NCBI RefSeq assembly: GCF_016919245.1
Contig: NZ_JAFEJA010000002.1
Coordinates: 62,001 to 126,000, forward strand
DNA length: 64,000 nt
Origin: Streptomyces zhihengii
Lineage (GTDB): Bacteria > Actinomycetota > Actinomycetes > Streptomycetales > Streptomycetaceae
Direction: 5' to 3'
The position numbers and the translations under genes are program-made. Below the pieces are notes generated by a model. The model was not told the origin of the DNA. It did not search any database and saw nothing but the letters and a program-made list of their open reading frames with translations. Below, piece by piece: positions 1 to 64,000 of the stretch. Numbering within the stretch: the first letter of the stretch is position 1; each line of letters starts with the position of its first letter.

Positions 1-483
1 GACCGGCTGCTCTCGGGGGAGGCCGACCTCGGCTTCGTGGAGGGCCTCGCCGTGCCGGAGGGCCTCGACGGCACCGTCATCGGCCACGACCGCCTCGTCG
101 TCGTCGCCGCGCCCGGCCATCCCTGGGCGCGCCGCCGCCGGTCGCCGCTGACGGCCGAGGAACTGGCCGCCGCCCCCCTGGTGCTGCGCGAACGCGGTTC
201 CGGCACCCGCCAGGTCCTGGACTCCGCGCTCTCCGCCTACGGAGGTCTCGCGGAACCGCTGCTCGAACTGGCCTCCACGACGGCGGTGAAGGCGGCGGCG
301 GTGAGCGGCGCGGGCCCCGCGGTGCTCAGCGAACTCGCCGTCACCGAGGAGCTCGCCTCCCGCCGGCTGGCCGGCATCCCGGTGGCCGGCATCCGCCTCG
401 ACCGCGACCTCCGCGCCGTCTGGCCCCACGGTCAGCGCCCCACCGGCCCGGCCCGCGACCTGCTGGGGCTGACCCGGGGCTGA
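1..483 (+). CDS. LysR-family transcriptional regulator, C-terminal part
   Basis: The reading frame is open from the first base, so the gene begins before the window and only about 160 residues of the effector-binding half are visible. The opening segment DRLLSGEADLGFVEG is the usual LysR turn in which the bound ligand pocket is entered, followed by VVVAAPGHPWA and a GSGTRQVLD loop, all typical of the periplasmic-binding-protein-like domain of LysR proteins. The N-terminal winged helix is outside the window. It lies next to, and is convergent with, the gamma-glutamyl hydrolase gene, so it may regulate the amine cluster, but nothing in the sequence shows this. Confidence 0.85.
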   Translation, partial: DRLLSGEADLGFVEGLAVPEGLDGTVIGHDRLVVVAAPGHPWARRRRSPLTAEELAAAPLVLRERGSGTRQVLDSALSAYGGLAEPLLELASTTAVKAAAVSGAGPAVLSELAVTEELASRRLAGIPVAGIRLDRDLRAVWPHGQRPTGPARDLLGLTRG

Positions 484-583
484 CGGCTCCTGCCGGGGCT
501 CGCAGGGGCCCGCCGGGCTCCCGGGCGTCACCCGAGTCCCTCGGCGTCACCCCCGGGCGGCCGGGCCCCGGGGCTCCCCGGCG

Positions 584-1273
584 TCACCCCCGGGCGGCCG
601 TCACCAGGCCCTCCATCACCCGGGTGTCGGCGCCCATCTCCGGGTGCCACTGCACCCCGACCACCCACGCTCCGCCGGTGCCGGTCTCCAGGGCCTCCAC
701 CGTCCCGTCCTCCGTGTGCGCGCCCGCCGTCAGGCCGTCGCCGAGGACGTCCACCGCCTGGTGGTGGTAGGTCGGCACGGACGTGGCCTCCGGCACGAGG
801 GCCGCGTACCGGGTGCCCGGCACCGGCTTGACCAGGTGCTCGCCGAACACCCCGGTGTCCGGCCCGAGATGACCGTCGAGGTGCTGCCGCAGCGAGCCCC
901 CGAGCGCCACGTTGAGCAGCTCCATGCCGCGGCAGATGCCGAGCAGCGGCGTCCCGGACGCCAGCGCCGCCCGGATCAGCGCCAGTTCCCAGGCGTCCCG
1001 TTCAGGGGCGGGCGGCCCGGTGCGCGGGTCGCGTTCCGCGCCGTAGAGCGACGGGTCGACGTCCGGCCCGCCGGCCACGACCAGCGCGTCGAGCCGGGAG
1101 ACGACGGCCGCGGCGCGGCCCGGCTCGTCCGGCGGGAGCATCGCGGCCAGGCCCCCGGCCGCCTGCACCAGACGCGGATAGCCGGCCGGCAGCAGCGCGG
1201 CGGGCAGATCCCACACGCCCCAGCGGGCGGACGCCTCCAGATAGGTGCTGACTCCGACGAGCGGCGCGGTCAT
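584..1273 (-). CDS. PuuD-like class I gamma-glutamyl amide hydrolase
   Basis: Predicted to hydrolyse a gamma-glutamyl amide (family model: gamma-glutamyl-GABA hydrolase PuuD) to glutamate and a free amine acid. The 229-residue protein has the class I glutamine amidotransferase layout of peptidase C26: nucleophile elbow GICRGMELLN with Cys114, and GVQWHPE with His210 and Glu212 near the C-terminus; the loop VAGGPDVDPSLYG is typical of PuuD proteins. The ATG at 1273 is preferred because an AGGA lies five bases upstream; an ATG at 1285 would give an ATGA overlap with the upstream permease gene. It is the last gene of a leftward permease-hydrolase unit and fits as the final, deglutamylating step of the GlnA4 pathway. 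The true substrate is inferred from neighbours. Confidence 0.85.
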   Translation of the reverse strand: MTAPLVGVSTYLEASARWGVWDLPAALLPAGYPRLVQAAGGLAAMLPPDEPGRAAAVVSRLDALVVAGGPDVDPSLYGAERDPRTGPPAPERDAWELALIRAALASGTPLLGICRGMELLNVALGGSLRQHLDGHLGPDTGVFGEHLVKPVPGTRYAALVPEATSVPTYHHQAVDVLGDGLTAGAHTEDGTVEALETGTGGAWVVGVQWHPEMGADTRVMEGLVTAARG

Positions 1274-1281
1274 GACGGTCC

Positions 1282-2763
1282 TCATCCCTTGCGTTCCAGC
1301 TCGGCCTCGGCGGCCGCCAGCGCCGCGAACTCCTCCTCCGGGGCGCGTGCCACCAGCCGGTGCCGACTGTAGAAGGCGAAGTAGGCGAGGGCCACGGCGT
1401 ACACGGCGAGCGCGGTGAACGCGGCCTCCCTGTCCACCAGGAACGTGGCCACCAGCGCCGACAGCGCGAGGACGAAGGCGACCGACGAGGTGACCACCCC
1501 GCCCGGTGTCCGGTACGGACGCGGGAGCTCCGGCTCGCGGCGGCGGAGCACGATGTGGGAGAGGGCCATCAGCGCGTAGCTGATGGTCGCGCCGAAGACG
1601 GCGATGTTCAGCATCCGGGCGCCGTTCCCGGTGCCCGCCGCCAGCGCGAACCCGATGGCGCCGGGTATCAGCAGGCCGAGGTACGGCGACTTGCGACGGC
1701 TGGTGAGGGAGAGGAAGCGCGGCAGGTACCCGGCCCGCGAGAGCGCGAAGAGCTGGCGCGAGCCCGCGTAGATCAGCGAGAAGAAGGAGGCCACGAGGCC
1801 CGCGAGCCCCGCGTAGTTGACGAAGCGGCTGAGCGCCGTCGGGTCCCCGTCGCCCTGGAGCGCCACCACCAGCGGGTTGCCCGCCTCCTGGATCGCGGCC
1901 GAGCCGCGCGCGCCGCTGGCGGCGAAGAAGGTGAGGATCGCGAGCAGCACCAGCACGCCCATGGAGATCGCCAGCGCCCGGGGCATCGACCGCACCGGGT
2001 CCTTGGCCTCCTCGGCGGCGAGCGGCACCCCCTCGACCCCGAGGAAGAACCACATCCCGAACGGGAAGGCGGCCCAGATCCCCAGCAGCCCGAACGGCAG
2101 CCAGGAGGAGGAGCCGAACGCCTCCGCGTCCACCGGGATGTCGTCGAGCGAGCCTCCGTCGAACTCGGTGAAGGCGCCCACCGCGAAGATCAGCAGCGCG
2201 GCGACGGCGATGGCGGTGACGACCAGGCTGAAGCGCAGGGCCTCGCCCACGCCCCACAGGTGGATGCCGATGAAGACGGCGAAGCAGGCCAGGTAGACCG
2301 GCCACCCCGACTCCAGGCCGAACAGGCCGAGGGACTCGACGTAGTCGCCGATGAAGATGGAGATGGCGGCGGGGGCCAGGATGTACTCGATCAGGATGGC
2401 CGTGCCCGTCAGGAAGCCGCCCCAGGTGCCCAGGGCCCGGCGGGCGAAGCCGTAGCCGCCGCCGGCCGTCGGCAGGATCGCGGACAGCTCCGCGAGCGCG
2501 AAGACCAGGCAGGCGTACATCGCGCCCATCAGCAGGGTGGCGACGGCCAGGCCGCCGAAACCGCCCTTGGAGAGCCCGATGTTCCAGCCGGAGAAGTCGC
2601 CGGAGACGACGTACGCGACGCCGAGCCCCGTCAGCAGCAGCCAGCCGGCGCTGCCCCTGCGCAGGGTGCGGCGGTCCAGATAGGCGTCGCCCTGCGGGGA
2701 GTCCGCGGCGGACGAGGGGGTGGGGCCGGAGGGGGAGGGGCGCGATGTGGTGCCTTCAGCCAT
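1282..2763 (-). CDS. APC-superfamily amino acid/amine permease (ethanolamine-permease-like)
   Basis: A 493-residue polytopic membrane protein with about 12 hydrophobic segments and a charged, Ser/Pro-rich cytoplasmic N-terminus. GWNIGLSKGGFGGL in the first helix, AELSAILPTAGGGYGFARRALG in helix 2 to 3 (key residues P, GGG, R) and the EEAKDPVRSMPRAL loop after helix 6 mark it as an APC transporter; the first-helix sequence resembles the ethanolamine permease group rather than basic amino acid exchangers. An AGGAG lies eight bases before the ATG. It shares a transcription unit with the PuuD-like hydrolase and its promoter region carries a palindrome shared with the FadR/glnA4 region. Substrate ethanolamine or a small amine is inference. 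Confidence 0.85.
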   Translation of the reverse strand: MAEGTTSRPSPSGPTPSSAADSPQGDAYLDRRTLRRGSAGWLLLTGLGVAYVVSGDFSGWNIGLSKGGFGGLAVATLLMGAMYACLVFALAELSAILPTAGGGYGFARRALGTWGGFLTGTAILIEYILAPAAISIFIGDYVESLGLFGLESGWPVYLACFAVFIGIHLWGVGEALRFSLVVTAIAVAALLIFAVGAFTEFDGGSLDDIPVDAEAFGSSSWLPFGLLGIWAAFPFGMWFFLGVEGVPLAAEEAKDPVRSMPRALAISMGVLVLLAILTFFAASGARGSAAIQEAGNPLVVALQGDGDPTALSRFVNYAGLAGLVASFFSLIYAGSRQLFALSRAGYLPRFLSLTSRRKSPYLGLLIPGAIGFALAAGTGNGARMLNIAVFGATISYALMALSHIVLRRREPELPRPYRTPGGVVTSSVAFVLALSALVATFLVDREAAFTALAVYAVALAYFAFYSRHRLVARAPEEEFAALAAAEAELERKG

Positions 2764-3032
2764 GGGGTCGCTCCTGGCTCAGGTCAAAGGTTTGTGCGGA
2801 CACCTTTGCGGCAGCGCGGCGGCTGCGCAAGCCCTGTGCGTAAACCCGGTGTTACGGGTGCCGCCGCCTCGCCGCGCCTTCGCCGCCCCGCCGCGCGCCG
2901 CCCTGCCTTCGTGCGCCGCGCGCTCCGCCGCCTCGGTCGCCCCTGCCTTCCGCGCGCCGCCCCGCCGTGACCGGACCGCGGTGACCGCCCCCGTGACCGG
3001 ACCGCGGTCTGCGAGTCACCCTGCCCCGGATC
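2764..3032. promoter_or_regulatory. Permease upstream region with GGTnT-N6-AnACC operator candidate
   Basis: This 269-nt gap lies between the permease start and the stop of the FadR-family gene. At 2785-2808 there is an inverted repeat with arms CAAAGGT and ACCTTTG; its core, 2789-2804, reads GGTTTGTGCGGACACC. The same GGTnT-N6-AnACC pattern occurs at 3799-3814 in front of the regulator and glnA4. The spacing of 22 to 45 nt from the permease ATG suits a repressor site. A second weaker inverted repeat, CGTAA and TTACG, is at 2838-2855. The remainder is C-rich and shows no gene. Confidence 0.5.
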
Positions 3033-3773
3033 TCAGGCCAGGAACCCGCGCAGCAGCGCGGCCGTCCCCTCGCAGTGCTCGCGCATCACCTCGCGCGCCG
3101 CCTCCGCGTCCCCGTCCAGCACCGCCTCCACCAGCGCCGTGTGCTGGTGCTGGGAGTGTTCGAGGTTGCGCACCAGCAGCGGGATGCAGTCGAGCAGGTC
3201 GTTGAGCGTGGCCCGGACCGCCGCGTAGCGGGCGGTCAGCGAGGGGGAGCCGGACAGCTCGGCCAGGGTCAGATGCAGCAGGGTGTCCTGCTTGCGGTAG
3301 TCCGTGAGCGGCGCGTCCTTCGTCGCCGCGAGCGCCGAGCGCAGCCGGTCCGCGCCGGGCCCGGTGAGCCCGTGGGCGGCGCAGAGCCCGGCCGCGCCCG
3401 TCTCCAGCACCTCGCGGAAGCGCAGGGTGTCCTCCACGTCGACCCCGGCGACCCGGCGGCGCAGCTCGTCCTCGCCGTGGCCGCCGGGGCGGGGCAGCAC
3501 AAACGTTCCGCCGTAGCGGCCGCGCCGGCTCTCCACCAGCCCCTGGTCGGCGAGCACCTTGAGGACCTCCCGCAGGGTGACCCGGCTGATGCCCATCCGC
3601 TCGGCCAGCTCCCGCTCCGCGGGCAGCCGTTCGCCGCCGGAGACCAGCCCGAGCCGCAGCAACTGGAGGATCTGCTCCAGCGCCTCCTCGAAGCCGTTCC
3701 CCGCGCGGACCGGCCGCAGCACCGGAGTCAGCCGGTCCGCGGACCCGTTCGCCGTCCCAGCCGTCTTCGCCAC
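3033..3773 (-). CDS. FadR-subfamily GntR transcriptional regulator
   Basis: N-terminal winged helix with the GntR signature (RLPAERELAERMGISRVTLREVL, key residues ER-LAE-G-SR-T-RE), recognition wing GRYGGTFV, then an all-helical FCD domain with the metal-binding-type pattern (LRFREVLE, the DTLLHLTLAE stretch and the final EHCEG helix). Such proteins bind small carboxylates or amides and repress adjacent catabolic genes. The GTG at 3773 is chosen because AAGGGG precedes it; a TTG at 3797 with GGAG upstream would add eight residues. It is transcribed divergently from glnA4, and a palindrome at 3799-3814 sits between them, so autoregulation and control of glnA4 and the permease are likely but inferred. 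Confidence 0.85.
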   Translation of the reverse strand: MAKTAGTANGSADRLTPVLRPVRAGNGFEEALEQILQLLRLGLVSGGERLPAERELAERMGISRVTLREVLKVLADQGLVESRRGRYGGTFVLPRPGGHGEDELRRRVAGVDVEDTLRFREVLETGAAGLCAAHGLTGPGADRLRSALAATKDAPLTDYRKQDTLLHLTLAELSGSPSLTARYAAVRATLNDLLDCIPLLVRNLEHSQHQHTALVEAVLDGDAEAAREVMREHCEGTAALLRGFLA

Positions 3774-3798
3774 CTCGCGTTTCCCCTTCCCAAGCAAT

Positions 3799-3814
3799 GG
3801 TCTCCAGTAATACC
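3799..3814. promoter_or_regulatory. Candidate FadR-family operator in the regulator/glnA4 intergenic region
   Basis: GGTCTCCAGTAATACC has the GGTnT-N6-AnACC arrangement with flanking ACCTT on the right arm, as does the site at 2789-2804 upstream of the permease. The general GGT...ACC half-site form is common for GntR-type regulators. It lies between the divergent regulator and glnA4 starts, where one bound dimer could shut off both promoters. No binding data; the assignment rests on the shared pattern at two promoters. Confidence 0.45.
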
Positions 3815-3850
3815 TTATGGCTCCCGGCTGGCCCTAGGAGGAGTGATCCC

Positions 3851-5215
3851 GTGGCAGACCGCACACCCCCGCTCTCGCTCGACGACCTGCGGGCCGAGGT
3901 CCAGCGGGGCGAGATCGACACCGTCGTCCTGGCCTTTCCCGACATGCAGGGCCGCCTCCAGGGGAAGCGGTTCGCCGCGCCGTTCTTCCTCGACGAGGTC
4001 GCCGAGCACGGCACGGAGGGCTGCAACTACCTCCTCGCCGTGGACACCGAGATGAACACCGTCGAGGGCTACGACATGTCGTCCTGGGACCGCGGCTACG
4101 GCGACTTCGCCATGCACCCCGATCCCACCACGCTGCGCCGGATCCCCTGGCACCAGGGCACCGCGCTGCTGATGGCCGACCTCGCCTGGCACGACGGCTC
4201 GCCCGTCGTCGCCGCGCCCCGCCAGATCCTGCGCCGCCAGCTCGACCGCCTCGCGGAACGCGGCTGGACCGCGCAGGTGGGCACCGAGCTGGAGTTCATC
4301 GTCTTCAAGGACACCTACGAGCAGGCCTGGGACCGCGACTACCGGGGCCTGACACCGGCCAACCAGTACAACATCGACTACTCCGTCCTCGGCACCGGCC
4401 GCATCGAGCCCCTGCTGCGCCGCATCCGCAACGAGATGGCGGGCGCGGGGCTCACCGTCGAGTCCGCCAAGGGCGAGTGCAACCCCGGCCAGCACGAGAT
4501 CGTCTTCCGCTACGACGAGGCCCTGGTCACCTGCGACCAGCACGCCCTCTACAAGACGGGCGCCAAGGAGATCGCCGCCCAGGAGGGCGTCTCGCTCACC
4601 TTCATGGCCAAGTACAACGAGCGCGAGGGCAACTCCTGCCACATCCATCTGTCCCTCGTCGACGCCGACGGACGGAACGTGATGGCGGGCGACGGCCCCG
4701 GCGGCATGTCCCCCGTGATGCGCCACTTCCTCGCCGGCCAGCTCGCCGCCCTGCGCGACTTCTCGCTCCTCTACGCCCCCCACATCAACTCCTACAAGCG
4801 CTTCCAGCCCGGCTCGTTCGCGCCGACGGCCGTCGCCTGGGGCCACGACAACCGCACCTGCTCCCTGCGCGTCGTCGGCCACGGCCGCTCGCTGCGCTTC
4901 GAGAACCGGCTGCCGGGCGGCGACGTCAACCCGTACCTCGCCGTCGCCGGCCTGGTCGCCGCGGGCCTGCACGGCGTCGAGCAGGAACTCGAACCGCCCG
5001 AGGCCTGCACCGGCAACGCCTACACCGCCGACTACGCGCACGTCCCCACCACCCTCCGCGAGGCCGCCGAGCTCTGGGAGAACAGTCCCGTCGCCAAGGC
5101 CGCCTTCGGGGACGAGGTCGTCGCCCACTACCTCAACATGGCGCGCGTCGAACTCGCCGCCTTCGACGCCGCCGTCACCGACTGGGAGCTGCGCCGCTCC
5201 TTCGAACGCATGTGA
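3851..5215 (+). CDS. glnA4: GlnA4-type gamma-glutamylethanolamide synthetase (glutamine synthetase-like)
   Basis: A glutamine-synthetase-fold ligase that joins the gamma-carboxyl of glutamate to an amine at the expense of ATP. It has 454 residues with the GS beta-grasp N-terminus, the metal-binding GTELEF at 144-149, ECNPGQHE, the NSCHIHLSL strand and the C-terminal RFENRLPGGDVNPYLA glutamate/ATP region. In S. coelicolor the orthologue in the equivalent position (SCO1613) has been described as gamma-glutamylethanolamide synthetase rather than a glutamine synthetase. GTG start at 3851 follows a strong AGGAGGAG. The genes on both sides (permease, FadR regulator, aldehyde dehydrogenase, SDR, gamma-glutamyl hydrolase) support a catabolic amine role. 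Orthology is from recalled synteny, not alignment. Confidence 0.88.
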   Translation: MADRTPPLSLDDLRAEVQRGEIDTVVLAFPDMQGRLQGKRFAAPFFLDEVAEHGTEGCNYLLAVDTEMNTVEGYDMSSWDRGYGDFAMHPDPTTLRRIPWHQGTALLMADLAWHDGSPVVAAPRQILRRQLDRLAERGWTAQVGTELEFIVFKDTYEQAWDRDYRGLTPANQYNIDYSVLGTGRIEPLLRRIRNEMAGAGLTVESAKGECNPGQHEIVFRYDEALVTCDQHALYKTGAKEIAAQEGVSLTFMAKYNEREGNSCHIHLSLVDADGRNVMAGDGPGGMSPVMRHFLAGQLAALRDFSLLYAPHINSYKRFQPGSFAPTAVAWGHDNRTCSLRVVGHGRSLRFENRLPGGDVNPYLAVAGLVAAGLHGVEQELEPPEACTGNAYTADYAHVPTTLREAAELWENSPVAKAAFGDEVVAHYLNMARVELAAFDAAVTDWELRRSFERM

Positions 5216-5223
5216 GGACGCAC

Positions 5224-6594
5224 GTGTCAGAGCCGTACGCACTCGACGTACTGAACCCGGCCACCGAGGAGGTCGTCGCCACCGTCCCCGGTGCCACCGC
5301 CGCCGACGTGGACGCGGCCGTCGCCCGCGCCGCGGCCGCCCAGCGGACCTGGGCGGCCGCCGCGCCCGCCGACCGCGCCCGGCTGCTGCGCCGCTTCGCC
5401 GGTGTGGTCGACGCCCGCATCCCGGAACTGGCCGCCCTGGAGGTCAGGGAGGCCGGCCACACCATCGGCAACGCCCGCTGGGAGGCGGGCAACGTCCGCG
5501 ACCTGCTGGAGTACTCCGCCGGGGGAGTGGAGCGCCTGACGGGCCGCCAGATCCCGGTGCCCGGCGGTATCGACATCACCCTGCTGGAGCCGCTCGGCGT
5601 CGTCGGCGTCATCGCGCCGTGGAACTTCCCCCTGCCGATCGCCGCCTGGGGCGCGGCCCCCGCGCTCGCCGCGGGGAACGCCGTGATCCTGAAGCCGGCC
5701 GAGACCACCCCGCTGACCGCGCTGCGGCTCGCCGAGCTGGCCCTGGAGGCCGGGCTCCCCGAACACCTCCTCCAGGTGCTGCCCGGCCGCGGGGACGTCG
5801 CGGGCGAGGCCCTGGTGCGGCACCCCGGCGTGGCCAAGATCGTGTTCACCGGATCCACCCGGACCGGGAAGCGGATCATGTCCCTCGCCGCCGGACAGGT
5901 GAAGCGGGTCACCCTCGAACTCGGCGGCAAGAGTCCCAACATCGTCTTCGCCGACGCCGATCTGGAGCGGGCGGCCGCCGCGGCCCCCATGTCCTTCCTG
6001 GACAACAGCGGCCAGGACTGCTGCGCCCGGACGAGGATCCTCGTCCAGCGCTCCGTCCACGACCGGTTCCTCGACCTGCTCGCGCCGGCCGTCACCTCGG
6101 TGACCGTGGGCGACCCGGCCGACGAGCGGACGGACATGGGGCCGCTGATCTCCAAGGTCCAGCTCGAACGGGTGCGTTCCTACGTGCCCGACGGCGCCGA
6201 GGGCATCCGCGGCACCGCCCCCGCCGGCCCCGGCTTCTGGTTCCCGCCGACCGTGCTGACCGGCCTGTCCGCCGACGCGCCCGCCGCGTGCGAGGAGATC
6301 TTCGGCCCGGTCGCCGTCGTCCTGCCCTTCGACGACGAGGCGGACGCCGTACGGCTGGCCAACGCCACCGAGTACGGCCTCGCGGGCTCCATCTGGACCC
6401 GCGACGTGGGCCGCGCGCTGCGGGTCTCCGGGGCCGTCGCCGCCGGCAACCTCTCCGTCAACTCGCACTCCAGCGTCCGCTACTGGACCCCCTTCGGCGG
6501 CTACAAGCAGTCAGGGCTCGGCCGGGAACTGGGCCCCGACGCCCTCACCGCCTTCACCGAGACCAAGAACGTCTTCCTCAGCACGGAGGTCTGA
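5224..6594 (+). CDS. NAD(P)-dependent aldehyde dehydrogenase
   Basis: A 456-residue class I/II ALDH. Visible are the cofactor segment APWNFPLP, ILKPAETTPLTA, GSTRTGKRI, the general base in LELGGKSPN (Glu232), the catalytic loop NSGQDCCARTR with Cys266, EEIFGPV and the C-terminal PFGGYKQSGLGRE. The GTG at 5224 has GAGGA eight bases upstream and begins eight bases after the glnA4 stop, so the two are co-transcribed. In the proposed pathway it would oxidise a gamma-glutamylated aldehyde to the acid, as PuuC does in putrescine breakdown. The exact aldehyde is inferred. Confidence 0.9.
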   Translation: MSEPYALDVLNPATEEVVATVPGATAADVDAAVARAAAAQRTWAAAAPADRARLLRRFAGVVDARIPELAALEVREAGHTIGNARWEAGNVRDLLEYSAGGVERLTGRQIPVPGGIDITLLEPLGVVGVIAPWNFPLPIAAWGAAPALAAGNAVILKPAETTPLTALRLAELALEAGLPEHLLQVLPGRGDVAGEALVRHPGVAKIVFTGSTRTGKRIMSLAAGQVKRVTLELGGKSPNIVFADADLERAAAAAPMSFLDNSGQDCCARTRILVQRSVHDRFLDLLAPAVTSVTVGDPADERTDMGPLISKVQLERVRSYVPDGAEGIRGTAPAGPGFWFPPTVLTGLSADAPAACEEIFGPVAVVLPFDDEADAVRLANATEYGLAGSIWTRDVGRALRVSGAVAAGNLSVNSHSSVRYWTPFGGYKQSGLGRELGPDALTAFTETKNVFLSTEV

Positions 6595-6600
6595 GCACCC

Positions 6601-7386
6601 ATGACCGATGAGACCCCCATCTGCCGCCGCCTGGTCGGCCGCACCGCAGTCGTCACCGGCGCCGGCAGCGGCATCGGCCTCGCCACCGTGCGCAGGCTCG
6701 CCTCGGAGGGAGCCCATGTCGTCTGCGGCGACATCGACGAGACGGCGGGCAAGGCGGCCGCCGACGAGGCCGGCGGGACCTTCGTCCGCGTCGACGTCAC
6801 CGACGCCGACCAGGTGGAGGCGCTGTTCCGGACGGCGTACGAGACCTACGGCAGCGTCGACATCGCCTTCAACAACGCGGGCATCTCGCCCCCGGACGAC
6901 GACTCGATCCTGGACACCGGCCTGGAGGCGTGGAAGCGCGTCCAGGAGGTCAACCTGACCTCGGTCTACCTGTGCTGCAAGGCCGCCATCCCCTACATGC
7001 GGCGCCAGGGCCGGGGCTCGATCATCAACACGGCCTCGTTCGTCGCCCGGATGGGAGCGGCGACGTCGCAGATCTCCTACACCGCGTCCAAGGGCGGCGT
7101 CCTCGCGATGTCCCGGGAACTGGGCGTGCAGTTCGCCCGCGAGGGCATCCGGGTCAACGCCCTCTGCCCGGGGCCGGTGGACACCCCGCTGCTGCGCGAG
7201 CTGTTCGCCACGGACCCCGAACGCGCCGCCCGCCGGCTGGTGCACATCCCCGTCGGACGCTTCGCCGACGCGACGGAGATCGCCGCCGCGGTGGCGTTCC
7301 TGGCCAGCGACGACTCCTCGTTCGTCAACGCCACGGACTTCCTGGTGGACGGCGGGATCTCCGGGGCGTACGTCACGCCGCTCTAA
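6601..7386 (+). CDS. Short-chain dehydrogenase/reductase (SDR)
   Basis: A 261-residue classical SDR: cofactor loop TGAGSGIG (residues 19-26), NNAG, catalytic Ser and YTASK, and the C-terminal GGISG. Asp in GDID after the second strand suggests NAD(H) preference. It follows the aldehyde dehydrogenase by six bases with a GGAGG inside that gene's end, so it is the third gene of the glnA4 operon. A role as the alcohol dehydrogenase turning gamma-glutamylethanolamide into the aldehyde is an inference from position. Its TAA stop is the edge of an inserted MITE-like element. Confidence 0.88.
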   Translation: MTDETPICRRLVGRTAVVTGAGSGIGLATVRRLASEGAHVVCGDIDETAGKAAADEAGGTFVRVDVTDADQVEALFRTAYETYGSVDIAFNNAGISPPDDDSILDTGLEAWKRVQEVNLTSVYLCCKAAIPYMRRQGRGSIINTASFVARMGAATSQISYTASKGGVLAMSRELGVQFAREGIRVNALCPGPVDTPLLRELFATDPERAARRLVHIPVGRFADATEIAAAVAFLASDDSSFVNATDFLVDGGISGAYVTPL

Positions 7387-7580
7387 GGGCTGTCCCGCAA
7401 TCCCCGGCGGGGCGCGCGACGACAGCTACGGCACCTCGCCGCGTTGTCGAATGGCCCGAATACGCCCAGTACGAGGACGACTCTCCGCCTTGCGATGCCT
7501 CCCCTGCGCCCTGCGGGCCCGGGGAGGCCCCATGCGTCTGACGCCGCACGCTGATCCACCGGGCATTGCGGGACAGCCCT
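7386..7580. mobile_element. MITE-like element with 22-bp terminal inverted repeats
   Basis: The ends are exact inverted copies over 16 bases (7386-7401 and 7565-7580, AGGGCTGTCCCGCAAT and its complement) and match at 21 of 22 positions when extended to 7407 and 7559. The 195-bp element has no credible reading frame, so it would need a transposase supplied in trans. The GGGCTGTCCCGCAA end resembles termini of IS elements I associate with Streptomyces, from memory. The left end begins in the last base of the SDR stop codon. No clean target duplication is visible (left flank CTCTA, right flank GAGGC). Confidence 0.7.
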
Positions 7581-7626
7581 GAGGCGGGGCCGGTGGCGCG
7601 GCAGTGCCGCGCATAGGCTGGGCCGC

Positions 7627-8622
7627 ATGAGCATGACGACCCCGCCCGGCTGGTATCCGGACCCCCACGCCCCGGGCGCGGAACGATGGTGGGACGGCAC
7701 GGCCTGGACGGCCCACACCCGGGCGGTCCAGGTTCCGGTGGCTCCGACGGCTCCGGTCGCGCCGACGGCTCCGACGCCCGGCTTCGGGCCGCCCACCGTG
7801 CCGTTGCACCGGTCGGCCGCGGGGCCCGCCGCGCCTGGCGGCGGTGGCGGTCGCGGCCGGCGGATCGTGGCGCTGTCCGCGGCGGCCGTCGTGCTGGTCG
7901 CCGCCGTGGTCACCGGCACCGTCCTGCTCGGCAAGGACGACGACCCGGCGCCGCCGGACGCCGCACCCGGGAGTCCGACCGTCGCCGCGTCCGCCACCGA
8001 GGAGCCCGGCCCCTCGCCCGGGAAGAGCGAGGAGGCCGATCCCGGGCGGCTGACGGACCAGCTCAACGGCATCAGCCTGCCCATCCCGGACGGCTGGACC
8101 GAATCCGACCGCGCGCTCGGCTCCGGCGCCACCATGTACACGGACGTCACCTACGACTGCCCCGGCGGCGGGTCACCGCTCTGCCGTCACGGCCAGGTCA
8201 CCTCGGTCACCGCCGATCTGTCCGGGGCGACGGGCGGCGCCGCGACCGCCAGGTCCGTGGCGGAGAAGGACATCGGGAAGGCGGCGGACGCCGCCTACGA
8301 CGAGGACGCGCTCGGCAACCGCACCCACGGCGGCATCACCTCGCACAGGGTCGTCAAGGCGCAGAACGTCGCGGTCGCCGGCCGGGCCGGCTATCTGGTG
8401 CGCTGGAAGGTGGTCACCGGGGCCGGCCCCGGCGGGTACGTGCAGTCGCTGGTGTTCCCCTCGACCGCCGGGACCGGGGCGCTGGTGGTCGTGCGCTTCG
8501 CCTTCGACGCGGGGCCGGACGGCCCGGACCTCGCGGAGATGGACCGGATCACGGCGGGGATCCGGGCGATCGGGGGCGACGCGACGAGCGGCGGCGTCGG
8601 CAGCAGCATCGGCCCGGACTGA
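7627..8622 (+). CDS. DUF2510-domain membrane-anchored protein
   Basis: 331 residues. The N-terminus carries the DUF2510 signature PGWYPDP followed by RWWDGTAWT, a short cytoplasmic Trp-rich module common in actinobacterial envelope proteins. A Pro/Ala/Thr linker leads to one membrane helix at roughly residues 79-103 (VALSAAAVVLVAAVVTG), so the remaining two thirds should be outside the membrane; this part has a Pro/Ser-rich stalk then a soluble domain with a Cys pair (YDCPGG and LCRHG). No enzymatic motif is recognised. It stands alone between the MITE and a convergent MarR gene. Confidence 0.75.
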   Translation: MSMTTPPGWYPDPHAPGAERWWDGTAWTAHTRAVQVPVAPTAPVAPTAPTPGFGPPTVPLHRSAAGPAAPGGGGGRGRRIVALSAAAVVLVAAVVTGTVLLGKDDDPAPPDAAPGSPTVAASATEEPGPSPGKSEEADPGRLTDQLNGISLPIPDGWTESDRALGSGATMYTDVTYDCPGGGSPLCRHGQVTSVTADLSGATGGAATARSVAEKDIGKAADAAYDEDALGNRTHGGITSHRVVKAQNVAVAGRAGYLVRWKVVTGAGPGGYVQSLVFPSTAGTGALVVVRFAFDAGPDGPDLAEMDRITAGIRAIGGDATSGGVGSSIGPD

Positions 8623-8665
8623 CCGGGCCCGTCCGCGCGGCGGCGGAAGCGGGCCGCCTTCGCCG

Positions 8666-9514
8666 TCACTCTGCGAGCGCCCGGTAGAGCGAGGCGACCG
8701 ACGGCGGCCTGCCCGCGTTCTTCCCGGTGCGGATGGTCAGCCGGGTGGCGATCTCGGCGACCGGCACGCCCTGGGCGCGCAGCTCCCGGGCGCGGGCGAG
8801 CATCTCCTCGTCGACGACCTTCGGCCGCCCGCCGGCCGGGCCCCCGGCGCGGCCGTGCCCGGCGTACTCCGCGCCCACCGACGGCGCGCGGTAGTCCTCC
8901 GCCGGACTTTCGCAGAACTCATTCTCAGAACCCTCGGCGGGGGTGCCGTCCGGGATCCCCGCCCCGCCGCCCGGGAACCCCCGGCCGGCCGGCTCGCCGC
9001 GGCCGGGGACGAGTTCTTCGGGGACGGTGTCGCCGAGGGACTCCAGCAGATCGCGCAGCAGCCCGGCGAGCGCCCCGAGATCGGCCCCGGAGAGCCCTGC
9101 CAGCACCCGGTTCTCGGTGGCGAGGTGGTCCGGCAGGGTGCGGTCGACGAGGGCGAGCCCCTCCTCGGTCAGCGAGACGTGGACGACCCGGCCGTCCGAC
9201 TCGCTCGGGGTGCGGGTCACCAGACCGCGCGCCTGGAGCCGGTCCAGGCGCTGGGTGATGGCCCCGGAAGTGACCATCGCCGCCCGCATCAGCTCCGCCG
9301 GGGTGAGGCGGTGCTCCGGGCCGCTGCGCCGCAGCGTGGCCAGCACGTCGAACGACGCGGAGTCCAGTCCGTGCGCGGCGAACGTCTTCCCCAGCTCGTT
9401 GCCGACCAGGCGCGACACCCGCGACAGCCGGCCGATCACCGCCATCGGCGTCACGTCCAGATCGGGACGCTGCGCGCCCCACTGCCCCAGTACGAGATCC
9501 ACGTGGTCTGCCAT
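8666..9514 (-). CDS. MarR-family regulator fused to a recombinase-type C-terminal HTH
   Basis: Residues 1-150 form a MarR winged helix: FDVLATLRRSGPEHRLTPAEL, MVTSGAITQRLDRLQARGLV and the wing RTPSESDGRVVHVSLTEEG. A Gly/Glu-rich linker (about 155-228) is followed at 229-282 by GRPKVVDEEMLARARELR, VAEIATRL and GRPPSVASLYRALAE, which resembles the DNA-binding tail of serine recombinases. No catalytic recombinase domain is present. The protein is longer than a plain MarR (about 150 residues). It is divergent from an EamA exporter, with two repeated palindromes between them, so it probably represses that exporter and itself. Confidence 0.85.
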   Translation of the reverse strand: MADHVDLVLGQWGAQRPDLDVTPMAVIGRLSRVSRLVGNELGKTFAAHGLDSASFDVLATLRRSGPEHRLTPAELMRAAMVTSGAITQRLDRLQARGLVTRTPSESDGRVVHVSLTEEGLALVDRTLPDHLATENRVLAGLSGADLGALAGLLRDLLESLGDTVPEELVPGRGEPAGRGFPGGGAGIPDGTPAEGSENEFCESPAEDYRAPSVGAEYAGHGRAGGPAGGRPKVVDEEMLARARELRAQGVPVAEIATRLTIRTGKNAGRPPSVASLYRALAE

Positions 9515-9534
9515 GGGGGCAGCCTAGCCAATCT

Positions 9535-9567
9535 CTTAGTGTTGAGGTACTTTGGCTTAGTGCTAAG
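9535..9567. promoter_or_regulatory. Tandem MarR operator candidates
   Basis: Two related 12-mers, CTTAGTGTTGAG at 9535-9546 and CTTAGTGCTAAG at 9556-9567, lie between the divergent MarR and EamA genes. The second is a perfect palindrome apart from its two central bases, the first an imperfect one. Their centres are 21 bp apart, two helical turns, so two dimers would sit on the same face. The right-hand site overlaps the proposed GTG of the exporter, which would allow direct occlusion of its promoter. Confidence 0.6.
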
Positions 9568-10606
9568 CAACCTGCTGAGAAGCATCCGAGATCACCGGCT
9601 GGGCATCGTCGTGCTCACCGCGCTGGCGCCCGCCATCTGGGGCAGCACCTATCTCGTCACGACGGAGCTGCTGCCGCCCGACCGCCCGCTGCTGGCCGCC
9701 GTGCTCCGCGCGCTGCCCGCAGGGCTGCTGCTCGTCGCGGTCACCCGGCGCCTGCCGCGGGGGATCTGGTGGTGGCGCGCCCTGCTGCTCGGCGCGCTGA
9801 ACATAGGCGTGTTCTTCGCGCTGCTCTTCGTCGCCGCCTACCGGCTGCCGGGCGGGGTCGCCGCCACGGTGGGGGCGGTGCAGCCGCTGCTCGCCGCCGG
9901 GCTCTCCGCCGCGCTCCTCGGCGACCGGCTCTCCGCTCGCACGGTGGTCGCGGGCACGGCGGGGGTGGCCGGGGTCAGTCTGCTCGTCCTGCGCTCCGAG
10001 GCGCGGCTCGACGCGGTCGGCGTGGCCGCCGCCCTCGGCGGCGCCCTGGTGATGGCCACCGGCGTGGTGCTCGCCAAGCGCTGGGCGTCGCCCGCGCCGC
10101 TGCTGGCCACCACCGGCTGGCAGCTCGTCGCCGGCGGCCTGCTGCTGCTCCCCGTCGCGCTGCTGGTCGAGGGCCCGCCGCCGGCCGGTCTGACGGCGGT
10201 GAACCTCGGCGGCTACGCCTACCTCTCGCTGATCGGCGCCGCCGTGGCCTACGCCCTCTGGTTCCGCGGCATACGGGAACTGCCGCCGACGGCGGTCTCC
10301 TTCCTCGGGCTGCTGAGCCCCGTCGTCGCCACCCTCCTCGGCGTGATCGTCGCGGGGGAGCGGCTCAACGCCCTCCAGCTCACCGGCGGAGCCGTCGTCC
10401 TCGCCGCCCTCGTGGCGGCGCAGCGCCGGCGCCCGGGGCCCCGCCCCACCGCCGGCCCGATACCCGGCACGGCGCACGACAGCGCCGCCGGCCCACCACC
10501 CGACACCGCACAGAACAGAGAGCCCGACCATGCGCATGACCGTCTTCGGAGCAGCCGGCCAGGTGGGACGCAGGACCGTGAGCGAGGCGCTGTCCCGCGG
10601 ACATGA
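9560..10606 (+). CDS. EamA-family (DMT) transporter
   Basis: Ten predicted membrane helices in two EamA repeats, beginning with TALAPAIWGSTYLVTTELLPP, the usual first helix of drug/metabolite exporters, and a second repeat with GIRELPPTAVSFLGLLSPVVATLLG. The tail after about residue 295 is Pro/Ala-rich and runs 77 nt into the next gene. The GTG at 9560 is the first plausible start; no strong ribosome site precedes it, and it lies inside a MarR operator candidate, so the true start or promoter architecture is uncertain. Substrate unknown; its control by the divergent MarR gene suggests export of a toxic small molecule. Confidence 0.82.
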   Translation: MLSNLLRSIRDHRLGIVVLTALAPAIWGSTYLVTTELLPPDRPLLAAVLRALPAGLLLVAVTRRLPRGIWWWRALLLGALNIGVFFALLFVAAYRLPGGVAATVGAVQPLLAAGLSAALLGDRLSARTVVAGTAGVAGVSLLVLRSEARLDAVGVAAALGGALVMATGVVLAKRWASPAPLLATTGWQLVAGGLLLLPVALLVEGPPPAGLTAVNLGGYAYLSLIGAAVAYALWFRGIRELPPTAVSFLGLLSPVVATLLGVIVAGERLNALQLTGGAVVLAALVAAQRRRPGPRPTAGPIPGTAHDSAAGPPPDTAQNREPDHAHDRLRSSRPGGTQDRERGAVPRT

Positions 10607-11171
10607 GGTCACGGCGGTCGTCCGTGACCCGGCCCGCTACGCCTCCGCGCTCCCACCGGGCGCCCGCCGCCGCTCGGGCGACGCCTCGGACCCGGCGGCC
10701 GTCGCCCGGCTCTCCCGGGGCCAGGACGTGGTCATCAGCGCGACCCGCCCGGGAGCCGGGCGTGAACAGGAACTGGTCGCCACGGCGGAGGCGCTCCTCG
10801 ACGGCACGGCGCGCGGCGGTGCCCGCCTCCTGCTCGTCGGCGGCGCGTCCACCCTCACCGTGCCCGGAACCGGGGGCACCGTCGCCGACGCCCCGGACTT
10901 CCCCGACGACTGGAGGGCCATAGCGGCCGCGTGCGCCGCCCAGCTCGGCGTCTGCCGTGCGGCACCGCCCGCCGCGGACTGGACTTACCTCAGCCCGCCC
11001 GCCCTGCTGGAGCCGGGCAAGCGCACCGGCCTCTACCGCAGCGGCTCCGACACCCTGCTCACCGACCCGGAGGGCCGATCGGTCATCTCCATGGAGGACT
11101 TCGCCGTGGCCCTTCTCGACGAGGCCGAACGCCCCCGCCACCGCCGTGCCCGCTTCACGGTCGCCTACTGA
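10530..11171 (+). CDS. NAD(P)H-binding protein, atypical SDR (YwnB-like)
   Basis: 213 residues starting with a Rossmann fold: VFGAAGQVGRR (residues 5-15) and later the NmrA-like features VVRDP, LLLVGGAST and SPP. It lacks the YxxxK catalytic pair, as in NmrA/BVR-B type proteins that bind NAD(P) and act as redox sensors or flavin reductases. AGAGAG precedes the ATG. The start lies inside the 3' end of the exporter gene, so the two are co-transcribed. Specific function not recognised. Confidence 0.82.
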   Translation: MRMTVFGAAGQVGRRTVSEALSRGHEVTAVVRDPARYASALPPGARRRSGDASDPAAVARLSRGQDVVISATRPGAGREQELVATAEALLDGTARGGARLLLVGGASTLTVPGTGGTVADAPDFPDDWRAIAAACAAQLGVCRAAPPAADWTYLSPPALLEPGKRTGLYRSGSDTLLTDPEGRSVISMEDFAVALLDEAERPRHRRARFTVAY

Positions 11172-11211
11172 GACCGGCTTCCGGGGCGTCCGCGGGCCGG
11201 CGGCAGGGCGC

Positions 11212-12414
11212 TCACAGGTAGGTGCGGCCCTCGCCCCGGTACGTGGGCACGGTGCCGGTCACCCGGTCGCCCTCGATCAGATGGAGTGCGGCGAAGCGCT
11301 CGCACAGCTCCCCGGCCTTGGCGTGGCGGAACCAGACCTTGTCCCCGATGAGCAGATCATCGGCGGGCGGCCCGATCAGCGGGGTCTGCACCTCGCCCGC
11401 GCCCTCCTGGGGGTCGTAGGCGAGCCCCTCCGGAAGGTAGGGGACGGGCAGCCGGTCCTTGCCGGCCGCGCCCGAGGCGGGATATCCGCCGCCGAGCACG
11501 GTCACCGTGCCCACGCCCGGGCGCCGCACCACGGGCTGGGCGAACAGAGCGGCCGGACGGCCGCTGAAGGAGGTGTAGTTGTCGAAGAGACGCGGCACGT
11601 ACAGCCCGGACCCGGCCGCGATCTCCGTGACGCAGTCCTCGGCGGCCGTGTGCTGCACACTGCCGGTGCCTCCGCCGTTGACGAACTCCAGATCCGGCTC
11701 GACCGCGCGCACGGCGCGCACGACCTCCGTCCGCCGGGTGGCGAGCTCCGCCCGCGCCGCGCGCTGCATCAGCCGCACCGCCCGGGACCGCAGCGGCGAC
11801 CCGGCCACCGAGTCGCCGACCCCGGCGATGTGCCCCTCGTAGGCCATGACGCCCACCAGCCGGAAGCCCGGCCGCCGGGCGATCGAGCGGGCTACGTCGG
11901 CCAGTTGGGCGGGCCCGCGCAGCGGGGACCTGCGGGCGCCGATCCGCACCCGGCCGCCCAGCAGGTGCAGCGCGGTGTCCATCTCCAGGCAGACCCGGAT
12001 CTCCTCCTTGCCGCCCGCCCGCGAGCGGTCGATCAGGTCGAGCTGCGCGACGTCGTCGACCATCACCGTCACCGCGCCGGCCAGCTTGGGGTCCCCGGCG
12101 AGCTCGGCGAAGCCCGCGCGGTCGGCGGAGGGATAGGCGAGCAGCACGTCGTCGAAGCCGGCCCGGGCCAGCCACACCGACTCGTCGAGGGTGAACGACA
12201 TGATCCCGGCGAAGCCGTCCCTGGCGAGCACCCGTTCCAACAGCGCCCGGCAGCGCACGGACTTGCTCGCCACCCGGATCGGCTTGCCGCCGGCACGGCG
12301 CACGAGATCGTCGGCGTTGGCGTCGAAGGCGTCGAGATCGACGACGGCCAGGGGAGCGTCCAGATGTGCGGTGGCCTTGTCGTAGCGGGCCCGGTCCGCG
12401 GCACGGGGAGTCAT
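11212..12414 (-). CDS. Amino acid deaminase/aldolase (alanine racemase-fold, PLP-dependent)
   Basis: A 400-residue member of the D-threonine aldolase-like group: an N-terminal PLP TIM barrel with the Schiff-base lysine in VASKSVRCR (Lys51), FTLDESVWLARAGFDDVLLAYP, VMAYEGHIAGVGD and FVNGGGTGS, then a beta domain containing the metal/PLP region (DKVWFRHAKAGEL). Family members cleave or deaminate D- or beta-hydroxy amino acids; the substrate here is not evident. Start ATG at 12414. It is transcribed alone, convergent with the NAD(P)-binding gene 40 nt away. Confidence 0.8.
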   Translation of the reverse strand: MTPRAADRARYDKATAHLDAPLAVVDLDAFDANADDLVRRAGGKPIRVASKSVRCRALLERVLARDGFAGIMSFTLDESVWLARAGFDDVLLAYPSADRAGFAELAGDPKLAGAVTVMVDDVAQLDLIDRSRAGGKEEIRVCLEMDTALHLLGGRVRIGARRSPLRGPAQLADVARSIARRPGFRLVGVMAYEGHIAGVGDSVAGSPLRSRAVRLMQRAARAELATRRTEVVRAVRAVEPDLEFVNGGGTGSVQHTAAEDCVTEIAAGSGLYVPRLFDNYTSFSGRPAALFAQPVVRRPGVGTVTVLGGGYPASGAAGKDRLPVPYLPEGLAYDPQEGAGEVQTPLIGPPADDLLIGDKVWFRHAKAGELCERFAALHLIEGDRVTGTVPTYRGEGRTYL

Positions 12415-12615
12415 GGCCCGAGCTTGCCAGACCTGATTACCCCGGGGTAGTGGATGTTCTGGGCAGATCCCCACGGACCGTCCGCCGTGTGACGGACCGG
12501 CCCGGCGCAGCCCGTTAGAGTGACCCGCACGAGCCGGCGAACGCACCTGCCGCGCACGGTGATCCGTGCGGCGGCGGGCGGTGCGCGGTGAGCGGACACG
12601 GTAACGGGGGGCAGG

Positions 12616-14399
12616 ATGAGCACGGAGGCGCAGCGCCCTTCGGGCGAGCAGCCCCCGCCCCGCTCCCGGATCTCGGACATGCTCCTCCCCGTCGAGCCGC
12701 CCGCCCCGCCCGCGTCCGAGCAGCCCGAAGCGCCCCGGCCGCCCGCTTCCGCGCCCCCGGAGTCCACGCCCGCGCCCGCGGCACGCGTACCGGCCCAGCC
12801 CGCCTCCGCGGCCCGCGCGGCGACCTCCCGGAAGCCCGCCGCGCCGCCGGAGCCCGCCGCCGCGCCGCCCACGTCCCCTGACCCCCGGCCGTCGGCATCC
12901 ACCGCCCCCGCGTCCGCCCCGCGGCCCGCCGCACCGTCCGCACCCGCCACCGCGCCCGCGTCCGCCCCGGATCCCGAGCCCGCCCCGCGCCCGTCCGCGA
13001 CCGCCCCGGCTCCGGCACCCACGCAGCCGCCCCGCCCTGCGCCCGCGTCGACCGCCCCGGCGGCGCCCACGCGCCCCGCGCGACCGGCCACCCCACGCAG
13101 CCTGCCGCGACCACCCCGGCGCGCCCCGCGCAGCCCGCACCCGCCCCGGCAGCGCCCGCACCCGCCGCGCCGCTCCCGTCTGGGAAGCCCACCCCGGGCA
13201 GCACCCCCGCCACCGCCCCCACCGCCGGGAGCCCCACCGCCGCGCGCCCCGCCCCCGCGCGCCCCACCTCCACCCCGGGCACGCCCGCGGGCGACGTCGC
13301 GCGGAGCGTCCCCGAGACGGAGACGACCACGCGGCTGCGCCCCACCCCGCCCGCGCCGCGCAGCGCGACCTCGGAGAGCCCGGCCGCCCCGGCCCGGCCC
13401 TCCGTCCCGCCGGCGCCCCGCGACGAGAGCCCGGCCCCCCGGCCCTCCGTCCCGCCCGGGCGGCGGGATGCCGCTCCCGGCGTGCCTCCGCAGGCGCCGC
13501 CCGTCCCGCCCCCGCCGCGGCGCAGGCCCGTCGGGTCCGTCGACATGACGCCGCGGCCCGACGCGCCCCGGCCCCCCGTCCACGCCTGGGCGCCGCCGGA
13601 GACCCCGGCCGAGATGACCACCCGGCTGCGGCCCGTCAAGGCCCGCCACCCGGCCCGTACCGCCGGTGCCATCGCCTGCGTCGTCCTCGGCGTCGGCCTG
13701 ATCGGCGGAGCCGCCGCCGGTACCTGGCTGACCGGGGACGCCGGAGCCGCCGACAGCGAGCGCGCGCGCGACGCCGAGGTGCGCACGCTGTGGCACAGCC
13801 TCCCGGTGGACACCCTCTTCCCGCGCACCCTGCGCGGCGACGACGCGGGCCCGGGCGGTGCCGACCGCGTCTGGACCCGTGTCGGCGTCGCCCCCGACTC
13901 CGACTGCGCGAGCGCCCTCGACCCGCTGCTCGCCAGGACCATGGAGCAGGTCGGCTGCGTCCGGGTGGTCCGGGCGACCTACACCGACGCCACCGCCAGC
14001 AGCGTGACCACCGTCGGCATGGTCTTCACCGAGGCCGAGCGGGACGGCATGCTCGCCCTCCACAACCGGTTCACCACCGAAGGGCTCGGCGACCGCAGGG
14101 ACCTGATGCCCCGCGCCCTCCCCGCCAAGGGGACCGTCGCCGCCGGGTTCGGCGACGGTCAGCGCGCGAGCTGGACCGTCGACGTCGTGACCGAGGCCCC
14201 CGTCGTGGTCTTCGCCGTCTCCGGCTTCGCCGACGGGCGCGAGATCCGCGAGCCGCAGCCCGCGGGCGACGCCACCGCCGACGGCGCCACCACCGCCGCC
14301 GCCCAGTCCGGGCTCGGCCACGACACCACCGGCATCGCCGAACGCATCGAACAAGGACTGCGCGCCGCCGCGTCCCGGGCCACGGAGAAGTCGGAATGA
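12616..14399 (+). pseudogene. Pro/Ala-rich single-pass membrane protein, frameshifted (or two-part gene)
   Basis: A GGGGGGCAGG precedes the ATG at 12616, which opens MSTEAQRPSGEQPPPRSR and a long Pro/Ala tract. That frame loses its Ala/Pro/Thr character near 13080-13110 and ends meaninglessly at 13548. The frame one base earlier is then protein-like from about 13083: TETTTRLRPTPP, later EMTTRLRPVKARHP, a membrane helix around 13660-13740 (AIACVVLGVGLIGGAAAG) and an extracellular domain to the stop at 14399. The simplest reading is one gene with a single-base loss in a GC repeat; assembly error is equally possible. The intact downstream part (GTG near 13482, 305 residues) could still be translated. 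Its stop overlaps the protease start by ATGA, so the two work together. Confidence 0.6.
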
Positions 14400-15619
14400 G
14401 ACGCCTGCTGCCCCGCCGCGCCCGCCTCACCGCCGCGCTCCTCGCCACCGCCTTCACGGTCCTGCCCGCCGCGACGCCCGCGCACGCCGACGCGATACGC
14501 GCCCAGCAGTGGGGCCTGGAGGCCATGCACACCGAGCAGGCGTGGCAGACGACCAAGGGCAAGGGCATCACCGTCGCGGTGCTCGACACCGGGGTCGACG
14601 ACCAGCACCCGGACCTCGCCGGCTCGGTGCTGCCCGGCAAGGACCTGATCGGCTTCGGCGCGGGGCGCGGCGACGCGTACTGGGCCCGTCACGGCACCGC
14701 GATGGCCGGCATCATCGCCGCCCACGGCCACGGCCCCGGGCGGGAGTCCGGGGTGCTGGGCATCGCGCCCGAGGCGAAGATCCTTCCGGTGCGGGTCATC
14801 CTGGAGGGCAAGGACAAGGCCCGTGACCGGGCCCGCAAGTCGCGCGGCACCGCGCTCGCCCAGGGCATCCGCTGGGCGGCCGACCAGGGCGCCGACGTCA
14901 TCAACCTCTCCCTCGGCGACGACAGCGAGTCCGCCCACCCCGAGCCCGGGGAGGACGCCGCCGTGCAGTACGCCCTCGCCAAGGGCTCCGTCGTCGTGGC
15001 CTCCGCGGGCAACGGCGGGGAGAAGGGCGACCGGGTCTCGTACCCGGCCGCCTACCCGGGGGTGATCGCCGTGACCGCGGTCGACCGGTTCGGCACCCAC
15101 GCGGCCTTCTCCACCCGCCGCTGGTACGCCACGGTCAGCGCCCCCGGGGTGGATGTGGTGATCGCCGACCCGGACCAGAAGTACTACCAGGGCTGGGGCA
15201 CCAGCGCTGCCGCCGCGTTCGTGTCGGGCGCCGTCGCCCTGGTCCGCTCGGCACACCCCGGCCTGACGCCCGCCCAGATCAAGAAGCTCCTGCGGGACAC
15301 CGCGCGGGACGCGCCCGAGGGCGGCCGCGACGACACCTACGGTTACGGCTTCGTGGACCCGGCGGCGGCGATCGCCGAGGGCCGCTCGCTGCGCCCCGCG
15401 GACCTGGCGGCGGCAGCCGCCGGCTACGACGAGCGCTACTTCGGCACCGGCCCCGATCCGGACCGCGGGGACGGCGACGCGTCGGCCCTGCTCGCCCCGG
15501 CCGCCGGCGGACTCGGCATCCTGACCCTGGTGGCGGCGGTCGCCCTGTGGCGCGGCGGCCGCGGCCCGTCCCGTCCCGCCGGCCCCCGCCCCCGCAGCGA
15601 CCACAACACCTACGCCTGA
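14396..15619 (+). CDS. Mycosin-like S8 family serine protease
   Basis: 407 residues: signal peptide (RRLLPRRARLTAALLATAF, cleaved after AHA near residue 30), a subtilisin domain with catalytic Asp64 in VAVLDTGVDD, His99 in RHGTAMAG, oxyanion Asn206 in SAGNGG and Ser270 in GTSAAAAFVSG, then a C-terminal membrane helix (about 365-386) and a short cytoplasmic Arg/Pro tail. This is the layout of type VII mycosins (MycP), which are anchored outside the membrane. No other ESX gene is visible here. It is coupled to the Pro-rich membrane protein by an ATGA overlap. The last codons are copied in the repeats downstream. Confidence 0.9.
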   Translation: MRRLLPRRARLTAALLATAFTVLPAATPAHADAIRAQQWGLEAMHTEQAWQTTKGKGITVAVLDTGVDDQHPDLAGSVLPGKDLIGFGAGRGDAYWARHGTAMAGIIAAHGHGPGRESGVLGIAPEAKILPVRVILEGKDKARDRARKSRGTALAQGIRWAADQGADVINLSLGDDSESAHPEPGEDAAVQYALAKGSVVVASAGNGGEKGDRVSYPAAYPGVIAVTAVDRFGTHAAFSTRRWYATVSAPGVDVVIADPDQKYYQGWGTSAAAAFVSGAVALVRSAHPGLTPAQIKKLLRDTARDAPEGGRDDTYGYGFVDPAAAIAEGRSLRPADLAAAAAGYDERYFGTGPDPDRGDGDASALLAPAAGGLGILTLVAAVALWRGGRGPSRPAGPRPRSDHNTYA

Positions 15620-15840
15620 CCGTCTCGGTGGCCCCCGGCCGTGCCCGACGGCCCCGGCGGCCCGCCCGGCCCACATCTGATCGGCCCCGGCGCCCCGCCC
15701 CCGCAGCGACCGCAACACCTACGCCTGACCGTCTCGGGTGGCCCCCGGCCCGTGCCTGCCCGGCCCCGGCGGCCCGCCCGGCCCGTGCCTGCCCGGCCCC
15801 GGCGCCCCCCCCCCGCAGCGACCACAACACCTACGCCTGA
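15594..15840. repeat. Tandem ~110-bp repeat copying the protease 3' end
   Basis: The sequence GCAGCGACCACAACACCTAC, which encodes the end of the protease, starts at 15594 and recurs at 15703 (one base changed) and 15815 (unchanged). Each is followed by TGACCG(T/C)CTCGG and a GC-rich spacer, giving units of 109 and 112 bp. Only the first copy is read in the protease frame; the third is in a different frame that would end with the same RSDHNTYA residues. This points to recent slippage or unequal exchange. Confidence 0.85.
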
Positions 15841-15935
15841 CCGCCTCGGGTGGCCCCCGGCCGTGCCCGACGGCCCCGGCGCCCCGCCCGGCCCACGCCT
15901 GACCGGCCCCGCCGCCCCGCCCACCCTCCGCCCGC

Positions 15936-15976
15936 GCACCCCTCCGGCCCCGCCCGGCCCGGGGCCGGAGGGGTGC
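15936..15976 (+). terminator. Terminator-like hairpin upstream of the SseB gene
   Basis: Perfect 16-bp stem (15936-15951 with 15961-15976) around a 9-nt loop, without a U-tract, as usual in Streptomyces. It closes the protease unit. The 15620-15999 gap otherwise holds the tandem repeats and the promoter of the following gene. Confidence 0.7.
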
Positions 15977-15987
15977 GGGGCGAGGGC

Positions 15988-15993
15988 TAGGCT
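15988..15993 (+). promoter_or_regulatory. Candidate -10 of a leaderless promoter
   Basis: TAGGCT ends six bases before the GTG at 16000 and there is no ribosome site, the arrangement of leaderless actinobacterial transcripts. Confidence 0.45.
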
Positions 15994-15999
15994 CGACGT

Positions 16000-16734
16000 G
16001 TGGCGCTCAAGAACATCCCGGACCCTGGTTTCTCCGACGACGACGGCACCGCCGACCCCGCCCTGGAGGCGGCGCTCGCCGCCTGGGCGGCGGACGGCAC
16101 GGCCGAGCAGGCCGTCCTCACCGCGCTGAAGGGCGCGCGTCTCCTCGTCCCCGTCGTCGCCGTGCTCGGCGAGGTCGAGACCGACGAGAACGGGCTGCGC
16201 CGCGAGAAGACCAGCGACATGGCCGTCCCCACGCTCACCGCGGGCGGCCGGCGGGCGCTGCCCGCGTTCACCTCGACCGCCTCGCTCGCCCGCTGGGACC
16301 CCGAGGCCCGCCCCGTCGCCGTGCCGCTGCACCAGGCGCTCCAGGCGGCCGCCCACGAGAAGGCGGACACCCTCCTGCTGGACCTGGCCGGCCCCGTCCC
16401 GTACCAGCTCCGCGGTCCCGCGCTGCTGGCCCTCGCGGAGGGCCGCACCAGCACCGACCCGCTCGCCGACCCGGCGGTCACCGGTGCCGTGCGCGAGACG
16501 CTCGCCGCCCACCCGGACGTGCTGCGGGCGCACTTCGTGCCCGGCCGGGACAGCGACGGCACGCTGGCGCTGGTCCTCGCCCCTGACGCGGTCCCCGCGG
16601 AGGCGGGCCGCCGGGTCGCCGAGGCGCTGGCGTCCCACGACGTACTGAGGGCCCGCCTGGTGCGGGGACTCGACCTGGCACTGCTGCCGGCCGAGGCCGC
16701 CGCTCCGGGCGAGCCCTTGTACGTGCGGAGCTGA
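16000..16734 (+). CDS. SseB-family protein
   Basis: A 244-residue soluble protein. It has the SseB N-terminal domain features: a small acidic start, the LEAALAAWAADGTAEQAVLTALKGARLLVPV segment (key residues W, L, RLLVP) and the HEKADTLLLDLAGP region, followed by a C-terminal SseB-like part. SseB was named for enhanced serine sensitivity in enterobacteria; its molecular role remains unclear. The GTG start has no ribosome site and a TAGGCT box six bases upstream, so the mRNA is probably leaderless. Convergent with the DUF1844 gene. Confidence 0.8.
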   Translation: MALKNIPDPGFSDDDGTADPALEAALAAWAADGTAEQAVLTALKGARLLVPVVAVLGEVETDENGLRREKTSDMAVPTLTAGGRRALPAFTSTASLARWDPEARPVAVPLHQALQAAAHEKADTLLLDLAGPVPYQLRGPALLALAEGRTSTDPLADPAVTGAVRETLAAHPDVLRAHFVPGRDSDGTLALVLAPDAVPAEAGRRVAEALASHDVLRARLVRGLDLALLPAEAAAPGEPLYVRS

Positions 16735-16737
16735 CGC

Positions 16738-16798
16738 CGTCCCGGGCCGTCGCGGTCCCGTCCGGGACCGCGGCTCCGGGACCGCGACGGCCCGGACG
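16738..16798. terminator. Bidirectional terminator hairpin
   Basis: An 18-bp perfect stem (16743-16760 with 16777-16794), extendable past a one-base bulge to 16738 and 16798. The loop contains a second copy of the right arm's start, allowing an alternative shorter hairpin (16752-16771). It separates two convergent genes. Confidence 0.7.
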
Positions 16799-16800
16799 GT

Positions 16801-17181
16801 TCAGCCGTAGACCGGTCCGGTGTACTTCTCGCCAGGGCCCTGGCCGGGCTCGTCCGGGACGAGCGACGCCTCGCGGAACGCGAGCTGCAGGGACTTCAGG
16901 CCGTCCCGCAGCGGTGCCGCGTGGAACGAGCTGATCTCGGTGGTGCTGGCGTCCAGCAGCCCGGCCAGCGCGTGGACCAGCTTGCGGGCCTCGTCGAGGT
17001 CCTTGTGGTCCTCGGCGTCCTCGGTCAGACCGAGCTTGACGGCGGCCGCGCTCATCAGGTTGACCGCGACCGTGACGATCACCTCGACGGCCGGGACCTC
17101 GGCGATGTCGCGCGTCATGGCGTCGAAGTCGGGAGATTCCGGCGTTCCGGTGGGTTCATTGGGGGAGGTCGCGTCACTCAT
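16801..17181 (-). CDS. DUF1844-domain protein
   Basis: 126 residues, acidic. The central part (FDAMTRDIAEVPAVEVIVT, VNLMSAAAVKLGL, EARKLVHALAGLLD) is the DUF1844 helical domain found in actinobacteria, usually beside infC as here. ATG at 17181 is preferred over the GTG at 17190 because TATCGT ends seven bases before it, fitting a leaderless transcript, and no ribosome site exists for either. Function unknown. Confidence 0.82.
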   Translation of the reverse strand: MSDATSPNEPTGTPESPDFDAMTRDIAEVPAVEVIVTVAVNLMSAAAVKLGLTEDAEDHKDLDEARKLVHALAGLLDASTTEISSFHAAPLRDGLKSLQLAFREASLVPDEPGQGPGEKYTGPVYG

Positions 17182-17228
17182 GACGCACACGATATGCGCC
17201 GCCCGCCCGCGGGCCCGCCCCGGCCGCC

Positions 17229-17559
17229 GGTTAGCCCCATCCCCCGGGAGCTGCTAACCTTGTGTGACGACCGGCTGGACATCTGTGTGTCCGGCCCACA
17301 AGTGGAGGCTCCGATCTCCCACCTGGCCGCCCCTTCCGGGCGGCGGGTCACCGGTCAGGCGGCGCCCATCGTTCCGTACGGACGATGGAAGCCGCCCGAT
17401 GTGCGCCCCGCGACGACTCGCGGCGGTGTTCCGGTTCGATGGAGCATCCGCCTGTGTCCCGTCCGGGGCATTTTTCGTGTTCCGGTGCGGTTGGTCTGAC
17501 GAAACAGACGTTACGCGGCTGTCTGCCAGGCAGTCGTGTGGTGCTACCGAGGAGGATCC
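17229..17559 (+). promoter_or_regulatory. infC promoter and long structured leader
   Basis: An inverted repeat GGTTAGC (17229-17235) and GCTAACC (17253-17259) overlaps a plausible promoter: TTAGCC at 17231, an 18-base gap and TAACCT at 17255. Transcription from about 17267 would give a leader of nearly 300 nt with several GC hairpins, including one around a T5 loop near 17470-17495. Leaders of infC-rpmI-rplT operons elsewhere are bound by L20 or act through IF3; an equivalent L20 site was not identified here. Confidence 0.5.
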
Positions 17560-18213
17560 ATCAGCGCCGAGCCCCGCATCAACGACCGGATTCGCGTTCC
17601 CGAGGTGCGACTTGTCGGTCCCAGCGGCGAGCAGGTCGGGATTGTTCCGCTTGCCAAGGCCCTGGAGCTTGCGCAGGAGTACGACCTCGACCTCGTCGAG
17701 GTCGCGGCGAACGCCCGCCCGCCCGTGTGCAAGCTCATGGACTACGGGAAGTTCAAATACGAGTCGGCCATGAAGGCCCGTGAGGCGCGCAAGAACCAGG
17801 CGCACACGGTCATCAAGGAGATGAAGCTCCGGCCGAAGATCGATCCGCACGACTACGACACCAAGAAGGGTCATGTCGTCCGGTTCCTCAAGCAGGGCGA
17901 CAAGGTCAAGATCACGATCATGTTCCGTGGTCGTGAGCAGTCCCGCCCCGAACTCGGCTTCCGTCTGCTGCAGCGTCTCGCGGCCGACGTCGAGGACCTC
18001 GGCTTCATCGAGTCGAACCCGAAGCAGGACGGCCGGAACATGATCATGGTTCTTGGCCCCCACAAGAAGAAGACCGAGGCCATGGCCGAGGCGCGTGAGG
18101 CCCAGGCCGCACGCAAGGCCGAACGCCAGGGATCGCCGGACCAGGGCCACGAGGCCCCGGCCGACGCCCCGGCCGAGACCGACGCCCCGGCCGACACACC
18201 CTCCGAGGCGTGA
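17560..18213 (+). CDS. infC: Translation initiation factor IF-3, ATC start
   Basis: IF3 binds the 30S subunit and selects initiator tRNA and start codons. The 217-residue protein shows N-domain motif [17 protein letters not shown], the linker rich in Lys ([13 protein letters not shown]) and the C-domain [14 protein letters not shown]. The only well-placed start is ATC at 17560, five bases after GAGGAGG; upstream GTG 17536 has no ribosome site and the first internal ATG is about 60 codons in. A near-cognate start is known to let IF3 repress its own synthesis in E. coli (AUU). The C-terminus has an unusual Ala/Asp/Pro-rich extension (about 35 residues). Confidence 0.95.
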
Positions 18214-18331
18214 CCCGAGGGGCCGCCCGGCGGCGGCCCCGGTCGGGCCCGGAACCCCAACCACGATCTGACGCTCCCGCTGTCCGGTGTCCGCACCGGG
18301 GGAGCGCCACTGATGAGGAGATAACGGCGCG

Positions 18332-18526
18332 ATGCCGAAGAACAAGACGCACAGCGGTGCCAAGAAGCGCTTCAAGATCACCGGCTCCGGCAAGGTGCTC
18401 CGCGAGCGCGCCGGCAAGCGCCACCTGCTCGAGCACAAGTCGTCCCGTCTGACGCGCCGCCTCACCGGCAACGCCGAGATGGCCCCGGGCGACGCCGCGA
18501 AGATCAAGAAGCTTCTCGGCAAGTGA
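18332..18526 (+). CDS. rpmI: 50S ribosomal protein L35
   Basis: 64 residues, strongly basic, with the L35 start [15 protein letters not shown], central [20 protein letters not shown] and end KKLLGK. AGGAG lies before the ATG. It is the second gene of infC-rpmI-rplT. The preceding 118-nt gap shows no gene. A small hairpin (18533-18540 with 18545-18552) follows and separates it from rplT. Confidence 0.97.
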
Positions 18527-18627
18527 CGTCATCCGTCCCCGCACGGGGACGGGACGCCGGGACCGGGACCTATTCGTTTCCGGGCCGTGTGATCACCGAC
18601 CACGGCCCCGCTACAAGGAGTTAACAA

Positions 18628-19011
18628 GTGGCACGCGTCAAGCGGGCAGTCAACGCCCACAAGAAGCGCCGGGCGATCCTCGAGCAGGCCAGCGGCTACC
18701 GCGGTCAGCGTTCGCGCCTGTACCGCAAGGCCAAGGAGCAGGTCACCCACTCCCTGGTCTACAACTACAACGACCGCAAGAAGCGCAAGGGCGACTTCCG
18801 TCAGCTGTGGATCCAGCGCATCAACGCCGCTGCCCGCGCCAACGGCATCACCTACAACCGCTTCATCCAGGGTCTGAAGGCCGCCAACGTCGAGGTGGAC
18901 CGCAAGATCCTCGCCGAGCTCGCGGTCAACGACGCCAACGCGTTCGCGGCTCTCGTCGAGGTCGCCCAGAAGGCGCTTCCGAGCGACGTCAACGCCCCCA
19001 AGGCTGCCTGA
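18628..19011 (+). CDS. rplT: 50S ribosomal protein L20
   Basis: 127 residues, GTG start preceded by [23 protein letters not shown], the [17 protein letters not shown] helix and [20 protein letters not shown] segment (here [17 protein letters not shown]) are diagnostic. L20 is needed early in 50S assembly and in many bacteria also represses this operon by binding its mRNA. Confidence 0.97.
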
Positions 19012-19027
19012 CGCTTCGTCGAGCCGA

Positions 19028-19060
19028 CCGGACCCGCAGGCCGCCCGCCTGCGGGTCCGG
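19028..19060 (+). terminator. Terminator of infC-rpmI-rplT
   Basis: A 14-bp stem (19028-19041 with 19047-19060) with a 5-nt loop, followed by GTTTGG, a little richer in T than most hairpins here. Confidence 0.75.
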
Positions 19061-19123
19061 CGCGTTTGGCCCCAGCAGCCCCGTGCCCGACCAGCCCGAC
19101 CAGTGAGAGAGCCCAAGGCGCAG

Positions 19124-19966
19124 ATGCCCACCCCCGAGCTGATCTCCCCGCGCTCCCCCCGAGTGACCGCCGCACGGCGGCTCGCCAAGCGGAACTTCCG
19201 CGGCAAGGACCGGCTGTTCATCGCCGAGGGGCCCCAGGCCGTCCGCGAGGCCGTCGCCCACCGCGGTCCCACCGGTGAGCCCACCCTGGTCGAGCTGTTC
19301 ACCACCGTGGAGGCCGCCGAGCGGTACGACGGCATCGTGCGGGCCGCGCTCGACGCGGGCGCCCGGGTGCACCACGCCTCCGACGCCGTCCTCGCCGAGG
19401 TGTCCCAGACCGTCACCCCGCAGGGCCTGGTCGGCGTCTGCCGCTTCCTCGACTCGCCCTTCGAGGACATCCTCGCCGCGGGCCCCCGGCTCGTCGCCGT
19501 CCTCGCCAACGTCCGCGACCCCGGGAACGCCGGCACCGTGCTGCGCTGCGCCGATGCCGCCGGAGCCGACGCCGTCGTCCTCACCGACGCCTCCGTCGAC
19601 CTGTACAACCCCAAGTCCGTGCGGGCCTCGGTCGGTTCCCACTTCCATCTGCCGGTCGCCGTCGGCGTCCCCGTCGAGAAGGCCGTCCAGGGCCTGAAGG
19701 ACGCCGGGGTGCGCGTGCTGGCCGCCGACGGGGCGGGCGACCACGACCTCGACGACGAACTCGACGGCGGCACCATGGGCGGCCCCACCGCGTGGATCTT
19801 CGGCAACGAGGCGTGGGGCCTCCCCGAGGAGACCCGCGCGCTCGCCGACGCCGTGGTGCGGGTGCCCATCCACGGAAAGGCCGAGTCCCTGAACCTGGCG
19901 ACCGCCGCCGCCGTATGTCTCTACGCCTCGGCGCGGGCACAGCGCGCCGGGCGCGGGACGGCCTGA
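19124..19966 (+). CDS. TrmH/SpoU-family RNA 2'-O-methyltransferase
   Basis: 280 residues. An N-terminal substrate-binding domain (RGKDRLFIAEGPQAVREAV) precedes a SPOUT domain with its three motifs: NVRDPGNAGTVLRCADAAGA (Asn and Arg of motif 1), WIFGNEAWGLPEE (motif 2) and VPIHGKAESLNLATAAAV (motif 3), which form the knotted AdoMet site. Likely methylates 23S rRNA or tRNA ribose. ATG 19124 has AAGG six bases upstream; a GTG at 19103 lacks one. Its position after rplT is typical of actinobacteria. The exact target nucleotide cannot be told. Confidence 0.9.
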   Translation: MPTPELISPRSPRVTAARRLAKRNFRGKDRLFIAEGPQAVREAVAHRGPTGEPTLVELFTTVEAAERYDGIVRAALDAGARVHHASDAVLAEVSQTVTPQGLVGVCRFLDSPFEDILAAGPRLVAVLANVRDPGNAGTVLRCADAAGADAVVLTDASVDLYNPKSVRASVGSHFHLPVAVGVPVEKAVQGLKDAGVRVLAADGAGDHDLDDELDGGTMGGPTAWIFGNEAWGLPEETRALADAVVRVPIHGKAESLNLATAAAVCLYASARAQRAGRGTA

Positions 19967-20063
19967 ACGAGACCACTCGCTCAGGGGGTCCGCCACGTCA
20001 CTTTCAGCTAGTAGTGTGACGGGCTCGGGGCCCACTCGGCAGCGGAGAGGTGGGATACGGGGC

Positions 20064-21185
20064 ATGACCGTGGGGACCAGCACGCCCGGCCGGCCGGCGG
20101 AGGCCGGCCCGCGCCGCGCCGGCACCACCGGCGCGTCCGCGATCGACCCCGACGACCTCCCCGACGGGCTGGTCGTCGCCGACGAGAGCGGCCGGGTCGT
20201 CTGCTTCAACGAGGCCGCGGCCCGCATCACCGCCGTCGCCCGCGCCGACGCCATCGGCGCACCCCTGGAACACGCCCTGCCGCTGGAGGACCTCAAGGGC
20301 CGCCGCTGGTGGACCATGACCGACCCCTACGGCGGGCTCGCCACCCGCACCGGCCAGCCCGAGCGCAATCTGCTGCTGCCCGGCGGCCGGGAGGTCCTCG
20401 TCTCCGCACGCTACGTCCGGGACGTGCCCACCGGCCCCGTGCGCCGGCTCGTGGTCAGCCTGCGCGGCACCGAGGCGCGCCGCCGCACCGAGCGCAGCCA
20501 CGCGGAACTGATCGCCACCGTCGCCCACGAGCTGCGCTCCCCGCTCACCTCGGTGAAGGGCTTCACGGCGACCCTGCTCGCCAAGTGGGAGCGGTTCACC
20601 GACGACCAGAAGCGGCTCATGCTGGAGACCGTCGACGCGGACGCCGGCCGGATCTCCCGGCTCATCGCCGAGCTCCTCGACATCTCCCGCATCGACTCCG
20701 GCCGGCTGGAGGTGCGCCGCCAGCCCGTGGACATGCCCGCGGCCGTGGCACGCCACGTCCAGGCCCACATCGCCGGCGGCAAGGCGCCCGACCGCTTCGC
20801 CGTCCGCATCCGGACCGCACTGCCCGAGCTGTGGGCCGACCCCGACAAGGTCGACCAGGTGCTCGGCAACCTCCTCGAAAATGCGGTGCGCCACGGCGAG
20901 GGAACCGTCACCATCGAGGTGGCGCCGGCATCGGCGGACGACGACGAGAAGGGCACGGCGGTCACCGTGAGCGACCAGGGTCCCGGCATCCCCGAGGAGT
21001 CGATGGCCCGTGTCTTCACCCGTTTCTGGCGGGGGAGCAAGCGCGGCGGCACCGGCCTGGGCCTGTACATCGTCAAGGGCATCGTCGAGGCGCACGGCGG
21101 GACGATCACCGTCGGCCGGGGACCCGGCGGCGGTGCCGAGTTCCGATTTATCCTGCCCGTCGGCACTCCGGCCCACCTCCTCTAG
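20064..21185 (+). CDS. PAS-domain sensor histidine kinase
   Basis: 373 residues without membrane segments: a PAS domain (about 30-120: DDLPDGLVVADESGRVVCFNEAA), a HisKA dimerisation helix with the phospho-acceptor His155 in VAHELRSPLTS, and a HATPase domain with the N box (NLLENAVRHG), G1 (DQGPGIP), F (FTRFWRG) and G2 (GGTGLGLYI) boxes. A soluble PAS kinase should sense an internal signal such as redox or a ligand. No response regulator gene is adjacent, so it is an orphan here. ATG 20064 is chosen over a GTG at 20016. Confidence 0.9.
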   Translation: MTVGTSTPGRPAEAGPRRAGTTGASAIDPDDLPDGLVVADESGRVVCFNEAAARITAVARADAIGAPLEHALPLEDLKGRRWWTMTDPYGGLATRTGQPERNLLLPGGREVLVSARYVRDVPTGPVRRLVVSLRGTEARRRTERSHAELIATVAHELRSPLTSVKGFTATLLAKWERFTDDQKRLMLETVDADAGRISRLIAELLDISRIDSGRLEVRRQPVDMPAAVARHVQAHIAGGKAPDRFAVRIRTALPELWADPDKVDQVLGNLLENAVRHGEGTVTIEVAPASADDDEKGTAVTVSDQGPGIPEESMARVFTRFWRGSKRGGTGLGLYIVKGIVEAHGGTITVGRGPGGGAEFRFILPVGTPAHLL

Positions 21186-21234
21186 CGAGGGCCGGGCGGC
21201 CCACGGGCTCATTCGACACTCCCCACCCCGTTAG

Positions 21235-22442
<1,208 letters not shown>

Positions 22443-22443
<1 letters not shown>

Positions 22444-24956
22444 TGCGCGTCCCGCTTTCCTGGCTGCGGGAGTACGTCGACCTGCCGGCGACGGAGACCG
22501 GCCGCGACGTCCAGGCCAGGCTCATCGCCGCCGGGCTCGAGGTCGAGACCGTCGAGCAGCTCGGCGCCGGCCTCAAGGGCCCCCTCGTCGTCGGCCAGGT
22601 GCTGACCATCGAGGAGCTGGAGGGCTTCAAGAAGCCCATCCGCTTCTGCACCGTCGACGTCGGCGCGGCCAACGGCACCGGCGAGCCGCAGGAGATCGTC
22701 TGCGGCGCCCGCAACTTCGCCGTCGGCGACAAGGTCGTCGTGGTGCTGCCCGGCGCCGTGCTCCCCGGCGACTTCGCGATCGCCGCGCGCAAGACGTACG
22801 GCAAGACCTCCCACGGCATGATCTGCTCGGGCGACGAGCTGGGCATGGGCGACGACGGCAGCGGCGGCATCATCGTGCTCCCGCCGGAGCACGAGGCCGG
22901 CACCGACGCGATCGAGCTGCTGGAACTCGTCGACGAGGTCCTCGACATCGCCGTCACGCCCGACCGCGGCTACGCGCTGTCGATGCGCGGCGTCGCCCGC
23001 GAGGCGGCCACCGCCTACGGGCTGCCGCTGCGCGACCCGGCGCTGCTCGACGTCCCCGCGCCCAACGCGCACGGCTACGCCGTCAAGGTCACCGACCCCG
23101 TCGGCTGCGACAGCTTCACCGCGCGCACCGTCGTCGGCCTGGAGCCCGAGGCGCGCTCGCCGATCTGGCTGCGGCGCAGGCTGCAGAAGGCCGGCATGCG
23201 GCCGATCTCGCTCGCCGTGGACATCACCAACTACGTGATGCTCGAACTCGGCCAGCCGCTGCACGCCTACGACCGCGGCCGTCTCGACGGGCCGATCGGC
23301 GTCCGCCGCGCCGAGCAGGGCGAGAAGCTCACCACCCTCGACGGCGCCAAGCGGGTCCTCGACGCCGAGGACCTCGTCATCACCGACGACCGCGGCCCCA
23401 TCGGCCTCGCGGGCGTCATGGGCGGAGCCGACACCGAGATCGCCGACCACGACGACACCGCCGGTGCCACCACCGAGGTCGTCATCGAGGCCGCGCACTT
23501 CGACCCCGTCGCCATCGCCCGCACCGCGCGCCGGCACCGGCTCTCCTCCGAGGCGTCCAAGCGCTTCGAGCGGGGTGTCGACCCGCAGGCCGCGGCCGCC
23601 GCGGCGCAGCGCACCGTCGACCTGCTGGTGCTGCTCGCCGGCGGCACCGCCGAGGCGGGCGTCACCCAGATCACCGCCCCGCGCGCGCCGCGCACCGTCG
23701 CGATGCCCGCGGACCACCCGGACCGGGTGGCGGGCGTGGCCTACGGCCGCGAGATCGTCGTCCGCCGCCTCCAGGAGGTCGGCTGCGACGTCCAGGGCCA
23801 GGACGACCTCGTCGTCACCGTCCCGTCGTGGCGGCCCGACCTCGCGGCGCCGAACGACCTCGCCGAAGAGGTCATCCGGCTGGAGGGCTACGAGAACCTG
23901 CCCTCCACGCTGCCCACCCCGCCGTCCGGCCGCGGGCTCACCGCGCGCCAGCGGCTGCACCGCCGGGTCGGCCGCGCGCTGGCCGGCGCCGGGTACGTCG
24001 AGGCGCTGAACTACCCCTTCATCGGGGAGCAGGTGCTCGACCAGCTCGGCCTCGACGCGGACGACGCGCGCCGCAGGACGGTCAAGCTCGCCAACCCGAT
24101 CTCCGACGAGGAGCCGGCGCTGCGCACCACGCTGCTGCCCGGGCTGCTCGGCGCCCTGCGCCGCAACGACGGCCGCGGCAGCCACGACCTGGCGCTCTTC
24201 GAGACCGGTCTGGTCTTCCGGCCGACCGGTGAGGAGCGGCCCGCGGTCACCCTGCCCGTGGACCGCCGTCCCACGGACGCGGAGATCGCCGAACTGAACG
24301 CCTCGCTGCCGCCGCAGCCGCGCCGCGTCGCCGTCGTCCTGGCCGGCGCCCGCGAGCTCGACGGCTGGTGGGGCAAGGGCCGGCCGGCCGACTGGGCGGA
24401 CGCCGTCGAGGCCGCGCGGGTCGTCGCCCGCGAGGCCGGCGTCGAGCTCGACGTGCGGGCCGATCAGCACGCGCCCTGGCACCCGGGACGCTGCGCCGCG
24501 CTGTACGCCCGCGCGAACGGCGAGGAGATCCTCCTCGGCCACGCGGGCGAACTGCACCCGCGCGTCGTCAAGGCGCTGCACCTGCCGGAGCGCACCTGCG
24601 CGATGGAGCTGGAGCTCGACCGCCTGGAGCGGGCGGCGGACGGCGCCCTGCAGGCGCCGCGGATCTCCACCTTCCCGGTGGCGACCCAGGACGTCGCGCT
24701 GGTCGTCGCCGACGACGTCCCGGCCGCCGAGGTCGAGACCGCGCTGCGCGAGGGGGCGGGTGAACTGCTGGAGTCCCTGCGGCTGTTCGACGTCTTCACC
24801 GGTGAGCAGATCGGTGAGGGCCGCAAGTCCCTCGCCTACGCCCTGCGCTTCCGCGCACCGGACCGCACGCTGACCGTCGACGAGGCGTCGGCCGCGCGGG
24901 ACGCGGCGGTGGCGCTGGCGGCGGAGCGCACCGGAGCGGTCCTCCGCGGCGCCTGA
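22443..24956 (+). CDS. pheT: Phenylalanyl-tRNA synthetase beta subunit
   Basis: 837 residues with the usual domain order: N-terminal beta segment ([15 protein letters not shown]), EMAP-II-like tRNA-binding fold (about 45-155: [10 protein letters not shown] to GTDAIELL), B3/B4 editing domain ([23 protein letters not shown] region), B5, a class II-like pseudo-catalytic core and the C-terminal FDX-ACB domain ([33 protein letters not shown]). Starts one base within the pheS stop codon, ensuring equal synthesis of both subunits. Confidence 0.96.
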
Positions 24957-24972
24957 ACCCAGCCCGCTGTGC

Positions 24973-25017
24973 CGCCGAAGGCGCGCCCGGTCCTCACGAC
25001 CGGGCGCGCCTTCGGCG
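24973..25017 (+). terminator. pheST terminator
   Basis: A perfect 20-bp stem (24973-24992 with 24998-25017) and a 5-nt loop start 17 bases after the pheT stop. Confidence 0.85.
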
Positions 25018-25103
25018 TCTGCGGGGCCTGCCGGCCCGTCCGGCGGCGTGTGGGGGTGCCGCGCGGAGCGGTACGGGTGCGGGTGGTGTTCTGTGCGGTG
25101 CGG

Positions 25104-25345
25104 GTGGTGTGCGTTGCTTGTGCGGGGGCTCGGCTTCCTGTGCGGTGGGGTTGTTCCTTTCAGCCCGTCCGGCGTTTGAGGACGCCGCGCGGAGCGCGGT
25201 TCCGGTCCGCGTGGTGTGCGTTGCTTGTGCGGGGGCTCGGCTCCTGTGCGGTGGGGTTGTTCCTTTCAGCCCGTCCGGCGTTTGAGGACGCCGCGCGGAG
25301 CGCGGTACCGGTCCGCGCGGTGTGCGTCGCTCGTGCGGGGCTCGG
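25104..25345. repeat. Tandem ~107-bp intergenic repeat
   Basis: Unit 1 is 25104-25210 and unit 2 is 25211-25316, nearly identical except for a one-base loss and a few changes; a decayed third start follows to about 25345. Each full unit contains AGCCCGTCCGGCGTTTGAGG, a motif I recall as a frequent Streptomyces intergenic repeat. The 24957-25913 gap contains no convincing gene; apparent reading frames follow the repeats. Confidence 0.8.
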
Positions 25346-25400
25346 CTTCCCGTGCGGTGCGCTGCCCGTGTGCGCGGCGCCTTCGCGGGGGCGCTGCCCC

Positions 25401-25572
25401 CGAGCCCCCGCGCCTCAATCGCCGGCGGGGCTGGGATTCGCCGTCTGTCCGGCGGGTGTGGACACCGCCGCCGGGGTGCGCGGGCCCCCGCGCCTCGATC
25501 GCCGGCGGGGCTGGGTTCCGCCGGGGCGCGCGTGCCCCGCGCCTTCATCGCACGCCGGGGCTGGGATTCGCC
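25401..25572. repeat. Three copies of a GC-rich CGCCTCAATCGCCGGCGGGG motif
   Basis: Related copies begin at 25411, 25491 and 25540, each with an A(T/A)TCGC(C/A)-type centre followed by GGGGCTGG(G)TTCGCC-like sequence. CGCC...GGCG arms allow each to fold as a small hairpin. Dispersed repeats of this kind are common between genes in Streptomyces. Confidence 0.65.
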
Positions 25573-25587
25573 GGCAGCGCGGGGAAG

Positions 25588-25633
25588 CGCCCCGGTGACC
25601 GGCACCCCCCGAGGAGTGCCCGTCACCGGGGCG
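25588..25633. repeat. Isolated 18-bp inverted repeat
   Basis: Arms 25588-25605 and 25616-25633 match at 17 of 18 positions around a 10-nt loop. It is about 630 nt past pheT and 280 nt before the next gene, so it does not sit directly behind any gene; terminator or decayed element remnant are both possible. Confidence 0.5.
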
Positions 25634-25913
25634 GGCCGGTGGCCGCGGCCCTGCGGCGGCCGGCCGGGGCGCCGCCCGTCCTGCCGCGGAGTGTCGGGCA
25701 GATCCGGCAGGGCGGGCGGCGCGGGGAGGGGCCGCCGTACTGTACGAGGGGGAGCCGGCGGCCCGGACGCCTCGAGAAGGAGGCAGTTCAGTCAAGCGGC
25801 GCCGGCCGTCCACCGGGAGCGTGCGCAAGCAGGGGAAAAGCGCACTTGTTTCACACCCCGTGCGAATCGTCCTCTACTACGCTGAGGCGACCGAAGCACC
25901 CCGGAGGGGGCCC

Positions 25914-27251
25914 ATGGAGCCCAACACCCTGCTCGACGCGCTGCTCGACGAAGCGGGCATCTCCCACGCCGGCCTCGCGGCCCGGGTCAACCGGGCGGGC
26001 CGGGCGCGCGGACTGTCCCTGCGGTACGAACACACCGCCGTGGCCCGCTGGTTGAAGGGGCAGCGCCCGCGCGGCCAGGTGCCCGACCTGATCTGCGAGG
26101 TCTTCGCGGACCGGCTGCGGCGGCCCGTGACGCTGGGGGACGTCGGGCTCGGCGCCGGGGGTCCGGGCGCGGCGCCCAGTTCGTCGCTGTCGGGCTTCGT
26201 GGACCGGGCGAGCGCGCTGTGGCGGTCCGACGAGCAGCAGCGGCCGCACGTCGCCGGCGTGCCCGCCGTCACCGGGACGCCCGCGGTGATGCCCGTCTGG
26301 GAGTGGGAGAACCCTCCCGAGGACTCCGACGTGTCCCGGGACGGTGCCGCCCGGGTCCGCATGGCCGACATCGAGATGCTCCGCGCCGCCCGCGCGCACT
26401 ACGAGCTGATGTACCGCAGGACGGGCGGCATCGCCACGCGCGCCCGGGTGGTCGGCTTCCTGAACGCCGAGGCCGCCCCGCTGCTGCGCGGTTCCTACGG
26501 CGACGCCCTCGGGCGCCAGCTCCACCGCGCCACCGGCGCGCTGGTCGCGGTCGCGGGGATCTGCGCGTACGACTCCGACGCGCAGGGACTGGCCCAGCGC
26601 TACTTCCACCAGGCGCTGCGCCTGGCGAAGGCCAGCGGCGACCGGGGTCTCGGCGCCTACGTGGTCGCGCTGCTGGTCAACCAGTCGCTGTTCATGTCGG
26701 AGCACCGGCAGGCGGTGGCCTTCGCGGAGGCCGCGCTGCGGTCGGCGGGGCGGCGCATCACGCCCGCGCTGGCGGCCGATCTGTACGCGATGCAGGCCAA
26801 GGCGTACGCGCACCTCGGCGACGGGGCGGGCGCCCTGGCGTGCATCCGCAGCGCGGAGGCGGAGGCGGGGCGGATCCGGCCGGGTCACGAGCCCGACGAG
26901 ACCGGCTATGTGCAGCCGGGGCTGGTCGACGTGCAGGTGGCGGAGGCGCTGCTGAGCCTCGGTGACCTCCCGGCGGCCCGGCAGCACGCCACCGCGGCCG
27001 TGGGCACTCCGGCGCACGACCGGGGCCGGGTGCACCGGCTCGCCATGCTCACCCAGATCGAGCTGCGGCAGGGCGAGGCGGACCGCGCGGCGCGGACGGC
27101 GACGGAGATGGTGGACACCGCCCGGGGCATGGAGTCGCGCCGGCTGCGGGACCGGCTGCGGGCGGTGCGCGAGCATCTCGCGACGAGCGGCTGCGCCGAC
27201 GCGCGGAGCGCGGTCGCCCTGATCGACGGGGCTCTGCGCGTTCCCCTCTGA
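25914..27251 (+). CDS. NsdA-like regulator (XRE-type N-terminus, TPR-like C-terminus)
   Basis: 445 residues. The first 80 (LLDEAGISHAGLAARVNRAG, then RYEHTAVARWLKGQRPRG) form a Cro/XRE-type helix-turn-helix resembling the NsdA group of Streptomyces developmental regulators. After a linker with VWEWENPPEDSDVSRDGA, the rest is helical and Ala/Arg-rich with TPR-like spacing (ALRLAKASGDRGLGAYVVAL, QAKAYAHLGDGAGALACI). NsdA and relatives affect sporulation and antibiotic production; which branch this belongs to cannot be told by eye. GGAGG precedes the ATG at 25914. No partner gene is adjacent. Confidence 0.75.
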   Translation: MEPNTLLDALLDEAGISHAGLAARVNRAGRARGLSLRYEHTAVARWLKGQRPRGQVPDLICEVFADRLRRPVTLGDVGLGAGGPGAAPSSSLSGFVDRASALWRSDEQQRPHVAGVPAVTGTPAVMPVWEWENPPEDSDVSRDGAARVRMADIEMLRAARAHYELMYRRTGGIATRARVVGFLNAEAAPLLRGSYGDALGRQLHRATGALVAVAGICAYDSDAQGLAQRYFHQALRLAKASGDRGLGAYVVALLVNQSLFMSEHRQAVAFAEAALRSAGRRITPALAADLYAMQAKAYAHLGDGAGALACIRSAEAEAGRIRPGHEPDETGYVQPGLVDVQVAEALLSLGDLPAARQHATAAVGTPAHDRGRVHRLAMLTQIELRQGEADRAARTATEMVDTARGMESRRLRDRLRAVREHLATSGCADARSAVALIDGALRVPL

Positions 27252-27302
27252 GCCCGCTCCTGCTGCGATGTCGTCACCTACTTGTCGGAAGGTGGCAGAA
27301 AC

Positions 27303-27833
27303 GTGCAGTGGACGAACTTAAGCGAACAAACCGTGTACGAGAATCCGTGGTTCCGGGTCAACCTCGCGGATGTCGCGCTCCCGGACGGCCGGCACCTGGA
27401 CCACTTCCTCATCCGGCTGCGTCCCGTGGCCGTCGCGACCGCCGTCAACGAGGCCAATGAGGTCCTGATGCTCTGGCGGCACCGGTTCATCACCGACAGC
27501 TGGGGGTGGGAACTCGCGGCCGGCGTGGTCGAGGACGGCGAGGAGATCGCCGCCGCGGCGGCGCGGGAGATGGAGGAGGAGACCGGCTGGCGTCCCGGCC
27601 CCCTGCGGCACCTGCTCACCGTCGAACCGTCCAACGGCCTCAGCGACGCCCGGCACCACCTCTACTGGACCGACGAGGCGACCCGCGTCGGTCACCCGCA
27701 GGACGACTTCGAGTCCTCGCGCCGCGAGTGGGTGCCCCTCAAGCTGGTGCCCGACATGATCGCCCGCGGCGAGGTCCCGGCCGCCAACATGGCGGCCGGG
27801 CTGCTGATGCTGCACCACATGCGCCTGGGCTGA
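27303..27833 (+). CDS. Nudix hydrolase
   Basis: 176 residues. The Nudix box is complete: G-VVEDG-E-EIAAAAA-REMEEETGW, binding Mg2+ for cleavage of a nucleoside diphosphate derivative. VYENPWFRVNLADVALPDG and the box spacing resemble ADP-ribose pyrophosphatase-type enzymes. The GTG at 27303 has GGAAGG eight to twelve bases before it. It follows the NsdA-like gene by 51 nt and may be co-transcribed. Substrate inferred only from general resemblance. Confidence 0.85.
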   Translation: MQWTNLSEQTVYENPWFRVNLADVALPDGRHLDHFLIRLRPVAVATAVNEANEVLMLWRHRFITDSWGWELAAGVVEDGEEIAAAAAREMEEETGWRPGPLRHLLTVEPSNGLSDARHHLYWTDEATRVGHPQDDFESSRREWVPLKLVPDMIARGEVPAANMAAGLLMLHHMRLG

Positions 27834-27841
27834 CGCACCGG

Positions 27842-27872
27842 GCGCCTGCCCGGCGGCCGGCCGGGCAGGCGC
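27842..27872. terminator. Hairpin between convergent genes
   Basis: A 13-bp perfect stem (27842-27854 with 27860-27872), 5-nt loop, nine bases after the Nudix stop and facing the 3-hydroxyacyl-CoA dehydrogenase end. Confidence 0.7.
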
Positions 27873-27917
27873 GCCGCGGCCGGGGCCCGACGGGGGCCAG
27901 GGACGGGCGGGAGCCCG

Positions 27918-28778
27918 TCAGGAGTAGACGTAGAAGCCGGAGCCCGTCTTGCGGCCGAGCCGGCCCGCGTCCACCATCCGCTGGAGCAGCGGGGGAGCGG
28001 CGTACAGCGGCTCCTTGAACTCCGCGTACATCGAGTCCGCCACCGAGGCCACGGTGTCCAGTCCGATCAGGTCGGACAGCTTCAGCGGACCCATCGGGTG
28101 GGCGCAGCCCATCTCCATGCCGTTGTCGATGTCCTCACGGCTGGCGATCCCCGACTCGAACATCCGGATCGCCGAGAGCAGATACGGGATGAGCAGGGCG
28201 TTCACCACGAAGCCGGAGCGGTCCTGGGCGCGGATGGGGTGCTTGTCCAGCACCTGGAGCACCACCGCCTCGGCGCGCTTGATCGTCTCCTCCGACGTGG
28301 TCAGCGCGGGGATGAGTTCCACGAGCTTCTGCACGGGCGCCGGGTTGAAGAAGTGGATGCCGATGACCTGGTCCGGGCGGGAGGTCGCGACGGCCAGCTT
28401 CACCAGCGGGATGGAGGAGGTGTTGGAGGCGAGGATGGCGTCCGGCCGGGTCACCACCTGGTCGAGCACCTGGAAGATCTCGGTCTTGACCTGCTCGTTC
28501 TCGACGACGGCCTCGATGACGAGGTCGCGGTCGGCGAACTCCCCGAGGTCGGTGGTGAAGGAGAGCCGGGCCAGGGTGGCGTCCCGCTCCTCCTCGGTGA
28601 TCTTGCCGCGCTCGGCCGCCTTGGTCAGCGAGTTGTGCAGCCGGGTGCGGCCGATCTCCAGGGCCTCGCCCGTGGTCTCGGCCACCATGACCTCGAGGCC
28701 GCTGCGGGCGCACACCTCGGCGATGCCGGCGCCCATCTGGCCGCAGCCCACCACTCCGACGCGTGCAATGTCGGCCAT
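27918..28778 (-). CDS. 3-hydroxybutyryl-CoA dehydrogenase
   Basis: 286 residues. NAD-binding GCGQMGAG at 11-18, the catalytic-site segment GIHFFNPAPVQKLVELI (His), SGFVVNALLIPYL and the C-terminal GMEMGCAHPMGPLKLSDLIGLD domain identify the FadB2/Hbd family, which interconverts acetoacetyl-CoA and (S)-3-hydroxybutyryl-CoA with NAD(P). ATG 28778 has GGAG five bases upstream. Neighbours are unrelated; in Streptomyces this enzyme feeds butyryl-CoA or fatty acid turnover. Confidence 0.92.
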   Translation of the reverse strand: MADIARVGVVGCGQMGAGIAEVCARSGLEVMVAETTGEALEIGRTRLHNSLTKAAERGKITEEERDATLARLSFTTDLGEFADRDLVIEAVVENEQVKTEIFQVLDQVVTRPDAILASNTSSIPLVKLAVATSRPDQVIGIHFFNPAPVQKLVELIPALTTSEETIKRAEAVVLQVLDKHPIRAQDRSGFVVNALLIPYLLSAIRMFESGIASREDIDNGMEMGCAHPMGPLKLSDLIGLDTVASVADSMYAEFKEPLYAAPPLLQRMVDAGRLGRKTGSGFYVYS

Positions 28779-28950
28779 TGACTCCGTCACCTCATGCCTT
28801 TCGATGGTCTTCGCCCGGTGGGTCCCCCGTATGGTTCCGGCGCCCACCGACCCCCCGACGTTACTCCGGATGTGTGGGTGGCCGGGCATCCGGGGCGGGC
28901 ATGCTCTGCGGGTACGGCTGACGACGTCGACGGCGACGAAGGTGGGAACC

Positions 28951-30243
28951 TTGGCACGGATCGGGAGAAGAGGATTTGTCGTGACGGCCGCGGGGGCGCT
29001 GGCGGCCATGACCGCCGGCGGCGACGCGGCGGCCTCGGCGGGGCAGCCCGCGCGGGGATCCGGACGGCGGGGGAGAGCGGTGCGCGAGTTCCGCGGCATG
29101 TGGCTGGCGAGCGTCGACAACCGGGACTGGCCCTCGGCACGCGGACTGTCCGCGGCCCGCCAGCGCGCCGAGCTGCGCGCGCATCTGGACACCGCGGTGG
29201 AGCGCCGGCTGAACACGGTGATCTTCCAGGTCCGCCCCGCCGCCGACGCGCTCTGGCCCTCACCCCACGAACCGTGGAGCGAGTACCTCACCGGCACCCA
29301 GGGCCGCGACCCCGGCTGGGACCCGCTCGGCACCGCCGTGCGCGAGGCCCACGCGCGGGGCCTCCACCTGCACGCCTGGTTCAACCCGTACCGGGTGGCC
29401 ATCCACGACGACCCCTCCCGGCTGGTGTCCTCGCACCCGGCCCGCCGCCACCCCGAATGGGTCGTCCCCTACGGCGGCAAGCTCTACTACAACCCCGGCC
29501 TGCCCGAGGTGCGGGCCTTCGTCCAGGACGCGATGACGGACGCGGTGCGCCGCTACGACATCGACGGCGTCCACTTCGACGACTACTTCTACCCCTACCC
29601 GGTGGCCGGGCAGACCTTCGACGACGACGACGCCTGGGCCGCCCACGGCTCCGGCCACAGCGACCGGGCGGCCTGGCGGCGGGCCAACATCGATCTGCTG
29701 GTGCGCGAGATGCGGGAGCGGATCCGGGCCGTCAAGAAGGACGTGCCGTTCGGCATCAGTCCGTTCGGGGTGTGGCGCAACGCCGCCACCGACCCGCTCG
29801 GCTCGGACACCCGGGCCGGCGTCCAGACCTACGACGACCTCCACGCCGACGTGCGCACCTGGGTGCGCGAGGGCTGGATCGACTACGTGATCCCGCAGGT
29901 CTACTGGAACATGGGCTTCGCCGCCGCCGACTACGAGAAGCTGGTGCCCTGGTGGGCCCGGGTGGCCGCGGGCACGGGCGTCGACCTGTACATCGGGGAG
30001 GCGCTCTACAAGGCCGGGGCCGAGGGCCAGCCCGCCCCGTGGCAGGACCCGGCCGAGCTGTCGCGCCACCTCGCCTTCGCCGACCGGTACGCGGAGGTCG
30101 GCGGGCACTGCTTCTTCTCGGCGCGCGAGGTCACGGCCGACCCGCTGGGCGCGATGAGCCGGGTGGTCGCCGACCACTACCCGGCCCGGGCCCGCGCGCC
30201 CCGCCCTGCGGGCGGACGGCCCCATGCGCCGGACACGGCCTAG
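28951..30243 (+). CDS. Tat-exported GH10-like glycosyl hydrolase (DUF187/GHL10)
   Basis: About 430 residues. The N-terminus LARIGRRGFVVTAAGALAAM is a twin-arginine signal, then VREFRGMWLASVDNRDWPS opens a TIM barrel typical of the GHL10/DUF187 family: IFQVRPAADALWPS, LHAWFNPYRV, YDIDGVHFDDYFYPYP (acidic pair), GISPFGVWRN and YVIPQVYWNMG. Relatives act on cell-wall or surface glycans in the exported space. The TTG at 28951 is chosen because AAGGTGGG is five bases upstream; GTG 28942 is an alternative. Substrate unknown. Confidence 0.85.
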   Translation: MARIGRRGFVVTAAGALAAMTAGGDAAASAGQPARGSGRRGRAVREFRGMWLASVDNRDWPSARGLSAARQRAELRAHLDTAVERRLNTVIFQVRPAADALWPSPHEPWSEYLTGTQGRDPGWDPLGTAVREAHARGLHLHAWFNPYRVAIHDDPSRLVSSHPARRHPEWVVPYGGKLYYNPGLPEVRAFVQDAMTDAVRRYDIDGVHFDDYFYPYPVAGQTFDDDDAWAAHGSGHSDRAAWRRANIDLLVREMRERIRAVKKDVPFGISPFGVWRNAATDPLGSDTRAGVQTYDDLHADVRTWVREGWIDYVIPQVYWNMGFAAADYEKLVPWWARVAAGTGVDLYIGEALYKAGAEGQPAPWQDPAELSRHLAFADRYAEVGGHCFFSAREVTADPLGAMSRVVADHYPARARAPRPAGGRPHAPDTA

Positions 30244-30259
30244 AAGCGCCACCGCTCGG

Positions 30260-30300
30260 GGGCCGGGCCCGGCGCGCAGACGGCGCGCCGGGCCCGGCCC
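30260..30300. terminator. Hairpin between convergent genes
   Basis: An 18-bp perfect stem (30260-30277 with 30283-30300) and 5-nt loop, between the GH10-like gene and the DUF1918 gene. Confidence 0.75.
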
Positions 30301-30306
30301 ACGGCC

Positions 30307-30501
30307 TCAGGCGTTCTCGGTGTGGTGCCGGACTGTGCAGTCGGGGCCCGGGGACAGGACGGCCTCGTGCCCGTCGTCGAAACGGACGCGGAACGGAGGA
30401 TTTCCCTCCTGTCCCAGCACCTCGAGGACTTCGGCGACCTTGTCGTGCTGTCCCACGGTCCTCCCGTGCACCAGCAGCGTGTCGCCCACGTTCGCTTGCA
30501 T
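30307..30501 (-). CDS. DUF1918-domain protein
   Basis: 64 residues, MQANVGDTLLVHGRTVGQHD then PPFRVRFDDGHEAVLSPGPD: the DUF1918 beta fold, a small SH3-like actinobacterial module of unknown role. AAGGAG-type ribosome site (GGAGGTCTCCTTCGG on the other strand) precedes the ATG. Single gene. Confidence 0.85.
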   Translation of the reverse strand: MQANVGDTLLVHGRTVGQHDKVAEVLEVLGQEGNPPFRVRFDDGHEAVLSPGPDCTVRHHTENA

Positions 30502-30606
30502 CCGAAGGAGACCTCCTCGAAGCGGTGGTCCGTCTGGGTGGTCGTTTCGAGTCTACGGCGGGGGGTGCCCACCGCATCTCTGGCACGTCGCCGCAGGTCA
30601 GCGGCT

Positions 30607-31503
30607 TCAGGCGCGGGCGCGCTGAGTGATGGCGATGCACACCAGGACCGCGACGGCGGCCAGCGGGGCGGCCGGGGTGAGGTGCTCCCCGAGCAGGGCC
30701 ACCGACCAGACCAGGGTCAGCAGCGGCTGGGCGAGCTGGAGCTGGCTCGCCCGGGCGATGCCGATCTCGGCCATGCCCCGGTACCAGACGTAGAGCCCGA
30801 AGAACTGCGACCCGGCCGCGACCCACAGCAGCCCGGCCACCCCCTTCGCCGTCAGGTGCACCGGCTCGACGGCCAGGGCGACGGCGGAGGCCGCGGCGCA
30901 CAGGGGCAGGCACATGATCAGCGCCCAGCCGACGACCTGCCAGCCCGGCATCACGCCTGCCAGCCGCCCGCCCTCCGTGTAGCCCGCCGCGCACACCAGC
31001 AGGGCGCCGAAGAGGTAGAGGTCGCCCGTGTGCAGCGCCCCGCCGCTCTGCTGCACGGTGAACCCGATCACCACCGCGGCCCCCGCGAGCGCGGCGGCCC
31101 AGAACGCCCGCGACGGGCGGCGGCCGGTGCGGACGGCCGCGAAGACGGCCGTCGTCAGCGGCAGCAGGCCCACCACCACGGCCGCGTGCGAGGAGGTGGA
31201 GGTCTGGAGGGCCAGGGTCGTCAGCAGCGGGAAGCCGAGTACGACGCCCCCGCCGACGACGGCGAGCCCGGCCCAGTGCCGGCGCTCGGGGACGGGGACG
31301 CGCAGCGCCAGCAGGAAGGAGCCCGCGAGGAGCGCGGCGAGCACACCGCGCACGCCGACCAGCGTCCACGGCCCGAAGCCGTCCATGCCCCAGACCGTGG
31401 CCGGGAAGGTGAGCGAGAAGGCGACCACGCCCAGCGCGGCGAGTACGGTGCCGCTGCCGACCGCTATCGTCCTGGGGCGGGTAGCGCTATCCTGTGCTGT
31501 CAT
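30607..31503 (-). CDS. EamA-family (DMT) transporter
   Basis: 298 residues, ten predicted helices in two EamA repeats (VAFSLTFPATVWGMDGFGPW, LVGVRGVLAALLAG; second repeat ending LQLAQPLLTLVWSVALLGEHL). Such proteins export amino acids or metabolites. Its ATG (31503-31501) overlaps the divergent MocR gene's ATG (31502-31504). No ribosome site precedes it; a TACTCT box lies five bases upstream, so the mRNA may be leaderless. Control by the divergent MocR regulator is likely. Confidence 0.85.
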   Translation of the reverse strand: MTAQDSATRPRTIAVGSGTVLAALGVVAFSLTFPATVWGMDGFGPWTLVGVRGVLAALLAGSFLLALRVPVPERRHWAGLAVVGGGVVLGFPLLTTLALQTSTSSHAAVVVGLLPLTTAVFAAVRTGRRPSRAFWAAALAGAAVVIGFTVQQSGGALHTGDLYLFGALLVCAAGYTEGGRLAGVMPGWQVVGWALIMCLPLCAAASAVALAVEPVHLTAKGVAGLLWVAAGSQFFGLYVWYRGMAEIGIARASQLQLAQPLLTLVWSVALLGEHLTPAAPLAAVAVLVCIAITQRARA

Positions 31504-31514
31504 GCACGAGAGTA
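31487..31514. promoter_or_regulatory. Divergent overlapping promoters sharing one CATG
   Basis: The two start codons overlap in CATG at 31501-31504. Rightward, TATCCT (31488-31493) ends eight bases before its ATG; leftward, TACTCT (complement of 31509-31514) ends five bases before its ATG. Neither gene has a ribosome site. Each promoter's -10 box therefore lies inside the coding start of the other gene. Confidence 0.45.
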
Positions 31515-32935
31515 GCAGCGTGACGGAGCTGGCGAATTCCCTGCGGCGTGACCTCGACCGCTACTCACCGGGAGGAAAGCTGCCGTCGAGCCGGGCCCTC
31601 GTCGAGCGCTACCGGGTCTCCCCGGTCACCGTCTCCCGCGCGCTCGCCCGGCTGGTCGCCGAGGGGCTCGTCGTCACCCGTCCCGGATCCGGCGCCTTCC
31701 GCGCCGAGGCCGTCGCCGCCCCGCCCGCGGGCGACACCTCCTGGCAGGAGGTCACGCTCAGCGCCGACGCCGCCGCCGAGGTGGTGCCGCGCGCCGTCGA
31801 CGCCGCGGGCGTCCTCGTCACCCTGGCCGCCCCGCCGCCCGGGGTCGTCGAGTTCAACGGCGGCTACCTCCACCCCTCGCTCCAGCCCGAACGTGCCATG
31901 GCGGACGCCCTCGCCCGCGCGGGCCGCCGCCCCGGCGCCTGGACCCGCCCGCCCACCGACGGACTGCCCGAGCTGCGCGAATGGTTCGCCCGGGGCGCCA
32001 GCGCGACCACGGGCCCCGCCGACGTCCTGGTCACCGCCGGCGGGCAGGCCGCGCTCACCACCGCGCTGCGCGCGCTGGCACCGCCCGGGGCGCCGGTCCT
32101 CGTCGAGTCGCCGACCTATCCGGGCATGCTCGCCATCGCCCGCGCGGCCGGCCTGCGGCCGGTGCCCGTCCCGGTGGACGCCGACGGGGTGCGCCCCGAG
32201 CTGCTGGCGGCCGCCTTCCGCGCCAGCGGGGCACGGGTCTTCGTCTGCCAGCCGCTGTTCCAGAACCCGACCGGCGCCGTGCTCGACCCCGGCCGCCGGC
32301 CCGAGGTGCTGCGCATCGCCCGCGAGGCGGGCGCGTTCGTCGTCGAGGACGACTTCGCCCGCCGCCTCGTCCACGACGACGCCGGGGCGCTGCCCGGACC
32401 GCTTGCCGCGGACGACCACGACGGGGTCGTCGTCCACGTCAGCTCGCTCACCAAGGTCACCTCGCCGAGTCTGCGCGTCGGAATGCTTGCCGCGCGCGGC
32501 CCGGTGCTCGAACGGCTGCGGGCCATCCACGTCGTGGACACCTTCTTCGTGCCCAGGCCGCTCCAGGAGGCTGCGCTCGAACTCGTCGGCTCGCCCGCCT
32601 GGAACCGGCATCTGCGCGCCGTCTCCGCCGAACTGCGCACCCGCCGGGGGGTGATGGCCGCCGCCGTCCGGACGCATCTGCCCCACCTCGCGCTGGCCCA
32701 CATCCCCTCCGGCGGCTACCACCTGTGGCTGCGCCTGCCCGACCACCTGGACGAGTCCGCCCTGGTCGCCGCCGCCCTGAGGGCCGGCGTCGCGGTCGCC
32801 CCGGGCCGCCCGTACTTCAGCGCCGAACCGCCCGCCGGCCACATCCGCCTCAGCTTCGCGGGGGTGGCGGGGGCCGCCGAGATCACCGAGGGCGTACGGC
32901 GCCTGCGCGACGCCTGCGCGGAACTCCCGTACTGA
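31502..32935 (+). CDS. MocR-type regulator (GntR HTH fused to aminotransferase fold)
   Basis: 477 residues. GntR winged helix (KLPSSRALVERYRVSPVTVS, then GLVVTRPGSGAF), then a class I aminotransferase-like domain with NPTG, EDDFARRL and the PLP lysine in SLTKVTSPSLRVG (Lys318). MocR proteins use bound PLP and an amine ligand as a signal and usually regulate a divergent gene, here the EamA exporter. Domain order and length are normal. Alternative start GTG at 31519. Confidence 0.9.
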   Translation: MHESSSVTELANSLRRDLDRYSPGGKLPSSRALVERYRVSPVTVSRALARLVAEGLVVTRPGSGAFRAEAVAAPPAGDTSWQEVTLSADAAAEVVPRAVDAAGVLVTLAAPPPGVVEFNGGYLHPSLQPERAMADALARAGRRPGAWTRPPTDGLPELREWFARGASATTGPADVLVTAGGQAALTTALRALAPPGAPVLVESPTYPGMLAIARAAGLRPVPVPVDADGVRPELLAAAFRASGARVFVCQPLFQNPTGAVLDPGRRPEVLRIAREAGAFVVEDDFARRLVHDDAGALPGPLAADDHDGVVVHVSSLTKVTSPSLRVGMLAARGPVLERLRAIHVVDTFFVPRPLQEAALELVGSPAWNRHLRAVSAELRTRRGVMAAAVRTHLPHLALAHIPSGGYHLWLRLPDHLDESALVAAALRAGVAVAPGRPYFSAEPPAGHIRLSFAGVAGAAEITEGVRRLRDACAELPY

Positions 32936-33413
32936 CGCACCCGCCGGGCGTCCCGCGCCCGGCCTCCGGCCGCCGCTGCGCCGGCCCGCGCCCGGCCCCG
33001 CATCGGGCCGCCGCGGCATCCGAACCGGGCCCGGAGCCCGGCCGTCGGACGCGGCCCTGCTCGTGCGGCCCTGATGCACGCGGCCGGTCCGGGCCGCCGC
33101 GGCCCTCGAACCAGCCGTCCCGCGCCCGGCGTCCGGCCGCCGCGGCCCCCGAACAGGGCCGGGCCGGTCGGGGCCCGCGCCCCGGTTCCCGGGTCCGGCG
33201 GACGTGGGCGGATTGCCGTCGTGGTGGCGCCGCCGCGGCCTGGCGTCCCGCGCTCGGCGGACGCGGGACGCTCGTGGGGCCCTGGTGCCAGCCGGCGGTC
33301 CCGGTCACACCGTGCCCGCCTCCTCCCGGGTGACCGGCGCGGCCCCCCGCTCCCGCGCCCGCACGCCCGAATCCCCTGTGACAGCCGTCCGGCTGCCGTG
33401 CCACCCTCGCGGG
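32936..33413. other. Non-coding GC-rich gap
   Basis: 478 nt with no convincing gene. It is full of short diverged repeats of CGGCCGCCGCGGC-like sequence (near 32965, 33005, 33095 and 33138). A 10-bp hairpin with a 9-nt loop is at 33243-33271. Nothing else recognised. Confidence 0.5.
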
Positions 33414-33845
33414 ATGAGCGAGACGACCCACGGCAGGTACACCCTCTCCACCGACCCGGACCGGCTGGATCCGGCGCGGGTCCACCACTGGCTGTCCACC
33501 GATGCCTACTGGGCGCTGGGCCGCAGCCGGGCCAAGCAGGACGCCGCCATCGCCGGCTCGCTCAACTTCGGCGCCTACGACACACGGACCGGCGAGATGG
33601 CCGCCTACGCCCGCGCCATCACCGACCACGCGACCTTCGCCTGGCTCTGCGACGTCTACGTGGACCGTCCCGCCCGGGGCGAAGGGCTGGGCACCGCGCT
33701 GGTCGCCGCGGTCCGCGACCACTTCGCGCCGCTCGGACTGCGCCGGATCCTGCTCGCCACCGAGGACGCCCACGGCGTCTACGAGAAGCTCGGCTTCCGG
33801 CCGCTCGACACCCCCGGAAACTGGCTGGTACTGCCCCTCGGGTGA
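33414..33845 (+). CDS. GNAT-family N-acetyltransferase
   Basis: 143 residues. The acetyl-CoA loop RGEGLGTALV follows the beta-4 strand CDVYVDRPA, and DAHGVYEKLGFRPL is the terminal helix-strand. YTLSTDPDRLDPARVHHWLSTDAYWALGR matches a small GNAT subgroup in which the substrate site is built from the N-terminal helices. Acceptor substrate unknown. 39 nt upstream of the phosphatase-fold gene and likely in one transcript with it. Confidence 0.85.
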   Translation: MSETTHGRYTLSTDPDRLDPARVHHWLSTDAYWALGRSRAKQDAAIAGSLNFGAYDTRTGEMAAYARAITDHATFAWLCDVYVDRPARGEGLGTALVAAVRDHFAPLGLRRILLATEDAHGVYEKLGFRPLDTPGNWLVLPLG

Positions 33846-33884
33846 CCCCTTGACCCCGGGGGCGTTCGCCAGCACCATCACGCC

Positions 33885-34460
33885 ATGAGTGTCCGGGTCA
33901 CCATGGTCGCCGCCGCGCGCAGTTCCTCGCTGCTCACCGAGCGGTTCGACGACGACCGGCCGCTGGACCAGGCGGGGTGGCACGAGGTCCAGCTTGCCGC
34001 GCACGCCCTGATCCCGCTGAGCGCGGCCGAGCTGCGCTACTGCTCGCCGACCGCCCGCAGCCGGGCCACCGGGGAGGCGCTGGGCTTCGCCCCGCTCGCC
34101 CAGCCGGCGCTGCGCGACTGCGACATGGGGCGCTGGCGCGGCTGGACGCTGTCCGAGATCACCGCGCGGGAACCGGCCGCGGTCGACGCCTGGCTCTCCG
34201 ACCCGCGCAGCGCCCCGCACGGCGGGGAGCCGCTGCTCGCCTTCATCTCGCGGATAGGGAACTGGCTGGACACCCGGCCCGCCGACGACGGCGGCTCGAT
34301 CGTCGCGGTGGCCGAACCGGCGGTCGTCCGGGCGGCGTTCGTCTACGCGCTGCGGGCCCATCCGGCCATGTACTGGCACGTCGACGTCCGCCCGCTCTCC
34401 ACGGTCACCCTCACCGGCCGGCCCGGCCGCTGGCACCTGTGCCTGGAGGCGGCGGCCTGA
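33885..34460 (+). CDS. Histidine-phosphatase-fold protein lacking catalytic histidines
   Basis: 191 residues. The fold is recognisable from LDQAGWHEVQLAAHAL, YCSPTARSRATGEALG, LRDCDMGRWRGWTLSEI and the tail WYWHVD-like stretch, as in phosphoglycerate-mutase-type phosphatases. The usual RHG at residues 9-11 is instead AAA (TMVAAARSS), and the second catalytic His (normally SHGG..R) is replaced in VAEPAVVRA. It should therefore not form the phosphohistidine and is probably a binding protein or has another chemistry. From memory, similar sequences occur in other Streptomyces, which argues against simple decay. Confidence 0.75.
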   Translation: MSVRVTMVAAARSSSLLTERFDDDRPLDQAGWHEVQLAAHALIPLSAAELRYCSPTARSRATGEALGFAPLAQPALRDCDMGRWRGWTLSEITAREPAAVDAWLSDPRSAPHGGEPLLAFISRIGNWLDTRPADDGGSIVAVAEPAVVRAAFVYALRAHPAMYWHVDVRPLSTVTLTGRPGRWHLCLEAAA

Positions 34461-34462
34461 GC

Positions 34463-34516
34463 GGCCCCACGCACCGCACTGGCCCCACGCACCGCACCGG
34501 CCCCACGCACCGCACC
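34463..34516 (+). repeat. Three tandem 18-bp repeats
   Basis: GGCCCCACGCACCGCAC(T/C) occurs three times end to end just after the phosphatase-fold stop; a fourth decayed copy may follow. No spacers, so not a CRISPR array. Confidence 0.85.
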
Positions 34517-34645
34517 TGACCCACGCGCCCCGCCCGACCCAGGCACCGTACGCGCCCCGCGCACGCCGCCCGACCTGCGCACGCCGCCCGACCCGCCCTC
34601 GCGCCGCCCCCTCGTGGGCGGCGACCCCGGAGCCCCCCGCCCGTC

Positions 34646-36872
<2,227 letters not shown>

Positions 36873-36876
<4 letters not shown>

Positions 36877-37774
36877 CCGGCGCCACGCGGAAGCACACCG
36901 CGCTCCCCAAGGCGCAGATCCTCATCGAGGCCCTGCCCTGGCTCACCCGCCACCACGGCAGGACGGTCGTCATCAAGTTCGGCGGCAACGCCATGGTCGA
37001 CGAGGACCTGAAGGCCGCCTTCGCCCAGGACGTCGTCTTCCTGCGGCACGCCGGCCTCAAGCCGGTCGTGGTCCACGGCGGCGGCCCGCAGATCTCCGCG
37101 GCCCTCGACCGGCACGGACTGGTCAGCGAGTTCCGGGCCGGGCTGCGGGTCACCACGCCCGAGGCCATGGACGTCGTCCGCATGGTGCTGGCCGGACAGG
37201 TCCAGCGCGAACTGGTCGGGCTGCTCAACCAGCACGGCCCGCTCGCCGTCGGCCTCACCGGCGAGGACGCCCACACCATCACCGCCACCCGGCACCAGCC
37301 GCGGATCGACGGCGAACTGGTCGACATCGGCCGGGTCGGCGAGATCACCGCGATCGACACCGGCGCCATCGAGGCGCTGCTCGCCGACGGCCGGATCCCG
37401 GTCGTCTCCTCGATCGCACGCTCACAGGACGACGGACATGTCTACAACGTCAATGCTGATACGGCGGCTGCGGCACTCGCTGCTGCGCTGGGCGCCGAGA
37501 CGCTGATGGTCCTCACCGACGTGGAGGGCCTCTACGAGGACTGGCCCCACAGCGACGAGGTCATCAGCCGCCTCACCGCCACCCAGCTGGAGAAGCTGCT
37601 GCCGGACCTCTCCAGCGGCATGGTGCCCAAGATGGAGGGCTGCCTCCACGCCGTCCGCAACGGCGTCACCACCGCCCGCGTGATCGACGGGCGGGTGCAG
37701 CACTCGATCCTGCTGGAGATCTTCACCGACGAGGGAATCGGCACCATGGTGGTGCCGGACGGACAGGGGGAACA

Positions 37775-37778
<4 letters not shown>
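36873..37778 (+). CDS. argB: Acetylglutamate kinase
   Basis: Phosphorylates N-acetylglutamate, the usual arginine-feedback step. 301 residues: [19 protein letters not shown], the substrate-binding [18 protein letters not shown] and [16 protein letters not shown]. Starts by ATGA overlap with argJ and its stop overlaps argD. Confidence 0.97.
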
Positions 37779-38986
<1,208 letters not shown>

Positions 38987-38993
38987 GACGACG

Positions 38994-39530
38994 ATGACCG
39001 AGGCGCAGGACACCGAGCACGGCGGGCCCGCCGTGCCGCAGACCCGTACGGCCCGCCACCGCCGGATCGTGGACATCCTCAACCGGCAGCCGGTGCGCTC
39101 GCAGAGCCAGTTGGCGAAGCTGCTCGCGGACAACGGGCTGAGCGTCACCCAGGCGACGCTCTCCCGGGACCTCGACGAGCTCGGTGCGGTCAAGATCCGC
39201 AACACCGGCGGCGAGCTGATCTACGCGGTCCCCAGCGAGGGCGGCTTCCGCACCCCGCAGGCCCCGCTGGGGGAGTCGGCCAAGGAGGAGCGCATGCGGC
39301 GCCTCTCCGGCGAACTCCTGATCTCCGCCGAGGCATCGGCGAACCTCGTCGTCCTGCGCACCCCGCCCGGCGCGGCCCAGTTCCTCGCCTCGGCCATCGA
39401 CCAGGCCGAACTCCGGGACATCCTCGGCACGATCGCGGGGGACGACACACTGATGCTCATCAGCCGTGACCCGGCGGGCGGCCAGGCCCTCGCCGACCAC
39501 CTGCTGCGCCTCGCCCAGAACGACCGCTGA
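38994..39530 (+). CDS. argR: Arginine repressor
   Basis: 178 residues: winged helix ([40 protein letters not shown]) and a C-terminal hexamerisation/arginine-binding domain ([31 protein letters not shown] with the GDDT arginine motif). Seven bases after argD. It should bind the tandem boxes at 34646-34681 and the site before argG when arginine is plentiful. Confidence 0.97.
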
Positions 39531-39534
39531 CGTC

Positions 39535-39575
39535 CCCGGTCCGCCGCCGCCCGCCACGGGCGGCGGCGGACCGGG
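39535..39575 (+). terminator. argCJBDR terminator
   Basis: A perfect 19-bp stem (39535-39553 with 39557-39575) with a 3-nt loop begins five bases after the argR stop; it also faces the end of the opposite-strand gene. Confidence 0.85.
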
Positions 39576-39578
39576 TGC

Positions 39579-40184
39579 TCAGGCCGTGCCGAGCGGGTCG
39601 TCGGCGCGGGCCGGCAGGGGGAGGGGGAGGGCGGGCAGCCCGTCCAGGCTCACGCCCACGTGGTCCTTCTTCGCGCAGTACGCCGCGAACTCGGCGTCCG
39701 ACTTCCGCCCGAAGTGCTCCGCGTGCTGGGTGCGCTCCTCCCGGTAGTCCAGGTACGGCACGGCGAACCCGCAGGCGTCGCTGACCCGCACCGCGCGGAC
39801 GACGACGATCGCGCGGGCCGCCGGCCCGTCCACCTCGGCGAAGTGCCCGATCCACTCGGCCCACCGCGGGTCGTCCCGGAAGACCGCCTCGCCCTTGCCG
39901 TGCACCCGCAGCACCTTCGGCGGCCCCGAGAAGGCGCACCACATCAGCGTGATCCGCCCGTTGCCCTCCTCGCGCACATGCGCGAGCGTCTCGGCGCCGC
40001 TGCCGCCGAAGTCCAGATAGGCCAGCGTCATCGCGTCCACGACGACGAGCGTCCCGCTGCGCCCCTTGGGCGAGAGGTTGACGTGCCCGTCGCCGTCGAG
40101 CGGCGCGGTCGCCGTGAAGAAGACCGGCTGCGCCTCGATGAACGCCCGGAGCCGGTCGTCGATGTGTTCATAGACTTTCCCCAT
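39579..40184 (-). CDS. Pyridoxamine 5'-phosphate oxidase-fold flavoprotein
   Basis: 201 residues. The split-barrel FMN-binding fold is shown by FFTATAPLDGDGHVNLSPKG, AYLDFGGSGAETLAHV, ITLMWCAFSGPPKVLRVHGKG and YLDYREERTQH. Members bind FMN or F420 and reduce small molecules; which one is used is unclear. Start ATG 40184. Divergent neighbour none; the next gene upstream on the same strand ends 59 nt away. Confidence 0.85.
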   Translation of the reverse strand: MGKVYEHIDDRLRAFIEAQPVFFTATAPLDGDGHVNLSPKGRSGTLVVVDAMTLAYLDFGGSGAETLAHVREEGNGRITLMWCAFSGPPKVLRVHGKGEAVFRDDPRWAEWIGHFAEVDGPAARAIVVVRAVRVSDACGFAVPYLDYREERTQHAEHFGRKSDAEFAAYCAKKDHVGVSLDGLPALPLPLPARADDPLGTA

Positions 40185-40243
40185 GGGCTGATTCTCTCCT
40201 CCCGCCCCCGGCCCGGTCCGTCGCCGCCGGCGCCGGCGCCGTC

Positions 40244-41626
40244 TCAGCCCGGCAGCCCGACCCGCCGCCGTGTCGACGCCATCACGTAGTCGCTGAACAA
40301 GTGGGCGCACGCGTCGAGCAGTTCGCCGACCTCCGCGTTCCGTTGCGGCACCTCGTGGACCCATCGCCGCAACTGCACCGCGGACTCGGCGTTGCCCCGC
40401 AGGCCCGGGTCCTCGTCCGCCAGCAGCGCGACCGCGGCCCGGAGCTGGTCGAGACCGCCCCGGGCCCGCAGCAGCCGGAACGCCGCCCGGCGGACGGGCG
40501 TGGGCCGGTCCGGTGCGAGCCGCCGCGCCAGCTCTCCGGCGGGCAGGGCGGCCGCGTGCGGCAGCAGGGCCCCCGTCGCCTCGCGCACCACCGCGGGCGA
40601 CGGGTCGTCGAGCAGCGGCAGCACCAGCGCGGGCGGCGCGCACTCCAGCGACCGCAGCCCGGCGACGGCCCGGGCGCGCACCGCTGCCGAGGCGTGGGCC
40701 AGCAGGGGGCGGAGCAGCGCGGCGTCCTCCCGCCGGCCGCACTCGGCCAGCCCGGCCACCGCCCCGGGGCCGAGGGACGCCGGGTCGGCGCACAGCCGGA
40801 GATAGCGGGCGTGCGCGTCGCCGCCGCCCTGTGCGTACGCCCAGCGCGCGCAGGCGCGGACCAGTGCCGACCGGTCGGTGAGCGCCCCGGCCGCCTCCCC
40901 GGTGCGTCCGGCGCGGCGCAGTGCCGTCACCCCCGCGGCGCGGACCATCGGCGCCCGGGCCCCGAGCAGGGTGTCGACGGCGGCGTCGTCCGCCCCGTCG
41001 GCCGCCATCGAGGCGAGGGCTGCCTCCGACCACAGTCGGCACACGACGGGGTCGGACTCGGACGCGGCCCGCCGGGCGAGCTCCCGCGCGCCCGGCCGCC
41101 GTCCGGCCACCACCACGCGCGCGGCCAGCCGCCGGGTGGCCGTGTCGCGGGTGCCGTCCAGCAGGGCGGCCGCCAGGTCGGGGCGGGCCTCGCAGGCGGC
41201 GGTGACGAGGCCGAGCGCCCACGCGCCCTCCGCGCGCCGGCCGGTGCGCAGCACCAGCGGGGTGAGCGTGCGCAGCGCGTCGCCCGGCTCGGCGCGCAGG
41301 CGCTCCGCCAGCAGGGCGCGGGCGCGCAGCCGTACCGGCTCCGCCCAGTCCGCGCAGCGGATCACGGCGAGCTGCCAGAAGGCGGGTGTGCGGGGCCCGT
41401 GGGCGAGGGCCGCCTCGCGGGTGCGGCCGTCGGGGTGGCAGAGCGCCGCCTCGGGCAGCGAGGCCGCGCGGGACGCGCCGCTCAGGGGGCCCCGGCGGAG
41501 GCGGTCGCGGATCTCCTCGTCGAAGGCGGTCCAGCAGGCCGGGTCGCCGGACGGGAGCACCGGGGCGGCGCCGCCGTCCAGCAGCAGCCGTGCCGCCGCC
41601 CGTCCTGTCTCCGCGTGCCCGCTCAT
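40244..41626 (-). CDS. HEAT-repeat protein
   Basis: 460 residues, Ala/Leu/Arg-rich and all-helical, made of repeated 30-residue units with the PBS-lyase HEAT pattern (for example SAAVRARAVAGLRSLE, SPAVVREATGALLPHA, TPVRRAAFRLLRARGG, DPGLRGNAESAVQ). Such solenoids are protein-binding scaffolds. No catalytic motif. It is divergent from argG by 139 nt, in which the argG promoter lies. Function unknown. Confidence 0.8.
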   Translation of the reverse strand: MSGHAETGRAAARLLLDGGAAPVLPSGDPACWTAFDEEIRDRLRRGPLSGASRAASLPEAALCHPDGRTREAALAHGPRTPAFWQLAVIRCADWAEPVRLRARALLAERLRAEPGDALRTLTPLVLRTGRRAEGAWALGLVTAACEARPDLAAALLDGTRDTATRRLAARVVVAGRRPGARELARRAASESDPVVCRLWSEAALASMAADGADDAAVDTLLGARAPMVRAAGVTALRRAGRTGEAAGALTDRSALVRACARWAYAQGGGDAHARYLRLCADPASLGPGAVAGLAECGRREDAALLRPLLAHASAAVRARAVAGLRSLECAPPALVLPLLDDPSPAVVREATGALLPHAAALPAGELARRLAPDRPTPVRRAAFRLLRARGGLDQLRAAVALLADEDPGLRGNAESAVQLRRWVHEVPQRNAEVGELLDACAHLFSDYVMASTRRRVGLPG

Positions 41627-41700
41627 CCGTGCCCCCTCGCTGTCGACGGTCGGAGCCTAGATGTCATCCCACACCCCTGACCAGCGAGTTTCCCGCTCGA

Positions 41701-41737
41701 TTGACAAAACATACGGAGGACCGCATAGTTATACCCA
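41701..41737 (+). promoter_or_regulatory. argG promoter with ARG box
   Basis: TTGACA at 41701-41706, a 17-base gap and CATAGT at 41724-41729. The -10 lies inside ACCGCATAGTTATACCCA (41720-41737), which matches the argC boxes at the conserved GC(A/G)TA and A(C/T)-CC positions, so ArgR should control argG too. Confidence 0.65.
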
Positions 41738-41765
41738 TCAGCGTTTGCGCCGTAAGGAGAAACCC

Positions 41766-42959
41766 GTGACCGAGCGCGTCGTACTCGCCTACTCGGGCGG
41801 CCTGGACACCTCCGTCGCCATCGGCTGGATCGCCGAGGAGACGGGCGCCGAGGTCATCGCCGTCGCCGTGGACGTCGGCCAGGGCGGCGAGGACCTGGAC
41901 GTCATCCGCAAGCGCGCCATCGCCTGCGGTGCCGTCGAGGCCGAGGTCGCCGACGCGAAGGACGAGTTCGCCGAGGAGTACTGCCTCCCCGCGATCAAGG
42001 CCAACGCCCTCTACATGGACCGGTACCCGCTGGTCTCCGCGCTGTCGCGGCCCACGATCGTCAAGCACCTCGTCGCCGCCGCCAAGAAGCACGGCGCCAC
42101 CACCGTCGCCCACGGCTGCACCGGCAAGGGCAACGACCAGGTCCGCTTCGAGGCCGGCATCGTCGCCCTCGCGCCCGAGCTGAAGTGCATCGCCCCGGTC
42201 CGTGACTACGCCATGACCCGGGACAAGGCGATCGCCTTCTGCGAGGAGAAGCAGCTCCCGATCGCCACCTCCAAGAAGTCCCCGTACTCGATCGACCAGA
42301 ACGTCTTCGGCCGTGCCGTCGAGACCGGCTTCCTCGAGGACATCTGGAACGCGCCGATCGAGGACATCTACGAGTACACCTCTAACCCGGCCGAGCAGCG
42401 CGAGGCCGACGAGGTCGTCATCTCCTTCGAGGCGGGCGTCCCGGTCGCCATCGACGGCAGGCCCGTCACCGTGCTCCAGGCGATCCAGCAGCTCAACGAG
42501 CGGGCCGGCGCCCAGGGCATCGGCCGGATCGACATGGTCGAGGACCGGCTGGTCGGCATCAAGTCCCGTGAGGTCTACGAGGCCCCCGGCGCCATCGCGC
42601 TGATCACCGCCCACCAGGAGCTGGAGAACGTCACCGTCGAGCGGGAACTCGCCCGCTACAAGCGGCAGGTCGAGCAGCGCTGGGGCGAGCTGGTCTACGA
42701 CGGCCTGTGGTTCTCCCCGCTCAAGCGCGCCCTGGAGGGCTTCATCGACGAGGCCAACCAGCACGTCTCCGGCGACATCCGGATGACCCTGCACGGCGGC
42801 CGTGCCGTCGTCACCGGCCGGAAGTCCGACGAGTCGCTGTACGACTTCAACCTCGCCACCTACGACTCGGGCGACACCTTCGACCAGTCGAAGGCCCAGG
42901 GCTTCATCGAGATCTTCGGCCTGTCCCAGAAGATCGCCGCCAAGCGCGACCTGGCCTGA
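41766..42959 (+). CDS. argG: Argininosuccinate synthase
   Basis: Joins citrulline and aspartate with ATP. 397 residues: [17 protein letters not shown] (ATP loop), [14 protein letters not shown] (PP-loop neighbour) and [18 protein letters not shown] at 41766 with AAGGAG upstream. It lies 121 nt before argH; from memory S. coelicolor carries argG far from this locus, so the pairing may be a lineage feature. Confidence 0.97.
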
Positions 42960-43012
42960 TGCCGCACGGGGCCGCCGGGCGCGACCCCGCGTGACCCGCA
43001 GACGTTGTACAG

Positions 43013-43049
43013 ACCGCCTCCCCGCTCCGTCCCGGCACGGGGAGGCGGT
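43013..43049 (+). terminator. Hairpin between argG and argH
   Basis: A 12-bp perfect stem (43013-43024 with 43038-43049) with a 13-nt loop in the 121-nt gap. It could end argG transcripts, lower argH expression, or protect the argG mRNA 3' end. Confidence 0.55.
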
Positions 43050-43077
43050 GGCACACCCGAACCTTCCAGGAGCTTGA

Positions 43078-44508
<1,431 letters not shown>

Positions 44509-44526
44509 CCTCCGCGGGGGCGGGCC

Positions 44527-45033
44527 CTACAGCGCCGCCCCCCAGTCGGCGAGTGCGTCGAAGTCGGGCCGGGTCAGCCCGATCCGCTCGTCGACGCGCA
44601 GGAGCAGCGCCTCGGCGAGGTGGTGCTGCCCGACGTACTCGCGGTCGAGGTCCGTGATGTCGTCGTCGATCCACGCGAACGGGCGCCCGGGGGCGTACCG
44701 GAGGATGTACTGCGTCTTCCAGAACGTCCCCCGCGGCGCCCGTCCGTGCATCTGCGGCCAGTCGACGAAGGGCAGTTCGGGCAGCCCGATACGGGGTCCT
44801 ATCCAGGTGTTGGCCTCGTCCTTCCAGGTCGTCGCCCACACCAGCTCGTACCAGCGCGTCAGCTTCAGCAGCTCCGCCCCGTGACCGGGGTGGAGCCACA
44901 CCCGCAGCGGCTTGCCGTCTGTCCAGCCGGTGGGCCGCATCCGGTGGGTGGTGTAGCCCCCGGGCCGCCGTTCCGGCTGGGCGGCATAGGGGTTCAGCGG
45001 TCCGTCGACGTCGATCAGCAGCAGCGGTTTCAC
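44527..45033 (-). CDS. HAD-like domain protein
   Basis: 168 residues. LLLIDVDGPLNP near the start has the DxD (Asp8, Asp10) of HAD phosphatases and FAWIDDDITDLDREY near the end supplies the acidic motif. ELVWATTWKDEAN is the motif 2 region with Thr. Small C0-type core without an obvious cap. GTG 45033 with GAAGGA upstream is preferred to an ATG at 45057. Substrate unknown. Confidence 0.75.
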   Translation of the reverse strand: MKPLLLIDVDGPLNPYAAQPERRPGGYTTHRMRPTGWTDGKPLRVWLHPGHGAELLKLTRWYELVWATTWKDEANTWIGPRIGLPELPFVDWPQMHGRAPRGTFWKTQYILRYAPGRPFAWIDDDITDLDREYVGQHHLAEALLLRVDERIGLTRPDFDALADWGAAL

Positions 45034-45094
45034 CGGGTGTCCTTCGCAGGGGGCCATGGGCCCCGAGCGGGCCGTGGCGGCGGTGCCCGGACGG

Positions 45095-45613
45095 TCAGTC
45101 GATCTGCGCGCAGATGTCCGTGCGCGAACCGTGCGCCATGGTCACGGACTTGTGGCCGTCGGGGCCGATCTCCATTGTGTAGACGCCGTCCACGATGTAC
45201 AGCCCGCGCGGAAGATTGCCCAGACCCTCGCCGACGCCCACCAGGACGGGGCCGAGGACCTTCCAGGACTGGGAGCCGTCGGTGCCGTACCCGACGAGGG
45301 CGGAGCCGCTCGCGTCCGCGTCGTGGAAGGCGCCGCTCGCGGTGTTGGTGACACGGACGACGAGGTCGCCCCGGTAGGCGACGGTCTCGGGCGAGCCGTC
45401 CGGGTGGCGGGTGAGCACCCGCCGGACCACCTCGTCCACCAACGGTTCGCCGTGCACCGCGAAGTCGCAGCGCACACCGGCCGCCACGTCCCACGGCGCG
45501 GACGGCGCCGGTTCCCAGCCGGGCAGGCCGGACGCGGGGGCGGCTGCCGCGGGCGCCGCGCCGCCGGCGGCGAGGGCGGCGAATGCCGTGAGGGCGATGA
45601 GCGTACGTCCCAT
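45095..45613 (-). CDS. Secreted protein of unknown function
   Basis: 172 residues with a clear Sec signal peptide (GRTLIALTAFAALAAGGAAP, cleavage after AAA near residue 25). The mature part is predicted mostly beta (VVRVTNTASGAFHDADASG, GLYIVDGVYTMEIGPDG) with two cysteines, one near the start (VRCDF) and one four residues from the C-terminus, which could form a disulfide. No family recognised. GGAG lies six bases before the ATG. Divergent from the SARP-type gene. Confidence 0.75.
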   Translation of the reverse strand: MGRTLIALTAFAALAAGGAAPAAAAPASGLPGWEPAPSAPWDVAAGVRCDFAVHGEPLVDEVVRRVLTRHPDGSPETVAYRGDLVVRVTNTASGAFHDADASGSALVGYGTDGSQSWKVLGPVLVGVGEGLGNLPRGLYIVDGVYTMEIGPDGHKSVTMAHGSRTDICAQID

Positions 45614-45724
45614 GAACAACTCCGAGCCGTGGGTACCGGATGGGTCGGCAGGAGCCTCGCGTCCCCCGCTCACCACGTGCTCACCACGCCGGGGCGGGAG
45701 ACCGGGCCGTAGGCTCCCCGTCCC

Positions 45725-47065
45725 ATGGAGTTCCAGTTGCTCGGGCCCTTCGAGGCCCGCCACGACGGACGCCCGGTGTCCGTCGGGCGGCGCAGGCAGG
45801 AGCGGTGCCTCCTCGCGGTGCTGCTGCTCGACGCGGGCCGGATGGTGACCACGGCCCGGCTGATCGACCTGCTGTGGGGCGGCGCCCCGCCCGCGTCGGC
45901 GCGGGGCACGGTCCACACCTATGTCGGCCGGCTGCGCGGCGCGCTCGGCCCGTACGGAGTCGCCCTGGAGACGGTGGGGGACGGCTACCGGGTGGACACG
46001 GGCCCCCACACCGTCGACGTCCACGACTTCACCGGCCTCGTGCGCCGCGCGGGCCGCGCGGCGGAGCCCGTCCGCCGGGTGCGGCTCTACGACGAGGCCC
46101 TCGCGCTCTGGCGCGGGCCGCTGCTCGCGGACACCGCCGACGGCGCGCTGCGCCAGCGCCTCGGCGAGGGCCTCGCGGGGCTGCGGCTGACGGCCCTGGA
46201 GGAGCGCGCGGCCGAGCACCTCGGACTGGGCCTGCACGACCGGGTGATCGGCGACCTGACCGCGCCGGCGGCGGAGCATCCGGACCGGGAGCGGCTCGTT
46301 GCCGCGCTGATGACGGCGCTGCACCGCGCCGGGCGCCAGGCACAGGCCCTGGAGCTGTACCGAAGGACCCGGCTGGCGCTGGTGGACGGGCTCGGCATCG
46401 AGCCCGGCAGCGTGCTCCGGAGCCTGCACGGGCGCATCCTCCACGGCGACCCCGGCCTCGACCGCCCCGCGGCGCCGCTGCACGCCGTGCGGGTCGGCGG
46501 CGAGTGGCTGCCCTGGACGACGAGCGGGCACCCCGCCCTGGAGTTCTGCAACACCTTCGCCGGCTGGGGCGCGCCGCCGCTGCCGGGCTCGGAGTGGCTG
46601 CGGAGGTTCGGCACGCTCGCGGTCTGGGCCGGGCACCACGGTCTGGCGGAGGAGTGGGCCGTGGCCGGCCTGCTGCGCACGGCGGCCGAGCGGCCCCGGG
46701 AGGCGGCCGGCGCGCTCGCGAGGGCCCGCGGCTTCCGGGAGCGCCTGTACGCGTGCCTCACCGCCCCCGACGACGTGCGGGCGTTCCAGGAGGTGGCGGC
46801 GGTCGTGGACGAGGCCGCCGCGCACGGCGTCTTCGTCCGCGGCGACGACGGCCTCGGGCACTGGCGGACGAGGCCCGCGGCCGGGCTGGAGCTGCCGCTG
46901 TACGCCGTGGCCCGCAGCGCGGCCGGGCTGCTCGCGGAGCCGCGGCGGCTGCTGGTCCGGGCCTGCCCCGGGGAGGGGTGCGGCTGGCTCTTCCTCGACG
47001 AGAGCGGCCGCCGCCGGTGGTGCAGCCTGCGCACCTGCGGCGGAGCCGGGACAGCCACGCATTGA
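45725..47065 (+). CDS. SARP-type DNA-binding/BTAD protein fused to ABATE/CGNR-like zinc region
   Basis: 446 residues. The first about 95 form an OmpR-type winged helix (FQLLGPFEARHDGRPVSVG, LIDLLWGGAPPASARGTVHT, VGDGYRV), residues about 100-245 the BTAD helical domain (RRVRLYDEALALWRGPLLAD, HRAGRQAQALELYRR, GLGIEPG). From about 258, HPALEFCNTFAGWG starts an ABATE-like domain and the end has the CGNR-type zinc site Cys414, Cys419, Cys433, Cys438 (CGWLFLDESGRRRWCS), but the CGNR motif itself reads CGGA and the usual basic tail is missing. Such a fusion of two regulator types is unusual. It precedes tetR and the exporter by 38 nt. Confidence 0.82.
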   Translation: MEFQLLGPFEARHDGRPVSVGRRRQERCLLAVLLLDAGRMVTTARLIDLLWGGAPPASARGTVHTYVGRLRGALGPYGVALETVGDGYRVDTGPHTVDVHDFTGLVRRAGRAAEPVRRVRLYDEALALWRGPLLADTADGALRQRLGEGLAGLRLTALEERAAEHLGLGLHDRVIGDLTAPAAEHPDRERLVAALMTALHRAGRQAQALELYRRTRLALVDGLGIEPGSVLRSLHGRILHGDPGLDRPAAPLHAVRVGGEWLPWTTSGHPALEFCNTFAGWGAPPLPGSEWLRRFGTLAVWAGHHGLAEEWAVAGLLRTAAERPREAAGALARARGFRERLYACLTAPDDVRAFQEVAAVVDEAAAHGVFVRGDDGLGHWRTRPAAGLELPLYAVARSAAGLLAEPRRLLVRACPGEGCGWLFLDESGRRRWCSLRTCGGAGTATH

Positions 47066-47106
47066 ATGAGACACTGATGTCTCACATGGGCTAGTCTTGT
47101 CTCATG
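47062..47106 (+). promoter_or_regulatory. tetR promoter with palindromic operator
   Basis: TGAGACA (47067-47073), CTGA, TGTCTCA (47078-47084) is a perfect palindrome around a 4-base centre. A third half-site TGTCTCA at 47098-47104 overlaps the tetR ATG. The palindrome covers a -35-like GAGACA, with TAGTCT 18 bases on at 47092-47097 ending six bases before the ATG (leaderless). This fits TetR autorepression. Confidence 0.6.
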
Positions 47107-47652
47107 GCCATGGATCGTGAACAGGTGCTGCGCACCGCCGCCGCCGTGCTGTCCCGCAAATCGACCGCCACGATGGACGAGGTCGCCCGGGCGGCCGGCA
47201 TCGGCCGCGCCACCCTGCACCGCCACTTCGCGGGCCGGGACGCTCTCGTCCGGGCGCTGGAGGCGCTCGGCATCCGGGAACTGGAGGGCGCCCTGGACCG
47301 GTCGCGCCTCGACGACGGCCCCGCGGCCGACGCGCTGCGGCGCCTGATCGGCGAGGTGCAGCCCGCCGCGGATCTGCTGGCCTTCCTCTACACCGAGAAC
47401 CAGCTCTTCGAGGGCGAGGTCGACGAGGGCTGGGCCCGGCTCGACGCCCGGCTGTCCGACCTCTTCCGGCGGGGCCAGGAGCGGGGCGAGTTCCGTATCG
47501 ACCTCACCCCCGCCTGGCTCACCGAGGCGCTCTACGGCCTCGTGGGCTCCGGAGCCTGGGCCGTGATGGACGGCCGGGTGGCCCAGAAGGACTTCCAGTA
47601 CATGATCGCCGAGCTGCTGCTCGGCGGAGCACGACGGAGCGTGGACACATGA
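47104..47652 (+). CDS. TetR-family regulator
   Basis: 182 residues. HTH: ATMDEVARAAGIGRATLHRHFAGRDALVRAL. The C-terminal ligand domain includes FLYTENQLFEGEVDEGWAR. No ribosome site before the ATG; likely leaderless from TAGTCT. Its stop overlaps the exporter start by ATGA, so it almost surely controls that exporter, using the palindrome immediately upstream. Confidence 0.9.
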   Translation: MAMDREQVLRTAAAVLSRKSTATMDEVARAAGIGRATLHRHFAGRDALVRALEALGIRELEGALDRSRLDDGPAADALRRLIGEVQPAADLLAFLYTENQLFEGEVDEGWARLDARLSDLFRRGQERGEFRIDLTPAWLTEALYGLVGSGAWAVMDGRVAQKDFQYMIAELLLGGARRSVDT

Positions 47653-49190
47653 GCAGGACCCTCACCGGACCCGAGGCGGCGCAGGAACTGAGCCGTCCGG
47701 CGCGCTGGCTGGCCCTGGCCGTCCTGGTGCTGGCCGTGCTGCTGGTGGCCGTCGACGCCACCGTCCTCGGCCTCGCCACCCCGTTCCTCAGCGAGGACCT
47801 CCAGCCGACCGGCAACCAGCTCCTGTGGATCGGCGACGTCTACTCGTTCGTCATCGCGGGCCTGCTCGTCTCCATGGGCAGCCTCGGCGACCGCATCGGC
47901 CGCAAGAAGCTGCTGCTCTGCGGCGCGGTCGCGTTCGGCGCGGTGTCCGTGCTCAACGCGTACGCCACCACCCCCGAGATGATGATCGTGGCGCGGGCGC
48001 TGCTCGGTGTCGCCGGTGCCACTCTGATGCCGTCCACCCTGGCGCTGATCCGCAACATCTTCCACGACCCCAGGGAGCGCAGCCTCGCGATCGGCATCTG
48101 GGGCGCCGCCGCCTCCGCCGGCGCGGCCGTCGGACCGGTCGTCGGCGGATTCCTGCTGGAGCACTTCTGGTGGGGCTCCGTCTTCCTGATCAACCTGCCC
48201 GTGATGGCCGTCCTCGTGGTCGTCGGCGTCAAGCTGCTGCCCGAGTCGAAGAACCCGGCGCGCGGCCCCTGGGACCTGGCCAGCGTCGGCCTGTCGCTGG
48301 TCGGCATGGTCGGCGTGGTGTACGCGATCAAGGAGGCGGCGAGCCACGGGCCGAGCTGGGGCGCGGGCGCGGCGGCCGTCGTCGGCGTCGCCGCGCTGTA
48401 CGGCTTCGTCCGCCGCCAGTTCACCCTGGCCGCGCCGCTGCTCGACATGCGGCTGTTCCGGCACCGGGGCTTCTCCGGCGCCGTCCTCGCCGACCTGCTG
48501 ACCATCCTCGGACTGTCGGGACTGGTCTTCTTCCTGTCGCAGTTCCTGCAACTCGTCCAGGGCCGGGAGCCGTTCGAGGCGGGGCTCGCGGAACTGCCCG
48601 CCGCCGTCGGGGCGGTGGCCACCGGACTCGTCGCCGGCGTCATGGCCCGGCGGTTCTCGGTGCGCGCGGTGGTGGCCGGCGGGCTCGCCGCGGTCGGCGT
48701 CGCGCTCGGCGTCCTCACCCTGATCGACCAGTCGACCGGCTACCCGCTGCTCGGGGTGTCGCTGCTGGTGGTCGGCGCGGGCGCGGGGTTCTCGTTCACC
48801 GTCACGGCCGACGTGATCCTCTCCAGCGTCCCCTCGGAGCAGGCGGGCTCCGCCTCCGCGGTCTCCGAGACGGCCTACGAACTGGGCGCCGCGCTCGGGA
48901 TCGCGCTGCTCGGCTCCATCGTCACCGGCGTCTACCGGGGGTTCGCCACCCCGGCCGGCACCCCGGCGGACGTCGCGTCGGCGGCCCACGAGTCCCTCGG
49001 CGGCGCGGTGGAGGCGGCGGGCGCGCTGCCGGGCGAACAGGCGTCGGCCCTGCTGGCCGCCGCCCAGGACGCCTTCACCGACGGCCTGCGGGTCGCCGCG
49101 GGCGTGGGCTCCGCGGTCCTGCTGGCCACGGCGGTCGCGGCCTGGTTCCTGCTGCGCGGCCAGAAGCTGGGCGACACCGTCGAGCACTGA
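47649..49190 (+). CDS. DHA2-family MFS drug exporter
   Basis: 513 residues with 14 predicted helices, as in QacA/SmvA-type proton antiporters. Motif A between helices 2 and 3 reads GSLGDRIGRKKLLL; the first helix has VAVDATVLGLATPFLSEDL (Asp conserved in DHA2) and motif C-like GIWGAAASAGAAVGPVVGGF is in helix 5. Translationally coupled to tetR. Substrate likely a cationic or hydrophobic toxin or an own metabolite. Confidence 0.9.
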   Translation: MSRTLTGPEAAQELSRPARWLALAVLVLAVLLVAVDATVLGLATPFLSEDLQPTGNQLLWIGDVYSFVIAGLLVSMGSLGDRIGRKKLLLCGAVAFGAVSVLNAYATTPEMMIVARALLGVAGATLMPSTLALIRNIFHDPRERSLAIGIWGAAASAGAAVGPVVGGFLLEHFWWGSVFLINLPVMAVLVVVGVKLLPESKNPARGPWDLASVGLSLVGMVGVVYAIKEAASHGPSWGAGAAAVVGVAALYGFVRRQFTLAAPLLDMRLFRHRGFSGAVLADLLTILGLSGLVFFLSQFLQLVQGREPFEAGLAELPAAVGAVATGLVAGVMARRFSVRAVVAGGLAAVGVALGVLTLIDQSTGYPLLGVSLLVVGAGAGFSFTVTADVILSSVPSEQAGSASAVSETAYELGAALGIALLGSIVTGVYRGFATPAGTPADVASAAHESLGGAVEAAGALPGEQASALLAAAQDAFTDGLRVAAGVGSAVLLATAVAAWFLLRGQKLGDTVEH

Positions 49191-49327
49191 CGGGGGCGCC
49201 GGCGGCACCGCGCACCGGGGCCCGGCCGTGCGCCGCGCACCGGGGCGCCGTCACCGGACACCGCGCGCCGGGGCGGGCCGGACACCGCGCGCCTCCGCGC
49301 GCCTCCGCGCGCCGGGCGCGCGTGCGC

Positions 49328-49378
49328 GCGCATGCCGACGGGCCGGGGTCTTCTCGACCCCGGCCCGTCGGCATGCGC
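49328..49378. terminator. Very strong hairpin between convergent genes
   Basis: A perfect 23-bp stem (49328-49350 with 49356-49378) and 5-nt loop, five bases from the end of the opposite-strand plsC gene and 137 nt after the exporter. Upstream of it, 49285-49330 is a run of GCGCGC-type alternation. Confidence 0.85.
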
Positions 49379-49383
49379 CCGTG

Positions 49384-50055
49384 TCAGGCCGCCTTGGCCT
49401 TGGTGGCGTACATGTCCACGTACTCCTGCCCGGACAGCCGCATGACCTCGCTCATCACCGAGTCGGTCACCGCGCGCAGCACGTAGCGGTCGCGGTCCAT
49501 GCCCTCGTAGCGGGAGAACTCCATCGGCTCGCCGAAGCGCACCGTGACCTTGCCCGGCCGCGGCAGACCGGCGCCGCCGGGCTGGAGCTTGTCGGTGCCG
49601 ATCATCGCGAAGGGCACCACCGGGGCACCCGTCATCAGGGTCAGCCGGGCGATGCCGGTGCGGCCCCGGTACAGGCGGCCGTCGGGGGAGCGGGTGCCCT
49701 CCGGGTAGATGCCGAAGACCCTGCCCTCCTCCAGCACCCGCCGGCCGGTCATCAGGGCGGCCACGCCGCCGTTGGCGCCGTCCCGGTCGACGGGGATCAT
49801 GCCGCAGCCGGTGAAGAACCACGCCATCGCGCGGCCCTTGAGGCCCTTGCCGGTCACGTACTCGTCCTTGCCGATGAAGTACACGGCGCGGTCGGTCACC
49901 AGCGGCAGGATCATCGAGTCGATGAAGGTGAGGTGGTTGCCGGCGAGGATCACCGGACCGGTCCCCGGAATGTTCTCGGCGCCTTCCACCCGGGGGCGGA
50001 ACATCAGACGCAGGATCGGCCCGAGCACTGCCTTGATGAGCGTCAAGCGGGACAA
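49384..50055 (-). CDS. 1-acyl-glycerol-3-phosphate acyltransferase (PlsC-like)
   Basis: 223 residues. Acyltransferase motif I is NHLTFIDS (His41, Asp46), motif III FGIYPEGTRS and motif IV VPFAMIG. It adds the second acyl chain to make phosphatidic acid or acylates a related lipid. TTG start at 50055 is set by GGAGG five bases upstream. A single N-terminal amphipathic stretch may bind the membrane. Divergent from the GDPD gene. Confidence 0.9.
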   Translation of the reverse strand: MSRLTLIKAVLGPILRLMFRPRVEGAENIPGTGPVILAGNHLTFIDSMILPLVTDRAVYFIGKDEYVTGKGLKGRAMAWFFTGCGMIPVDRDGANGGVAALMTGRRVLEEGRVFGIYPEGTRSPDGRLYRGRTGIARLTLMTGAPVVPFAMIGTDKLQPGGAGLPRPGKVTVRFGEPMEFSRYEGMDRDRYVLRAVTDSVMSEVMRLSGQEYVDMYATKAKAA

Positions 50056-50297
50056 CGGGTCCTCCGTGTCGTGGGACGGGCCATGGGGCCGGGTCGGTGG
50101 GCTGCCGGTCCGGTTCGGTGCAGGTGAGGACGATACTCGCGGGTCGTGCCCGCCCGCACATCGGGTTCACCGAGCCGATACGCGGTGTTGACGTGTGTTC
50201 CCGCCCTGTTCGTACGCGGTCTGCCGCCCGTAGGGCAGGGCTGCCTACCATCGGGCGTCGCTCGACAGGTGCGGGAGATCACATGGAGGAACGTTTC

Positions 50298-51458
50298 ATG
50301 ACACAGGGGACGAGCAGCGGTCCGGCACGCCGGTCGGTGCTGGGTGCGGCGGTTCTCGGCACGGCGGCGGCGGGCGTCGTCGCGGGCGCGGGCGCGGCGC
50401 ACGCCGCGGAGGCGGGGAGCGGCCGGGGCGGCCGGCCGGCCGGCCGCGGCCTGCCCGTGCCGGCCGTGATCGCGCACCGGGGAGCGAGCGGGTACCGGCC
50501 CGAGCACACGCTCGGCGCCTACCAGTTCGCGCTCGACATGGGCGCCGACGTCATCGAGCAGGACCTGGTGCCCACCAGGGACGGCCATCTCGTATGCCGT
50601 CACGAGAACGACATCACGGGGACCACGGACGTCGCCGACCACCCCGAGTTCGCGGGGCGCAGGACCACCAGGTCCGTCGACGGCGTCAGCCTCACCGGCT
50701 GGTTCACCGAGGACTTCACCCTCGCCGAGCTCAAGACCCTGCGCGCCACCGAGCGCATCCCGGGCACCCGGCAGGAGAACACCCTCTACGACGGCCGCTG
50801 GGCCGTGCCGACCTTCGAGGAGGTGCTGCGCTGGGCCGACCGGGAGGGCCGCCGGCGCGGGCGCCCGGTGTGGCTGCACGTCGAGACCAAGCACCCCACC
50901 TACTTCCGTGACATCGGCCTCGGCCTGGAGGAGCCGCTGGCCAGGCTGCTGCGGCGGTACGGGCGCGACCGCCGCGACTCCCCGGTCTTCCTCCAGTCCT
51001 TCGAGCCCACCAGCATGCGCCGGATGGCGCGCCTGGTGTCCTCGCCGCGGGTGGTCCTGCTCTCCGGACCGGCCTCCCGGCCCTGGGACTTCGTCCGGTC
51101 GGGCGACCCCCGCACGGTCGCGGACCTCGTCCGCCCCGAAGGGCTGGCGTGGATCGCCTCGTTCGCGCAGGGCATCGGCCCGACCCTGGACCTGGTCGTC
51201 CCCCGGGACGCGTCCGGCCGGCTGACCGAGCCCACCTCGCTGGTGCGCGACGCCCACGCGCGGGACCTGCTCGTCCACCCGTACACCCTGCGCAACGAGA
51301 ACAGCTTCCTGCCCGCCGACTTCCGCCGCGGCACCGACCCGAACGCCTACGGCGACGTGTTCGGCGCCTACCGGGTCTACTTCGCCACCGGGATCGACGG
51401 CATCTTCACCGACAACCCGGACACCGGCCTGCTGGCCGCCGCCGACCACCGCGCGTGA
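50298..51458 (+). CDS. Tat-exported glycerophosphodiester phosphodiesterase
   Basis: 386 residues. Signal: SGPARRSVLGAAVLGTAAAG, a twin-arginine type with AHA cleavage near 36. The GDPD TIM barrel has IAHRGASGYRPEHTLGAY (His60, Arg61, Glu69), GADVIEQDLVPTRDGHLVCRHE with the metal acids, and VWLHVETKH. It frees glycerol-3-phosphate from phosphodiesters outside the cell. GGAGG inside an upstream in-frame ATG (50283) is the ribosome site for 50298. Length suggests the GlpQ-type with an insertion. Confidence 0.9.
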   Translation: MTQGTSSGPARRSVLGAAVLGTAAAGVVAGAGAAHAAEAGSGRGGRPAGRGLPVPAVIAHRGASGYRPEHTLGAYQFALDMGADVIEQDLVPTRDGHLVCRHENDITGTTDVADHPEFAGRRTTRSVDGVSLTGWFTEDFTLAELKTLRATERIPGTRQENTLYDGRWAVPTFEEVLRWADREGRRRGRPVWLHVETKHPTYFRDIGLGLEEPLARLLRRYGRDRRDSPVFLQSFEPTSMRRMARLVSSPRVVLLSGPASRPWDFVRSGDPRTVADLVRPEGLAWIASFAQGIGPTLDLVVPRDASGRLTEPTSLVRDAHARDLLVHPYTLRNENSFLPADFRRGTDPNAYGDVFGAYRVYFATGIDGIFTDNPDTGLLAAADHRA

Positions 51459-51496
51459 TCGCACGGCCCGCTCCGCCCTGATCCGGGCGGAAGCCC

Positions 51497-51525
51497 GAGG
51501 CGCCCCGGCAACGCCGGGGCGCCTC
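51497..51525 (+). terminator. GDPD terminator
   Basis: A 13-bp perfect stem (51497-51509 with 51513-51525), 3-nt loop, 38 nt after the stop. Confidence 0.75.
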
Positions 51526-51592
51526 CCACTCGTCCGGGTGAGGCCGGCCGCGCGCGGAAACCACCGCGCCACCGCCGTACGTCACGCCGGGT

Positions 51593-52153
51593 ATGACCGT
51601 TGCCGAGATTCCCGCCGCCGCACCCGCACCCGCCCCCGTCGCCGGTGTCGTGGGCGCCCTGCGCGACCTGGTGAGCGCCGAGGCCACCGCCGAGGCACCC
51701 GGCGCCGCGGTGGAGGCCCGCGACCTCGAACAGGCCGTCTGGCTGCGGCTCCTGGAGCGCCTCGACGCCGACGCGGGGCCGCCGCCGGACGCCGCCCGGT
51801 GGGTCAGGGCGACGGTACGGGCGGAGGCCCGCCGTGCCCGCCGCACCGCCGCGCGGGAACTGCCGTACCGTCACGAGCCCGCCGCCGACCCGGCCGCGGG
51901 CCCCGAGCGGGCCGCGCTGCGCTCGGAACGGCGGCGCGTGGTGCGGGCGGCCGTCGCCCGCACCCCGGGGAACTGCCCCCGCCTGCTCACCGCGATGCTC
52001 GCCCCCGAGGACCCCACCTACCGGGAAATCGCAGGGACGTTGGGTATCTCACAGGGGAGTCTGGGGCCGATGCGTTCCCGATGCCTGGGATGTCTGCGCA
52101 GAATGCTCGCGGCAGAGGTTGCAGCTCCTGAACATCGGGGAAGGGAGCGGTAG
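51593..52153 (+). CDS. Sigma-70 family (ECF-type) RNA polymerase sigma factor
   Basis: 186 residues. Region 2-like helices (EARDLEQAVWLRLLERLDAD, ARWVRATVRAEARRARR) and region 4 with a helix-turn-helix (DPTYREIAGTLGISQGSLGPMRSRCLGCLRRML). The N-terminal 25 residues are Ala/Pro-rich, and region 2 is short, so promoter recognition may differ from standard ECF factors. No anti-sigma gene is adjacent. Followed after 37 nt by a GNAT gene. Confidence 0.82.
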   Translation: MTVAEIPAAAPAPAPVAGVVGALRDLVSAEATAEAPGAAVEARDLEQAVWLRLLERLDADAGPPPDAARWVRATVRAEARRARRTAARELPYRHEPAADPAAGPERAALRSERRRVVRAAVARTPGNCPRLLTAMLAPEDPTYREIAGTLGISQGSLGPMRSRCLGCLRRMLAAEVAAPEHRGRER

Positions 52154-52190
52154 ACAACCGGTGGAACAGGTGAGCGGGAGGCATGCGCAC

Positions 52191-52694
52191 ATGGGCATGA
52201 GCGTGACCATCTCAGCGGCGACCGAGGACGACGCGGAGCACATCCTCAAACTGCAGTTTCTGTGCTACCAGAGCGAGGCCGAGCTCTACGGCGACTACGG
52301 CATCGAGCCCCTCACCCAGACGCTCGCCGACCTCCGCCGGGAGCTCGCCGAGGGGCACGCGCTGGTCGCCCGCCTCGGCGGCGAGGTGGTCGCCTCCGTC
52401 CGCGGCCGGGTCGACGACAGCGGCACGGCGAGCATCGCCAAGCTCATCGTCCACCCGCGGATGCAGCGTCACGGTCTCGGCGGCCGGCTGCTCGACGCGA
52501 TCGAGGAGCGTTTCGCCGGCGACGCCCGGGCCGAGCGCTTCCGGCTGTTCACCGGTCACCGCAGCGAGAGCAACCTGCGCCTCTACCGCAGCCGCGGCTA
52601 CGTCCCCGTCGCGACCGAGCAGGCCGGCCCGCGGCTGACCCTGGTCACGCTGGAGAAGGAGTCCTCGCGGGGCGCGTACGCGGCCAGCGCCTGA
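52191..52694 (+). CDS. GNAT-family N-acetyltransferase
   Basis: 167 residues. AcCoA loop QRHGLGGRLLDAIEERF after the strand ASIAKLIVHPRM; SNLRLYRSRGYVPV ends the core. ISAATEDDAEHILKLQFLCYQSEAELYGDY is its substrate-side start. ATG 52191 has GGAGG nine bases upstream; GTG 52161 is possible. Acceptor unknown. Confidence 0.85.
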   Translation: MGMSVTISAATEDDAEHILKLQFLCYQSEAELYGDYGIEPLTQTLADLRRELAEGHALVARLGGEVVASVRGRVDDSGTASIAKLIVHPRMQRHGLGGRLLDAIEERFAGDARAERFRLFTGHRSESNLRLYRSRGYVPVATEQAGPRLTLVTLEKESSRGAYAASA

Positions 52695-52714
52695 CCCGCC
52701 GGGCCCGTGCCCGG

Positions 52715-52739
52715 GCAGCCGCCGCCGGGCGGCGGCTGC
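52715..52739. terminator. Hairpin between convergent genes
   Basis: A 10-bp stem (52715-52724 with 52730-52739), 5-nt loop, immediately at the end of the opposite-strand membrane protein gene. Confidence 0.6.
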
Positions 52740-53171
52740 TCAGGCGTTCCGGGCCCGCCGCAGCCAGACCATCCCGGTCACCGGCAGCAGCACCGGGATG
52801 AAGACGTAGCCCATGCCGTACTCGGACCACACGGTCGAGTCGGGGAAGGCCGACGGGTCCACCAGCGTCCACGTCCCGACGATCAGCACACCGGCCAGCT
52901 CCGCCGCACAGCACACCAGCGCCGCCCTGCGGGCCTTCTCGCCGCCCCGCACCAGCGTGTAGGTGATGAAGGCGTACACCACGGCGGCGACCGCCGAGAG
53001 CACATGGGCGAGCGGTGCGCTGCCGAAGTCGGTCAGGATCTGGTAGACGGAGCGCGACACCGCGCCGACCGACATCACGCCGTAGAGCCAGACCAGCAGC
53101 AGCCCCGGCCCGGTGACCAGCCTGCTCCGCCCCGCGGCGGGGGCGTTCGGGTCGGTGGTCGTCCCTGTCAT
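52740..53171 (-). CDS. Small four-helix membrane protein, unknown function
   Basis: 143 residues with four predicted membrane helices (LLLVWLYGVMSVGAVSRSVY, VLSAVAAVVYAFITYTLV, AALVCCAAELAGVLIVGTW, GMGYVFIPVLLPVTGMVWL) and a short polar N-terminus. GGAGG precedes the ATG by six bases. It begins two bases after the stop of the next gene upstream on the same strand, so both form one operon. No family recognised with certainty. Confidence 0.8.
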   Translation of the reverse strand: MTGTTTDPNAPAAGRSRLVTGPGLLLVWLYGVMSVGAVSRSVYQILTDFGSAPLAHVLSAVAAVVYAFITYTLVRGGEKARRAALVCCAAELAGVLIVGTWTLVDPSAFPDSTVWSEYGMGYVFIPVLLPVTGMVWLRRARNA

Positions 53172-53173
53172 CG

Positions 53174-53533
53174 TCAGCCTCCCCAGATGTCGTGGAGCCG
53201 TACTTCGAGGACGGCGAGGACCACCGCTCCCGCGGCCACGGTCGCCGAGCCCCAGCGGGTGCGTTCGCCGAGCGACAGGAAGCCGGCCGCGGGCACGGCC
53301 AGGGCCGAACCGATCAGGTACGCCAGGAAGATCGCGACGGACTCGGCGGGCTCCTCGCCGCGCGCCAGCTGCACGATGCCCACGACCAGCTGCGCGAGGG
53401 CGAGGACCGACACCACGGCGATGCCGATGAAGTGCCAGTCCTTGGTGGGCTGGTCGCGGTAGGCGGCGTGGCCGCACCACGCGGCGAGGGCGAGCGCGGT
53501 CACGGCCACCGCGATCGTCAGGGCGTCGAGCAT
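53174..53533 (-). CDS. Small membrane protein, unknown function
   Basis: 119 residues, four helices (ALTIAVAVTALALAAWCGH, WHFIGIAVVSVLALAQLVVG, VAIFLAYLIGSALAVPAAG, WGSATVAAGAVVLAVLEV). The second and third helices carry few polar residues, so no transport path is suggested. First gene of a two-gene unit with 52740-53171. Upstream 53534-53866 (333 nt) has no gene that I can support; it holds GC-rich sequence and, at its right end, the leader promoter on the other strand. Confidence 0.8.
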   Translation of the reverse strand: MLDALTIAVAVTALALAAWCGHAAYRDQPTKDWHFIGIAVVSVLALAQLVVGIVQLARGEEPAESVAIFLAYLIGSALAVPAAGFLSLGERTRWGSATVAAGAVVLAVLEVRLHDIWGG

Positions 53534-53853
53534 GGGCTCGAGCGTATTACGCGCCGCACCCCCGGCCGCGCCCGCCCCCGCGCGGGGCCCGTCCGGTTCC
53601 GGCCCGCCCCGCCCGGGCCCGCCGACCCCCGCTGTCCCGCCGCGAGGTGCCGATCGGCCTCCCGGGCGGTCCGGTGGGTGGTATCGGCCACAGCGGGGCA
53701 CCCCCGCGCCGACCCCCGAAGGGGTCGACGGGGCGCGTCCGCGCAGGTGGGAGCGGGTGTGGGCGCCGCGTGCCGGCAGCAGCCCGCGTCCACATGTCGC
53801 ACACCCGATGTCCGAATAGCGGACGTGGCCGGTTCTCTCGTATGCCTGTCTGC

Positions 53854-53859
53854 TTTACT
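53854..53859 (+). promoter_or_regulatory. Candidate -10 of the metNIQ leader promoter
   Basis: TTTACT ends seven bases before the leader ATG with no ribosome site between, consistent with a leaderless leader-peptide mRNA. No clear -35 was found. Confidence 0.35.
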
Positions 53860-53866
53860 TGCAGCC

Positions 53867-53953
53867 ATGACCACGACGAGCAGCCGCACCCTTGCGACCG
53901 AGGCGAACACGACGCCCGGTGCTCGTTGTCTGTGTCGAATGCGCGCCTTCTGA
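53867..53953 (+). CDS. Putative leader peptide upstream of metNIQ
   Basis: A 28-codon ORF starting MTTTSSRTLATEANTT and ending ARCLCRMRAF. Two Cys, two Arg and one Met codons cluster in the last ten, as expected if ribosome stalling there senses sulfur amino acid supply. Short leader ORFs with Cys/Arg-rich ends are recognised upstream of sulfur-metabolism genes in actinobacteria. It lies 219 nt before metN, and the intervening RNA can fold in alternative ways. Translation is unproven. Confidence 0.5.
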   Translation: MTTTSSRTLATEANTTPGARCLCRMRAF

Positions 53954-54172
53954 GGGCCCCTGCCTGAGCCTCGCGCCCCGAAGCGAGACCGACAGCCGCG
54001 CCGCGTCCGACCGTCCCCGGAACCACGGAGTACGTCTCGGAGCGAGCCTGCCCCGCGCACGCGTTGACCCCGGCCACCAGCCGGACAGCCGTGCCCGCAG
54101 AGGACTGTCCGACCCGAAATGCCCCGTGCCCGGCGGACACCGCGCCGCGCACTCGACAGTGACGGAAACCCT
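53954..54172 (+). promoter_or_regulatory. metN leader RNA with alternative hairpins
   Basis: CCTCGC near 53970 can pair with GCGAG(AC) near 53980, and that same GCGAGAC can instead pair with GTCTCG near 54034, giving mutually exclusive stems. Further down CGGACAG (54082-54088) pairs with CTGTCCG (54105-54111). The layout suits transcription or translation attenuation driven by the leader ORF. No SAM riboswitch core was recognised. Confidence 0.4.
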
Positions 54173-55234
54173 GTGATCACCACTACGGGCCTGACCAAGG
54201 TCTACTCATCGCGAGGCCGCGACGTCACCGCCCTGGACGGCGTCGACCTGCACGTCCGCGAGGGCGAGGTCTTCGGCGTCATCGGACAGAGCGGCGCCGG
54301 CAAGTCCTCCCTGATCCGCTGCGTCAACCTGCTGGAGCGCCCGACCTCCGGCACCGTGACCGTCGACGGCCGGGACCTCACCGCGCTCGCCGGCCGGGGC
54401 CGCCGCGCCCCGAAGGACCTCCGCGAGGCGCGCACCCGCATCGGCATGGTCTTCCAGCACTTCAACCTGCTGTCCTCGCGCACGGTCAAGGACAACGTCG
54501 AACTCCCGCTGGAGATCCTCGGCGTCTCCGGCGCCGAACGCTCCCGCAAGGCGCTCGAACTCCTCGACCTCGTGGGCCTCGCCGACAAGGCCCGCGCCTA
54601 CCCCGGTCAGCTCTCCGGCGGTCAGAAGCAGCGCGTCGGCATCGCCCGCGCCCTCGCCGGCGACCCCAAGGTGCTGCTCTCCGACGAGGCCACCAGCGCC
54701 CTCGACCCCGAGACCACCCGTTCCATCCTCCAGCTGCTGCGCGACCTCAACCGCCAGCTCGGCCTGACCGTGCTGCTCATCACGCATGAGATGGACGTCG
54801 TGAAGACGGTCTGCGACTCCGCGGCCCTGATGAGGAAGGGAAGGATCATCGAATCCGGCACCGTGAGCGAACTGCTCGCCACCCCAGGCTCCGAACTCGC
54901 CCACGAGCTGTTCCCCGTGAGCGGTGACGCCACCGGCCCGGACCGGACCGTCGTCGACGTCACCTTCCACGGCGAGGCGGCCACCCAGCCGGTGATCTCC
55001 CAGCTCTCGCGCACCTACAACATCGACATATCGATCCTCGGCGCGGCGATGGACACCGTCGGCGGCCGGCAGATCGGACGGATGCGCATCGAGCTGCCCG
55101 GCCGCTACGAGGAGAACGTCGTGCCCATCGGCTTCCTGCGCGAACAGGGCCTCCAGGTCGACGTGGCCGGCGACCCCGCCGCGGCGGCCGTCCCCGCCCA
55201 GGGCCCCGCGCTCGCCGAGGAGGTCGCGAAGTGA
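54173..55234 (+). CDS. metN: Methionine ABC transporter ATP-binding protein
   Basis: 353 residues. Walker A GQSGAGKSS (38-46), signature LSGGQKQRV, Walker B VLLSDEATSALD and the H-loop ITHEMD. From about 262 the NIL domain (VTFHGEAATQPVISQL, GGRQIGRMRIELPG) binds methionine for trans-inhibition of uptake. GTG 54173 with GGAAA upstream is preferred; an upstream ATG at 54119 would add 18 poorly conserved residues. Stop overlaps the metI GTG. Confidence 0.93.
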   Translation: MITTTGLTKVYSSRGRDVTALDGVDLHVREGEVFGVIGQSGAGKSSLIRCVNLLERPTSGTVTVDGRDLTALAGRGRRAPKDLREARTRIGMVFQHFNLLSSRTVKDNVELPLEILGVSGAERSRKALELLDLVGLADKARAYPGQLSGGQKQRVGIARALAGDPKVLLSDEATSALDPETTRSILQLLRDLNRQLGLTVLLITHEMDVVKTVCDSAALMRKGRIIESGTVSELLATPGSELAHELFPVSGDATGPDRTVVDVTFHGEAATQPVISQLSRTYNIDISILGAAMDTVGGRQIGRMRIELPGRYEENVVPIGFLREQGLQVDVAGDPAAAAVPAQGPALAEEVAK

Positions 55235-55902
55235 CCTGGTCCCAGATGCAGCCCCTGCTCACCCAGGGCACCCTCGACACCCTCTACATGGTGCTGTGGT
55301 CCACCGTCGTCACGGTGGCCGGCGGACTCCCGCTCGGTGTGCTGCTCGTCCTCACGGACAAGGGCGGCCTGCTCCAGAACACCCCGGTGAACAAGGTCGT
55401 CGGCGTGATCGTGAACATCGGCCGCTCGCTGCCGTTCATCATCCTGCTGATCGCCCTGATCCCATTCACCACGCTGGTCGTCGGCACCTTCATCGGCCCC
55501 ACCGCCATGATCGTGCCGCTCGCCGTCGGCGCCATCCCCTTCTTCGCCCGGCTGGTCGAGACGGCCATCCGCGAGGTGGACCACGGCCTCGTCGAAGCCG
55601 TCCAGTCCATGGGCGGATCGGTGGCCACCATCGTCCGCAAGGTGCTGCTCCCGCAGGCCCTGCCCTCGCTGGTCGCCGCCGTCACCACCACCGTGATCGT
55701 CCTCGTCGGCTACTCGGCGATGGCGGGCGCGGTCGGCGGCGAAGGGCTCGGCTCCAAGGCCGTGACCTACGGATTCCAGCGCTTCGAGACCCAGTTCATG
55801 CTGATCACCGTGGTGATCCTGATCGCTCTGGTGACCATCGTGCAGCTCCTCGGCGACGGCGTCGTACGCCTCCTCGCCCGGCGCGGTCGCGCCGCGGGCT
55901 GA
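55231..55902 (+). CDS. metI: Methionine ABC transporter permease
   Basis: 223 residues, five predicted helices: LYMVLWSTVVTVAGGLPLGV start, then the EAA loop (DHGLVEAVQSMGGSVATIVRKVLLPQ region, residues E-A--G) that docks on MetN. Starts by GTGA overlap with metN, as usual for metNI. Confidence 0.93.
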   Translation: MTWSQMQPLLTQGTLDTLYMVLWSTVVTVAGGLPLGVLLVLTDKGGLLQNTPVNKVVGVIVNIGRSLPFIILLIALIPFTTLVVGTFIGPTAMIVPLAVGAIPFFARLVETAIREVDHGLVEAVQSMGGSVATIVRKVLLPQALPSLVAAVTTTVIVLVGYSAMAGAVGGEGLGSKAVTYGFQRFETQFMLITVVILIALVTIVQLLGDGVVRLLARRGRAAG

Positions 55903-55971
55903 CCCGCTCCACCCCCAGCGCCCGCACTCCTTGTCCGGGCGTCGCACCACCAATGGAAAGAGGCACTCTTC

Positions 55972-56832
55972 GTGCGCAAGAACATCAAGCTCACCGCCGC
56001 GGCCGCGGCCACCGCCGCGCTCGCCCTCGGCCTGACCGCCTGCGGCACCGCGTCCGACCCGAACTCCGGCGGCGACGCCGGCGGCAAGGCCGACGAGTCC
56101 AAGGCCCTGGTCGTCGCGGCGTCCCCGACGCCGCACGCCGACATCCTGAACTTCGTCAAGGAGAACCTGGCCGCCGACGCCGGGCTCAAGCTGGAGGTCA
56201 AGGAGTTCACGGACTACGTCCTGCCGAACACCGCCACCCAGCAGGGCCAGGTCGACGCCAACTACTTCCAGCACAAGCCGTACCTGGACGACTTCAACAA
56301 GAAGAACAAGACGACCATCGCCCCCGTCGTCAACGTCCACCTGGAGCCGCTCGGCCTCTACTCCAAGAAGGCCGGTGCCGTCGCCGACATCAAGGCCGGG
56401 CAGACCGTCGCCGTCCCCAACGACACCACCAACGAGGGCCGCGCGCTCCACCTGCTCGCCGACAACGGCCTGATCACCCTCAAGGACGGCGTCGGCACCG
56501 ACGCCAAGCTCTCCGACATCGCCGACGCCAAGGGCCTGAAGTTCAAGGAGCTGGAGGCCGCCACGCTGCCCCGCGCCCTGAACGACGTCGACGCCGCCGT
56601 CATCAACGGCAACTACGCCATCGAGGCCGACCTCAAGCCCGCCACCGACGCGCTGGTGCTGGAGAAGGCGGAGGGCAACCCCTACGCCAACTTCCTCGCC
56701 GTGAAGGACGGCAACCAGGACGACCCGCGCGTGCAGAAGCTCGCGAAGCTGCTGAACTCGCCCGAGGTGAAGAAGTTCATCGAGGACAGCTACCAGGGCT
56801 CCGTCGTCGCCTCCTTCGGCGCCGCCCGGTAG
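55972..56832 (+). CDS. metQ: Methionine-binding lipoprotein
   Basis: 286 residues. Lipoprotein signal with lipobox LTAC (Cys24). Mature NlpA-fold protein: VVAASPTPHADILNFVKE, YVLPNTATQQGQVDANYFQHKPYLDDF, VPNDTTNEGRALHLL and AVINGNYAIEA. Captures methionine outside the membrane for MetNI. GTG start, 69 nt after metI. Confidence 0.93.
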   Translation: MRKNIKLTAAAAATAALALGLTACGTASDPNSGGDAGGKADESKALVVAASPTPHADILNFVKENLAADAGLKLEVKEFTDYVLPNTATQQGQVDANYFQHKPYLDDFNKKNKTTIAPVVNVHLEPLGLYSKKAGAVADIKAGQTVAVPNDTTNEGRALHLLADNGLITLKDGVGTDAKLSDIADAKGLKFKELEAATLPRALNDVDAAVINGNYAIEADLKPATDALVLEKAEGNPYANFLAVKDGNQDDPRVQKLAKLLNSPEVKKFIEDSYQGSVVASFGAAR

Positions 56833-56850
56833 ACGGACCGCGAGGCCGCT

Positions 56851-56896
56851 CGGCGCCGGCCCCGGACGCCCCCGCGGGCGTCCGGGGCCGGCGCCG
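56851..56896 (+). terminator. metNIQ terminator
   Basis: A perfect 21-bp stem (56851-56871 with 56876-56896) and 4-nt loop, 18 nt after the stop. Confidence 0.85.
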
Positions 56897-57062
56897 TACC
56901 GCACCCGGCCATGCACGGCCCGCGACCGATGTTGCATGCTGTGTCCTGGAAGCTGTTGTCCGGCGGAAGTTGGGCAACAGCTTCTTACGGCTACGGCCCG
57001 CACGCGCCCACGGCAACCAGCAACGAGCAACGACCACCGACGGTCCCGGCATGGAGCAGCGC

Positions 57063-57698
57063 ATGACTCACACCTTCCCGGACGTGTCCATCAGCACGGA
57101 GCGGTTGGTGCTGCGCCCCTTCGAGGACGCCGACATCCCGGCGCACACCGAGATGATGAACGACGAGATGGTCACCGCGTGGACCACGGCGCCCCATCCG
57201 TACACCGCCCGCGACGCCGAGCGGTGGGTCCGCGACCACGCGCCCGCGGAGCGCACCGAAGGGCGAGGAATCGTCTTTGCGGTCACCGAGTTCCTCACCC
57301 AGCGGCTCGTCGGCATCGTCCACCTCCGCAACACCGACTGGCGCCTGCTCGCCACCGAGGTCTCCTACGTCACCGCGCCGTGGGCGCGCGGTGAGGGGTA
57401 CGCCACCGAGTCCGTGCTCGCCGTCGCGCAGTGGCTCTTCCGGGACCGCCGCTTCGAGCGCATGGAACTGCGCACGGCGGCCGGCAACACCGCCTCCCAG
57501 CAGGTCGCCCAGAAGGCCGGCTGCATCAGCGAGGGCGTGCTCCGCAACGCCTGGACCGTGCGCACCCGCCCCGACGACGGCACCGGCGGCTGGACGGAGG
57601 TCCGCACCGATCTGATCGTGTGGAGCCTCCTCCCGGAGGACCTGGAGGCCGACCGCATGGTGGAGGCCGGCTACGCCTCCTACACCGACTGGAACTGA
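57063..57698 (+). CDS. GNAT-family N-acetyltransferase (RimJ/RimL-like)
   Basis: 211 residues: STERLVLRPFEDADIPAHTEMM start, ATEVSYVTAPWARGEGYATESV with the AcCoA loop, and RRFERMELRTAAGNTASQQVAQKAGCISEG. This pattern is that of ribosomal-protein-type or spermidine-type acetyltransferases. GGAG lies six bases before ATG 57063; ATG 57051 has none. Stands alone after the metNIQ terminator. Confidence 0.88.
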   Translation: MTHTFPDVSISTERLVLRPFEDADIPAHTEMMNDEMVTAWTTAPHPYTARDAERWVRDHAPAERTEGRGIVFAVTEFLTQRLVGIVHLRNTDWRLLATEVSYVTAPWARGEGYATESVLAVAQWLFRDRRFERMELRTAAGNTASQQVAQKAGCISEGVLRNAWTVRTRPDDGTGGWTEVRTDLIVWSLLPEDLEADRMVEAGYASYTDWN

Positions 57699-57829
57699 CG
57701 TCCACCGGGACGGCCGTCCGCCGAATCCTTCCCGCACCGGGGCCCGCCCCGGGGACCGGTACCCTCACCGTGCGGAACACCCACCGCCGGTACACCCCCC
57801 GCCTGCGACGACACCAGGAGACTGACGCG

Positions 57830-59065
57830 ATGGCCGACCGGGTCACGGTGATCGGATGGGACGGTTCGCCGCTCACCCGCGCGGCCACGTCCGCGCTCTC
57901 CGCGGCCACCCTGGTGGCCGGCGCCGCCCACCACCTGGACCTGCCCGAGGTGCCGCGGGACGCCGAGCGCATCCGCCTCGGCAGCGTCGACCTCGCCGCC
58001 CGGCGCATCGCGGGCCACCGCGGCAGCGCCGTCGTCCTCGCCGACGGCGACCCCGGCTTCTTCGGCGTCGTCCGCACCCTGCGGGCGCCCGAACACGGGC
58101 TGGAGGTCGAGGTGGTCCCCGCCGTCTCCTCCGTCGCCACCGCCTTCGCCCGGGCCGGCATGCCGTGGGACGACGCCCTGGTCGTCGTCGCCCACCAGCG
58201 CACCCTGCGCCGCGCCGTCAACGTCTGCCGCGCCCACCCCAAGGTCGCCGTTCTCACCTCCCCCGGAGCGGGCCCCGCCGAACTGGCCCTGCTGCTCGAC
58301 GGAGTCCACCGCACCTTCGTCATCTGCGAGGAACTGGGCACCGCCCGCGAGCAGGTCACCGTGCTCACCTCCGACAAGGCCGCCGACCACGTCTGGCGCG
58401 ATCCCAACGTCGTGATCGTCGTCGGCGGATCCGGGACCGTCACGGGCACCTCCCGCTCCGGCGCCGGCTGGATCGCCGGCCGGGAGCCCGGCTACCCGCC
58501 GCCCGTGCGCGGCTGGGCCCTGCCGCCGGAGGAGGACGAGCGCCACACGCCGCCGCGCGAGGGCGAGTACGCCGGGCTCCGCGCGGCCCAGCTCGCCCGA
58601 CTCGGCCCGCGCACCGGTGACCTGGTCTGGGACATCGGATGCGGAGGCGGCGCGCTCGCCGCGGAGGCCGCCGGATTCGGCGCCGCGGTCATCGCGGTCG
58701 ACGCGGACGCCGACGCCTGCCGGCGCACGGAGGCACGGGCCCGCCGCCACGGCGTACAGGTGCAGGTCGTGGCGGGCCGCGCCCCGCACGTACTGGAACG
58801 CCTGCCCGAACCGGACGTCGTACGGATCGGCGGCGGGGGAGTGCCCGTCGTGACCGCCGTCGCCGACCGCAGGCCGCAGCGCATCGTCACCCACGCCTCC
58901 ACCCGCGACGAGGCCGAGGCGGTCGGCGCCGCGCTCGCCGCGGGCGGCTACGAGGTCGAGTGCGCCCTGCTCCAGTCCGTTGAACTCGACACCGCCGACT
59001 GGACCGAGAGCGAGCGCACCGTGGTCTTCCTCCTTTGCGGCCGGCACCCCGACGCCGCGTCCTGA
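57830..59065 (+). CDS. cobL: Precorrin-6Y C5,15-methyltransferase (decarboxylating), CbiE-CbiT fusion
   Basis: 411 residues. The CbiE half (about 1-205: VIGWDGSPLTRAATSAL, LADGDPGFFGVVRTL, VEVVPAVSSVATAFARAG) methylates C5, and the CbiT half has AdoMet motif DIGCGGGALAAEAA (Asp268) and ends with ECALLQSVELD for C15 methylation and decarboxylation. AGGAG precedes the ATG at 57830. Fusion of CbiE and CbiT is the usual state in aerobic-type cobalamin pathways. Confidence 0.92.
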   Translation: MADRVTVIGWDGSPLTRAATSALSAATLVAGAAHHLDLPEVPRDAERIRLGSVDLAARRIAGHRGSAVVLADGDPGFFGVVRTLRAPEHGLEVEVVPAVSSVATAFARAGMPWDDALVVVAHQRTLRRAVNVCRAHPKVAVLTSPGAGPAELALLLDGVHRTFVICEELGTAREQVTVLTSDKAADHVWRDPNVVIVVGGSGTVTGTSRSGAGWIAGREPGYPPPVRGWALPPEEDERHTPPREGEYAGLRAAQLARLGPRTGDLVWDIGCGGGALAAEAAGFGAAVIAVDADADACRRTEARARRHGVQVQVVAGRAPHVLERLPEPDVVRIGGGGVPVVTAVADRRPQRIVTHASTRDEAEAVGAALAAGGYEVECALLQSVELDTADWTESERTVVFLLCGRHPDAAS

Positions 59066-59459
59066 CGGCGCAAACGCGGATACTCCGAGCACCGGCGTAG
59101 CGCTGCTCACAACTCGGGCCCAACCCCCACTTCCGGCACGCCGGAGGGTAGGCTGGCCGATCGTCGTACCGCGCCCGAACGTCTGCCGATCGATCGGCCG
59201 ATGTCCGGAAATAGGGGGTCACTTCGACCCCTGTTCGTGGTACGCCGGAACCGGGGGGTCGCGCGACGTGGCGCAGCCCACAGCGGACCGCGGCGGATCT
59301 TGCTGCCGTGGTGGCGAACGACGGCGACAATGCAATGGGGTCGGGGGTCGATCGTGCCGCGCGGCGCACACGCTCGTTGTTGTTCACGGGCGTCAGGTGT
59401 GCCGGTCGGACGTCCCGGGCGATGGGCGAAGGAGCACAACCGATGGGCGAGGGGTACGC
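59066..59459 (+). other. Gap before the bluB-cobT fusion gene
   Basis: 394 nt. It contains a perfect 12-bp palindrome CCGATCGATCGG at 59186-59197 and a possible -10 TAGGCT at 59149. I looked for the cobalamin riboswitch core and did not see it. No small gene could be supported. Confidence 0.5.
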
Positions 59460-62400
59460 ATGACTGACACCGGCCAGGTCTCGGGCGAGGGGCTGCCGGA
59501 GAACGCAGGCATGGTGGAGCAGCCGGGCGTCCCCGCCCAGGGCGCCTACACCTACCTCGAACCCTCCGGACACACCTCCGAGGAAGACGACCTGCTGCTG
59601 ATGCCCGGCGCCCAGGGCGCCTGGAGCGAGCACCAGCACACGGCGCCCGCACCGGCCCCCGTCCACCACGGGGCGCCCGCCGCCGACCAGTACGCGCCGG
59701 CGCCCGCCGCCGTTCAGCACGCGGTGCCCGCCGGCGTCCCGCAGCACGGCAGCGGCGAGTACCTGATGGACCCGCAGGCCGGATACGACTACGCCCACGC
59801 CGCCCACCAGGGCGAGGGCGCCGCGGCCTTCCAGGAGCCGGCCCCCGGCTTCACCCGGGTCGCCACGGCGGCGGACAGCGCGCTCCACGCACTCGACGGC
59901 ACCCCGGCGCCCGCGGAGCAGCAGGCCCACCGGCTCTCCGCGGAACCGCTCGCCCAGGTGCAGGGGACCATGTCCGTCGTCCCCGGCATCGCCCCCGGCC
60001 CGCCGGTCCAGGAGCCCGCGCCGGACGCCGCGTTCGCGCCGCAGCCGGCCGGGCAGGAGCAGGGCGCGTTCCCGGACGCCCCCGCACAGGGTGCCGCGCC
60101 CGTCGCCGGGCAGCCCCCGGCCTTCGAGGCCGGACAGCCCGCGCCCGGCGAGGCGTTCGCCGCCGCGCCCGAACAGGCGGCCCCCGCCGAGGCGTTCGCC
60201 GCCGCACCGGCCGCCCACGAGACCGGTGCCCACGAGGCGGGCGGCCGGGACTCCGGCTCGGTCGACCTCGGTGCCGTCCGCACCCCCGCCGCCGCCACCT
60301 CGGCCATGCCGACGCCGCCCCCGGCCCGGCGGCCCCTGCACATGGGCCCGCCCGTCCCGGAGGCCAACAGCGGCGTGGTGCGTTCGCTCGCCGACCGCGG
60401 CCCCGCGGGCACGCCCCCGCACCCGATGACGGTGCGCACGGCGCCCGCCCCCCAGCACACGGGGGTGGAGTACCTCGACGTGGCGCGCGAGGCGACCGCG
60501 GAGGAGCTGCCGGGACCGCAGCTCGGGGAGATCCCGCCGCAGGCGGGCGCTCCGTGGGACCCGCAGCCGCCCCAGCAGGAGGCGCCCGCAGCAGAAACGG
60601 TCGTCCCTCAGCCCGCCGCCGAACCGCAGGCCGCCCCGGAGGCCGCCGTGCCGGCCCCGCGCGAGGGCGACCCCCAGCCGGTCCAGGCGCCCGAGGCGGA
60701 GGCGCCCGCCGCCGAGGCGCCTCAGGCCCCCGAGCCCGCCTCCGCCCCGGTGGAGACGGTCCCGCAGCCGGAGCCCGTCGTGCCCGCCGAGGCCCCCGGG
60801 GCACCGGAGCCCGTCGCACCGGCCGCCGACGCCCCCGAGGCCGTCGCCGACCCGGCGGCCGAGGCACCCGCGCAGACCCCGGCCGAGCCCGTCGAGGCGC
60901 AGCCCGCGCCCGCCGAGGCGCCCGAGCCCGTCCAGCAGCCGCAGGCCGAGGCCCCTCAGGCCGTCGAGCCCGCCGCTCCGGCGGAGACGGCCCCGTCCCC
61001 GGAGCCGGTCGCGCCCGCGGCCCCCGAGGCCCCCGAGGCCCACGCCCCGGATGCTCAGCCCGTCACCGAGCCCGTCGCCGCCGAGGCGCCTCAGGCCCCC
61101 GCCCCGGAGGCCGTTCCCGCCCCGGTGGAGACGGTCCCGCAGCCGGAGGCCGTCGTGCCCGCCGAGGCCCCCGGGGCACCGGAGCCCGTCGCACCGGCCG
61201 CCGACGCCGCCGGCACCCCCGCCGCCCCCGTGGCCGAGCCGCTCGCCGAGGCGCCCGCGGCCGACGCCGCCCCGGAGCAGGAGGACGCCCCCGCGGCCGG
61301 CTCCGCGCCCGCCCCGGAGGCCGTCACCCCGCCCGCGCCCGGCTACGACGACGCCGAGCGCGAGGCCGTGCTGCGCGTGATGCGCGAGCGCCGCGACATC
61401 CGCAACGGCTTCCGCAGCGACCCGATCCCGCACGAGGTGCTGCTGCGCGTCCTGGAGGCCGCGCACACCGCGCCCAGCGTGGGCCACTCCCAGCCCTGGG
61501 ACTTCGTGGTCATCCGCTCGGCGGAGACCCGCCGCACCATGCACGAACTCGCCCAGCGCCAGCGCGAGGCGTACGCGAAGTCGCTGCCCAAGGGCCGGGC
61601 CAAGCAGTTCAAGGAACTGAAGATCGAGGCCATCCTCGACACCCCGGTCAACATCGTCGTCACCGCCGACCCCACCCGCGGCGGCCGCCACACCCTCGGC
61701 CGGCACACCCAGCCGCAGATGGCGCCCTACTCCTCGGCGCTGGCCGTGGAGAACCTCTGGCTCGCCGCCCGCGCCGAGGGCCTCGGCGTCGGCTGGGTCT
61801 CGTTCTTCGACGAGCGCGAGATGGTCCGCACCCTCGGCCTGCCCGACCACCTCGAAGTGGTGGCCTACCTCTGCGTCGGCTACGTCGACGAGTTCCCGGA
61901 GGAGCCCGAGCTGATGCAGGCGGGCTGGTCCAAGCGCCGCCCGCTGTCCTGGGTCGTCCACGAGGAGACGTACGGCCGCCGGGCACTGCCCGGCGAGGAG
62001 CCGCACGACCTGCTCCAGGAGACGGTCACCAACATCCGCCCCCTGGACGCCAAGGCCCTCGGCGAGGCGTGGGAGCGCCAGAAGCGGATGACCAAGCCGT
62101 CCGGCGCGCTCGGCATGCTGGAGATCATCTCCGCGCAGCTCAGCGGCCTGTCCCGGATGTGCCCGCCGCCGGTCCCGGAGCCCGCCGCCGTCGCGATCTT
62201 CGCGGGCGACCACGGGGTGCACGCCCAGGGCGTCACCGCCTGGCCCCAGGAGGTCACCGGCCAGATGGTCGCCAACTTCCTCGGCGGGGGAGCGGTCTGC
62301 AACGCCTTCGCCAACCAGGTCGGCGCCGAGGTCTGCGTCATCGACGTGGGCGTGGCCTCCGACCTGCCCGCCACCCCCGGACTGCTGCCCCGCAAGGTCC

Positions 62401-63059
62401 GCGCCGGCACCGCCGACTTCACCACCGGCCCCGCGCTCACCCGCGACGAGGTGTTCGCCGCCATCGAGGTCGGCATCGAGACCGCCCGCGACCTGGTGGC
62501 CGCCGGCAACAAGGCCCTGCTCACCGGCGAGATGGGCATCGCCAACACCACCGCGTCCGCCGCGCTGATCTCCGTCTACACCGGGGCCGACCCGGCGGAG
62601 ATCACCGGCCGGGGCACCGGCATCAACGACGCGATGCACGCCCGCAAGGTCGACGTGGTGCGCCGCGCCCTCGAACTGCACCGCCCCGACCCCGCCGACC
62701 CCGTCGGCGTGCTCGCGGCGGTCGGCGGCCTGGAGCACTGCGCCCTGGTCGGCCTGATCCTCGGCGGCGCATCGCTGCGCACCCCGGTCGTCCTCGACGG
62801 CGTCAGCACCGGGGCCGCGGCCCTCGTCGCCCGCGCCATCGCCCCCGAGGCACTGGCCGCCTGCATCGCGGGCCACCGCAGCGCCGAGCCCGGCCATGTG
62901 GCCGCCCTCGGCAAGCTCGGCCTGCGCCCGCTGGTCGACCTCGACCTGCGCCTCGGCGAGGGCACGGGCGCCCTGCTGGCGCTCCCGATCGTGCAGAGCG
63001 CGGCCCGCGCCATGCACGAGGTGGCGACCTTCGACTCGGCCGGCGTCACGGAGAAGTAG
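59460..63059 (+). CDS. cobT: BluB-CobT fusion with long Pro/Ala-rich N-terminus
   Basis: 1199 residues. Residues 1-about 625 are Pro/Ala/Glu-rich and surely disordered, with a 42-residue segment repeated. From about 628 (DDAEREAVLRVMRERRDIR, APSVGHSQPWDF, APYSSALAVENLWLAA) is a BluB domain, the flavin-destructase that makes 5,6-dimethylbenzimidazole. From about 860 (KPSGALGMLE, FAGDHGVHAQGVT, GEMGIANTTASAA at 1023, GEGTGA with catalytic Glu1167) is CobT, which phosphoribosylates that base. So one chain makes and activates the lower ligand of B12. ATG 59460. Confidence 0.92.
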   Translation: MTDTGQVSGEGLPENAGMVEQPGVPAQGAYTYLEPSGHTSEEDDLLLMPGAQGAWSEHQHTAPAPAPVHHGAPAADQYAPAPAAVQHAVPAGVPQHGSGEYLMDPQAGYDYAHAAHQGEGAAAFQEPAPGFTRVATAADSALHALDGTPAPAEQQAHRLSAEPLAQVQGTMSVVPGIAPGPPVQEPAPDAAFAPQPAGQEQGAFPDAPAQGAAPVAGQPPAFEAGQPAPGEAFAAAPEQAAPAEAFAAAPAAHETGAHEAGGRDSGSVDLGAVRTPAAATSAMPTPPPARRPLHMGPPVPEANSGVVRSLADRGPAGTPPHPMTVRTAPAPQHTGVEYLDVAREATAEELPGPQLGEIPPQAGAPWDPQPPQQEAPAAETVVPQPAAEPQAAPEAAVPAPREGDPQPVQAPEAEAPAAEAPQAPEPASAPVETVPQPEPVVPAEAPGAPEPVAPAADAPEAVADPAAEAPAQTPAEPVEAQPAPAEAPEPVQQPQAEAPQAVEPAAPAETAPSPEPVAPAAPEAPEAHAPDAQPVTEPVAAEAPQAPAPEAVPAPVETVPQPEAVVPAEAPGAPEPVAPAADAAGTPAAPVAEPLAEAPAADAAPEQEDAPAAGSAPAPEAVTPPAPGYDDAEREAVLRVMRERRDIRNGFRSDPIPHEVLLRVLEAAHTAPSVGHSQPWDFVVIRSAETRRTMHELAQRQREAYAKSLPKGRAKQFKELKIEAILDTPVNIVVTADPTRGGRHTLGRHTQPQMAPYSSALAVENLWLAARAEGLGVGWVSFFDEREMVRTLGLPDHLEVVAYLCVGYVDEFPEEPELMQAGWSKRRPLSWVVHEETYGRRALPGEEPHDLLQETVTNIRPLDAKALGEAWERQKRMTKPSGALGMLEIISAQLSGLSRMCPPPVPEPAAVAIFAGDHGVHAQGVTAWPQEVTGQMVANFLGGGAVCNAFANQVGAEVCVIDVGVASDLPATPGLLPRKVRAGTADFTTGPALTRDEVFAAIEVGIETARDLVAAGNKALLTGEMGIANTTASAALISVYTGADPAEITGRGTGINDAMHARKVDVVRRALELHRPDPADPVGVLAAVGGLEHCALVGLILGGASLRTPVVLDGVSTGAAALVARAIAPEALAACIAGHRSAEPGHVAALGKLGLRPLVDLDLRLGEGTGALLALPIVQSAARAMHEVATFDSAGVTEK
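60711..61208 (+). repeat. Direct repeat inside the Pro/Ala-rich region
   Basis: 60711-60833 and 61080-61208 are near-identical stretches of about 125 bp coding APVETVPQP(E)...VVPAEAPGAPEPVA. Lengths differ by two codons. Internal duplication of a low-complexity linker. Confidence 0.8.
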
Positions 63060-63065
63060 CCTCCG

Positions 63066-63098
63066 GGTGCCGTCCGGCCCGCCCGGCCGGACGGCACC
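63066..63098 (+). terminator. cobT terminator
   Basis: A 14-bp perfect stem (63066-63079 with 63085-63098), 5-nt loop, six nt after the stop. Confidence 0.8.
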
Positions 63099-63237
63099 GT
63101 GCCGGGCGAGGCCCCGCCGCCGCCCGGCCGTACCCTGGTGGCCAGGCCGTGTCCCCACGGCCCTGGCGTCCCCATCAGCCGCTCCACCGCCGCAGCGGCC
63201 CCGCTCACGCATCACCCGCACGAGGAGCCGCACCGCC

Positions 63238-64000
63238 ATGCCCGAGTCCGCCGAGCACCCCGCGTACCCCGTCGGCCTGCGCCTGTCCGGGCGGCGCGTC
63301 GTCGTCATCGGCGGTGGCCAGGTCGCCCAGCGCCGTCTGCCCGCCCTGGTCGCCGCGGGCGCGGAGGTCACCCTGGTCTCCCCGTCGGCCACCCCGTCCG
63401 TCGAGGCCATGGCCGAGACCGGCGAGATCGGCTGGACCCGCCGGCGGTACGAGGAGGGCGACCTCGCGGAGGCCTGGTACGTGCTCGTCGCCACCGGCGA
63501 CCCCGAGGCCAACGCCCGCGCCTCCGCGGAGGCCGAGCGGTCCCGGATCTGGTGCGTCCGCAGCGACGACGCCGAGGCCGCGACCGCCTGGACGCCCGCC
63601 ACCGGCCGCAGCGAGGGCGTCACCGTCGCCGTGCTCACCGGCCGCGACCCGCGCCGCTCGGCGGCCGTGCGGGACGCCATCGTCGAAGGGCTGCGCGACG
63701 GCAGCATCGCCGCGCCCCACGTCCGCGCCAAGGCGCCGTCGGTCGCGCTGGTCGGCGGCGGCCCCGGCGACCCCGACCTGATCACCGTCCGCGGCCGCCG
63801 GCTGCTCGCCGAGGCCGACGTCGTCATCGCCGACCGCCTCGGACCGCGCGACCTGCTCGACGAACTCCCGCCGCACGTCGAGGTGATCGACGCGGCCAAG
63901 ATCCCCTACGGCCGGTTCATGGCCCAGGAGGCCATCAACAACGCCCTCGTCGAGCACGCCAAGGCGGGCAAGGCCGTCGTCCGCCTCAAGGGCGGCGACC
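63238..64000 (+). CDS. cobA: Siroheme synthase / uroporphyrinogen-III C-methyltransferase, 5' part
   Basis: Open to the window end, 254 residues visible. The N-terminal module (RLSGRRVVVIGGGQVAQRRL, then VTLVSPSATPSVE) is the precorrin-2 dehydrogenase/ferrochelatase part of CysG; from about 163, SVALVGGGPGDPDLITVRGRRLL and VVRLKGGD start the SUMT methyltransferase. Together they turn uroporphyrinogen III into precorrin-2 and possibly sirohydrochlorin, feeding both B12 and siroheme. GAGGAG lies about ten bases before the ATG. A TACCCT box at 63131 may belong to its promoter. Whether the dehydrogenase is active was not judged. Confidence 0.9.
   Translation, partial: MPESAEHPAYPVGLRLSGRRVVVIGGGQVAQRRLPALVAAGAEVTLVSPSATPSVEAMAETGEIGWTRRRYEEGDLAEAWYVLVATGDPEANARASAEAERSRIWCVRSDDAEAATAWTPATGRSEGVTVAVLTGRDPRRSAAVRDAIVEGLRDGSIAAPHVRAKAPSVALVGGGPGDPDLITVRGRRLLAEADVVIADRLGPRDLLDELPPHVEVIDAAKIPYGRFMAQEAINNALVEHAKAGKAVVRLKGGD

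Follow-up and report, generated by a model that had tools for sequence, protein, structure and literature searches.

The window, the 64,000-nucleotide stretch of Streptomyces zhihengii DNA analysed here, carries between positions 584 and 7386 genes for a PuuD-like hydrolase, an ethanolamine permease, a FadR-type regulator, a GlnA4 ligase, an aldehyde dehydrogenase and a short-chain dehydrogenase (SDR), all with open reading frames and arranged as two divergent gene sets with the regulator in between. The minus strand encodes the PuuD-like gamma-glutamyl hydrolase of the Peptidase C26 type (584..1285), by position the counterpart of orf5/SCO1615 and the predicted gamma-glutamylglycine hydrolase, the APC-type ethanolamine permease of 493 aa (1282..2763), whose gene overlaps that of the hydrolase by 4 bases, and a FadR/GntR-type repressor of 246 aa with a GTG start (3033..3773), the counterpart of EpuRI (SCO1614). 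On the plus strand, glnA4 (3851..5215; 454 aa, GTG start), the SCO1613 counterpart for gamma-glutamylethanolamide synthetase, is directly followed by the genes for the aldehyde dehydrogenase (5224..6594) and the SDR (6601..7386), separated by only 8 and 6 bases; by position these correspond to SCO1612 and SCO1611, and they are the predicted gamma-glutamyl-aminoacetaldehyde dehydrogenase and gamma-glutamylethanolamide dehydrogenase, respectively. For the ligase, the ATG at 3797 in the ORF-finder list was rejected as too early a start, the GTG at 3851 being the conserved start in the alignment. Two predicted EpuRI operators, neither assigned to a strand, complete the locus, one before the permease-hydrolase operon (2786..2807, AAAGGT-N10-ACCTTT on the plus strand) and one in the interval between epuRI and glnA4 (3796..3817, AATGGT-N10-ACCTTA).

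The domain matches lie far above chance and the genes are all intact within this interval, in agreement with the original prediction that the enzymes and the permease lie together under a FadR-type regulator. The ligase matches Gln-synt_C (PF00120, E=4.1e-103) with the glutamine synthetase-like catalytic motif residues constant in 98/98 aligned rows, and its second-best relative among solved structures, at 387.5 bits, is PDB 5dm3, titled 'L-glutamine synthetase', which we take to be the Chromohalobacter salexigens enzyme. The permease matches AA_permease_2 (E=9.4e-40), the aldehyde dehydrogenase Aldedh (PF00171, E=1.2e-161; Glu232 and Cys266 in 81/81 aligned rows), and the regulator both FCD (PF07729, E=1.1e-18) and PF00392 (E=4.6e-15). 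The hydrolase matches C26 (PF07722, E=8.7e-63) and keeps Cys118, His214 and Glu216 in 79/79 aligned rows (matches with at least 35% identity and at least 60% of the length); it is PuuD-like only, as it scores below the cut-off of the PuuD equivalog NF008471 (78.2 versus 266 bits) and lies closer to 3fij (Lin1909, 5.3e-36) than to the PuuD structure 6vtv (E=1.6e-19). Furthermore, we compared four of the primers listed in PMC6529630 with the window. The first 20 bases of the permease gene are identical to the published SPRI_5940 cloning primer (20/20), the glnA4 reverse primer matches 19/19 at 4564-4582, the other three sites found with up to 3 mismatches being inexact, and the epuRI (SCO1614) primer matches at 17/20 positions with 3 mismatches. 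The SCO1612 primer had no match in the window, which argues against very close DNA similarity in the aldehyde dehydrogenase stretch.

The pathway itself is already known, having been proposed in 2019. Krysenko et al. (PMC6529630) reported the cluster from five Streptomyces, together with an enzyme assay of S. coelicolor GlnA4 (SCO1613), which makes gamma-glutamylethanolamide. In their work, permease expression almost doubled the biomass on ethanolamine and glnA4 was derepressed upon epuRI deletion, identifying EpuRI as the glnA4 repressor. EMSA showed that EpuRI binds the promoter regions of glnA4 and epuRI (PMC8998196). In its Discussion, PMC6529630 has SCO1611 oxidise gamma-glutamylethanolamide, SCO1612 act on the aldehyde and SCO1615 hydrolyse gamma-glutamylglycine, all as predictions, so that the SDR as the alcohol-oxidising step is not a new idea, as had been supposed. 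The reviews PMC9397018 and PMC11356490 restate the same route, the latter terming the later steps predicted, and the parts of the literature on the cluster consulted here report no assay of an actinobacterial SDR, aldehyde dehydrogenase or hydrolase of the pathway. The statement that only GlnA4 is firmly established therefore holds among the enzymes, but a permease (by its effect on growth) and the repressor EpuRI have been tested as well.

Taken together, domains, curated families, the published cluster and conservation make the breakdown of ethanolamine by gamma-glutamylation, as originally predicted, the best-supported reading. With a probability of roughly 85%, the locus is the Streptomyces ethanolamine gamma-glutamylation cluster, comprising import, four enzymes and control of both operons through an EpuRI palindrome. 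Here, ethanolamine would be taken up by the permease and joined by GlnA4 with glutamate, at the expense of ATP, to gamma-glutamylethanolamide, whose free primary alcohol the SDR would oxidise to gamma-glutamyl-aminoacetaldehyde; the aldehyde dehydrogenase would convert this to gamma-glutamylglycine, and the C26 hydrolase would release glycine and glutamate. Since acetaldehyde would never be formed, no microcompartment would be required, as argued in PMC6529630. EpuRI would repress both operons via AAWGGT-N10-ACCWTT in each promoter, the site and the control of the permease operon being predicted, and import and hydrolysis would rise jointly with the three-enzyme operon through these palindromes.

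Judged from its sequence distribution, AAWGGT-N10-ACCWTT is probably the EpuRI operator. In Streptomyces, 46/46 loci have at least 11/12 positions upstream of glnA4, and 46/46 score 11 or 12 out of 12 in the promoter of the permease or hydrolase, against at most 9 for the reversed-pattern control on either side, although the consensus was chosen after viewing sites in the same loci, which makes the scores partly circular. Two of the loci (L029 and L203) are identical, so that each of these counts includes one duplicate. Scoring on the glnA4 side took in 143/180 loci (100 plus 80 named) that had a ligase of at least 60% identity, both an aldehyde dehydrogenase and an SDR, and no fewer than 250 bases of upstream sequence, and scoring on the permease/hydrolase side 46/47 Streptomyces loci, window included, with L041 left out for having no hydrolase or permease match. 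A first motif, AATGGT-N8..11-ACCTTA, gave one genome site, and the wider exact motif AAWGGT-N10-ACCTTW brought out the second. For the latter, 32 of 34 matches in 25 genomes of the genus fall in this cluster, and in the window's genome it occurs in this cluster only; with the pattern reversed as a control, the same 25 genomes gave 22 strand matches, including one in the genome of the window, so that one chance match per genome is unsurprising.

That the palindromes are instead promoter elements, or serve a different regulator, seems rather unlikely. By eye, the copy before glnA4 shares bases with a potential -10 box (TACCTT), which would suit a promoter element, but the palindrome recurs in two separate promoters, one on either side of epuRI, and precedes the hydrolase gene in 24/24 Streptomyces loci that have no permease. 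It also tracks the regulator outside Streptomyces, where 11-12/12 positions are found in 24/45 loci with an EpuRI homologue (a match of at least 44% identity in the fetched stretch) and in 0/52 without one, a group in which L180, just below the threshold, is counted; the remaining 21/45 loci with a homologue score below 11/12. In favour of another origin, the loci are related and the group without regulator is rich in slow-growing mycobacteria. Likewise counting against an operator, EpuRI also has EMSA targets elsewhere in the S. coelicolor genome (PMC8998196), whereas in the window's genome the exact motif is confined to the cluster. Neither PMC6529630 nor PMC8998196 states an EpuRI binding site in its main text, and neither uses 'palindrom' or 'operator' there; 'motif' is absent from the former and appears once in the latter, about GlnR.

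The block reaches well beyond this strain, contrary to the outcome that would have refuted the original prediction. GlnA4 is present in 23/25 genomes of the genus (own included), and hydrolase, aldehyde dehydrogenase and SDR all lie near the ligase in 28/29 Streptomyces loci and in 36/45 others whose ligase has at least 60% identity. Among the 29 Streptomyces loci, aldehyde dehydrogenase and SDR are both present in 29, the regulator in 29, the hydrolase in 28 and the permease in 14. These sets were drawn from 62/85 match rows across the phylum (the 23 left out were in some cases partial and in others full-length at 45-50% identity) and from 40 rows within the genus, without three others at 42-44% and a partial one at 67%. 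In addition, the four enzymes occur together in 76/80 named loci, the best 80 of at least 580 candidates, a set biased towards mycobacteria, since its first query row belonged to that type; the four exceptions lie on contigs of 3.2-8.9 kb. This conservation over the phylum rules out a chance neighbourhood. Among the ten neighbouring ORFs scanned in loci missing one of the dehydrogenases, no substitute alcohol or aldehyde dehydrogenase was found. The scan also showed, in locus L117, a class-I glutamine amidotransferase as a possible substitute for the hydrolase; L096 and L072 had amino acid permeases, and the other ORFs belonged to unrelated families. In distant Actinomycetota, all three partners accompany only 7/23 ligases of 46.5-60% identity; the block dissolves there, so that the substrate may differ.

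We regard it as improbable that the same five-step logic serves, in nature, mainly a different small amino alcohol or a broader range of short amines of which ethanolamine is just one. The ligase scores below the cut-off of every curated NCBIfam model listed (gamma-glutamylputrescine synthetase, 223.8 versus 650), leaving the amine unfixed by family membership alone, and some ligase relatives of 58-69% identity lie in other gene contexts. However, GlnA4 was reported to be specific for ethanolamine and to encode no gamma-glutamylpolyamine synthetase (PMC6529630), and the permease reaches 488 bits with TIGR00908 'ethanolamine permease', above the curated cut-off of 381.75, which none of the other 16 matches in the genome does. 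On chemical grounds, an alcohol dehydrogenase followed by an aldehyde dehydrogenase would suit a primary amino alcohol, whereas oxidation of a secondary one would end in a ketone and make the second enzyme unnecessary.

Regarding the SDR, its matches to adh_short_C2 (E=1.2e-66) and to NF004713 '3-oxoacyl-ACP reductase' (503 bits, cut-off 404) go along with Asn118, Ser146, Tyr160 and Lys164 in 87/87 aligned rows, and with Arg211, Arg212 and His215 in 86/86 rows carrying a letter there. The solved relative 4wec is matched across residues 7-261. Among the solved SDRs, those ranked second to fourth have Arg211 and Arg212 replaced, and two of these three also His215, which 4ni5 keeps. Secondary alcohols are the more frequent substrates of classical SDRs. 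SDR and ligase co-occur across Actinomycetota, the SDR being found in 71/80 ligase genomes versus 2/216 others (296 genomes; ligase E<=1e-80, SDR E<=1e-70), and for 64/75 SDR matches a ligase match is no more than 10 kb away. It is very improbable that the SDR stands outside the route, for instance as the 3-oxoacyl-ACP reductase of its NF004713 match, with an unlinked alcohol dehydrogenase oxidising gamma-glutamylethanolamide, a reading favoured by the PF00465 enzyme to which the alcohol step is assigned in C. salexigens (PMC9397018). Only two genomes have the SDR without the ligase, adjacency holds over the phylum, glnA4, aldehyde dehydrogenase and SDR follow one another tightly in the window, and the arginine pair is constant in the block-linked SDRs. 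Going by genomic context, the NCBIfam name '3-oxoacyl-ACP reductase' is probably wrong for this block-linked family.

In gene content, the locus is the same as SCO1610-SCO1615 of S. coelicolor and its homologues in S. venezuelae, S. scabies, S. albus and S. pristinaespiralis (PMC6529630). The published clusters likewise have a divergent regulator, beyond which permease and hydrolase lie; S. coelicolor lacks the permease that the window shares with S. pristinaespiralis, which is no difference in kind. The same intermediates have been proposed for C. salexigens (PMC9397018) and Phaeobacter sp. MED193 (PMC10132767), through a ligase, an alcohol and an aldehyde step and the hydrolysis of gamma-glutamylglycine; C. 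salexigens is assigned an iron-dependent PF00465 dehydrogenase and a PF05013 hydrolase in place of SDR and C26 hydrolase, and Phaeobacter has a TRAP transporter and an RpiR-type regulator where the window has an APC permease and the FadR-type EpuRI. PMC10132767 states, citing another paper, that in C. salexigens and Agrobacterium the genes have been shown to work as a pathway, so assays of the later steps may exist for those bacteria, on enzymes from different families. The Puu putrescine pathway of E. coli shares the logic of glutamyl capping, aldehyde dehydrogenase and C26 hydrolase, but the window's ligase and hydrolase score below the gamma-glutamylputrescine synthetase and PuuD cut-offs. 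The Puu route uses an oxidase instead of an alcohol dehydrogenase. The Eut pathway starts with ethanolamine ammonia-lyase from the same substrate and yields acetaldehyde, in contrast to the glycine proposed here, and a search for EutB in the window's genome found nothing at E<=0.001 (among 14 control genomes, only E. coli matched).

For three pathway enzymes inferred in actinobacteria since 2019, one of them with a misleading database name, this study adds the phylum-wide sharing of the genes, a candidate operator for both halves of the cluster and the probable misnaming of the SDR, and thereby offers a defined operator candidate and an SDR family for re-annotation. We consider it reasonably likely that AAWGGT-N10-ACCWTT serves as the operator of EpuRI-type FadR regulators from Streptomyces to Mycolicibacterium and Microbacteriaceae, fronting both pathway halves in Streptomyces, that the block-linked SDR family with its solved member 4wec is the gamma-glutamylethanolamide dehydrogenase, and that a complete, microcompartment-free route from ethanolamine to glycine is widespread in Actinomycetota, including mycobacteria. 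The data also indicate that the four-enzyme block is a unit common to bacteria well beyond Streptomyces.

Positions 584-7386 of the window contain six open genes, arranged divergently in two sets. The window lies on contig C2 of the 9.73-Mb genome and has a G+C content of 71-79% (4-kb steps). The minus strand carries the hydrolase (584-1285) and the permease (1282-2763), whose genes overlap by four bases, together with the regulator (3033-3773, start taken as GTG at 3773), and the plus strand carries the ligase (3851-5215), the ALDH (5224-6594, after a gap of 8 bases) and the SDR (6601-7386, after a gap of 6 bases). The ligase was assigned the GTG start at 3851 because this start is conserved in 30 aligned upstream regions (the window and 29 loci). 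All six proteins were clearly assigned at the superfamily level by Pfam and NCBIfam, and the genes named in the original prediction are real. The permease passes the cut-off of the substrate-specific curated ethanolamine permease model TIGR00908, as the only one among 17 matches in the genome. The ligase stays under the cut-off of every listed NCBIfam model (best 252.2 vs 469.6 bits), and the hydrolase is PuuD-like, yet under the PuuD cut-off. A MITE-like, mobile-element-like repeat (7383-7583) begins at the SDR stop codon, with 28-base inverted repeats (89% complementary) spaced 145 bases; two more near-full copies (93%) and several partial copies are present in the same genome.

The cluster is already published, as SCO1610-SCO1615 and its homologues from four further Streptomyces (PMC6529630). 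When four published primers from that study were compared with the window at up to three mismatches, the SPRI_5940 start primer matched at 20/20, the glnA4 primer at 19/19 and the epuRI primer at 17/20 positions, and the SCO1612 primer had no match in the window. As described there for S. coelicolor, GlnA4 produces gamma-glutamylethanolamide, a glnA4 mutant does not grow with ethanolamine in liquid defined medium, the permease SPRI_5940 almost doubled biomass on ethanolamine, and EpuRI represses glnA4 (PMC6529630); in EMSA, EpuRI additionally bound the promoter regions of glnA4 and of epuRI itself, and also other promoters (PMC8998196). The SDR, ALDH and hydrolase, whose chemistry we infer, would perform the remaining steps, from gamma-glutamylethanolamide via the aldehyde and gamma-glutamylglycine to glycine and glutamate. 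The original prediction of an ethanolamine route was correct in this reading, and the same hypothesis, in the same terms, is already in print: the Discussion of PMC6529630 predicts these steps for SDR SCO1611, ALDH SCO1612 and hydrolase SCO1615, so that the alcohol-oxidizing role of the SDR, put forward as new, had been assigned before. Two reviews repeat the route (PMC9397018; PMC11356490), the latter still terming the later steps predicted. An analogous Phaeobacter operon, whose proteins are raised on phosphorylethanolamine, differs from the window in its transporter (PMC10132767). Among other ethanolamine routes EutB alone was searched for, with no match in the genome.

Investigating the conservation of the block, we found GlnA4 in 23 of 25 genus-sample genomes, the own genome included (the two others have completeness of 79% and 99%). 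Across 296 phylum-sample genomes, the ligase was present in 80 (E<=1e-80) and the SDR in 73 (E<=1e-70), with 71 genomes containing both, nine only the ligase and two only the SDR (Fisher p = 1.6e-55, kinship of genomes ignored). A ligase match lay within 10 kb for 64 of the 75 SDR matches; ten of the other eleven were on a contig without a ligase match and one was 17 kb off. Partners of 100 fetched ligases were sought by tblastn inside the fetched stretch, and hydrolase, ALDH and SDR were all found in 28/29 Streptomyces loci, 36/45 non-Streptomyces loci with a ligase of at least 60% identity, 7/23 loci at 46.5-60% and 0/3 below 46.5%. Some of the missing partners coincide with contig ends; other incomplete loci, for example L048, L058, L070 and L080, have full flanks. 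Likewise, 76 of 80 named loci, the best 80 of at least 580 candidates, retained all three partners, each of the four incomplete ones lying on a contig 3.2-8.9 kb long. The conservation across genomes expected by the original prediction was therefore found, and genome comparison supports SDR, ALDH and hydrolase travelling with the ligase as one unit. Most non-Streptomyces loci retaining all four genes have the order ligase-hydrolase-ALDH-SDR, in many of them with an EpuRI homologue after the SDR, and Streptomyces differs from these in that its hydrolase gene is placed beyond the regulator, on the far side. The permease is present in 14/29 Streptomyces loci, consistent with the published finding that S. 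coelicolor lacks it. One contig filed as an Acidobacteria MAG (L172) has an EpuRI homologue and a block that most resembles the mycobacterial ones; this assignment is probably a binning error.

GlnA4 relatives also occur in other contexts. In L048 (G025:C18, 4-8464), a siderophore-type run of genes (PLP decarboxylase, two IucA/IucC synthetases, Lys/Orn monooxygenase) ends with a ligase sharing 64% identity with GlnA4, and GlnA4 relatives may therefore have been recruited for biosynthesis. Second GlnA4-like copies in L070 (G200:C2, 69%) and L058 (G018:C3, 58%) lack all three partner enzymes (hydrolase, ALDH, SDR) within the fetched stretch; the former is near an NRPS module and a serine hydroxymethyltransferase-like protein, the latter near a condensation-domain protein.

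The window proteins were aligned with their matches in the 100 fetched loci, using only rows above identity and length thresholds. Constant were ALDH Glu232 and Cys266 (81/81 rows), SDR Asn118, Ser146, Tyr160 and Lys164 (87/87) and hydrolase Cys118, His214 and Glu216 (79/79), all presumably catalytic, as well as ligase Glu146, Glu148, Glu209, Glu216, His264, His266, Arg317, Arg335, Arg340, Arg349, Glu351 and Arg353 (98/98). These residues are the ones that the family motifs predict, and the ligands named in PMC6529630 match most of the constant ligase residues with an offset of 8 to 10 (by motif, no formal alignment). The solved structures closest to the ligase are 11zs (423.8 bits) and 5dm3 (387.5 bits), the latter of which we take to be the C. 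salexigens enzyme. The SDR is closest to 4wec, presumably a mycobacterial protein (391 bits; next one 182.7 bits). SDR Arg211, Arg212 and His215 are kept in all 86 rows that have a residue at these positions; both arginines are replaced in the solved SDRs ranking second, third and fourth, one of which (4ni5) keeps His215 while the other two do not. It is tempting to speculate that these three residues bind the glutamyl carboxylate. The SDR passes NF004713, a model named 3-oxoacyl-ACP reductase, and the genome context argues against this name, making it doubtful for the block-linked SDR family including 4wec.

The 77-base epuRI-glnA4 gap contains an element closely conserved in Streptomyces, whose core is a candidate EpuRI operator (3796-3817, AATGGT-N10-ACCTTA), and a second candidate lies in the permease-hydrolase promoter region (2786-2807, AAAGGT-N10-ACCTTT). 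Searched as AAWGGT-N10-ACCTTW, the whole genome contains exactly these two sites, and 32 of 34 places in 25 genus genomes lie inside this cluster. The reversed control gave 22 strand matches in the same genomes, one of them in the own genome; chance matches are therefore not rare, and it is the clustering that counts. Scored as AAWGGT-N10-ACCWTT, 46/46 Streptomyces loci reach 11/12 in front of glnA4 (control <=9), and 46/46 score 11 or 12 past epuRI on the far side (control <=9), between epuRI and the permease in 22 loci and between epuRI and the hydrolase in the 24 without permease. Each set of 46 contains one duplicate, and these scores are partly circular because the consensus was settled after the sites were seen. 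Of the non-Streptomyces loci with an EpuRI homologue (at least 44% identity, fetched stretch), 24/45 score 11 or 12, compared to 0/52 loci without one in the fetched stretch (the control did not exceed 10 in either group); the site therefore follows the regulator, although kinship among the loci calls for caution. By visual reading, some of the 21 low-scoring loci resemble the same half-sites at other spacing, N10 alone being scored. In L064, the element is pushed upstream by tandem repeats roughly 8 bases long (GGAAGCCA/GCAAGCCA) between operator and ligase, and the ligase match begins 239 bases downstream of the operator. These comparisons support both operons carrying the same candidate operator, and the main texts of the literature searched, taken without supplements, contain no statement of this palindrome as the EpuRI site.

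Together, the cluster is not a new kind of system, and what this analysis usefully adds to the published pathway is a candidate operator, the finding that the unit is widespread, and doubt about the name of the SDR.
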